Shown in pieces: positions 1 through 32,801 of a stretch of 32,801 nt of DNA. The stretch lies in the IMG/VR virus record IMGVR_UViG_3300034061_001988, positions 1 through 32,801 of that record. The stretch is one strand, 5' to 3'. The notes under the pieces are model-generated. The model made no database searches. It was not told where the DNA came from and saw nothing but the letters and a program-made list of their open reading frames with translations. Each line of letters starts with the position of its first letter. The stretch's first letter is position 1. The position numbers and the translations under genes are program-made. Source of the DNA: a virus.

Positions 1-32
1 AGCGCCAAGTCCAATGCTTCGTCTTTGGTCAT
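1..32 (-). CDS. Partial hypothetical protein (N-terminus only)
   Basis: Only the first ten codons are present (MTKDEALDLA), running off the left edge. The ATG overlaps the TGA of the P-like gene upstream in an ATGA arrangement, so it is probably the next gene of the same leftward operon. Short phage proteins starting this way are common, but the function cannot be judged from ten residues. If the molecule is circular, the reading frame would continue at the right edge of the window. Confidence 0.5.
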   Translation of the reverse strand, partial: MTKDEALDLA

Positions 33-418
33 TTCGGCATCCTCATTTGTTTTGTCATTTCACGCAGCATGGCCAAGGCTTTTTCTTTGGCTTCCTGGGC
101 TGCAATCTGTTCGTGGACGGTCGGCTGGCGCGTCACCAGCGTGTGGGGTTTGTCAGGAATGCGTGGGCCGTCGTTCAGCAGCTTGGCAAACGCCAGGGCC
201 GATGGCGGGCGGTCGGGGTTCATGTGCTTCAACGCGTAATCCATCTTTGGCCGATACGTCAGGCCGCGCCCGCATTCATCCATCCATGCCTGGCGAATGA
301 TGGCCGGATCAATGTCGCGCCAATGGTTGGCAAAGGTGGCGCCGTAAATGGCGTTCATCTTGGTAAAGATGTAATCAAAGCCGCTGTCGGCATCACAAAA
401 GTCGTTTGCGTTCCACAT
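29..418 (-). CDS. Replication protein P-like (putative helicase loader)
   Basis: This 129-residue protein follows the DUF1376 initiator gene with a 26-base overlap and has a strong Shine-Dalgarno GGAGGT five bases before its ATG. The pattern of an aromatic-rich N-terminus (FDYIFTKMNAIYG), a W-R-D-I-D segment and a 'glTYrpkmdyAL...RPPSALAFAKLL' stretch at about residues 52-83 resembles the lambda replication P / phage replication regulatory family. In lambda, P loads the host DnaB helicase at the origin. The last 25 residues are charged and helical. Position right after an O-like gene supports the call; the sequence match is weak by eye, so the role is inferred partly from context. Confidence 0.55.
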   Translation of the reverse strand: MWNANDFCDADSGFDYIFTKMNAIYGATFANHWRDIDPAIIRQAWMDECGRGLTYRPKMDYALKHMNPDRPPSALAFAKLLNDGPRIPDKPHTLVTRQPTVHEQIAAQEAKEKALAMLREMTKQMRMPK

Positions 419-1151
419 CGGACACCTCCACGGTTTGTTCAGGTTTTGCCCAAAAGTTTGCTGGCTTGGGTGTGGCCAGGCCGCGGGTAAGTGCCGCCAT
501 TTGCGTCAAACGGGCCTCTGACGCGGTTTTCTTAGCTGCCTGTTGCCGACGTACCCAATTGCGCCAGGTTGCCGTCCAATCGGTTTTTACGCCCTTTTGG
601 CCAGGCTGGGCAATCCAGTAATCGCGGAACCCGTCAAACGTTTCCCTGGGGTCAAGTTCTGGCCGGTGTTGGCGACAAAAACCAACCCATTCGTCAGACA
701 AAGGAAAGTCAGGGGCCAAACGCGTCCCGCGTTGGCTCTCTCTCTTTGGTTTACTGGTTAGTGGTTTATGGTTAGTGGTTAGTTGCACATCCGTTGAACA
801 CTCGTTCAACACCTGTTGAACATCCGTTGCGCTGTTGTGCTTCCGGCGTTCAGCGGATGCCCTACCGGCGTTGGATTTTTTCTCCAGGAATGCGCGGTAC
901 TCGGCAATCTCTTGATCGCAGCGGCTGTGATGCCATCCGTTTTCACACAACACAAAAAAGGATTCCAGCAGCAGTTCCGTTTCTTCCACGGTCGCGCCGA
1001 TCTGGAACGCCAAAACTTTTGTGTCAGGCTTTAGGGGTTTTTCGGTGTCGTAGTACATCCACAACAGCCGCAAATAGGCCATTGCTTGGCCATCGGTCAG
1101 CCTGGACGTGGCTTTTATGAAGTCACCAATGTGGTGCTGGTAATAGTGCAT
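393..1151 (-). CDS. DUF1376 phage replication initiator-like protein
   Basis: The first 90 residues (MHYYQHHIGDFIKATSRLTD, then a YLRLLW segment) match the DUF1376 (YdaU-like) domain found in phage replisome organisers. The C-terminal part, with FRDYWIAQPG and DWTATWRNWVRRQ, is the conserved tail seen in O/DnaT-like phage initiators. Between them lies a low-complexity linker rich in T, N, Q and K, and the DNA coding for it contains the repeat arrays at 747-836. I chose the ATG at 1151 because GAGG precedes it closely; an ATG seven codons upstream (1172) lacks such a site. The gene lies between a Cro-like repressor and a P-like gene, as O does in lambda. Expected role is origin recognition; direct DNA binding is inferred. 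Confidence 0.8.
   Translation of the reverse strand: MHYYQHHIGDFIKATSRLTDGQAMAYLRLLWMYYDTEKPLKPDTKVLAFQIGATVEETELLLESFFVLCENGWHHSRCDQEIAEYRAFLEKKSNAGRASAERRKHNSATDVQQVLNECSTDVQLTTNHKPLTSKPKRESQRGTRLAPDFPLSDEWVGFCRQHRPELDPRETFDGFRDYWIAQPGQKGVKTDWTATWRNWVRRQQAAKKTASEARLTQMAALTRGLATPKPANFWAKPEQTVEVSDVERKRLL
747..836. repeat. Two adjacent short tandem-repeat arrays (candidate replication origin iterons)
   Basis: On the plus strand, five units of TGGTTAG or TGGTTTA follow head to tail at 747-782 (the first is eight bases, the rest seven). They are followed by five 11-base units at 782-836, each beginning GTT: GTTGCACATCC, GTTGAACACTC, GTTCAACACCT, GTTGAACATCC and a degenerate GTTGCGCTGTT. GTTGAAC and its inverse GTTCAAC recur at exactly 11-base spacing. 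The arrays lie inside the linker of the DUF1376 gene. Lambda and related phages carry their origin iterons inside the O gene, so this is a good origin candidate; origin function is inferred. Confidence 0.6.
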
Positions 1152-1254
1152 TTTTTCCTCACGCTGTCCCACACAAAAAAGGAAATCGCGGCGGGCGGGT
1201 GGGCTCGCTTTTCAGTTGGGTAATTAGTCCAACCTAGCCGGATTCCAGCAAATT

Positions 1255-1440
1255 CTATCCCTTGAACCACTTGGGCCGCAAGGCCCGCAACTGCCACAAA
1301 CGCGCCTGGGGAACCCTATCGCCCCATTGGCTGATCGCCTGGCGCGTAATGCCCAGCAACTTGGCCAACGCCACGGCGCTGCCCGCTTTTTCAATTGCTT
1401 GATGTGTTTCCATGGCTGCATGGTAAGCCAACTTTCGCAT
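1255..1440 (-). CDS. Cro-like helix-turn-helix repressor
   Basis: The 61-residue product has a clear helix-turn-helix around residues 22-45 (AVALAKLLGITRQAISQWG), the pattern of Cro/YdaS-type phage repressors in which the recognition helix carries RQAISQW. It is the first gene of the leftward early unit and abuts the control region at 1451-1505. AAGGTG lies eight bases before the ATG at 1440, which supports that start; an in-frame ATG at 1410 has no ribosome site. It probably binds the palindrome at 1475-1494 and represses its own and the divergent promoter. No CI-like partner is visible, so it may be the only repressor of this switch. Confidence 0.8.
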   Translation of the reverse strand: MRKLAYHAAMETHQAIEKAGSAVALAKLLGITRQAISQWGDRVPQARLWQLRALRPKWFKG

Positions 1441-1450
1441 TTTTGCAACA

Positions 1451-1472
1451 CCTTGAAAAATATTTTGTAAGG
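1451..1472. promoter_or_regulatory. AT-rich imperfect 22-base palindrome, possible second operator
   Basis: CCTT and AAGG flank the perfect palindromic core AAAATATTTT, giving 18 of 22 symmetric positions. It covers the expected start of leftward transcription and the Shine-Dalgarno of the Cro-like gene. It may be a second repressor site or simply the AT-rich initiation region of the leftward promoter. Confidence 0.35.
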
Positions 1473-1492
1473 GGGCTTTACAACGGTGTAAA
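1464..1492 (-). promoter_or_regulatory. Putative leftward early promoter (to the Cro-like gene)
   Basis: On the minus strand TTTACA (1492-1487) is followed after 17 bases by TACAAA (1469-1464), four of six matches to the -10 consensus. Transcription would start near 1457, giving a very short leader before the ATG at 1440. The -35 lies in the right arm of the palindromic operator. Confidence 0.45.
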
Positions 1493-1494
1493 GC
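1475..1494. promoter_or_regulatory. Perfect 8-4-8 palindromic operator between divergent early promoters
   Basis: GCTTTACA and TGTAAAGC flank the spacer ACGG with no mismatch. Each arm contains a -35-like TTTACA, one facing each way, so a dimer bound here would block both divergent promoters. The adjacent Cro-like protein is the obvious candidate ligand; binding itself is inferred. Confidence 0.7.
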
Positions 1495-1505
1495 TGGCTT
1501 AATAT
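1477..1505 (+). promoter_or_regulatory. Putative rightward early promoter
   Basis: TTTACA at 1477-1482 and TAATAT at 1500-1505 are separated by 17 bases. Transcription would start near 1512 and run into the LPD29-like gene at 1555. The -35 lies within the left arm of the operator. Confidence 0.6.
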
Positions 1506-1554
1506 TCGTCTATGCCCTAGCGAATTGCACGGGGTCTTTTAAAAGGAAACAATC

Positions 1555-2097
1555 ATGGCTCAATATCTCTCTTGCACTGAAACCGCAAAATTGGTTCGCG
1601 CTGCTCTCAAAGAGTCTTTCCCTGGCGTTAAGTTCAGCGTCAAGTCCAGCAATTATTCTGGCGGCGCCAGCATCAACATTTTTTACAACGACGGCCCAAC
1701 CTACGAACAAGTCAAGGCTGTGGCTGGTATGTTTGAGGGCAGTTATTTTGACGGCATGACAGATTACAAAGGCAGCAATTACGGCAGCCTGGACGGCAAC
1801 GAAATTCGGTTTGGCGCTGACTTCATTTTTGTTACTCGCGAATTTAGCGTTCCAGTTTTGCAAAACGCCGTCAAGGCTGCTTGCGAATACTACGGTTACG
1901 CGATGCCAGCAATTGGTGAAGGTTATTTTGGCGCCCGCATTGTTGACCAGCTTGATTACGAAACCGACCGCCGCATCATGGTAAAGGTTGGTCAAGTTAG
2001 CTTGGTGGCCACTCAGCCCAGCGCAACATTGGCCCGCGTCGGCTTCTTGGGCGATGACGGTTACGGCTGGAACGCTGTTGGCCGTAAGGCTGCATAA
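1555..2097 (+). CDS. Stand-alone LPD29-like protein
   Basis: The first gene of the rightward early operon encodes 180 residues. Residues 4-75, containing LSCTETAKLVRAALKESFPG, VKFSVKSSNYSGGASI and YNDGPTYEQVKAV, look like LPD29, a 'large polyvalent protein associated domain' normally found within long multi-domain proteins of phages and conjugative elements. Here it stands alone with a further region (about 75-180) rich in aromatic and glycine residues. A good ribosome site (AAAGGAAAC) precedes the ATG. The biochemical role of LPD29 is not known to me. Being first in an early operon suggests a host take-over or counter-defence task, but that is inference. Confidence 0.65.
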   Translation: MAQYLSCTETAKLVRAALKESFPGVKFSVKSSNYSGGASINIFYNDGPTYEQVKAVAGMFEGSYFDGMTDYKGSNYGSLDGNEIRFGADFIFVTREFSVPVLQNAVKAACEYYGYAMPAIGEGYFGARIVDQLDYETDRRIMVKVGQVSLVATQPSATLARVGFLGDDGYGWNAVGRKAA

Positions 2098-2107
2098 GGG
2101 GAAAGCC

Positions 2108-2206
2108 ATGAACCGCGAACCAACCGATCTGGAAATTGTGGGCATGGCACTGGTGATCGCGCCGGTGCTTTACATCTTGCTGTGGCTTGCCATGGCCATC
2201 TTTTAA
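2108..2206 (+). CDS. Small single-span membrane protein (32 residues)
   Basis: AAGGGGAAAG precedes an ATG that opens a 32-residue frame. Residues 1-9 are polar and acidic (MNREPTDLE), and 10-32 form one hydrophobic segment (VGMALVIAPVLYILLWLAMA). It sits between two early genes with ten bases to the upstream stop. No family is recognised. Ribosome site, spacing and clean hydrophobic profile support it as real. Confidence 0.6.
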   Translation: MNREPTDLEIVGMALVIAPVLYILLWLAMAIF

Positions 2207-2216
2207 GGGGGACGAA

Positions 2217-2384
2217 ATGACAGTCCGAATCACCAAAGTTCATCGCGGGGGCCGCGTGTTCTACGCCGCCACCGTCAGCGGTGTTTACCTGGAACGCGCC
2301 AGCCTGGCCGAATTGCGTGAAGCCATTGCAGTTCGTGAAGGATTTGCAAAATTATTTGCGAAACCTGTTGACACTGCCAGTTAA
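2217..2384 (+). CDS. Hypothetical early protein
   Basis: The start was set at the ATG at 2217, preceded by AAGGGGGAC, rather than an in-frame ATG ten codons upstream that overlaps the membrane-protein gene. The 55-residue product begins with a basic beta-rich segment (MTVRITKVHRGGRVFYAATV) followed by a helix (LAELREAIAVREGFAKL). No domain is recognised. Its last codons overlap the -35 box of the promoter at 2368-2397. Confidence 0.6.
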   Translation: MTVRITKVHRGGRVFYAATVSGVYLERASLAELREAIAVREGFAKLFAKPVDTAS

Positions 2385-2397
2385 GCCAGCTTACAAT
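2368..2397 (+). promoter_or_regulatory. Strong sigma70-like promoter inside the early operon
   Basis: A consensus TTGACA (2368-2373) is followed after 18 bases by TACAAT (2392-2397), five of six to the -10 consensus. Transcription would start near 2404, ahead of the gene at 2439. It would give the recombination genes expression separate from the repressor-controlled promoter. Confidence 0.65.
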
Positions 2398-2438
2398 CGA
2401 ACCATGCCGGAAACGGTCTTTTAAGAAAGGAAATTGAA

Positions 2439-2693
2439 ATGAATACAAGCACTACAAACCGCGACATACAAATGTATGGCTGCGACTTCCAGCAATTCTT
2501 GGACAGCGTTACCAGCTCCATCACCTACAAATTCAGCGGCGCCAACATGATCGTGGCGGGCTTGATGTCTGACGCCCAGGAACAGATGGCGTTCGGTGAT
2601 ACTGAGGGCGCCCGCCAAACCCTGAACCGCGCCAAAGGCGTTTTGTTTGCGGTCATGGACGGTCAATTGAACGCCAGCGGGGTGGCAGCATGA
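2439..2693 (+). CDS. Hypothetical early protein
   Basis: It encodes 84 residues and is preceded by AAGAAAGGAAATTGAA, a good ribosome site. The product is mostly helical, with a middle region (SGANMIVAGLMSDAQEQMAF) and a helix-turn-helix-like ARQTLNRAKGVLFAVMDGQL segment. I recognise no family. It is the first gene after the internal promoter, and its TGA overlaps the next ATG (ATGA), so the two are probably translated together. Confidence 0.65.
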   Translation: MNTSTTNRDIQMYGCDFQQFLDSVTSSITYKFSGANMIVAGLMSDAQEQMAFGDTEGARQTLNRAKGVLFAVMDGQLNASGVAA

Positions 2694-2902
2694 ACGCCGT
2701 CACCATCACCAACCCCAACCAAATCGCAACGTTTGTCAATGCTGACCTGGGCGTTGCTGCCCTGGTCACAAAAATCAGCACGGGTTACGCCGTGACGTTG
2801 TGGGACACCGACGCGGAAATGCCGGTCGGCGGCGTTCGCACCTACGGCAGCGCAATGTTGGCGCCAGCCATCAACTACGCGCAAAAACTGGCCAATGTCT
2901 AA
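2690..2902 (+). CDS. Hypothetical early protein
   Basis: This 70-residue product is alternating hydrophobic and polar and probably mostly beta strand (ALVTKISTGYAVTLWDTDAE), with a helical end. The start codon overlaps the previous stop by four bases, pointing to translational coupling. No family is recognised. Confidence 0.6.
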   Translation: MNAVTITNPNQIATFVNADLGVAALVTKISTGYAVTLWDTDAEMPVGGVRTYGSAMLAPAINYAQKLANV

Positions 2903-3005
2903 CTGGCCATTTCCACCACCAGGGGGGCCGATCCCCTGGACGCGCCAACAACAGCGCGATTATCAACAGCAGCAGCGGGACAAATTGCCACCCGCACCAT
3001 TTTGA
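2895..3005 (+). CDS. Very small proline/glutamine-rich protein (36 residues)
   Basis: An ATG within the last codons of the previous gene opens a 36-residue frame with N-terminus MSNWPFPPPGGPIPW and a Q/R-rich end (QQQRDYQQQQRDK, then PPAPF). It overlaps the upstream gene by eight bases and fills an otherwise empty gap before the lipoprotein gene. No separate Shine-Dalgarno is evident, so it would rely on coupling. Composition is non-random but the function is unknown. Confidence 0.45.
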   Translation: MSNWPFPPPGGPIPWTRQQQRDYQQQQRDKLPPAPF

Positions 3006-3014
3006 AAGCAAACC

Positions 3015-3347
3015 ATGACACGACTACCATTTGAAATTGACGGCCCGTATAGGGCCAAGCGCAACCCCGCCAAGCGTTATGCGGCCATCGCTGTTGCGGT
3101 GATCGCTGGCGCTGCTGTACTGCTGCTGTCGGGCTGCTCTAGTCTCCCACCCAACACAACGTTGGACGCGCAACAGCAACTGATCCTGGACAAACAGGTT
3201 CAGCCAATGTCGCGCAATGAAGTCATCACCGCGGTGACTGAATGCACATCCAGCGGCCTTCGCGCTGTGATGCTCTACGGCAAACGCAAAGTTAACAACT
3301 TCACGACCGACATCGTGGTGGATGTGACTTGCGCCCCGAAATATTGA
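3015..3347 (+). CDS. Putative phage lipoprotein
   Basis: The 110-residue product has a basic stretch (RAKRNPAKR, about 13-21), a hydrophobic segment (23-38) and a lipobox LSGC with Cys41, followed by SSLPP, typical of a lipoprotein processed by signal peptidase II. The mature part (about 70 residues) has two further cysteines that could pair. The N-terminal extension before the hydrophobic segment is long for a signal peptide. It is placed among early genes rather than lysis genes, so it is unlikely to be an Rz1 spanin. Early phage lipoproteins often block superinfection at the envelope; that role here is inferred. Confidence 0.65.
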   Translation: MTRLPFEIDGPYRAKRNPAKRYAAIAVAVIAGAAVLLLSGCSSLPPNTTLDAQQQLILDKQVQPMSRNEVITAVTECTSSGLRAVMLYGKRKVNNFTTDIVVDVTCAPKY

Positions 3348-3357
3348 AAGGAAAATC

Positions 3358-3939
3358 ATGGACACGTTTAGCAAAGTCGCATCGGCCCTGGTCAAAGCGC
3401 AAAAGGAATTTGGCCCCGCGCTGAAGTCATCCAGCAACCCGCATTTCAAATCGCGTTACGCCGACCTGGCTGCGTGTGTTGAAGCGGTGGTGGAATCACT
3501 CAACAACAACGGCATCGCATTGACGCAACGCGTCAGCCCTTCGGACAACGGCGTGATTGTCGAAACCGTGTTCATTCACGAATCCGGTGAAATCATCAAC
3601 TGCGGACAGTTGCACGTACCAGCCAGCAAACACGACGCCCAGGGTTACGGCAGCGCGTTGACGTATGCCCGCCGTTACAGCCTCATGGCGGCCTGTGGCA
3701 TCGCTCCGGAAGATGACGACGGCAACGCGGCCAGCAAGCGGCCAACAGCGCCAGCAATTCCGACGCCTGACATCACCGACCACCTGGCAGCCATCCAGGC
3801 CAGCGCCAACAGCGACGAATTGGCCAAGGCGTTCAAGGATGCGTTTGCAGCTTGCCAGGGCAACCAGGCATTGCAAGCCAAAGTGATGGCAGCCAAAAAA
3901 GAACGCGTGGCTCGCGCTAAAAAGGAACAAGCGCAATGA
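3358..3939 (+). CDS. erf: ERF-family single-strand annealing recombinase
   Basis: This 193-residue protein carries the ERF signature at about residues 91-124: KHDAQGYGSALTYARRYSLM, then CGIAPEDDDGNAA. The N-terminus (VASALVKAQKEFGPALKSSS) also fits. ERF proteins of P22 and relatives form rings that anneal complementary single strands during phage recombination and genome circularisation. The C-terminal 65 residues are A/K-rich and less conserved. GAAAGGAAAATC precedes the ATG. It is directly followed by a YqaJ exonuclease with an ATGA overlap, giving an annealase-exonuclease pair as in Red-type systems. Confidence 0.93.
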   Translation: MDTFSKVASALVKAQKEFGPALKSSSNPHFKSRYADLAACVEAVVESLNNNGIALTQRVSPSDNGVIVETVFIHESGEIINCGQLHVPASKHDAQGYGSALTYARRYSLMAACGIAPEDDDGNAASKRPTAPAIPTPDITDHLAAIQASANSDELAKAFKDAFAACQGNQALQAKVMAAKKERVARAKKEQAQ

Positions 3940-4676
3940 TTAAACATAAGCCTGAATGCGCGTCATTGACCAGGCTTTTGTTGTCAATGCCACCACAACC
4001 AGCGCCTTGCGATTGCGGGGCAATTGAATACATACAAGGAACCAAAAAAATGACTGACGAAATCGAACAACGCACCGACGAATGGTTTGCCGCCCGCCTG
4101 GGCAAGGTCACCGCGTCCAAGGTGGCCGACGTGATGGCCCGCACAAAGTCGGGTTACAGCGCCAGCCGCGAAAACTACATGGCCCAACTGGTGGTCGAAC
4201 AAATCACCGGCACACGCCAGGAATCGTTCAGCAACAGCGCCATGCAATGGGGAACCGACCAGGAACCCTTTGCCCGCGGCGCGTATGAAGCGACCAGCGG
4301 CAACATGGTGGAGGAAGTGGGCTTTATGAACCACCCGACCATCGCCATGGCTGGCGCGTCACCCGACGGCCTGATTGGCGACGACGGATGCGTGGAAATC
4401 AAATGCCCCAACACGGCCACCATGATCGAAACGCTGTTGACCGGCGCCGTGCCGCAAAAGTATTTCACGCAAATGCAAATGCAAATGGCCTGTGCTGGCC
4501 GTGCCTGGTGCGACTACGTGGTGTTTGATCCACGGATGCCAGCCAAGGCGCAACTGTTCATCAAACGCGTACCGCGTGACGATGTGTTCATCGCTGACAT
4601 GGAAGCGGAAATCATCAAGTTCTTGGCCGAAACCGCGGTCAAGGTCGATCAACTTAAAAAAATCATTGGGGAATAA
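3936..4676 (+). CDS. YqaJ-family (lambda Exo-like) recombination exonuclease
   Basis: The core shows the YqaJ pattern: RTDEWFAARLGKVTAS near residues 46-61, WGTDQE with Glu110, SPDG with Asp144, and the catalytic ExK as EIK at 154-156, followed by a glutamine-rich QMQMQM segment. Such enzymes resect one strand from dsDNA ends and feed the annealase. Two starts are plausible: ATG 3936, coupled to the ERF stop, and ATG 4050 (Met39), which has its own AAGGA and begins exactly at the conserved domain. Both have ribosome sites. The extra 38 residues contain a CDC motif and MPPQPAP and look coding, so I kept the longer form; the shorter may also be made. Confidence 0.9.
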   Translation: MIKHKPECASLTRLLLSMPPQPAPCDCGAIEYIQGTKKMTDEIEQRTDEWFAARLGKVTASKVADVMARTKSGYSASRENYMAQLVVEQITGTRQESFSNSAMQWGTDQEPFARGAYEATSGNMVEEVGFMNHPTIAMAGASPDGLIGDDGCVEIKCPNTATMIETLLTGAVPQKYFTQMQMQMACAGRAWCDYVVFDPRMPAKAQLFIKRVPRDDVFIADMEAEIIKFLAETAVKVDQLKKIIGE

Positions 4677-4679
4677 ATC

Positions 4680-4937
4680 ATGGCTATGAATTACAACGGT
4701 TCGCCCGATGAAATTTGCCGTATTGTTGCAAACGGCCTTGAACAAGAATACAAAAAAATCATTCAAGAACATTTGCAAAATTTTTTAAATGAAGCCAAAA
4801 AAGAAATGGAAATAAATTTAAATCAATTGCTAAAAACAGCAACCGAAGGATTGGTTTCAAAAGTCAATCACTATTACAAAACTCAAGAAGACCGCATTGA
4901 ATTAGCGGTGTATTTCAACAACACGGAAATTAAATAA
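4680..4937 (+). CDS. Hypothetical protein, AT-rich gene
   Basis: It encodes 85 residues that are mostly helical and charged (IIQEHLQNFLNEAKKEMEIN) and likely coiled coil. The gene is markedly richer in A and T (runs such as AAAATTTTTTAAAT, Lys as AAA, Asn as AAT) than its neighbours, suggesting a different origin or a relaxed codon bias. It lies three bases after the exonuclease stop and two before the SSB-like gene, so it is part of the recombination operon. No family is recognised. Confidence 0.65.
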   Translation: MAMNYNGSPDEICRIVANGLEQEYKKIIQEHLQNFLNEAKKEMEINLNQLLKTATEGLVSKVNHYYKTQEDRIELAVYFNNTEIK

Positions 4938-4939
4938 TC

Positions 4940-5218
4940 ATGGCCAAACTTATCAACGAAATCACCGTCATCACCGGCACGTACACCAACAGCCAGGGGC
5001 AGCAAAAGAACCGCTACCAGCGTATCGGTTCGATCATCGAAACAAAGAACGGGCCAATGCTAAAAATCGACGTGATCCCCCTCAAAGAGGGCGGCTGGGA
5101 TGGCTGGGCATACATCAACGAACCACGCGAACGCGACGACCAGCCGCAGCAGCGTGGGCGCCAAGCGCCGCAAAGCAGCGGGTTTGACGACATGAACGAC
5201 GACTTGCCAAACTTCTAA
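4940..5218 (+). CDS. SSB-like single-stranded DNA binding protein (putative)
   Basis: The 92-residue product starts with beta strands (INEITVITGTYTNSQGQ, RYQRIGSIIETKNGPMLKI, WDGWAYINEP) like a small OB-fold. It then has a flexible Q/R/P-rich stretch and ends in an acidic tip DDMNDDLPNF. An acidic tail ending in a hydrophobic residue is the hallmark of bacterial and phage SSB proteins, where it binds partners. Placement just after an annealase and an exonuclease supports a ssDNA-binding role. The family match is by pattern only. Confidence 0.6.
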   Translation: MAKLINEITVITGTYTNSQGQQKNRYQRIGSIIETKNGPMLKIDVIPLKEGGWDGWAYINEPRERDDQPQQRGRQAPQSSGFDDMNDDLPNF

Positions 5219-5227
5219 GGGGCTGTC

Positions 5228-5740
5228 ATGCAGTTGGATTTTTTTGGCGATGCTGAACACTACCTGGCGCAACTGAAAACCAACTGGCGGGCCACCATTG
5301 AAAGCGACGGGGGCCACTGCCCTTGTTGCGACAAGTGGGGCAAGATTTCCCCCTTCACCATCACTGAAACACACGCGCTGGCGCTTCTATGGCTGTCCAG
5401 GGCGCCGTGTGACAGTGACGGGTGGGTGGATGTGCCGCCAATTGCACCGGCCTGGATGCTGCGGGGGAAAAACTACACGACCATGGCCAAGTGGGGGTTG
5501 ATCGAACAAGGTGGCCACGACGACGCATCCAAGCGGTCGGACGGGTTTTGGCGCGTGACTGCAAAGGGCTTGCACTTTTTGTGCGGAACCATTACCGTTC
5601 CAAAAAAGGCTTTCATCTACAACAACAAGGTGGAAGGCTGGTCGGACGAATGCGTTTCGTTTCGGGATTGCTTTGGCCGACACTTTGATTATGCGGAAGT
5701 CATGTCCGACAGTTTTAACCTGAATGCAATCAAACTATGA
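5228..5740 (+). CDS. Hypothetical protein with N-terminal zinc-binding motif
   Basis: The 170-residue product has HCPCCDKWGKISPF at 30-43, a likely zinc knuckle. A central region (about 43-120) resembles a winged helix: helix ETHALALLWLS, then MLRGKNYTTMAKWGLIEQ and FWRVTAKGLHFL, which is the layout of helix, recognition helix and beta wing. It could bind nucleic acid. AAGGGG precedes the ATG, and the stop overlaps the next start (ATGA). No named family is recognised. Confidence 0.65.
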   Translation: MQLDFFGDAEHYLAQLKTNWRATIESDGGHCPCCDKWGKISPFTITETHALALLWLSRAPCDSDGWVDVPPIAPAWMLRGKNYTTMAKWGLIEQGGHDDASKRSDGFWRVTAKGLHFLCGTITVPKKAFIYNNKVEGWSDECVSFRDCFGRHFDYAEVMSDSFNLNAIKL

Positions 5741-6012
5741 CCAAAACGGAAGCGGAATTGGATATGCTGGTGGCCGATCTGGAATACGAAAACCGGCTGC
5801 TGCGGGCCAGGAATGAACGCCTGGAAACAGAAAAAACCGATTGGGTTTGCCCGTTCTGTTACGCGACCAAATGCGAAACGCCTGGCGAATGCAAAAGCCT
5901 GGCGATCCGCAACCAGGTGCTGGAGGAAGTCGCCAAGGAATTCGACAAAATGAAAGTCCTAGGCGACACCGCGGCTTCGTTTGCGGTGTTTGTCAGGAAC
6001 ATGAAACGTTAA
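5737..6012 (+). CDS. Small coiled-coil/zinc-finger protein
   Basis: Residues 1-34 form a heptad-patterned helix (LDMLVADLEYENRLLRARNE). They are followed by CPFC at 38-41 and further cysteines at 46 and 52, a plausible four-cysteine zinc site, and then a second helix. The layout suggests a dimeric nucleic-acid-binding or regulatory protein. It is the last gene of the rightward operon and its TAA overlaps the stop of the endolysin gene on the other strand within TTAA (6009-6012). Confidence 0.65.
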   Translation: MTKTEAELDMLVADLEYENRLLRARNERLETEKTDWVCPFCYATKCETPGECKSLAIRNQVLEEVAKEFDKMKVLGDTAASFAVFVRNMKR

Positions 6013-6446
6013 ACGAACGGCCTGGTTCCGGCCTTGTCGATAATCAGGGCTTGTTTGCGCGGTGCGGTCGAATCGGTGTTGGGTACGCTGATATGCGTCC
6101 AGCGGTCAAACTCGCGAATCACCTGGTCATACCCGATGCCGCTGGCCACGATCTTTCGCACCACTTCGTCGGGCGTCATGCCTGGCACACGGAAGTCGGC
6201 AGCGCATCCAATCCGGTGCTGGCTGGTGTCTCGGCTGCCCACGGCGTCGTTTACCTTTTTTGTCCGCAGCCCCGACGAAATCATTATCGGCTTGCCGCCC
6301 AGCACGACCTTGACTTGCTCCAGGAAGTCAGCCAGGCGCGTCAGGTTGGCCAGTTCCTGGTCGTTGGGGCTGTTGTCCCATCCGTTGCGCTCGGCTGTTT
6401 CGGATGCGGTCAATTCTTCTAGGGTGAAATGTGGCGTCAGGTTCAT
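6009..6446 (-). CDS. M15-family endolysin (L-Ala-D-Glu or D-Ala-D-Ala type peptidase)
   Basis: This 145-residue enzyme has the M15 zinc peptidase motif SxHxxGxAxD as S75-H77-G80-A82-D84, the downstream Glu112 and the WTH motif with His118. His77, Asp84 and His118 should bind zinc, and Glu112 is the likely catalytic base. The N-terminus (HFTLEELTASETA) and the SSGLRTKKVN segment (57-66) are typical of phage M15A endolysins that cut the peptide part of peptidoglycan. There is no signal peptide, so it should need the holin encoded immediately upstream (start codons overlap by four bases). It is the last gene of the late operon. Confidence 0.93.
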   Translation of the reverse strand: MNLTPHFTLEELTASETAERNGWDNSPNDQELANLTRLADFLEQVKVVLGGKPIMISSGLRTKKVNDAVGSRDTSQHRIGCAADFRVPGMTPDEVVRKIVASGIGYDQVIREFDRWTHISVPNTDSTAPRKQALIIDKAGTRPFV

Positions 6447-6853
6447 TTTTTGCCCTTCATGTCAACGATTTTTTCCAGTGTGCGGCCACCAAAGTAAAAC
6501 GACATCACCAGCATTCCCCACTGGCCCAGCAGTGTGACGTATTCCTCGTTTGCGTTGTAGCCGAATGCCGACATCATGGCAAACACAAAGTAGCCCACAA
6601 AGATGGCCACTAGGGTCATGGGCCGGATGTTTTTGGACAGCCAGGAATCCGACGACATATCGGCTTTCAGGCGGTCGGTCAGGTTGTTTTGCTCGGTCTT
6701 GTACAGGTCGGTGTCGTTGGCCATCTTGGCCAGTTCGCCCGACTGCGCCAGCGTGGCCAGTTCCAGTTGCGCCTTGGCCTTGGCTTCGGGGTCTGGAATC
6801 AGTTTGTCGATCAGCTTGCCGCCGACATTCAACAACGCGTCAAGTGCAAACAT
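6443..6853 (-). CDS. Holin, GTA_holin_3TM-like
   Basis: The 136-residue product has an N-terminal amphipathic segment (GGKLIDKLIPDPEAKAKAQ) and the phrase SWLSKNIRPMTLVAIFVGYF, followed by a second hydrophobic region (LLGQWGMLVMSFYFGGRTLEKI). This matches the holin family found in gene transfer agents and many proteobacterial phages. Such holins permeabilise the inner membrane to let the endolysin reach the wall. Its stop overlaps the endolysin start. Confidence 0.85.
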   Translation of the reverse strand: MFALDALLNVGGKLIDKLIPDPEAKAKAQLELATLAQSGELAKMANDTDLYKTEQNNLTDRLKADMSSDSWLSKNIRPMTLVAIFVGYFVFAMMSAFGYNANEEYVTLLGQWGMLVMSFYFGGRTLEKIVDMKGKK

Positions 6854-6856
6854 GGC

Positions 6857-7276
6857 TTACCCCTTTGATGCTGTTACGGTGTCGTCGCCTTTGGACACGG
6901 TGACCTTTTCGCCTTCCACGGTCACTTTCATTGGCTGCTCTTTGCGATCCAGTTTGTCCAGTTTGTCGATCAACTGTTTCATCACTTCAAACTCTGGCTT
7001 TTCCTGTTTGGCGTTGGCGCCAGCAATGCCGTTCAGCATGGAAATCAAAGCGGTCAACGACGCGCCCAAAAGGCCCATCACGGCGGCGATCTTGTCTTTG
7101 TCCAACACCAGGCTGGACGCCACCCCAATGGTCACAATCAGCGTAATGTAAAACAGGCCATGCTTGCCAATGGCGCGGCCAGCAACGTCCTTGGCGGGCG
7201 ATGCGGCTTCCATCTTGCTCAACTCGACCCTGGCTTGGGCCTTAATCATTTCGATTTGGTGCAATTGCTCGTTCAT
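6857..7276 (-). CDS. Lysis-cassette membrane protein (two predicted spans)
   Basis: The 139-residue product has a charged helical N-terminus, two hydrophobic helices (about 41-59, GLFYITLIVTIGVASSLVL, and 64-87, IAAVMGLLGASLTALISML) and a lysine-rich helical tail. It lies three bases upstream of the holin gene. It may be a second holin or an antiholin. No family name is assigned. Confidence 0.65.
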   Translation of the reverse strand: MNEQLHQIEMIKAQARVELSKMEAASPAKDVAGRAIGKHGLFYITLIVTIGVASSLVLDKDKIAAVMGLLGASLTALISMLNGIAGANAKQEKPEFEVMKQLIDKLDKLDRKEQPMKVTVEGEKVTVSKGDDTVTASKG

Positions 7277-7277
7277 G

Positions 7278-7520
7278 TCAATGCCCCTTTAACCAACTAA
7301 GTGCAAACCCTACGGCGCTGGAAATGAACGACACAAACGCCATTCCAGCCCAAAAGCCCCCGCGGCCCTGGTTGGCCAGCGCCACCAGCTTTTCCAGGTT
7401 GCTTTCCATCTTGTCCATTTTCTTTTCCATGTCGTCAAAACGGCGCTCGTAGTTTTGTACCTTTTCCCACAACACGCCATATTTGACCGGATCAATTCCG
7501 GATTCTTCAAACTGCGCCAT
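7278..7520 (-). CDS. Coiled-coil, C-terminally anchored membrane protein (XhlA-like layout)
   Basis: The start was set at the ATG at 7520, which follows AAGGAAAGTGAA; an ATG ten codons upstream overlaps the previous gene. The 80-residue product has a heptad-rich helix (VQNYERRFDDMEKKMDKMES, about 21-50) followed by one membrane helix (GFWAGMAFVSFISSAVGFAL) and a short basic end. This is the layout of XhlA-type lysis accessory proteins, but the sequence match is not strong. Three membrane proteins in a row precede the endolysin. Confidence 0.65.
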   Translation of the reverse strand: MAQFEESGIDPVKYGVLWEKVQNYERRFDDMEKKMDKMESNLEKLVALANQGRGGFWAGMAFVSFISSAVGFALSWLKGH

Positions 7521-7521
7521 T

Positions 7522-10035
7522 TCACTTTCCTTGTCGGCTGATTTCATCAAGGGTACTTCCAGCGCCTAGCTCTAAGGCTTTTTCTATGCGGGCTTTGCCT
7601 TTAGATTTTTGCACGGCTTGACGCGCCATTGTTCCAATCGGTATGCCGCCAGCAAACTTAAATCCGGCAACGTTTCCAACTTGCTCAAGGCCACCGGCGG
7701 CTTTGTCGGCCAAATAAGCCACCACGCTGTTGGAATTGTTGACAAACGACCCACGGGGCTGGAATTGCGTGTACGCGGCCACGTTGCCCAGGGTACGCAA
7801 CTGCAACTGGCTTTCAGGATCAAAGATGGCGCCAAGGTTGTTTACATCGTCTAGGCGCTTTAAATTTTTGTTGTAGTTCGCTTGGCTGAAATTGCCTCTG
7901 CCGTCAATGATGCCCGCTTTGTCTGACAAGTAATTGATGGTTCCGGCTTTGATGTGCTGGTGACCCAATGAATTACGGCCAAGGGTGTCAATCATCGTAT
8001 TGATGTTTTTGTTGACGCCGTTAATGACAAACTTATTGAAATACTTGTCAGCGGGAACGGAATCGTTAACCGCGGCTTTATATGCTGGGTCTTTTTTCAA
8101 CGCTTCAAAACGTTCACGCGCCAAACCTCTGGCTTGGTCAGCAATCGGTTTTAACGCCGCTGTTTCGTTTGATAGCGGCAACTTGTCCAACTCTTGAACC
8201 ATGATTCGTGCGGCCTGGCGAACGTTGCCATCTTTGGCTTCGGCTGACAGGCGGCTCAAATTACGACGCATCGACAGGTATTGATCGAACGTCATGGCTC
8301 CAGAATCGGCAAGCGTCTTTAGTTCACGGTACTGCGAAATACCTTGGCCATCGGTCAACAGCAATTCTTTGCTTAATTGCTGGTCAATGTTTTTCAACAA
8401 TGCGGGCGAATCAACTGGAAGTTCACCACCGGCTTTGTCGCGCAATTCCGTAAATTTGGCGTCGATAGCTGCGTTACGCGTTTTGTCCAGCGCCTTGTAT
8501 TCATCAATCAACGCCTGGCTGGATTCAATGGTCTTGGTGGTGTACACGTCCGGCGCGGCTTTTTCGCGAATCAATGGCACGTTATCTACCAGTTGCTTGT
8601 TAACTTCGTTTTTACGCGTGGCAAATTCAGGAAATTGGCCGCGTAAGTTCATTTCCTCGGAAATCAAAATTGGGTTGCCCGTTGCTTCGCCTTCTGTCAA
8701 ACGAACAGGAATTGGCAGCGAATCAGCTTCCAGGTGGCGCAACACGACGGGCGTGTTCACTTTGTCCAAGGGCATATTGCCGTACAACTTTTGGAATTCG
8801 TCCGTGGCACTTGTCAAAGCCTGGCGCACGATGGTTGCGTCCGGTGTGGCTGCTGCGCCCGCACTTACGCGGCCAGGGGCTGGTGGAACGGCCTGTGGCG
8901 GCACGGGAACGCCTGGGGCTGTGGGTTGGCCTGGGCCGCCCAACGTTGGCGCCCTACGCGGCACTCTGGTGGTTCCTGGCGCTATTGCCTCAACGGTCGC
9001 ACCGACGCCGCGTTGAACGGCTGCGGGCGTCACATCCTTGGTGGCTTGCAAAACCTTACCGCCAGCTTGCTGCACGGCTTGGCCAGCCAGGCCCACTTCG
9101 CGCTGCACGGTCTTGCTGAACGGGGCCGCGGTCAGGCCCAATTCCATGTAGTACTGCACTTCCTGTTTGGGCATACCCGTTTTTTGGGCAATCCAATCGG
9201 CGCCTTTGTCCACGTTCTCGCCAATAAACTGCATGATGCGCTGGCTGGCTTCGCCTTTGTACTCGGGCGTTTCAGTGATGCCAAACGCTTTGCCAAACGG
9301 TTTGTCGATGGCGCTGACAACTTTGGCCTTGGTCGCTTCGGCTTGCGCTGGTGTTTGGCCAGTTGCGCGGGCGCCAGCATATGTGGCCATGCCAGCAATA
9401 CCAGGAACAACGCCAGCAACCGTGTCGGCCAGGGCAGCCGATCCGCGCAAAAACGACGTGACCTTGCTGGCCACTTTACCTTTGGGTGGCGGCTCGTTGA
9501 ATGCGTCGGCCACCGCGGCGTTCACCGCGTCGGGTTTCATCAGGTCGTCAACGCTCAGTTGGCCAGGGGTCGCGTCGGCTTTGCCGGTGTGGCCAAACAC
9601 GGCCTTGCGGCCACTTTCCATTTGCGTGATGCCAGCGGCCAATTGCTGGCGCACCAGCGGGCTGTCCAGGTCAATCGTCTGTTTGGGATCAAGCCCCGTC
9701 ACGCGGGCGACATGGGCGATATATGCCTTGGTGTCGTTTTCGTTGGGGGGCGCCCAGGTCGAAATCACGCCTTCCAGCGTGTTGATGCCTTTGCGCTTGT
9801 AACCCTTCAGGTTTTTGTCCAGCGCGGCCAAGCCTTCTTCCATGCTGCCAAACTCGGCCAACTTGCCACCAGGCATCAATGCGCCTGGATTGTTGGTGCG
9901 AATTGGCGCCGGTGTCTTGGGCTGGGCCGTGGCTGCTGGCGCTGCTGGCGGCCTTACCGTCGGCTTGATCTTCACGCCCAGGGCATCACCCACCGCGGCA
10001 TCAATTTGGGCGGGGTCGAACATTTCAGTAGCCAT
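7522..10035 (-). CDS. Large internal virion/ejection protein with N-terminal muralytic-like domain
   Basis: The 837-residue protein has a P/A-rich leader. Residues about 45-150 (RTNNPGALMPGG, FGSMEEGLAALDKNL, TLEGVISTWAPPNEND, YIAHVARVTGLD) resemble the peptidoglycan-hydrolase-like domain of phage structural proteins such as PRD1 P5-type or prophage virion lysins. The remaining 700 residues are largely helical with A/P/Q-rich stretches. Position last among structural genes and length fit the P22 gp16 slot (609 residues), an ejected protein helping DNA cross the envelope. The stop of the upstream gene and this ATG share one base (TAATG). Confidence 0.75.
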   Translation of the reverse strand: MATEMFDPAQIDAAVGDALGVKIKPTVRPPAAPAATAQPKTPAPIRTNNPGALMPGGKLAEFGSMEEGLAALDKNLKGYKRKGINTLEGVISTWAPPNENDTKAYIAHVARVTGLDPKQTIDLDSPLVRQQLAAGITQMESGRKAVFGHTGKADATPGQLSVDDLMKPDAVNAAVADAFNEPPPKGKVASKVTSFLRGSAALADTVAGVVPGIAGMATYAGARATGQTPAQAEATKAKVVSAIDKPFGKAFGITETPEYKGEASQRIMQFIGENVDKGADWIAQKTGMPKQEVQYYMELGLTAAPFSKTVQREVGLAGQAVQQAGGKVLQATKDVTPAAVQRGVGATVEAIAPGTTRVPRRAPTLGGPGQPTAPGVPVPPQAVPPAPGRVSAGAAATPDATIVRQALTSATDEFQKLYGNMPLDKVNTPVVLRHLEADSLPIPVRLTEGEATGNPILISEEMNLRGQFPEFATRKNEVNKQLVDNVPLIREKAAPDVYTTKTIESSQALIDEYKALDKTRNAAIDAKFTELRDKAGGELPVDSPALLKNIDQQLSKELLLTDGQGISQYRELKTLADSGAMTFDQYLSMRRNLSRLSAEAKDGNVRQAARIMVQELDKLPLSNETAALKPIADQARGLARERFEALKKDPAYKAAVNDSVPADKYFNKFVINGVNKNINTMIDTLGRNSLGHQHIKAGTINYLSDKAGIIDGRGNFSQANYNKNLKRLDDVNNLGAIFDPESQLQLRTLGNVAAYTQFQPRGSFVNNSNSVVAYLADKAAGGLEQVGNVAGFKFAGGIPIGTMARQAVQKSKGKARIEKALELGAGSTLDEISRQGK

Positions 10036-11657
10036 TACTGCCCCTTAATTAATTGCTGCATTCTGACGATGTTGTCTGTCAGGCGCTTGTAACCAGGCGT
10101 ATTCGGGCCACCGGCGGCTTTGACAACTTCGCGGATTGCGTCCTTGTCGTTGTTTTTGACGGCATCGAACAAACGCACGGCGTTGATGTCCACGGTCTGC
10201 GACCACCTGTTTTGGAAATCACGGGCCGCAAACGGATCGTTGGATTTGCCAAACGCATTTTGAACGCCCTGGTTGAACAGGTCGGTGGCGGTAGACAACG
10301 CACGGTTGACGCGGGCGGTCTGTTTGATCGCTGGCGCTGTCCAACTGGTTGTTCCGGAAATCTCGCCAGCAATGCCGCGGGCGGCGTCCGTACCGCCCAA
10401 GCCCGACGAATTGGCCAGCGATGCGGTTTGCAGCGCCATGTAATGGCCCAATTGGTTCAGGTTGGTGGCGTTGTCGCTGGTGAACGGCAAACCCGCGTAA
10501 CCGCCGGTCAACGCACCAATGAAGTTGGCGCCCTTACCGGTTATCACGTCGTCGGCCAGTTTGATGATCTGGTTGTTGTTGAACGTCTGCAACGGCACTT
10601 GCTGGGCAGCGTTCATGCTGTTAAGGCGAATGTCGTTGGCCGCTTGCGCGGTCTGTGGCGTTTCGCCTGGACGCAAACGGGCCACGGGTGTCGTGCCACC
10701 AGCGGGCGGCATTGGCTGGCCTTGCACGTTTGGCTGGGCCATTGGGCCACCGACACCAGGCATTTGGCCACCAGGGGCGCCAGGCATGGTCGAAACAGGG
10801 CGGGGCATTTGACCACCAGGTAACGCGGATGCGGGCGGGGTTTCAGCGGCAACACGTTGACCAAGGAATCGACCGTTGGCGTCCATGACGTTGACCACCG
10901 GTTGATTGTTTACGTCGTAATGGCTGAACACCTCGCGGCTGCCAGGCGGCAATTGCGCGGTGACCAGTGGCTGCTGCGCGACGGTGGTGGTCGGCGCTTC
11001 GCCAGCCACCGATGGGCGGGTCGTAGTTTGGAACGTGGCTGCGCCGGTGCTGGCCGTGCCAGCCTGGGGGGCAAACAATTGTTGCTGCTGCGCTGGGCTT
11101 AACAACGTGTTGGCGCCAGCAATCGCCATCGACGGCAGTTGTGGGCCTGACGGAATGTCGTTCCAGGTGGTTTTGTATGCGTCAATCAAACGCTGCAAAT
11201 CAACGTTGTCTGGATTTTCTTTTTTCAGCAAATCCATTTCGGCAAGGTAAGCGGCTTTGTCTTGAATCCCAAGGCGCCCAAGAATTGCAAACCGCTGGCC
11301 AATCATGCTGCGCTGCTCTTGCGTCAAGTTTTGTTTTGCTTGAATTGCTTGGGTTTGCGCGTTGCCTAAAGTGGTGAATTTGTTGATGTATTCAGTAGCA
11401 GTTAACGGCGCAAGACCTGGAAGCGCGGCGTTTATTTTGTCAAGGTCAATTCGGCCATCTGTTTGGTAATTGGCGGGGTCTTTTGAAAACGCTGCCACGT
11501 TATTGCGCTCTTGTTCTTTTTGCTGCTCCAAAGTAAGCGCAATTTTTTCTTGCTTGTATTGCTGGGCGCCGCGGGCCATGTTGACCATTTCGCCAAGCGA
11601 CATACTTGGCGTTGTTTTAATTTGGCTGCCAAGGGGGGTGATGTTGAAATCTGCCAT
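10035..11657 (-). CDS. Internal virion/ejection protein (P22 gp20-like position)
   Basis: The 540-residue product is helical at both ends. It has an early coiled segment (YKQEKIALTLEQQKEQERNN) and a long P/G/Q/M-rich middle (about 255-330, with GGQMPRPVSTMPGAPGGQM). It lacks a signal peptide or clear enzyme motif. It sits between a gp7-like and a gp16-like gene, the place of P22 gp20 (471 residues), so a role as an ejected DNA-injection protein is likely. This is mainly a context-based call. Confidence 0.6.
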   Translation of the reverse strand: MADFNITPLGSQIKTTPSMSLGEMVNMARGAQQYKQEKIALTLEQQKEQERNNVAAFSKDPANYQTDGRIDLDKINAALPGLAPLTATEYINKFTTLGNAQTQAIQAKQNLTQEQRSMIGQRFAILGRLGIQDKAAYLAEMDLLKKENPDNVDLQRLIDAYKTTWNDIPSGPQLPSMAIAGANTLLSPAQQQQLFAPQAGTASTGAATFQTTTRPSVAGEAPTTTVAQQPLVTAQLPPGSREVFSHYDVNNQPVVNVMDANGRFLGQRVAAETPPASALPGGQMPRPVSTMPGAPGGQMPGVGGPMAQPNVQGQPMPPAGGTTPVARLRPGETPQTAQAANDIRLNSMNAAQQVPLQTFNNNQIIKLADDVITGKGANFIGALTGGYAGLPFTSDNATNLNQLGHYMALQTASLANSSGLGGTDAARGIAGEISGTTSWTAPAIKQTARVNRALSTATDLFNQGVQNAFGKSNDPFAARDFQNRWSQTVDINAVRLFDAVKNNDKDAIREVVKAAGGPNTPGYKRLTDNIVRMQQLIKGQ

Positions 11658-11660
11658 TTT

Positions 11661-12296
11661 TTAACCCTTCATCAATGCGTACATCATTGCCGCATTGCCT
11701 ATGTTTCCAGCAGCGTTTGAATAAGCATTTGCAGCGCCAACTTGACCGCCAGCAATTGCGTTTGCGCCACCAACAGCAAGTTGCGCCATGTTGGTTCCGG
11801 CTGCCTGTCCCAAGGTACTGGTTTGACCTTGCGCGGTTTGGCCGATGCCAGCGATGCCCGCCAAGGTGTTGTAAATGTTTTGGCGTTGCGAAATCACTTG
11901 GGGCATGGCCGTGCCAAGCGTGTAATCCAGCGCAAACTTTTGTGCGGCGCGATCTACGTTTGAACCAGGGCTGCCAACGTTTGCGTTTTGCCTTGCAGCG
12001 CCGACACCTTGGTCAATCGCAAACTGGTAACCAGGCAAGCCCAAAATTTCCTCACGGGAAACGGGCGCCGTCAAACCAGGAAGCATTTCGCCAAGTCGGG
12101 TTAAGGCGCCATAACCCGCTTCGCGATACGGCTTTTGCTGCTCATTCAGAACGTCGAACATTTCCTTCTGGATGGCAGCGCCTTCACGCGTACCTTGAAG
12201 CTGTGTTTGCGCGGCATCTTTTGCGCCTTTTGCCCCCATGTAGCCGCTAACAAGGCTTGTTCCACCAACAATTAATGCAGCAGTAACCCAGGTCAT
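11661..12296 (-). CDS. DNA-transfer/ejection protein, P22 gp7-like
   Basis: The 211-residue product starts with a hydrophobic G-rich segment (VTAALIVGGTSLVSGYMGAK), followed by KGAKDAAQTQLQ and a region FDVLNEQQKPYREAGYGALTR that is widespread in phage DNA-transfer proteins. The rest is A/G/Q-rich and helical. Length is close to P22 gp7 (229 residues), the first ejected protein. It is followed by two larger ejection-type genes. The start overlaps the previous stop by four bases. Confidence 0.7.
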   Translation of the reverse strand: MTWVTAALIVGGTSLVSGYMGAKGAKDAAQTQLQGTREGAAIQKEMFDVLNEQQKPYREAGYGALTRLGEMLPGLTAPVSREEILGLPGYQFAIDQGVGAARQNANVGSPGSNVDRAAQKFALDYTLGTAMPQVISQRQNIYNTLAGIAGIGQTAQGQTSTLGQAAGTNMAQLAVGGANAIAGGQVGAANAYSNAAGNIGNAAMMYALMKG

Positions 12297-12757
12297 AATT
12301 TTTCCCCTTCCAAGGCTTTCATTTGCCCGACAATTTGTTTAAGTTTGTTCGATGAATCAAACAGCGCCGTATCGTCAGGCTCAATCAATTCAGCTTCAAT
12401 TTCATCTAAGTCGGTTTTGTCAGTTCGGTGTATCGTGATGCCGATTGCATCCGTCACCGCCAGGGTCACCCGCTTTGTTCCAGGCTTGCTTTCAATTACA
12501 TCGCCCGCTTGCAATTTTCGCATTCCAGCCTCAGTCCAGGCAATAATTTCACCTTTGGCGCACATAAAAAAATGCGGCTCTTTGTGAACCTTGCCAACAA
12601 TCAACGTGCCAGCCGAACGGTAAACACGGCGGCAATACATTCCAGGGCTGAAAAAATGCTCTGTTTTCAGTTCCGCTTGTGGCATTTTGACCATTTCGGC
12701 TTGCAGCCGGTCGATCTGCTCACGCGTTGGTGCATGGTCAAAAACTTCAAGTTCCAT
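12293..12757 (-). CDS. Cupin-like structural/accessory protein
   Basis: The ATG at 12757 shares a base with the upstream stop (TGATG). The 154-residue product has a helical start and then a beta-rich core (about 50-110) with the rhythm of a cupin barrel: GTLIVGKVHKEPHFFMCAKG, IIAWTEAGMRKLQAGDVIES and RVTLAVTDAIGITIHRT. The E-x-H-F motif and a late H resemble cupin ligand positions. Its place is where P22 has gp14, but similarity is not seen. The role is unknown; it could be a tail or head-completion factor. Confidence 0.6.
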   Translation of the reverse strand: MELEVFDHAPTREQIDRLQAEMVKMPQAELKTEHFFSPGMYCRRVYRSAGTLIVGKVHKEPHFFMCAKGEIIAWTEAGMRKLQAGDVIESKPGTKRVTLAVTDAIGITIHRTDKTDLDEIEAELIEPDDTALFDSSNKLKQIVGQMKALEGEKL

Positions 12758-12996
12758 CAAAATCTGCCCCCACCAATGCCGTTGATCGCAGTCAGTAATG
12801 TAAACGTACCAGCCGCTGGCGTCACGTTTCCAATGACGGTATTGTTGATTTCACCGCCGTTGATGATTTGGTAATTGACGGTCTGCGACACCAGTTGCGG
12901 GTTTTGCAGCCAAATGATCCATTCACGCGATGGCCGACCGGTCGCCTGTTCAAGAAACGGCGATGTCGGAAACCGAATGTTGGTTTGGGTGGCCAT
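12757..12996 (-). CDS. Small virion protein at the tail-needle position
   Basis: The 79-residue product has an N-terminal MATQTNIRFPTSPFLEQATG, a segment PSREWIIWLQNPQ, and a C-terminal repeat-like NGGEINNTVIGNVTPAAGTF. The INNTxIGxxTPAAGTFT motif is common in phage fibre and structural proteins, and a variant (STIDSSVIGGNVPAAAFFTA) occurs in the long fibre of this phage. It lies directly after the gp10-like gene, the slot of the P22 tail needle gp26, but is far shorter than a needle. Function is inferred only. Confidence 0.55.
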   Translation of the reverse strand: MATQTNIRFPTSPFLEQATGRPSREWIIWLQNPQLVSQTVNYQIINGGEINNTVIGNVTPAAGTFTLLTAINGIGGGRF

Positions 12997-14468
12997 CAGT
13001 TATCCCCCGCCGACGCCTTCAGGTTTGCGGACACGATAACGGCTTTCACGGGGTCGCTGACGGCCACTTCAAAGATGCGGTCACGCGCCCAGCCCAAACG
13101 GCGCCAGATAGCGCGGTTGGTGTAATTACCCTGTTTGCCAATCCCGACCCAATGCTCATTCGACCAGGTAGAACCGCCATCGTTTGACCAGCGCAACATG
13201 GCCTGGGGGTTGTCACCCTGGCCGGTGGTCAGGCCAACACCAGGCTGGAATTGGATTTGAAATTCCTCGAAATACTGGCGCTGCAAATCGGTGGTGATGT
13301 GCGGGGCTCGACGCAACCGACGGATCGGGCTGCCAGCGTCGGTGTACTGGTCAAAATCCAGGCTGTAAATCTTGCCGTTTTCCCAATCGCCCACCAGGTT
13401 TTTGTTGGCGAACGCAATGCCGCAGTTGCCGCGGTGGCGGTGGTACGTGGCCGTTGGGCTGTCCCAATACAGCCATTTGTGCCACTGCTGCGTGGCCAGG
13501 TCATAAACCCAGGTCAGGTCGGCATTGGGGAACGTGATAACGTAAAACTCATGGCCTTCGACCTGGTAAGTCCAGGCGCGGGCGTCGGTCACGTCGATGC
13601 CCACCAGGCTGTTTTCCACGGCATGAGTTGACAGGCGCTTGTATTCGTAGCCTTGCATGATGCCGATGGTGGCCGTGCCAAGGGTATCCCGCGCCAGAAA
13701 CATGAACGTTTCAGCGTAGCGGGCCACGGAAAACGCCGCGCCGCAACCGTTTTGCGACGATGTGCCGGACACGCGCTGGAACGGAAACGACAACAGGCCG
13801 CTGATCTGGCTGCCGACGTCCACCCAAACTTCGGTGGTGACTTCGCCCAACAGGTACACCTGGCGGTGGTCAACAATCAGCGACACCAGGTTATCTGGCG
13901 ATCCGTTCTTTGTGCCGAACCAGGCTTGCGTGGACAGCGGCGAATCCAAGTCGGTTGCGCCGTAGTTTTGCGTGTTGGGCTGGTTGTACAGAATGTAACC
14001 GTCCACCACGTCGTTGACGGTCGCGCCTTGCCAGGGGCCGTCGGTCGATGGCAGCGTGACAAACGTGTTTGTGGAAACCACGTAGTAATAACGGTTGGGG
14101 CCGTCCACGATGTACGCGGTCAGGCCGCCCGTGGTCATTTGGTTGTCAGTGATCGACACCGGCCCCGCGTTGGTGGTCAGCGTTCCGACCTGGATGTAAG
14201 CCAGGCTGGTGTCAATTCGGTACACGCGGTTGCCGCACACGGCGATGGCATATTCCAGGCCCGACAGCGCCCGCATCCCGCGCACTTCCGCGGTAATGGG
14301 CAACGTGATTTCGGTCACCAAGCCAGGGGTTGGGTACAGCGCAACAATTCCCCGTTCGCCTGGCTGTTTAGTCGGGTCGATTTCGGGGTAAAAATTGATG
14401 CATTCCTGGTCGTTTTGGTAAATCGACCTGGTGGTGTACGACGCACCGACAAAACCAAAATCAGGCAT
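12996..14468 (-). CDS. P22 gp10-like tail hub / packaged DNA stabilisation protein
   Basis: The 490-residue protein resembles P22 gp10 (472 residues). It has an N-terminal FVGASYTTRSIYQNDQECIN with the conserved INFYPE, then repeated beta segments expected of a propeller (YAIAVCGNRVYRID, VYLLGEVTTEVWVD, FMFLARDTLGTATIG, WVYDLATQQWHKWLYWD), and a C-terminal SNDGGSTWSNEHWVGIGKQG. In P22 it forms the hub below gp4 and keeps DNA from leaking. It follows the gp4-like gene with a TGATG junction, as in P22. Confidence 0.9.
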   Translation of the reverse strand: MPDFGFVGASYTTRSIYQNDQECINFYPEIDPTKQPGERGIVALYPTPGLVTEITLPITAEVRGMRALSGLEYAIAVCGNRVYRIDTSLAYIQVGTLTTNAGPVSITDNQMTTGGLTAYIVDGPNRYYYVVSTNTFVTLPSTDGPWQGATVNDVVDGYILYNQPNTQNYGATDLDSPLSTQAWFGTKNGSPDNLVSLIVDHRQVYLLGEVTTEVWVDVGSQISGLLSFPFQRVSGTSSQNGCGAAFSVARYAETFMFLARDTLGTATIGIMQGYEYKRLSTHAVENSLVGIDVTDARAWTYQVEGHEFYVITFPNADLTWVYDLATQQWHKWLYWDSPTATYHRHRGNCGIAFANKNLVGDWENGKIYSLDFDQYTDAGSPIRRLRRAPHITTDLQRQYFEEFQIQFQPGVGLTTGQGDNPQAMLRWSNDGGSTWSNEHWVGIGKQGNYTNRAIWRRLGWARDRIFEVAVSDPVKAVIVSANLKASAGDN

Positions 14469-15448
14469 CAGTTAAATCCCCCGTCAAGAATGAACGCTGC
14501 GTCCTTTGGCCGTCCGGTCATCAACACGTCGGGATACCTAGACACTTGCGGCGGCTTCATGTTGGTGCGCTTGATCGTCGCTTTGGCCTGGGCGGCGTAA
14601 GCGGTGATCTGGCCCACTTGGGTCTGGTTGACCTTGCCAAACATCGGCATCAGGCGTTCAGCCAAACACCAGCGCAACGCCATGTTGTAGCCCTGGGGGA
14701 ATTGCAGCGTTCCGTACAGGTCGCCAAACTCGCGGAAAATGGTCTGCGTGAACAGGTGCATTTCGCCCTGGGCGGGGTTTGGCCAAACGTACACGATGCC
14801 CAACTGCTCCGACGGCTGGTAATAGACCGACTTTGGCCATGGGCCGTTTAACGACTTCAGGCCAATGGATTCGTATTCTTCAAGGCTCAAAATGCTAATC
14901 GGGTAATCCAAGCCACCGCCGTAGATGGGCGCACCGTTGGACGTGGTATTCACGCGCACAAACGCCGATTCGATGGTCAATGGGCGCTCATAGTAGGCAT
15001 CAATCAATTGCGCCACCACGGGCGTTGTGTGCGTCCGGCTGACGGTATATGTGCCGCCTTCGTTGACGTTGCCGCCAGCGCCGGTGTTGAACGACACGAT
15101 GGTTGTGCCAGGCAACACGCCAGGGCCGGTTAGGGTCATGCCCATGGTGATGGCGCCCTTGGTCACGCCGTCCACCGGCACGGTCAACGTTGTGCCGCTG
15201 ATCGAACCGACAAACCTTGCCGACACATTACCACCAGGGCCAAGCGTGTATTGAATTTGATTCTGGACGCACGGGAAAATGATTTCGGTGCGGTAAAACA
15301 CCATCATGTTTTCGTTTGACCATTGGGCGATCATGTCGTTCAGCATATCCAGCCCGTCTTGGGCTTCGTCTGCTGTCGGATTTTCGCCCGACGCCAACGC
15401 GCCAATATCCTTCATGGCGCGGGTGATGATGTCGTAAGGCGTTGTCAT
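14468..15448 (-). CDS. P22 gp4-like head-to-tail adaptor with extra beta domain
   Basis: Residues 1-70 (PYDIITRAMKDIGALASGE, DEAQDGLDMLNDMIAQWS) and 150-326 match the P22 gp4-type connector that extends the portal and links to gp10. The protein is 326 residues against 166 in P22. Between residues about 79 and 146 lies an added segment, GSISGTTLTVPVDG through GGTYTVSRTHTT, a glycine/threonine-rich beta module common in phage surface proteins. The insert would probably stick out from the connector ring. RBS and neighbours are ordinary. Confidence 0.85.
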   Translation of the reverse strand: MTTPYDIITRAMKDIGALASGENPTADEAQDGLDMLNDMIAQWSNENMMVFYRTEIIFPCVQNQIQYTLGPGGNVSARFVGSISGTTLTVPVDGVTKGAITMGMTLTGPGVLPGTTIVSFNTGAGGNVNEGGTYTVSRTHTTPVVAQLIDAYYERPLTIESAFVRVNTTSNGAPIYGGGLDYPISILSLEEYESIGLKSLNGPWPKSVYYQPSEQLGIVYVWPNPAQGEMHLFTQTIFREFGDLYGTLQFPQGYNMALRWCLAERLMPMFGKVNQTQVGQITAYAAQAKATIKRTNMKPPQVSRYPDVLMTGRPKDAAFILDGGFN

Positions 15449-15460
15449 GTCAGCCCCTTT

Positions 15461-15715
15461 TTAACAGTCTGTTGCGCCAGCAAATTCGGGCAAATTTTTC
15501 AAATACGCGTAGGCTTGCTCCCAAGCGTTTTGGCTGCTCATTTCATACGGCACGTTGTCGAAACAACGTTCATCAAGGTGATAGCTGTCACCAGGCTTGC
15601 GATAGCCCCGAACACAAACCATCATTTTGTTTTTACCGACAATTCGGGTTTCTTCAACGCGCCAGTAAGCGTTGAACGGCTCACCGCGGGCTGTGATTTG
15701 TTTGTTGAATGCCAT
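15461..15715 (-). CDS. Hypothetical late protein
   Basis: The start at 15715 has GGAG closely upstream. The 84-residue product is mixed beta/alpha with aromatic-rich stretches (YWRVEETRIVGKNKMMVCVR) and a final helix (NAWEQAYAYLKNLPEF). It lies between the tailspike and the gp4-like gene. Small proteins next to tail fibres can be assembly helpers, but no family is recognised. Confidence 0.65.
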   Translation of the reverse strand: MAFNKQITARGEPFNAYWRVEETRIVGKNKMMVCVRGYRKPGDSYHLDERCFDNVPYEMSSQNAWEQAYAYLKNLPEFAGATDC

Positions 15716-15727
15716 GTTGCTCTCCAA

Positions 15728-17536
15728 TCAGTTGTCGGTTGTCAAGGTTTGATAAATGTACTTGCCGCTGGTTGCCGCAAAACTGCTGCCGCCGCCACCG
15801 CTTGGGATGCGGATGTTTTTCAAAAACAGTTGCGACACATCGGCATTTACAAACGCAATGTAATAGTTCAAGTTGCCAACAGGGCTTAGACTGTTGGTCA
15901 CGTTTTCAATTGTCAACTCTTGCATTGGCACACTTGGGGCAATAAAAATAGCCCTTGAAAGCCAAGTCAGATTTGAATTGTCGTTGTCGATGTTAATGTT
16001 TTCAAGTCGTCCACGGCTGCAATCTGTCAGGTAAATTGCCGCCGCAACGCTGGCCGTCAGCGTACCACTCGACCATCCGCAGTTTTGCATCCATACGTTT
16101 TGGATAATGTTGTCTGACGATCCAGAAACAATGCCGTATGGAAAGCCGCCAATCGTCAACCCTTCCATGCGGTTGTATTGCCACATCAAGCCACCGATAC
16201 CAACAGAATCAACGGTGTGGTATGCCTCTGCGGCTGCCACGCTTAATGCGGTGGATGCCGCTGGCGCGAGAAGCGTCCAGTTTTTAAACACATTAACAAT
16301 TGACGCGGCACGAAATGAAAGAACATTCCAATACTCTGCGGAAAATTTTATGTTTTCAAACGTGCTATCAATCACACGCTCATTGGTGTACAAATTGCAA
16401 CCATTGGCGCTGCCTTTTAGTTGCTGCACGGTGTAATTTGAGTAAACAATGTTTTGACCACCCTCATACGGCATGGTGTTGCTGAAGTTTGCAAACGCAA
16501 CAGCATTTGTAAGTTGATGGCCAAGGCCCGACAACACCGTGCCGTTGTCACAAACAACGTTCATAAATGTGAAATAAGCACTGTCGGCATGGCAATCAAC
16601 TGCGTGACTGTACGACTGTGTTGCTTCAATGTTGCTGATTGTGCAGTGCATTGGAATTGAATAACCCGATCCACCGTTTGCAAAAACGTGGCGACAGCGT
16701 CGGCCAATCAAACCATCATGGCTGCAATGCTTTGTGCCATCAATGTAAATGGTTCCGTAGCAAAGACCAAGGCTGTCGCTGCCACCCAAGTGGCGCGTGT
16801 TGGTTGTTTGCACGTACATCGAACGGTCGATCTTGATGCCAGTGTCATCGTAGTTTTCCGTCGCAATGTCATCAAGCACCACGTTTTTGGCGTATTGAAT
16901 GTACAAACCGTTGCTGTAATTGATGACAGCATCAGACTTGCGAATCTTGATGCCTTGCACTTTAAAACCGGAATTTGGCGTAAAAAACTCGCAAGTTAGC
17001 CTGGTTGCCACCGGCGCGTTAATCGTTGCGCCCTCGGTAAACGTAACGCTGGATGACGTTCTGGCGGCAACTTCAAACATTTCCGCTTCGTAGTAATACG
17101 AACGCACGACCCGATCAGCCCACCGATTCGTGAACAAATTGCTGTTGCGATAGTTGATGAAATCACCAACGGCGCAAGTGTTGGAAATATTGTTGCTGAT
17201 TTGACCTTGCAGCAAATCGGCTGTTTGTGTCAAAGCTGTTGGCGTAACTTCTGGCGTTGCAATAGCGGTAATTGCTGTTGTGCCGTGGTCAATCACGGTG
17301 TTGTTGGAACCATCACCAACCAAAGAAACGCCAGGCTTCAAAACAATTTGCGCTGTGGTTCTGTACGTTCCAGCGGGAATGCGAACAGTGCCGCCACCAG
17401 CCGCAAAAGCGGCGTCAATTGCGGCCTGGATAAAAGGCTGCTCATTGGCAACAACTCCATTACCAGTTGCGCCAAAATCCAGCACATTGAAAGGTGCGCC
17501 GGTGACCATTGAATAGGAAACTTTTGTCAGTGCCAT
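15728..17536 (-). CDS. Tailspike with pectate-lyase-type right-handed beta-helix
   Basis: The 602-residue protein opens with a short virion-binding lead (MALTKVSYSMVTGAPFNV) and the pectate-lyase-3 start LDFGATGNGVVANEQPFIQA, then GGGTVRIPAGTYRTTAQI. The centre shows the strand-turn pattern of a parallel beta-helix (VQGIKIRKSDAVINYSNG, NVVLDDIATENYDDTGIKID). Tailspikes of this type bind and often cut host surface polysaccharide. The N-terminus lacks the P22 head-binding domain, which this phage encodes as a separate protein at 18989-19492. GAGGAAAAA precedes the ATG. Candidate catalytic acids cannot be chosen from sequence alone. Confidence 0.85.
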   Translation of the reverse strand: MALTKVSYSMVTGAPFNVLDFGATGNGVVANEQPFIQAAIDAAFAAGGGTVRIPAGTYRTTAQIVLKPGVSLVGDGSNNTVIDHGTTAITAIATPEVTPTALTQTADLLQGQISNNISNTCAVGDFINYRNSNLFTNRWADRVVRSYYYEAEMFEVAARTSSSVTFTEGATINAPVATRLTCEFFTPNSGFKVQGIKIRKSDAVINYSNGLYIQYAKNVVLDDIATENYDDTGIKIDRSMYVQTTNTRHLGGSDSLGLCYGTIYIDGTKHCSHDGLIGRRCRHVFANGGSGYSIPMHCTISNIEATQSYSHAVDCHADSAYFTFMNVVCDNGTVLSGLGHQLTNAVAFANFSNTMPYEGGQNIVYSNYTVQQLKGSANGCNLYTNERVIDSTFENIKFSAEYWNVLSFRAASIVNVFKNWTLLAPAASTALSVAAAEAYHTVDSVGIGGLMWQYNRMEGLTIGGFPYGIVSGSSDNIIQNVWMQNCGWSSGTLTASVAAAIYLTDCSRGRLENINIDNDNSNLTWLSRAIFIAPSVPMQELTIENVTNSLSPVGNLNYYIAFVNADVSQLFLKNIRIPSGGGGSSFAATSGKYIYQTLTTDN

Positions 17537-17567
17537 TTTTTCCTCATATTCCGTTCAGTTTAAATAT

Positions 17568-17858
17568 TTACCAAGGCAAACCAGTTGCCAACAATGGCGT
17601 TTTTTTTGCTTCAACTTTTGCGGAAAGTTTTTTTTCAACGTCTTGTTTGTCAATTCCGCTAGACCATATCCAATCAAGCACTTGCTGTTCTGCCAGGCTT
17701 TCATAAGGCGTCAACACATCACCGTCATTCCAATAACTCATTTCGGCAATGCTTTCATTAACTGCCCCGTCTGCCACTTCGCATTTCCAATAAGCGCAAG
17801 TTACAAAACCATCGGTTATGCGACGATCAAGATTTGTAACAGTCCATGAAATATTCAT
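17568..17858 (-). CDS. Small tail-associated protein, paralog A
   Basis: The 96-residue product starts ISWTVTNLDRRITDGFVTCAYWKCE, then has PYESLAEQQVLDWIWSS and ends LATGLPW. It resembles the 106-residue gene at 19495-19815 in length, N-terminal W-x-(V/I) strand, central WI helix and C-terminal LPW. Proteins of this kind are frequent next to tail-fibre genes of freshwater and marine phages, without known function. It lies between the second fibre and the tailspike. Confidence 0.7.
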   Translation of the reverse strand: MNISWTVTNLDRRITDGFVTCAYWKCEVADGAVNESIAEMSYWNDGDVLTPYESLAEQQVLDWIWSSGIDKQDVEKKLSAKVEAKKTPLLATGLPW

Positions 17859-17876
17859 CTTGTTCTTTCCAATGTA

Positions 17877-18986
17877 TCAACCATACAATCCAACAAACCA
17901 AGAACCGGCAACAGCGGTAAAGTTTGAACCTTGCGTTATGCTGACATCTTCCGAATTCGCGCTTTTAAACAGCCCCAACTGATTTGATGCTGGCGCATTT
18001 GACAACACAACGTTTGTGTTGGCTTGAATTGTGGTTATGGTTGCACTGTTCCACCTTGCAAAGTAAAGCCCACCGCTTCCATCACTTGCGGAAATAAAAA
18101 TTAATGCGCCGTAATTGGGAATAAAAAATGTCTTAGTGACCCCATTATTTCCAGTTGACGAATTTGTGCCAACAACTCTTCCTACACCAACATTCCATCC
18201 GCTGACTTGGCTTGTAAGTGATGCGGAAACATCGGTTGCCAGATTAAAAGTCTGATTTCCCGTAAATGTTTGTCCCGCGTCCGTTCTGGCTGCTGTGAAA
18301 TTGGCATCAGGAATGGTCATTACCCTAGTTGTTCCAGTGCCAGGGCCAACAATCTGCATTAGGCCGGTAGTGGCATTGGATGTGACGGCAGTAGCCGCCC
18401 CTGTGGTGTTTCCAGTGCCACCATTTCCAACGGGCAATGTTCCCGTCACTGCATTGGTTGATGCCAAGTTGATGGCGCCAAATGCCAAGGACGTACCAGA
18501 CCGACGCAAAACCTGGTTATCAGTTCCCGCTGCAATGCTGGCCACGTCTGCGGTTGCATTACCCGTAACCCCCAAAACAGACAGCGCCGACCCTTGGGCC
18601 AAACTGGAAAATGGCAAATCGCCGGTCACGCCATTGGTCAAATCAACTTGCGCCCAGGCTGGGTTGTTGTTTGCGCCGGTGTTTGACAGATAACGCGTTG
18701 CGGTGGTGTTTTTGGCCAACGCTGTCAACGTGGTTCCCGCGTTGTAATACAGCACGTCGCCTTGGGCGTAGGATGTCAGGCCCGTGCCACCGGCTGTTGT
18801 TGGAACAACTTTCCAGCCAATTACCTGGACAACGTTGGCGTTGTCTTTGTAAAACAGCTTGCCATCGGTGATGTTGATGGCCAGTTCCGACCCCAACGTG
18901 CTGTTGGCCAAATTGCCAGCCGCGGGCGTAGCTGCCGCCGTGCTGCTGCTGTAAATTTGTAGTGGCGTGAATCCGGTTTGTGCCAT
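17877..18986 (-). CDS. Tail fibre protein (369 residues)
   Basis: The ATG at 18986 has GGAG upstream and sits two bases after the adaptor stop. The N-terminus (MAQTGFTPLQIYSSSTAAATP, then NSTLGSELAINITDGKLFYK) is a common fibre start. The body holds the repeats VVPTTAGGTGLTS and LPVGNGGTGNTTGAATAV, the GGTG pattern of phage tail fibres. A globular end (about 270-369, YGALIFISASDGSGGLYFAR) could be the receptor-binding tip. It probably works with the adaptor just upstream. Confidence 0.8.
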   Translation of the reverse strand: MAQTGFTPLQIYSSSTAAATPAAGNLANSTLGSELAINITDGKLFYKDNANVVQVIGWKVVPTTAGGTGLTSYAQGDVLYYNAGTTLTALAKNTTATRYLSNTGANNNPAWAQVDLTNGVTGDLPFSSLAQGSALSVLGVTGNATADVASIAAGTDNQVLRRSGTSLAFGAINLASTNAVTGTLPVGNGGTGNTTGAATAVTSNATTGLMQIVGPGTGTTRVMTIPDANFTAARTDAGQTFTGNQTFNLATDVSASLTSQVSGWNVGVGRVVGTNSSTGNNGVTKTFFIPNYGALIFISASDGSGGLYFARWNSATITTIQANTNVVLSNAPASNQLGLFKSANSEDVSITQGSNFTAVAGSWFVGLYG

Positions 18987-18988
18987 GC

Positions 18989-19492
18989 TCAATACTCCAC
19001 TTCGATTTTGGAAGTGATGGGCGGCGCTTCAGAAAACAACAACGTGGTTCCACCAGTAATCGAAAACGTGTTTTTAAATTGGTACACGCCATTGATAAAC
19101 ACGTTGATGAAATTTTCCGACAATGGCGCCACTGGCAGCGTAAATGCTGTTGTTGCACCATCGCCGGTGTAATTGACGATGTTTGTAAATACGTTTTGGT
19201 TGATGCCTTGAATGTTGTCAAATGTGCCAATCAACGCGCCAGCGGAATCTTTGACAACAAATTTGTATGAAATGCCGGTTGTCAGCCAAATCTGGCCGCT
19301 TGGCACACGACCGGCGCCATCCAACACGATTGGATTGGAATGCGCGATATTCCCCGCGCTGGTCGTGTATGTTGCGGCGTTGGTGTTGGTTCCGGCCAGG
19401 TAGGTTTCAATTCTGCCGCCAGCCAACGGATCGCCGTTGTCGTTGAAAAGTTGGCCACCGACGCCATAAAACGGGGAAAGGCTGACAGTCAT
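18989..19492 (-). CDS. Stand-alone head-binding adaptor (P22 tailspike N-terminal domain-like)
   Basis: The 167-residue product begins SPFYGVGGQLFNDNGDPLAG and continues GRIETYLAGTNTNAATYTTS, PIVLDGAGRVPSGQIWL and SYKFVVKDSAGALIGTFDNI. This is the pattern of the head-binding/adaptor domain at the N-terminus of P22-type tailspikes and related fibres. Residues 105-167 form a second beta domain. Here the adaptor is its own gene, so receptor-binding proteins must attach to it non-covalently. It lies between the small paralog at 19495 and the second fibre. Confidence 0.85.
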   Translation of the reverse strand: MTVSLSPFYGVGGQLFNDNGDPLAGGRIETYLAGTNTNAATYTTSAGNIAHSNPIVLDGAGRVPSGQIWLTTGISYKFVVKDSAGALIGTFDNIQGINQNVFTNIVNYTGDGATTAFTLPVAPLSENFINVFINGVYQFKNTFSITGGTTLLFSEAPPITSKIEVEY

Positions 19493-19494
19493 AG

Positions 19495-19815
19495 TTATTC
19501 CTCAAAAGTGGGTGTGAACACCTGGGGCGCCCATGGCAGCGGGCGGGCTTGTTGCTCCACCACGTTGACCATTTGTTCAGCCAGGCGGGCTTCAATCATG
19601 TTTTTGCCATCGGCCATGGTTTCGGCCTTAATCCAACCCACGATCATTGTTTCCGTCACCTGGTCAAACGCGACGTCCATTTTAGGTTCACGGAAAAACC
19701 AGTTGCCTTCAGTTTCGACGGCGGCAAATTGATTTTCAAGGCGGGCAAAATACCTGGCTTCGGTGATTAAATCACCATCGGCTTTGATGCCTAGAATTTT
19801 CCAGGTCGTGTTCAT
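19495..19815 (-). CDS. Small tail-associated protein, paralog B
   Basis: The 106-residue product (TWKILGIKADGDLITEARYF..., VTETMIVGWIKAE, ARPLPW) shares its layout with the protein at 17568-17858: an N-terminal strand pair, a central helix starting near a WI pair, and a late LPW. It follows the long fibre with a shared-base TAATG junction. A chaperone or capping role in fibre assembly is possible but not shown. Confidence 0.7.
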   Translation of the reverse strand: MNTTWKILGIKADGDLITEARYFARLENQFAAVETEGNWFFREPKMDVAFDQVTETMIVGWIKAETMADGKNMIEARLAEQMVNVVEQQARPLPWAPQVFTPTFEE

Positions 19816-22310
19816 TAGAAGTTGCCCCCGCCAGTGCCACCCGTTGCGGTAAAAATACCTGTGGATGGGTTGAATTTAAGTTTAGTCGATGACACTCTCG
19901 CGGGCAAGTTTCCGGTTGAATTTGTGACCCAAACAGGAAAGTAATCTGCGTTGGTCGTGGTGTCGTCAGTGACTGCAAAGTTGTTGGCGTTGGTGGCCGT
20001 GCCAGCGGTCGTTGCCGACCCTGCGCTGCCATCAATAGAAACACCGGTCAGGCTTTGCACGGCGCTGGCGCGGTTCAACGCAATGGTGGTCGTGCCGATA
20101 TGCAGCGACGAATTGCCCAGCACGGTGGACGGGATGGTTCCGGTCAACTCGCCCGCGGGCAAGCCTGTCAGGCCCGTGGCCAGGCCAGCAAACCCTGTTG
20201 CCGTCAGGACGCCGGTGGACGGGTTAAATTGGTACTTGGTGGACGCCGCAAACACCGTGGCCAGGTTGCCCGATGTCTGGTTGGCAAACAGCGGATACCT
20301 GGTTCCGTTGGTGGTCGTGTCGTCGGTCACCGTCGCGTAAGCCACGGGCGTCACCCAGGACGGGGCGCTGGTTCCGTTTGACTGCAATACCTTGCCAGAA
20401 TCACCCGCGCCGGACGCCAGGAACGCCGTTGTACCGCTTGCGGATTGGTAAGGGATACTGGCGGCTGCACCGCCGGCCAAATTCGTCGCTGTGACCGCGT
20501 TGGTGGCGTTTGTGGCGTTGCCCACCGTGATGCTGGCCGGATCAGTCCAGCCTGGCGCCGATGCGCCCGCGGTCAGGATGAACGTGGATGTTCCAAGTCC
20601 CAGGAACGTAGTAGCGCCGGAACCCGTTTGGTACGGGACACTTCCCGCGGCCCCGCCAGCCAAGTTTGTTGCTGTTCCCGCTGTGGTGGCGCTTCCCGCT
20701 GATCCCGCTGTGGCTGCGTAGCTGACAGACAGGCTGCTGGCCGCGACGTTTTCCCAACGCTGGGCGGTGCTGTTGTATTGGATGACGTCCAGGTTGTTAA
20801 GGGTTCCAAATTGGACGTTGCCATCAGTGCCCCCCAAAACCGACCCGTATGTCGGACGCACAAACAAAATGCCGTTGCTTGACCCGACGTTGACCACCGC
20901 AGCCACCAGCGCAATTGCGTTGGGAATTGCTGGTTTGTTCTTGGTCAGCCCACCAGTGACGGCGGGGTTGTAATACAGTTCGTCGCCTTGCGCCCAAGTT
21001 TCCGCGCCGCCGATGGTGTTAATGTTTTTCACCTCACCGAACGCAACGACAAAAATCCAGTCATTGTTGGCGCCGGTTTCCGCGGCCAAGCCCAAAATAT
21101 ATTGGCTTTGGGTGGGCGTCAGGCCGGTGGCAGCTTTGCCCACCAGGCCACCCGACGCGCCCAGCGTACCAGCAAACGACACGACCTGGCCTTTGGTGAT
21201 GGCGCCCTGGCATTTAATCCGGTAAAACTGTTCCTCACCGATCTTTTGCACCACGTTGCCGTTCATTTGAAAGGCAAGGGTCTGGAATTGGTCGGTGCTG
21301 TCGTAGTACAGCCGCGCCGTGGTGTCGGTCGGCAGCGGGCTTTGCGTGTGGTTGAAATCAATATACGACGGCGTGGCAATGCCACCTGTAATGGCCGACA
21401 TACTGGTGATGTCGTTGTTTGCGCCCAGGACAGCCGCGGACAGGTTCGCCCTGGCTCCGGCTGCATCCGACGCGCCCGTGCCGCCATGCAGCACCGCGAC
21501 GTCAGTTGCCGCCCAGGTTCCTGTGGCAATCGTGCCAAGGGTCGTGATCGACGTTTGGCCTGGCCAGGTGGTCGAAATCTGCAACCCGCTGACGCTGGCG
21601 TCCAGGCTGGTTCCGTTCAGCTTGACGGAAAACTGGTTCGACAGCAGTTGCAGCCCGTTGCCCGCGGTGTATGTCCCAGCCCCCGAAAACTGCGTCCAGG
21701 GCATGGCCGTGACGCCAATTGTGCCGGTCGATCCCGCGGTGGTCACCCAGCCGGTGGACGACAGCGTGGCGCCGTCTTCAATGAACGTGAACGCGCCTGG
21801 CACTTCCGACCAGTTGTTCATGTCCGCGGTGCGCGTCCATCCGCTGGCGCTGGCCGCGTAAATGCCGTTTTCGGCTGTGTTGGTCTGGTTTTTGACCAGG
21901 ATGCGGTCGCTTGCAGTCAGCGCCGACGGCCAATCGCCGCCAGCCTGGGTGGCCAGGCCCGACAGCGCAATGTTGTTTGTGGTCGTGTACAAACACGACG
22001 CCTTGATGTCCAGCCCCTGGGCCACGGAATCAACGTATGCCTTGTTGGCCACGTCGGCGTCCGCGGTGGGCATGGCAGCCACCTGGGCAGCGGTAAAAAA
22101 TGCCGCTGCGGGAACATTTCCACCAATGACCGACGAATCAATCGTCGAATTGGTAATGGTTAACCCTGATTGGATCGGGCTGATTGGGGGAAAAAACGGC
22201 GTACCAGCGGGGCCGACAAAATATTGCAGCGTAAAAGTCGGCTCAGGGCCGAAAACGCCCTGAACCGGTACGATGTTTGTGGTCTGTTTGCTGGCGACCT
22301 GGTTGGTCAT
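19815..22310 (-). CDS. Long tail fibre (831 residues) with internal repeats
   Basis: The N-terminal third holds a virion-side segment with STIDSSVIGGNVPAAAFFTA and a module common to phage fibres (SDRILVKNQTNTAENGIYA, then SGWTRTADMNNWSEVPGAF). Residue ~280 carries LHGGTGASDAAGARANLSA, the fibre GGTG motif. From about 540 to the end are repeats: two TATNLAGGAA(G/A)S(V/I)PYQ units and two DDTTTN...FNPSTG(V/I)(L/F)TATG units, joined by GSAGSATTAGTATN spacers. The C-terminus (GIFTATGGTGGGNF) ends directly after the last repeat, without a separate tip or intramolecular chaperone. It is the first receptor-binding gene after the capsid terminator. Confidence 0.85.
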   Translation of the reverse strand: MTNQVASKQTTNIVPVQGVFGPEPTFTLQYFVGPAGTPFFPPISPIQSGLTITNSTIDSSVIGGNVPAAAFFTAAQVAAMPTADADVANKAYVDSVAQGLDIKASCLYTTTNNIALSGLATQAGGDWPSALTASDRILVKNQTNTAENGIYAASASGWTRTADMNNWSEVPGAFTFIEDGATLSSTGWVTTAGSTGTIGVTAMPWTQFSGAGTYTAGNGLQLLSNQFSVKLNGTSLDASVSGLQISTTWPGQTSITTLGTIATGTWAATDVAVLHGGTGASDAAGARANLSAAVLGANNDITSMSAITGGIATPSYIDFNHTQSPLPTDTTARLYYDSTDQFQTLAFQMNGNVVQKIGEEQFYRIKCQGAITKGQVVSFAGTLGASGGLVGKAATGLTPTQSQYILGLAAETGANNDWIFVVAFGEVKNINTIGGAETWAQGDELYYNPAVTGGLTKNKPAIPNAIALVAAVVNVGSSNGILFVRPTYGSVLGGTDGNVQFGTLNNLDVIQYNSTAQRWENVAASSLSVSYAATAGSAGSATTAGTATNLAGGAAGSVPYQTGSGATTFLGLGTSTFILTAGASAPGWTDPASITVGNATNATNAVTATNLAGGAAASIPYQSASGTTAFLASGAGDSGKVLQSNGTSAPSWVTPVAYATVTDDTTTNGTRYPLFANQTSGNLATVFAASTKYQFNPSTGVLTATGFAGLATGLTGLPAGELTGTIPSTVLGNSSLHIGTTTIALNRASAVQSLTGVSIDGSAGSATTAGTATNANNFAVTDDTTTNADYFPVWVTNSTGNLPARVSSTKLKFNPSTGIFTATGGTGGGNF
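19830..20700 (-). repeat. Diverged repeats encoding fibre shaft units
   Basis: Two ~45-residue units (around 20640 and 20450) share TATNLAGGAA and PYQ; two more (around 20210-20340 and 19830-19975) share DDTTTN and FNPSTG. The DNA copies differ at many bases, so duplication is old or under exchange with other phages. Similar repeats occur in many phage fibres and allow recombination between them. Confidence 0.6.
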
Positions 22311-22313
22311 GGC

Positions 22314-22655
22314 TTACCCCGCGGTCAACGGTGTCACAAAGCATTCGCCGTTTGCAGCAGTGCCGATGATGCGGATGTAAAACGTGTTGCGGGGCGCTGG
22401 AACCACGATGGGGTAATTCATGCCAGGCGGCAAGATAACGCCAGGCGTCGATGCACCGGTGGACGGCACGGCGGGCGCTGCGGTTTGCGCGGCAGTGTTG
22501 CCCAGGGACACCACAACCGACGCTGTGCCGGTGTTAATCAGGGCAACGTAATTGCTCTCAACGTTGGTGTTGGGTTCAATCGCCAGGGCGGTCGATGCGG
22601 ACGACGGAACGGTGATTCGGTACGTCGGCCCGTTGGGTCTAAAACTTGGCAGCAT
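22314..22655 (-). CDS. Hypothetical virion protein
   Basis: The 113-residue product is beta-rich with no charged clusters: PTYRITVPSSASTALAIEP, ESNYVALINTGTASVVVSLG, NTFYIRIIGTAANGECFVTP. The layout suggests a small jelly-roll or immunoglobulin-like decoration protein. It starts the receptor-binding gene block after the terminator, with a clear AAAGGGGAACC ribosome site. No family is named. Confidence 0.65.
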   Translation of the reverse strand: MLPSFRPNGPTYRITVPSSASTALAIEPNTNVESNYVALINTGTASVVVSLGNTAAQTAAPAVPSTGASTPGVILPPGMNYPIVVPAPRNTFYIRIIGTAANGECFVTPLTAG

Positions 22656-22677
22656 ATTGGTTCCCCTTTCGTGGGAA

Positions 22678-22683
22678 ATTATA
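22678..22683 (-). promoter_or_regulatory. Consensus -10 box upstream of the fibre block
   Basis: A perfect TATAAT reads leftward here, 22 bases before the ATG at 22655 and directly after the terminator. The -35 position (GTGGCT, in the terminator stem) is poor. It could start fresh transcription of tail genes, perhaps with an activator. Confidence 0.3.
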
Positions 22684-22690
22684 AAGTTTC

Positions 22691-22724
22691 AAAAAGAAAA
22701 AGCCACCCCTTTTGGGGGCGGCTT
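22691..22724 (-). terminator. Intrinsic terminator after the head genes
   Basis: Read leftward, AAGCCGCCCC and GGGGTGGCTT pair around a short CAAAA loop with one G-U pair, followed by TTTCTTTTTG. This is a standard rho-independent terminator 20 bases after the stop of the decoration-like gene. It separates head genes from the receptor-binding genes. Confidence 0.8.
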
Positions 22725-22744
22725 CGTTCAAAGTTCAGCCATCC

Positions 22745-22987
22745 TTAGTTAGGGGCGACCAAACCTTTGGTTTCAAGCAGCGTGATGATCGCGTTAACTG
22801 CTGTTGCGATCTCAGTGCCAGTTGCGCTGTTACCAAGGGCGGTAATAGCAGTTCCTTGCGCTGTTGCGGCGGCGCCGTGGAAACCCACCAGTGCGGAAGC
22901 GGAACCACCAAGGACGATACCGTCGGCGGCGTCACCGCCAAAAAGGGTGACGGGGGTTTGAGTAGATGCTGGGCCTGGATTGCTCAT
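22745..22987 (-). CDS. Small capsid-associated (decoration or head-fibre-like) protein
   Basis: The 80-residue product lies directly after the coat gene. It has VTLFGGDAADGIVLGGSASA, LVGFHGAAATAQ and a final helix (GTEIATAVNAIITLLETKGL). The 'GFhGaxxxxQ...T...LixxLxxxGLv' pattern recurs in small phage head proteins, often annotated as head fibre or decoration proteins. TGGAGAATTGAA precedes the ATG. Virion location is inferred from position. Confidence 0.65.
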   Translation of the reverse strand: MSNPGPASTQTPVTLFGGDAADGIVLGGSASALVGFHGAAATAQGTAITALGNSATGTEIATAVNAIITLLETKGLVAPN

Positions 22988-23015
22988 TTCAATTCTCCAA
23001 AAAATGTTTATGAAC

Positions 23016-23033
23016 GGGGGGTTTTAGCCCCCC
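23016..23033 (-). terminator. G6/C6 hairpin after the coat gene
   Basis: Read leftward the sequence is GGGGGGCTAAAACCCCCC, seven bases after the coat stop. Six G-C pairs enclose a six-base loop. The T-run (TTTTTT) comes eleven bases later, so it may pause, protect the coat mRNA 3' end or partly terminate before the decoration-like gene. A nearly identical hairpin lies at 32097-32114. Confidence 0.45.
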
Positions 23034-23039
23034 ATCGTT

Positions 23040-24284
23040 TTAGGCTGCAACGCGGCAAGCCAATTCAGGGTACAGCGGCGCCCAACCGTACAGCACATCC
23101 AAACGGGTTGGGATGCTGTCGTTGTTGATCGTGTACTGACGAACCACGCGGATCGACAAGCCAAGTTCCTTATCGGAAGCGCGGCCAGCGAAATGAACGC
23201 CATCAGGCAGTTCCAGGTCGGCGGTAGCCAACGTGAAAGCGTTTTTGTGCATGATGATGTTTTGTGGGGAAGTGGCGCCGGTCTTGTTGAACGGGGTCAC
23301 AACAGCAGTTGCGCTAGTTGCAGTCACCACGACGTTTTGGAATTGACCGCCGGTGATGATAGCGGGCGAAACCGTAACGGCAGTACCGCCACCGGATGCA
23401 ACAGTCACGTTTGCAGTCACCACGAAATTCCGCAGCTTGCCCGAACCGTAAGCAGCGCGGTTCTGTGGGTTGACGGCGAACACGTTGGCGATCTGGATGA
23501 CGTCACCTTGCTTCAATGCAGCAGTACCAGCCGACGACACCAGGGTGATGGTGGAAGTCGATGCCCAGCCAGTTGCAATCGAACCAGTGAAAGTCGCGGT
23601 GTTGGTGGCCAATGTGTCAGAGTAGGAACCAAAAGTTTGGTTCACAACGTTCTGATCCATTTTCCAGTTCATACCGCCAGAATCACGGCCCATCAAGCCC
23701 TTGGTGTACTGGCTGCTGACTTGCGTTTGTGGATTGAACAAACCCTTCAGGCTGTCCACGATGGTGGCGCTGGTGAAAGGTTCGATGATGCACGAACGAC
23801 GGCCATCGCGGGGTGCGCCTTCGCTGTCCAGGTAAGCCTGGGCAGTCAGGTATGTAATAAGACCGGTGGGGGGTGTGCCAGCAGTACCAACGATGTTGGC
23901 GGTGCTGTTCTTGGCCATGGTCAAACCGTCAAAGTCGATCTTGTTGGCGATGGCGGCGATGGCGGGCTTCAACACGCGGTCGCTGAACATATCCAAAGAC
24001 AAGGCCAAATCCTGGGTCGTGAATTGGGTATCGACGTGGAATTGGGTGGACAAAGTGACGGGAACGCTGGTTTCGTTGAAGTCTTCAACGTTCAGCGCGG
24101 GGCCGGTAGTGCCGATGAAACGACCAGGACGACGGACGTTCAGGGTGTTACCGATTTTGGCGCCGGTGACAGCAAACTGATCGTCATACTCGCGGTTGAC
24201 TTCGCTGGTGAAGGTCAATTCGTTTTCCAAGACCATCAACGCTTCGTTGGTGATCTTGCTAATGGTAAGCAAATTGTTAGACAT
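23040..24284 (-). CDS. Major capsid protein, P22 coat-like
   Basis: The 414-residue protein fits the P22 coat family (430 residues in P22): an N-terminal helix (LLTISKITNEALMVLENELT), RPGRFIGTTGPALNVEDFNE, VDTQFTTQDLALSLDMFSDR and a beta-rich middle that includes the family's inserted domain region. The C-terminus SIRVVRQYTINNDSIPTRLD, then LYGWAPLYPELACRV, is typical. It forms the HK97-fold shell around the scaffold encoded just upstream. GAGGAAAAAATC precedes the ATG. Confidence 0.95.
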   Translation of the reverse strand: MSNNLLTISKITNEALMVLENELTFTSEVNREYDDQFAVTGAKIGNTLNVRRPGRFIGTTGPALNVEDFNETSVPVTLSTQFHVDTQFTTQDLALSLDMFSDRVLKPAIAAIANKIDFDGLTMAKNSTANIVGTAGTPPTGLITYLTAQAYLDSEGAPRDGRRSCIIEPFTSATIVDSLKGLFNPQTQVSSQYTKGLMGRDSGGMNWKMDQNVVNQTFGSYSDTLATNTATFTGSIATGWASTSTITLVSSAGTAALKQGDVIQIANVFAVNPQNRAAYGSGKLRNFVVTANVTVASGGGTAVTVSPAIITGGQFQNVVVTATSATAVVTPFNKTGATSPQNIIMHKNAFTLATADLELPDGVHFAGRASDKELGLSIRVVRQYTINNDSIPTRLDVLYGWAPLYPELACRVAA

Positions 24285-24312
24285 GATTTTTTCCTCAAAA
24301 ATGGGTTAAATG

Positions 24313-25257
24313 TCAGCGGATTCTACGTGCTGCGCGGGCTGCTTTCCACTGCTGATAAGAACCATGGAAATTGCCATCGGCATCCAGGCCCGCATCAACG
24401 GTATTCAAGGCTCCACGCAACGGCGAAATCGGCGCTGGCGCTTTTGACTTTCCAACAACAGGCTTCACGTCTGGAACGTTCGCTTTCGCGTCCCTCTCAT
24501 AACGGGCCTCGATCTTTCCAATCTCACGGACGGCTGACACAAGTGACATTCCGGCCAGCTTTTGTGCAAACTCGGTGTTTTCGGCCAAGTAATACAAAAT
24601 CTGCGGGCCATGCTCTGATTCGATGATCGCATCGCGCACTGGATCGCTGACGCGAACCTCGCTGCTTTGCACCATGTCGTCAAAGTCGGGAAGGCTTGAC
24701 TTCGCTGCGTTCACACGGTCTGCCCAGGCTTTGAATTTCACTTCCTGTTCAGCCGCGGCCTTGCGGCTTGCTTCTTGCTGATCCCGTTCTGCCAACTTCT
24801 TATCAGCGGTATATTCGGCCAACGCTTTCGCGTATTCGTACATATCGCTGAATTGATCGGGTGTCGGTTCCTCGCCAATGTCATCCTGTGGGGCTTGCGC
24901 CTGGGGGGTGACCTTGCCTTCCAGTTCCTTCAACCGGTTTTCCAGTTGCTCACGCCTTTCGCGCTCTAAGCGGGCTTCCTCTCGGGCCGCTTCGCGCTGT
25001 TTCGTGATCTCTGAAAAACGCCGTTCCAACTTGGGGTTGGGCTTACGTTCCTTTTGATCGTCTGCTGTTGTCGCGTCATTCCCGTCCCGATCTTGTTCAC
25101 TCTGATCGTCCGCGTCCGGCTCGGCATTCACGTTATCGTGTGCCGCCTCGGGGGCTGCGGGTTCCGAATCAACTAAACCAAGTTTTTGGGCTGTGAATTC
25201 CGCTAAATTTTCGCTTGTCACGATGTTACTCGCCAGGCGTTCTTGCACTTCCGACAT
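24313..25257 (-). CDS. Scaffolding protein, P22 gp8-like
   Basis: The 314-residue product is almost entirely charged and helical. It has an acidic E/D-rich first part, a coiled coil around 90-115 (KQREAAREEARLERERREQL) and a basic C-terminal helix-turn (SYQQWKAARAARRIR). The P22 scaffold (303 residues) binds coat through such a basic C-terminal helix-turn-helix. Location between portal and coat genes is diagnostic. Confidence 0.88.
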   Translation of the reverse strand: MSEVQERLASNIVTSENLAEFTAQKLGLVDSEPAAPEAAHDNVNAEPDADDQSEQDRDGNDATTADDQKERKPNPKLERRFSEITKQREAAREEARLERERREQLENRLKELEGKVTPQAQAPQDDIGEEPTPDQFSDMYEYAKALAEYTADKKLAERDQQEASRKAAAEQEVKFKAWADRVNAAKSSLPDFDDMVQSSEVRVSDPVRDAIIESEHGPQILYYLAENTEFAQKLAGMSLVSAVREIGKIEARYERDAKANVPDVKPVVGKSKAPAPISPLRGALNTVDAGLDADGNFHGSYQQWKAARAARRIR

Positions 25258-25277
25258 AGGTAATCCTACGAATTAAC

Positions 25278-25320
25278 CCAATGAAAACCCATTGGTAGGC
25301 TTTGGATTGATTTTCAATCC
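25278..25320. promoter_or_regulatory. Two perfect short inverted repeats between portal and scaffold genes
   Basis: GGATTGA and TCAATCC flank TTT at 25304-25320; CCAATG and CATTGG flank six bases at 25278-25295. Neither is followed by a T-run in the leftward direction. They lie in the 5' leader of the scaffold mRNA if the promoter at 25310-25338 is used, and may be operator, RNA-processing or translation-control structures. Confidence 0.45.
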
Positions 25321-25338
25321 GAATTCTTACAATGTCAA
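25310..25338 (-). promoter_or_regulatory. Putative promoter for scaffold and coat genes
   Basis: On the minus strand a consensus TTGACA (25338-25333) starts right after the portal stop and is followed after 17 bases by GAAAAT (25315-25310), four of six. It overlaps the first inverted repeat. It would boost capsid gene transcription. Confidence 0.45.
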
Positions 25339-27558
25339 TCACATCATGCCAGGCTGCATTCCTGGCTGCTGCGGCGGCTGCATTGGCGGCTGCTGCGGCA
25401 TTTCAGGCTGCATTGGTGGCTGCATAGGCTGGGCCAGCAATTCCTGGCCAGCCTGGATAAATGGGTTTTGCGTCTGGTTGACTTCCATTTCGGCAAACAT
25501 GGACGCTTGCTGTTGCTCCTGGTCGCGTCGCTGCATTTCCGCAGCCAACGCTTCGGGCGACAGGCCAGCCAACACCAGGCGCGTCATGGCGTCCAGTTCC
25601 ATCTTGTTCTGGTCGGTCACGGCTTTGACGTTTGCCTGGTTGACTTTGGCTTCGTTGATCGTGTCGGTGTTGTAGGCGCGTGAAATCACGTCCATCAGCT
25701 TGCGGCGGTTGTTGCCGTCTTCCTTGATCTGCGCGACCTGGCCGCGGTTGTTGATTTCCAACTGCATCGCGATCATTTGCTGTTCCATGTCCGCAATCTG
25801 CTTTTGCTGTTGCAGCATCTTCATTTGCGCTTGCGGCGGGATTTCCGACTTTTCGTCGATCTGCGACAGCGGGTTCATGGCAGCCAAGCGGTCGGCAATG
25901 ATGTCCGCGCCAGGGAAATCCATGTTGCGGAACAACAAATCGCCCGCGGCCTGGAACACTTGCGGGTCGGCCATCAACGGCATCATGGTTTCCACGGCTT
26001 GCTGGCGCTTGCTGTTGTAGCCTGGGCCGGTGTCCATCACCACGTCGTACAAACCAACGGTGACGTCGTTCAACACTTCGCCGGTGGCCTTGCGTTCGTT
26101 CAGGGTCACCAGGTCGGGTTTGCCGTCGGCGCCGATGATACGCAACACGCGCTGGGTGTCGTACACCTTGGGGATCAAGTCCAGGATAACCTTGCCCGTG
26201 TGCTTGATGCTGCGGGTCATGTTGTCGTAGAAGTGGAAGTTTGATAGGTCAACTTGCTGCTGTTGGCCTTGCAGCGCCTTGCCGGAAATGTTGCCTGGCA
26301 GTTCCTGGGATGGGTCAAAGATGCCCAGCACGGTTTTTAGGTCGTCAGCAATGGCAGCAGCGGCCACCATGATGCCGTCCGGTGGTGGCTCTGGCTGGAT
26401 GCGTGTCGGCACGGGCGCGGGGACGCCCTCAATGTCTTTTTGCTTGTAACGCAAAACAGGCGTTGACTTGATGTTGGCCATCGCCCATTCGGATTCGTGG
26501 CCCTCGTCTTGACCTTCGGCCAGCAGCCACTTGGGCTTGGGCGCCAGGGCAATGCTCTCGGTCATGCTGGTGCGCCAGAAGTTGTACATCCGCTGCGGGT
26601 CTTTGGCGAACCGCACCAGGCCGTACTTTTTGCGCTTGCCCTCAATAATCATTTGGGCGCCGTAGCACGGGATGATCGGAATGTATTTACCCGCCCACTC
26701 CTTTTCTTCCAGGATTTCCATGGCGGTCAGCTTGCACCACTTGACCTTTTTGCGGTACGACGGGCGCTTGTCCATGATGGTGATCTTTGACGCGTCCAGC
26801 AACTCAGGGCTGGGCAATTCGTCTTCATACACCTTTGTGCCGTCCGACAGCATCACCAGGGTGGCGCGTTCGCGCTCCACGTACCAGTATTCAGCGACGC
26901 GCACATCCTCACGGGTGACCCACTCCGCGGTGTCGTCGCCGGTGGCCCTTGGTAGAAACCCTGAACCATCGTCGGCGCCTGGATATTGTTCCTTGAATGC
27001 CCGCTTGGACATAACCGTAGTCACCAGGCATTTTTCAGCGTCCGAACCGTCAGGCGACACGCTGTTGGGGTCGAAATACACACTGAACGGATCGTCAATT
27101 GGCTCAATATAGATTTCCTGGTCGAAACTGTCTTCCGACACGTAATTGGTGTTGACGCGCCAGTAGCCCCAACCCATGCGGACAGCGTATTCAAACGCAG
27201 TGTCGTAGGCGGTATCGGCGTTGGAATTGATTTCAATGTGGCGGGTGATGCCCTCGACCACCTGGGCCAGCTTCAGGTCGCCTTCGTTGTTGACGGGGTG
27301 AACCTTGATGCGGGGGCGCTGCTGGCGCTGCTGGTTGGTGACCTGGCGCACATAGGCGTCGATCTTGTTGATGGTCAGACAGGGGCGCGATTCCAGGTTG
27401 CGGCTGTTTTGAATTTCCACTGGCCACTGGTCGCCACCGGCAAACTTCAGGTCGCCCAATGCTTCAGCGCGGTTTTGCGAATCAGCTTCCGCAACCAATC
27501 GCAAAAACTTAATCGCATCACCGATGCGGCCATCCATGTCAGTGTCTTGCCATGCCAT
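25339..27558 (-). CDS. Portal protein, P22-like
   Basis: The 739-residue protein (P22: 725) shows the P22-type portal pattern: FAGGDQWPVEIQNSRNLE, SRPCLTINKIDAYVRQVTNQ, AYDTAFEYAVRMGWGYWRV, IDDPFSVYFDPNS and later MYNFWRTSMTESIALAPKPK. The C-terminal 150 residues contain a long coiled segment (KMLQQQKQIADMEQQMIAMQ), matching the barrel region, and end in a M/P/Q-rich tail of about 30 residues. The portal dodecamer sits at one capsid vertex and takes terminase and gp4-like adaptor. Confidence 0.95.
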   Translation of the reverse strand: MAWQDTDMDGRIGDAIKFLRLVAEADSQNRAEALGDLKFAGGDQWPVEIQNSRNLESRPCLTINKIDAYVRQVTNQQRQQRPRIKVHPVNNEGDLKLAQVVEGITRHIEINSNADTAYDTAFEYAVRMGWGYWRVNTNYVSEDSFDQEIYIEPIDDPFSVYFDPNSVSPDGSDAEKCLVTTVMSKRAFKEQYPGADDGSGFLPRATGDDTAEWVTREDVRVAEYWYVERERATLVMLSDGTKVYEDELPSPELLDASKITIMDKRPSYRKKVKWCKLTAMEILEEKEWAGKYIPIIPCYGAQMIIEGKRKKYGLVRFAKDPQRMYNFWRTSMTESIALAPKPKWLLAEGQDEGHESEWAMANIKSTPVLRYKQKDIEGVPAPVPTRIQPEPPPDGIMVAAAAIADDLKTVLGIFDPSQELPGNISGKALQGQQQQVDLSNFHFYDNMTRSIKHTGKVILDLIPKVYDTQRVLRIIGADGKPDLVTLNERKATGEVLNDVTVGLYDVVMDTGPGYNSKRQQAVETMMPLMADPQVFQAAGDLLFRNMDFPGADIIADRLAAMNPLSQIDEKSEIPPQAQMKMLQQQKQIADMEQQMIAMQLEINNRGQVAQIKEDGNNRRKLMDVISRAYNTDTINEAKVNQANVKAVTDQNKMELDAMTRLVLAGLSPEALAAEMQRRDQEQQQASMFAEMEVNQTQNPFIQAGQELLAQPMQPPMQPEMPQQPPMQPPQQPGMQPGMM

Positions 27559-27579
27559 AAATATCCCCTTTGTCCAGGA

Positions 27580-28881
27580 TTATCCCATCCATCCCCCACC
27601 CATCGCAACCGGTTTGGGCTTGCGGATTTTGGCGGGTTCTTTAATCATTAACCCGATATACCGGAATGCGTCGGCGCCGTGCGAATATTGGTCATGCAAC
27701 GGGTTGCGACTGAATTGGCCCGTGTCGGGGTCAACCTCATAACGGTAATGTCGCAAACAGTTTAATCCGTCCGCGCAATTTTCGCGATCAAAATAGCAGT
27801 TGGAAAATATCGTGCGGGCCGCGTTGATCGAATCAGCGACCGGCACACGCTCCAATATCCGCGTCTTGTACCCAGCCCCGCGCACGATGTCTTCAATGCT
27901 GCGACCGGCTGCGGCCAGCGTCTTGTTTTGGGCATCGTGTGGCAGCCAAATGGTGTCGTACACATACCCGAACGTTTGCAGTTGCGCCAGGTAGCTGGTC
28001 ATCGTGCGCTGCGTGTCTTCAAAGTAGCGGATCAGGCGCGTTTCCATGCCCACAAACTGCACAAACCACCAGGCGGTGGCGTCGGCCCAGCCCAGGTCGC
28101 AAACAGCGTGGACGGGCTTTGTCGGGTCGTAAGGCACTCTGGTGATGCGCTCGTCCCGTTCGGCCTGGACAAGTTCCTTGGCAAAGATGGCGCCATCGAC
28201 TGTTTGGCGGCACATCCCTTCCCAAACCTGGTTGTAGGCTTCGGGGTCGCGCAACTTAAGCGCGTCCTTTTCCAGCGCCAGCGTTTCGGGAAACCAGGGG
28301 TTGTCGTTCCAATTGATCTTGATGCTTATGCAATCCCGCGGGGGCTTGACCACAAACCGCTGGTACGTTTCATCGGTTTCCAGTTCGGGGTTGAACGAAA
28401 CCCATATCTCGCTGCCCTGTTTGCGGATGGTTGGAATCAGGATGTTCCAGGACAAGCGGCTGACGGTCTGCGCTTCCTCCACCCAGCACACGTCCACGCC
28501 TTCAAACGACTTGATGTTGGTCGGATTGTTCTTCAGGCCAATGAACGCGAATTCCGTGCCGTTGGCCCCGCGGATGGTGGCCTGGGTGATGTCGTAAAAC
28601 GCCAGCAGCCCCAACGCTTCGATCTGGTCGCACAGCAGCTTGTGGACGGAATCCTTGATGCTGGTCTGGTACTCACGGGCGCACAACACGCGGATGGGCT
28701 TTTTGACGCCCTTAATCAGCAGCGCCCTGGCAATGCCCCACGACTTGGCCCCGCCTCGCCCGCCGTACAGCACTTTGTAGCGGCTTGGCCGGAACAACCC
28801 TTGCAGCTTGACCGGAAACTGCGCGTTGGCAGCCGCCTGGTCAGCTTGCTGGGTGGCTGTCAAGGTTTGCGATTGATCCAT
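27580..28881 (-). CDS. Terminase large subunit
   Basis: The 433-residue protein has the ATPase Walker A GGRGGAKS (residues 40-47), Walker B VDVCWVEEA with acidic pair 135-136, a coupling-type motif VSFNPE (161-166) and a C-terminal nuclease domain with DLGWADATA (Asp262) and SHGADAFRYIG near the end. This is the PBSX/Terminase_3-like group that drives DNA into the prohead and cuts it. Its start lies inside the small-subunit gene (41-base overlap). Confidence 0.95.
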   Translation of the reverse strand: MDQSQTLTATQQADQAAANAQFPVKLQGLFRPSRYKVLYGGRGGAKSWGIARALLIKGVKKPIRVLCAREYQTSIKDSVHKLLCDQIEALGLLAFYDITQATIRGANGTEFAFIGLKNNPTNIKSFEGVDVCWVEEAQTVSRLSWNILIPTIRKQGSEIWVSFNPELETDETYQRFVVKPPRDCISIKINWNDNPWFPETLALEKDALKLRDPEAYNQVWEGMCRQTVDGAIFAKELVQAERDERITRVPYDPTKPVHAVCDLGWADATAWWFVQFVGMETRLIRYFEDTQRTMTSYLAQLQTFGYVYDTIWLPHDAQNKTLAAAGRSIEDIVRGAGYKTRILERVPVADSINAARTIFSNCYFDRENCADGLNCLRHYRYEVDPDTGQFSRNPLHDQYSHGADAFRYIGLMIKEPAKIRKPKPVAMGGGWMG

Positions 28882-29389
28882 CGGGGTTCATAAATTGCAC
28901 GGAAATGACTGACGGCCCCAACGGGGCGCCATCCTTGCCGGTGATTTCCTGTTCGATCTTGTCACGCCAGCCCAGCACGTTCTTGGCCGTAAAGATGGCG
29001 AACGTGCTGTTGTAGGCGCCCGCAATCGTGCCTTCCACTAGATTTGCCTCTTGCAAATCCTTCGCCTTTTTATAGGCGTACGAAAAGCCAGGGTTCCTGG
29101 GCGTTCCATCGGCGTTCTTTGCGGTGGCCCAATCGTGCAACGTTTCGCGGGTTACCCCTACGTTGGTTGCAAAGCGGGCCAAGGTCGGAAACGTCCCAGG
29201 CAGCACTTGGGTTGATTCGTTTCCTGACTTGTCTCTTACAGTCACTTCCCTGGTTGGGGCTTGACTGAAAAATTCAATCAGTTGTTCGGCAAAGCATTCC
29301 TGGAATTTGGGTGGCCTTCCATTGGGCTTTGGTTCACTGGCTGCGGGCTTATCCGGCGTTTTCTTGCTGCGGGGTTTCGTCAACGGCAT
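28841..29389 (-). CDS. Terminase small subunit, P22 gp3-like
   Basis: The 182-residue protein has a basic start (KPRSKKTPDKPAA), GRPPKFQECFAEQLIEFFSQ, FPTLARFATNVGVTRETLHD (a helix-turn-helix) and AIFTAKNVLGWRDKIEQEIT, which match the gp3-type DNA-packaging proteins. These recognise the pac site and often package headful. The pac site in such phages lies within this gene, so packaging probably starts here. It overlaps genes on both sides. Confidence 0.9.
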   Translation of the reverse strand: MPLTKPRSKKTPDKPAASEPKPNGRPPKFQECFAEQLIEFFSQAPTREVTVRDKSGNESTQVLPGTFPTLARFATNVGVTRETLHDWATAKNADGTPRNPGFSYAYKKAKDLQEANLVEGTIAGAYNSTFAIFTAKNVLGWRDKIEQEITGKDGAPLGPSVISVQFMNPDGSIANLDSHPAS

Positions 29390-29537
29390 GGTCTTCCTTG
29401 GATTTGTCCTGGCTCAATTGGGCAAGGACATTGTTGTATTCCTGGATGGCTCCGCTGATCTGCAACAAGATGGCTTCGTGTTGCTTCGCCAGTTCTCGCA
29501 ATTCAGCCAGGCGTTTAGCAATTTGTTCCGGTGTCAT
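29349..29537 (-). CDS. Small coiled-coil protein
   Basis: The 62-residue product has a helix from 3 to 45 (IAKRLAELRELAKQHEAILL) and an acidic tail. The ATG overlaps the stop of the previous small gene (ATGA), and the 3' end overlaps the terminase small subunit by 41 bases. No family is recognised. Confidence 0.6.
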   Translation of the reverse strand: MTPEQIAKRLAELRELAKQHEAILLQISGAIQEYNNVLAQLSQDKSKEDHAVDETPQQENAG

Positions 29538-29698
29538 TTTTTCGCTGTTTTGGCGCTTTGTTTAAAGGCTTTGGCCGTGGGGGCGCCTTTGTCCCCAGGG
29601 CTTCGCATACGTTCAGGGGTTTTGCCCGCGGCTTTTTGGCTTTCGATCCGTTCACGCTTTGCAGCGATGTTGGCGTAAAGCCCAGGCTTGGCAGCCAT
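29534..29698 (-). CDS. Small basic protein of the 'GLYANIAAKRERI' type
   Basis: A 54-residue frame begins MAAKPGLYANIAAKRERIES and ends PGDKGAPTAKAFKQSAKTAK. Small lysine-rich proteins with GLYANI, R(M)(R)xPG and KGAPTAxAF motifs are widespread in phages and some bacteria; their role is unknown. The gene fills the gap between 29537 and 29698 and is linked to the next by an ATGA overlap. Confidence 0.75.
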   Translation of the reverse strand: MAAKPGLYANIAAKRERIESQKAAGKTPERMRSPGDKGAPTAKAFKQSAKTAKK

Positions 29699-29700
29699 GA

Positions 29701-29916
29701 TTAAGCAGCGGAAATGGCAGCCAGCGTATCAACGCGGCGCCAGGTCGAACCGTTGCTAAATGCCATCACGGGGCTGCCAGCAGCGCCGTTGGACACGTAA
29801 ATCATTTGGCCAGCGGGTGATGCTGACGGCACGGTGGCCACGGTGTAAGCCTGGAATTCGACCAGGACAACTGCGGGATCAGCGTATGCGACGCCAACGG
29901 CTTGGTTATTGGACAT
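29701..29916 (-). CDS. Small putative virion protein
   Basis: The 71-residue product has MSNNQAVGVAYADPAVVLVE and AGQMIYVSNGAAGSPVMAFS, then NGSTWRRVDTLAAI. These phrases recur in phage head-decoration and fibre proteins. It is uncharged and beta-rich. The gene lies two bases before the small basic protein, upstream of the terminase genes. Virion location is inferred. Confidence 0.6.
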   Translation of the reverse strand: MSNNQAVGVAYADPAVVLVEFQAYTVATVPSASPAGQMIYVSNGAAGSPVMAFSNGSTWRRVDTLAAISAA

Positions 29917-29962
29917 GACAGTTCCTTTCAGGGGTTAAAAATTGTCGGTTTGATTTTTGCAC

Positions 29963-30223
29963 TTAATCTTCGACCACGCAAGCGATGTCGGCTTCCTGGA
30001 TGATCTGGTAATCCTGGCCTTCAAAACGCTGTACGGGCCAATCCAGGTATGTCCCGTTGCCGTATTTGATTTTGTCGCCCACCTTGATTTCATGCACCTG
30101 GGGGCCGATGGCCACAATTTCGCCTTCGTTGAATTTTTCGGTGTTCTTGACGTAAATGATGTCTGACAGGTTTCTGACAAACGGCTTTACAACAACACGG
30201 TCATGCAGCGGGCGCAGTTGCAT
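29963..30223 (-). CDS. GroES-like co-chaperonin
   Basis: The 86-residue product opens with the GroES signature MQLRPLHDRVVVKPFVR and continues with a mobile-loop-like segment (NLSDIIYVKNTEKFNEG, about 18-34). GEIVAIG, VGDKIKYGNGTYL and EADIACVVE follow and mirror host GroES (GEVLAVG, VGDIVIFNDGYG, ESDILAIVE). The hydrophobic IIYV in the loop would bind GroEL. The start at 30223 has AAGGAAG upstream and overlaps the previous gene. Like T4 gp31 it may redirect host GroEL to fold the phage coat protein. Confidence 0.85.
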   Translation of the reverse strand: MQLRPLHDRVVVKPFVRNLSDIIYVKNTEKFNEGEIVAIGPQVHEIKVGDKIKYGNGTYLDWPVQRFEGQDYQIIQEADIACVVED

Positions 30224-30452
30224 TTTTTGGCTTCCTTCCAGGTTTCTTACGTTCGACCGGCACATCGGCCATCTTGGTTTCGTCGGTGGTGATGTCGTAC
30301 ACAGGCAAAGAAACCATCTTGATGGTTTGCTCAACGTATTCGCCGCACCAATCCATTTCGTGCTTGTTTTGGAACGTGGGGTAGCGACGGCAGCCGCCAA
30401 TGACCTGGCCGTTAATGAAAAAACGACAGGTTTTGCAGTGGACGTCACTCAT
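30201..30452 (-). CDS. Small cysteine-rich protein with AT-hook-like tail
   Basis: The 83-residue product has cysteines 6, 9, 21 and 36 (CKTC, GGCRRYP, DWCGEY), a probable zinc or iron-sulphur site often seen in small phage proteins. The C-terminal KKPGRKPKN contains GRKP, close to the AT-hook core GRP. It starts in an ATGA overlap with the previous gene and its end overlaps the GroES-like start. DNA binding is possible but unproven. Confidence 0.65.
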   Translation of the reverse strand: MSDVHCKTCRFFINGQVIGGCRRYPTFQNKHEMDWCGEYVEQTIKMVSLPVYDITTDETKMADVPVERKKPGRKPKNATAPAA

Positions 30453-30628
30453 CGCACTGGCTTTCCAGCACGGACGGCAGCGTTCAGGGCTGCGGCCATG
30501 TCTTCAGCAGCGGAACGCACTTTTGCTTCGTGCATCCGCTTCATTCGATGTTCAGCGGGCGTTGCCTCGCGTCCCTTCGTAGATGGCTTGGCTGATACTG
30601 CCGCTTCGGTAGGCTTTTTCAAGGGCAT
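30449..30628 (-). CDS. Small basic helical protein
   Basis: The 59-residue product (MPLKKPTEAAVSAKPSTKGR, then PAEHRMKRMHEAKVRSAAED) is basic and helical. The ATG at 30628 has AAGG upstream. The gene overlaps the last 77 bases of the zeta-like kinase gene in another frame and is coupled to the next gene through ATGA. The long overlap is unusual, but the ribosome site and coupling favour a real gene. Confidence 0.5.
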   Translation of the reverse strand: MPLKKPTEAAVSAKPSTKGREATPAEHRMKRMHEAKVRSAAEDMAAALNAAVRAGKPVR

Positions 30629-31481
30629 CACTTAATCCTTTTCTCACTTCATTGTGATCCAGGCGTGGCAACTTGTCAAGTCCGCTTACAACGTTTGCAT
30701 TTCCTGGGCCGCGGCTGTTGTCGATGACCATCATGTGGAACCGGTGATCGTCGCCGTATTTCGCTTGCAGCCGATCCATAACGTCACGCGAACCCATGTG
30801 GGTTTTGAAATGCTCGTCAATTGGAACGGTGCGACCGGTTCCCATTTCGGCTTCCATGCGGCTGGCGCGTTTCAATGCGCCGCCTTCCATGGCTTCCACG
30901 GGGTCGCGGTATGTGTACACGATGCCGACCTTACGACCGGCTTTCAATGCCTGGTCGATTTTCTTATCAGCCGAATCAAACGAATTCATGTTGGTGTCGT
31001 ACACCATTTCCGCGTCGCGGATCGCTGGGCTGACTTCCCTGGCCATCTGCAAACCGGTGGTCTTGCCCGCGCCAGTGCCGCCAGCGGTGAACAACACGGT
31101 GTTGTCCATGCCTGGCGGGGTGGGTTGGGATAGTTTCTCGGCGTACATCTGTTTGACAAATGCCGACGACGGTTCATGCACGTCTGCCGACCTGGTGCGG
31201 TCGGCGCGGTACTCTGGCGACATTTCACGGGCGTCATCCGTGTTCAGGATGCGGCCACCATTGGTCGATGGCAATGCCGCGTACTCTGACGCCAGGCCGG
31301 TGTAATCGTTGGCCAGGCGCTCGAAATACGACTGCTCAATCGGGTTGGCCGATTGACTTTGTGCTTGGGGCAGTTTCGGCTGTGGAACAAGCGACGCCAG
31401 GGCGGCCTGGGTAGGCTGTGCGCCCTGGGCCGCCGCCGGTTGCTGCCCCGCCGCTGCCAGTTGTGACAGCGGGGTGGCCAT
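30552..31481 (-). CDS. Zeta-toxin-like P-loop kinase
   Basis: The 309-residue protein has an A/Q/P-rich first 50 residues, then a kinase domain. NTVLFTAGGTGAGKTTGLQ holds the Walker A G134-T142, YDTNMNS holds Asp162, and GIVYTYRDPVEAM with KRASRMEAEMGTGRTVP carries the Arg205/Arg208 and GR-V pattern of zeta toxins. Zeta kinases phosphorylate UDP-sugars and block wall synthesis; others phosphorylate different targets. No epsilon-like antitoxin is next to it. It is expressed with late genes before the terminase, so it could act in lysis, superinfection exclusion or as a virion protein; all are inference. Confidence 0.75.
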   Translation of the reverse strand: MATPLSQLAAAGQQPAAAQGAQPTQAALASLVPQPKLPQAQSQSANPIEQSYFERLANDYTGLASEYAALPSTNGGRILNTDDAREMSPEYRADRTRSADVHEPSSAFVKQMYAEKLSQPTPPGMDNTVLFTAGGTGAGKTTGLQMAREVSPAIRDAEMVYDTNMNSFDSADKKIDQALKAGRKVGIVYTYRDPVEAMEGGALKRASRMEAEMGTGRTVPIDEHFKTHMGSRDVMDRLQAKYGDDHRFHMMVIDNSRGPGNANVVSGLDKLPRLDHNEVRKGLSDALEKAYRSGSISQAIYEGTRGNAR

Positions 31482-31699
31482 TACTTCTGGTACGACTTAC
31501 GGTCGTGCGAGTAGCAAACGCCCTTGCTGCGGCCACCATCGAAATTGTGGTTCGCGCCAGTTGCGTCAGCTTTGCCCATGGCCACGCCATTTTTGATGGC
31601 TTCCATGCGCTCACCAGACTTGTCGCTGGCAGCAGCGCCAGCGGGCGCCTTGGCGCTTGTACCGTAACCCTTGGGTTGCATTTCGGCGTTATCTTTCAT
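31481..31699 (-). CDS. Small hypothetical phage protein
   Basis: The 72-residue product is G/A/K-rich and ends NHNFDGGRSKGVCYSHDRKS. The GRSKGVCYxHDRKSYQK ending is a recurrent feature of small phage proteins without known role. Its stop shares a base with the ATG of the kinase gene (TAATG), so the two are probably translated together. It is not obviously an antitoxin. Confidence 0.65.
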   Translation of the reverse strand: MKDNAEMQPKGYGTSAKAPAGAAASDKSGERMEAIKNGVAMGKADATGANHNFDGGRSKGVCYSHDRKSYQK

Positions 31700-31712
31700 G
31701 GTCTTTTCCCTT

Positions 31713-32072
31713 TCAGTTTAGGAATTTCAAACGATACAACGTTTTGTCAATCAACGATGCGATTTCGTCGATGATATTCTGAAGTTCAGAATCTTGTGGC
31801 AAGTCTTCCCTGGCTTCTTTCACAAACTCAGACAACGATTCCAGGTATTTCACTGGATTTTTGGCGTTGTGGAATTCTTCAGGGTACTTTTTGATTTTTT
31901 CGTATTTGCCCTGGTACGCTTCGGCAAAGTCGTCAGCCAGGTCAATGATTTCGACGTAATACTTCCCCAGCGCCTTGTGTTCCGAATACGAATCGGTTGA
32001 AAGGTGCATGAAATGTGTCACCGTGCTGCTGTGCAGCAATGCGGCGATAAATTCGGATGCGTCGTTTTCCAT
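31713..32072 (-). CDS. Helical protein (DUF5856/ferritin-like pattern)
   Basis: The 119-residue product is all-helical: SEFIAALLHSSTVTHFMHLS, SEHKALGKYYVEIIDLADDF, AEAYQGKYEKIKKYPEEF and a final long helix. The E-x(n)-H and HxxxxxYY spacing resembles ferritin/Dps-like four-helix proteins found in phages (often DUF5856). The start at 32072 follows the terminator at 32089-32115 and lacks a good ribosome site. Function is unknown; metal binding is only suggested. Confidence 0.6.
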   Translation of the reverse strand: MENDASEFIAALLHSSTVTHFMHLSTDSYSEHKALGKYYVEIIDLADDFAEAYQGKYEKIKKYPEEFHNAKNPVKYLESLSEFVKEAREDLPQDSELQNIIDEIASLIDKTLYRLKFLN

Positions 32073-32088
32073 GGGCCGATGATAAATG

Positions 32089-32115
32089 AAAAAATCGGGG
32101 GGTGATAGCCCCCCG
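32089..32115 (-). terminator. Intrinsic terminator at the early-late boundary
   Basis: Read leftward, CGGGGGG and CCCCCCG pair around CTATCA, followed by ATTTTTTC. Seven G-C pairs and a six-T run make a strong terminator, eleven bases after the HNH stop. Transcription of the late genes past it would need a new promoter or antitermination. Confidence 0.85.
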
Positions 32116-32125
32116 TCAAGGTGGC

Positions 32126-32479
32126 TCAGTTCTGGCAACTGTCGATAAGCCGCGTCAATTCTGCCTCACTTGGCAGCGGAACGTCAACGGGCCATTGGTT
32201 TGTGTCTGTCAGGTGCTGCACCGTCTTCATGTGCGCGACCACCCAGGCTTGCTGGCGTTCCTTTTTTGACCACTTGGCGCCCTGGTCGATGTCGTGGTGG
32301 CACGACATACACAACGCGGCCACCAGGTTGTCGTCGGCCTTGATGCCGCGGCCCTTGCCCCCTCCCCAATTGGTGTGCGCTGCCTGGACAAAATGCCCCG
32401 ACCCGCACAACTGGCAATCAAGGCTGGCGACCAGCCGCAACAGCTTTTTGCTTCTCACGTAGGGGTGTTTTGGAATCAT
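32126..32479 (-). CDS. YbcO/DUF1364-like HNH nuclease
   Basis: From ATG 32479 the product has 117 residues: CQLCG (Cys22, Cys25), AAHTNWGGGKGRGIKADD with His35, and CMSCHHDIDQG (Cys57, Cys60, His61), then WVVAHMKTVQHL. This matches the lambdoid nin-region DUF1364/YbcO nucleases, a beta-beta-alpha-metal fold with structural zinc. A GTG 13 codons upstream (32518) is an alternative start, further inside the zinc-ribbon gene. It ends just before the terminator. Confidence 0.85.
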   Translation of the reverse strand: MIPKHPYVRSKKLLRLVASLDCQLCGSGHFVQAAHTNWGGGKGRGIKADDNLVAALCMSCHHDIDQGAKWSKKERQQAWVVAHMKTVQHLTDTNQWPVDVPLPSEAELTRLIDSCQN

Positions 32480-32603
32480 AAACTTTTTCAATTGTTGAAA
32501 ACCGGTGCAAATTGCCACATTCGTAACGGCGGTGTTTTTCGTTGTTTGGCTTTTTGCGGGTTTCTTTGACCAGCGTCCAAGCGCCGCATTCGGGGCATTT
32601 CAC
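32418..32603 (-). CDS. Small zinc-ribbon protein
   Basis: A GTG start at 32603 with AAGGA eight bases upstream gives a 61-residue protein: MKCPECGAWTLVKETRKKPN and HRRYECGNLHRFSTIEKVYD. The CPEC and a later C-x(n)-H/C region form a zinc ribbon like that at the N-terminus of NrdR-type regulators and common in phage nin regions. The start overlaps the NinB stop (GTGA) and its end overlaps the HNH gene by up to 62 bases. Confidence 0.75.
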   Translation of the reverse strand: MKCPECGAWTLVKETRKKPNNEKHRRYECGNLHRFSTIEKVYDSKTPLREKQKAVAAGRQP

Positions 32604-32801
32604 GTTTCAATTCCTTTTTCAGCGCACCAGGCCAGCAACCATTCGATAAATTCGGTGGCGTCGGGGATGGTGAATTTGTGTGTCTGTCGGCCCAACTGGA
32701 CGACGCGCTGGCCATCCAGGCTTGGCGCCACCTTGCCAATCTTGCGGTCGGTTTCGTGCGCCCACTGGTCAATCAACAGGCGTTTCCAATCGTCTGCCGA
32801 C
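32600..32801 (-). CDS. ninB: NinB-like recombination protein, C-terminal part
   Basis: The 66 residues present read SADDWKRLLIDQWAHE, VAPSLDGQRVVQLGRQT, KFTIPDATEFIEWLLAWCAE, KGIET and stop. The order ADDWK, a 'v.slDG..vv.LG..T..ft..e...fie....wcae.Gi' region and a short end is that of NinB (lambda Orf), a recombination mediator that helps load annealases. The N-terminal half lies beyond the right edge. It is the first visible gene of the nin-like set. Confidence 0.75.
   Translation of the reverse strand, partial: SADDWKRLLIDQWAHETDRKIGKVAPSLDGQRVVQLGRQTHKFTIPDATEFIEWLLAWCAEKGIET

Follow-up and report, generated by a model that had tools for sequence, protein, structure and literature searches.

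A stand-alone LPD29 gene in an exchangeable first early position of a P22-like phage, a candidate counter-defence gene shared with conjugative plasmids

LPD domains were originally delineated from proteins believed to accompany the DNA on entry, although several of them also occur solo, outside polyvalent proteins, and the LPD30–LPD29 linkage was named in the same work (Iyer et al., 2017, PMC5512222). In IncN2 plasmids, an ArdK-controlled regulon extending from CUP-4 to CUP-1 has been described, in which ardB lies behind CUP-4 and which includes orf792 (PMC5371602). Leading regions have been described as hotspots of anti-defence genes in which many families are uncharacterised (PMC11541004), and in archaeal viruses shared early regulatory sequences have served to find anti-defence genes (PMC11065993).

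The DNA analysed here (the window) is the whole of IMG/VR record IMGVR_UViG_3300034061_001988, 32.8 kb. Its minus strand carries genes for the portal, head closure protein Hc3, scaffold, major head protein, terminase and ejection proteins, and judging from the portal, head, terminase and ejection genes this freshwater phage is a P22-like podophage. By portal, its closest sequenced relatives are uncultured spring-water phages and a Xanthomonas phage. A product similar to the co-chaperonin GroES (phrog_3188) was noted at 29963–30448. On the plus strand, an early rightward operon comprises the LPD29 gene, small ORFs, Erf, YqaJ and a small ORF occupying the SSB position; its left neighbours, encoded by the minus strand, are a P22_Cro-like repressor gene and a DUF1376/primosomal replication gene. 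The features of this region are as follows.

1255..1440, minus strand: P22 Cro/YdaS-like HTH repressor gene, divergent from LPD29 (PF14549, 48.2 bits)
1424..1435, no strand: third operator-like site, before the Cro start; a weaker copy of the palindrome
1475..1494, no strand: perfect inverted repeat GCTTTACA-ACGG-TGTAAAGC spanning the -35 region, possibly a second set of operator half-sites
1477..1505, plus strand: promoter of the LPD29 operon, TTTACA-17-TAATAT (conserved TTGACA-17-TAAYAT in relatives)
1490..1501, no strand: operator-like palindrome AAAGCTGGCTTA over the -10 region (kept in 58/65 distinct upstream regions)
1541..1551, plus strand: ribosome-binding site AAAAGGAAACA ahead of the ATG at 1555
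1555..2097, plus strand: LPD29 protein gene, 180 aa, ATG start (Pfam LPD29, 83 bits; AlphaFold pLDDT 91, pTM 0.85)
2108..2206, plus strand: 32-aa membrane peptide gene, the 3' border of the exchangeable slot
2217..2384, plus strand: 55-aa early ORF
2368..2397, plus strand: second early promoter, TTGACA-18-TACAAT, with the exact palindrome TAAGCCAGCTTA (2382–2393)
3358..3939, plus strand: Erf-like ssDNA annealing protein (PF04404, 85 bits; phrog_2324)
3936..4676, plus strand: YqaJ/RecE-like exonuclease (PF09588, 111 bits)
4940..5218, plus strand: small ORF at the SSB position of the recombination cassette (PHROG matches weak and of unknown function; SSB-like by reading only)

Thus, LPD29 heads the rightward operon and diverges from the P22_Cro-like HTH gene (48 bits), as the original prediction of a first early gene had it. 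A small ORF at 3015–3347 resembles a lipoprotein and matched, weakly (E 0.0065), the Cor superinfection exclusion family. The gene order recurs in 84 related viral loci, with Cro in 74/84, Erf in 70/84 and YqaJ in 67/84, many of the loci without Cro, Erf or YqaJ being short contigs; where found, Cro was divergent and immediately upstream of LPD29. That LPD29 shares its operon and order with Erf and YqaJ in most of the viral loci favours the chief rival explanation, namely, that LPD29 is an accessory of the phage recombination or replication machinery (Erf, YqaJ and the SSB-like protein) that handles newly entered or single-stranded DNA. Virion packaging of LPD29 followed by injection, as for polyvalent proteins, is a possibility that draws on the kind of proteins in which LPD domains were defined (PMC5512222); nevertheless, the gene lies in the early block behind the repressor gene, on the strand opposite to the head and tail genes, and nothing suggests that the protein enters with the DNA, as had been thought of its class, which makes this the most improbable of the readings considered.

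The sole Pfam match of the 180-aa product in hmmscan was LPD29 (PF18847, E 2.5e-23, 83 bits against a gathering score of 27 bits), covering residues 6–98 of the protein and positions 2–93 of the 93 in the profile. The predicted LPD29-like domain is thereby borne out, the profile search having returned neither an absence of LPD29 nor a structural protein. The product also matched phrog_15549, annotated as of unknown function (94.6 bits), and no NCBIfam family. In IMG/VR, 98 homologous stretches were detected, and viral scans with the LPD29 proteins of an Aphanizomenon phage and of Paenibacillus as queries found nothing. A tblastn search matched LPD29 in 404 plasmid records, annotated mostly as "LPD29 domain-containing protein". 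The plasmid and phage LPD29 proteins read were mostly 133–301 aa long, and the longer forms were fusions, namely, DUF3560–LPD29 in Aeromonas, a 698-aa Paenibacillus protein and a 1047-aa Geobacillus phage protein; in addition, an LPD30–LPD29 fusion was seen in an F-like Providencia plasmid. The window protein itself, with 180 aa and one Pfam domain, falls outside the class of large polyvalent proteins, which are large multidomain polypeptides. The premise that very large proteins are the usual setting of LPD29 thus does not hold for most of the genes met, and the stand-alone state, which had been taken as unusual, is the common form of LPD29 rather than an exceptional one, as the plasmid records and the solo LPD domains already described (PMC5512222) both indicate.

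The LPD29 protein consists of a conserved domain (residues 1–97), a variable middle (98–155) and a conserved C-terminal tail (156–176; about 25 residues, SxTLARVxFLGDDGYG). The conserved core of the family, FPxxKFSVR..S...DGP..xxV...F....FDxMxD ... R, is present in the window protein, and residues L18, P23, F27, G47, P48, V53 and R95 were invariant among 17 diverse phage and plasmid members. Since versions from Burkholderiales and from plasmids of Xanthomonas fragariae and Serratia also carry the tail, the unit is the whole protein of 180–200 aa, extending beyond the Pfam domain. The gene had a dN/dS of 0.18 over 381 pairs, indicating purifying selection on the protein, which together with the 98 homologous stretches marks the ORF as more than a chance reading frame. 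The values for neighbouring genes were 0.07–0.15; LPD29 evolves faster than they do, by a modest margin, and its middle segment shows faster evolution. There was no support for positive selection, with median dN/dS below 1 in every part.

Of the structural work proposed with the original prediction, the modelling succeeded, whereas the comparison returned no meaningful solved relative. The AlphaFold model is confident (pLDDT 91, pTM 0.85), with an alpha-beta-beta-alpha-beta core; in the PDB, the best Foldseek E was 0.13, and VIA gave Z ≤ 6.2 to BON, OsmC and MamM-CTD domains, as high as common arrangements would be expected to score, beyond which the fold searches of the PDB yielded nothing. 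No match was obtained when PDB chains were searched by sequence and by profile. Confident matches in BFVD were LPD-type by name or unnamed, with a function known for none of them. The window LPD29 protein was without a match in PADLOC, and no known anti-defence protein was matched by it in the sequence, profile, PADLOC and fold searches; no solved anti-restriction protein was among its sequence or fold matches. A DNA mimic of the ArdA/Ocr type was rejected on charge, as the window protein is not strongly acidic (pI 5.2, net charge -2); across the family, pI ranged from 4.65 to 9.7, and that of plasmid LPD29 proteins reached 8–9. Rather than working as an enzyme or by mimicking the charge of DNA, LPD29 most likely functions as a folded binding protein.

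The upstream region agrees with the predicted repressor-controlled promoter, TTTACA-17-TAATAT accompanied by an operator-like palindrome. Upstream of LPD29 homologues, the promoter takes the form TTGACA-17-TAAYAT, with the palindrome TAAGCYRGCTTA covering the -10 region. At no more than two mismatches, the palindrome was present in 58 of the 65 distinct LPD29 upstream regions versus 4.5% of random 130-mers from the same loci, and a sigma-70-type promoter scoring at least 9/12 was present in 52/65 versus 12.5% of random 130-mers; the two usually overlap. Within the window alone, the palindrome motif was not beyond chance (4 seen versus 1.35 expected). The strong ribosome site that had been claimed is also there, AAAAGGAAA standing ahead of the LPD29 ATG, and a ribosome site was found in all 65 distinct upstream regions. 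We infer that the Cro-like protein binds the palindrome, a putative operator. At 1411–1440, the start of the Cro-like gene is likely the internal ATG (1413), to which a promoter lies so near that the mRNA could be leaderless. The promoter at 2368–2397, inside the early operon, is strong (11/12), and an exact copy of the operator palindrome falls within its spacer and -10 region.

Comparison of close relatives revealed that the occupant of the first early position varies. In the viral locus L181, the Cro, YqaJ and SSB-like proteins were 98–99% identical to those of the window, and the DNA was about 98% identical across the operator, promoter and ribosome site (AAAAGGAA); this locus is without LPD29, an unrelated 86-aa ORF follows the ribosome site, and from the stop codon into the next gene the DNA is again nearly identical to that of the window. 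Among 24 phages with the Cro gene and a YqaJ at least 86% identical, LPD29 was found in 17 and the 86-aa gene in seven, the carriers beside L181 being L188, L189, L192, L193, L198 and L201 (in L201, one small ORF further on); in none of the viral loci examined did the two occur together. On the YqaJ tree, the presence of LPD29 required at least 11 changes, 5 of which were forced by well-supported branches. There are also phages with 94–99% identical YqaJ and SSB-like genes in which LPD29 is absent altogether, and in a more distant relative, L218, a DUF932 gene (L218:1471–2460) is the first early gene, in the slot of LPD29. DUF932 also adjoins LPD29 on a Burkholderia plasmid. As the YqaJ-based search turns up relatives without it, the LPD29 gene is dispensable, and on these sequence comparisons it is an exchangeable single-gene cassette, which is new here.

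The alternative proteins form a family of 86–88 aa (L181:4036–4296, MKFYVTNGxEKARVWYSRG...TDTMTDYFEKGRVRIF) without a Pfam match. Members were also found in Shewanella and Variovorax phages and on a Paraburkholderia plasmid, upstream of an anti-restriction gene. The protein gave a confident model and no convincing solved match in structure searches. No remote relationship to LPD29 was detected, profile comparison giving a probability of 1.5% that rests on eight residues (TDTMTDYF/FDGMTDYK). It should be noted that exchange is not peculiar to the LPD29 slot, because the Erf and DUF1376 early genes also vary among close relatives. The middle of the DUF1376 replication gene (721–1080) is swapped among otherwise near-identical relatives, which makes this gene mosaic as well. 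In L188 and L189, extra ORF pieces located between the early ORFs of 55 aa and 70 aa resemble a cytosine methyltransferase (HPPCTDLSVSG), apparently split.

The exchangeable slot bears on three of the rival explanations. The coexistence of near-identical recombination genes with the absence of LPD29 weakens the recombination or replication helper described above. An early-operon regulator, in the position of lambda N or an anti-repressor, would agree with a first gene behind a repressor-controlled promoter; against this reading, which is highly unlikely, unrelated proteins substitute while the promoter and downstream genes stay unchanged, Pfam finds no DNA-binding domain in the LPD29 protein, and the second promoter with the same palindrome directly serves the downstream genes. 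The first early genes of phages are often host-takeover or toxic proteins, and LPD29 could be such a protein, shutting off, for example, host transcription or division with no defence countered, as both the exchangeable slot and the faster evolution of the middle segment would allow. Nevertheless, plasmids, to which the death or arrest of the host would be costly, retain the family, and this explanation is improbable, more so than that of a recombination helper, even if tight repression could permit it.

On conjugative plasmids, LPD29 often adjoins the transfer origin and anti-restriction genes in the records surveyed, which were selected and do not constitute an enrichment test. It lies beside anti-restriction genes in IncN plasmids, the F-like Providencia plasmid and a Leclercia plasmid, near an anti-restriction gene in Aeromonas pAsa9 (fused to DUF3560), and near transfer genes on Pantoea, E. 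coli and Citrobacter plasmids. The Leclercia plasmid (L176) has one 89-nt promoter element before six genes, including ccgD, LPD29 and ardA, with 41 nt between the end of the element and the ATG for LPD29 and 42 nt for ardA. In an IncN plasmid (L088), one element occurs four times, ahead of an anti-restriction gene, LPD29 (792 bp) and two other genes; this layout fits the published CUP regulon, and by length and order the LPD29 gene of IncN would correspond to orf792. Thus, in at least two plasmid types, LPD29 stands behind the same promoter element as ardB or ardA. Leading regions also hold SSBs and replication, partition and toxin–antitoxin genes, and location alone is therefore no proof of counter-defence. 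Some plasmid LPD29 copies adjoin DUF3991/TOPRIM and partition genes, with no anti-restriction gene within reach.

These plasmids likewise speak on both sides of the chief rival: the neighbourhood of some copies (a DUF3991/TOPRIM gene, ParB, SSB) favours a recombination or replication helper, whereas no annotated Erf or YqaJ was present in the stretches read of LPD29-bearing plasmids, and the promoter element of LPD29 in L176 is that of ardA. Overall, a helper function is unlikely. The exchangeable slot, the location in plasmid leading regions and the regulon common with ArdA/ArdB make anti-defence the leading candidate and lend circumstantial backing to the original prediction in this respect. 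The conserved early promoter and operator-like site, and the modestly faster evolution of LPD29 relative to its neighbours, point the same way.

LPD29 is therefore viewed as probably an early establishment factor acting in counter-defence. When the DNA enters a naive cell, the repressor would be absent and LPD29 would be made at once; it would then bind and block a host factor that attacks or limits incoming DNA (restriction, nuclease, SOS or another defence component), and the Cro-like repressor would later switch it off. The occupant of the slot (LPD29, the 86-aa protein or DUF932) would vary by phage according to host defences. The explanation as a whole, that LPD29 is an accessory establishment gene of earliest infection and a candidate counter-defence binding protein, is given a probability of about 0.5 from the sequence evidence. 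The wider proposal that LPD29 is a counter-defence family of phages and conjugative plasmids, and the slot behind the Cro-type promoter of these phages a hotspot in which the 86-aa and DUF932 proteins are further, unrecognised counter-defence families, is more tentative and stands at somewhat below even odds.

The LPD29 family is widely distributed, in about 400 plasmid records and many phages, and has a name but neither an assigned function nor a solved relative. Two independent types of element, in the phage early operon and in the leading region of conjugative plasmids, place it under repressors expected to release on entry, and the phage slot constitutes a natural swap experiment in which the promoter, ribosome site and downstream genes are constant while the occupants differ. 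The convergent phage and plasmid evidence together with this natural one-gene swap makes the function of LPD29 testable, and reading the occupants of the slot offers a route to further candidate families.

In comparison with the described systems, the window protein shares with Pfam LPD29 (PF18847; Iyer et al., 2017, PMC5512222) the domain over its full profile length (83 bits), whereas it is short and stand-alone, has a conserved C-terminal tail and, unlike the Providencia plasmid protein, is not fused to LPD30. The leading-region LPD29 of IncN plasmids is similar in its domain and in repressor-controlled expression alongside anti-restriction genes; it differs in its size (263–301 aa), its extra N-terminal part and its ArdK/TrfB-like regulator, in place of which the phage has Cro. 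The DNA mimics ArdA and Ocr resemble LPD29 as small proteins with early or leading-region expression, but are strongly acidic, whereas the window LPD29 is not. The early anti-defence genes of archaeal viruses (PMC11065993) are likewise unrelated small genes behind one conserved early regulatory sequence; here, by comparison, the element is a bacterial phage with a Cro-type operator and one slot, and the function is a candidate one. LPD29 would be one more accessory early gene that aids establishment, a kind already known.
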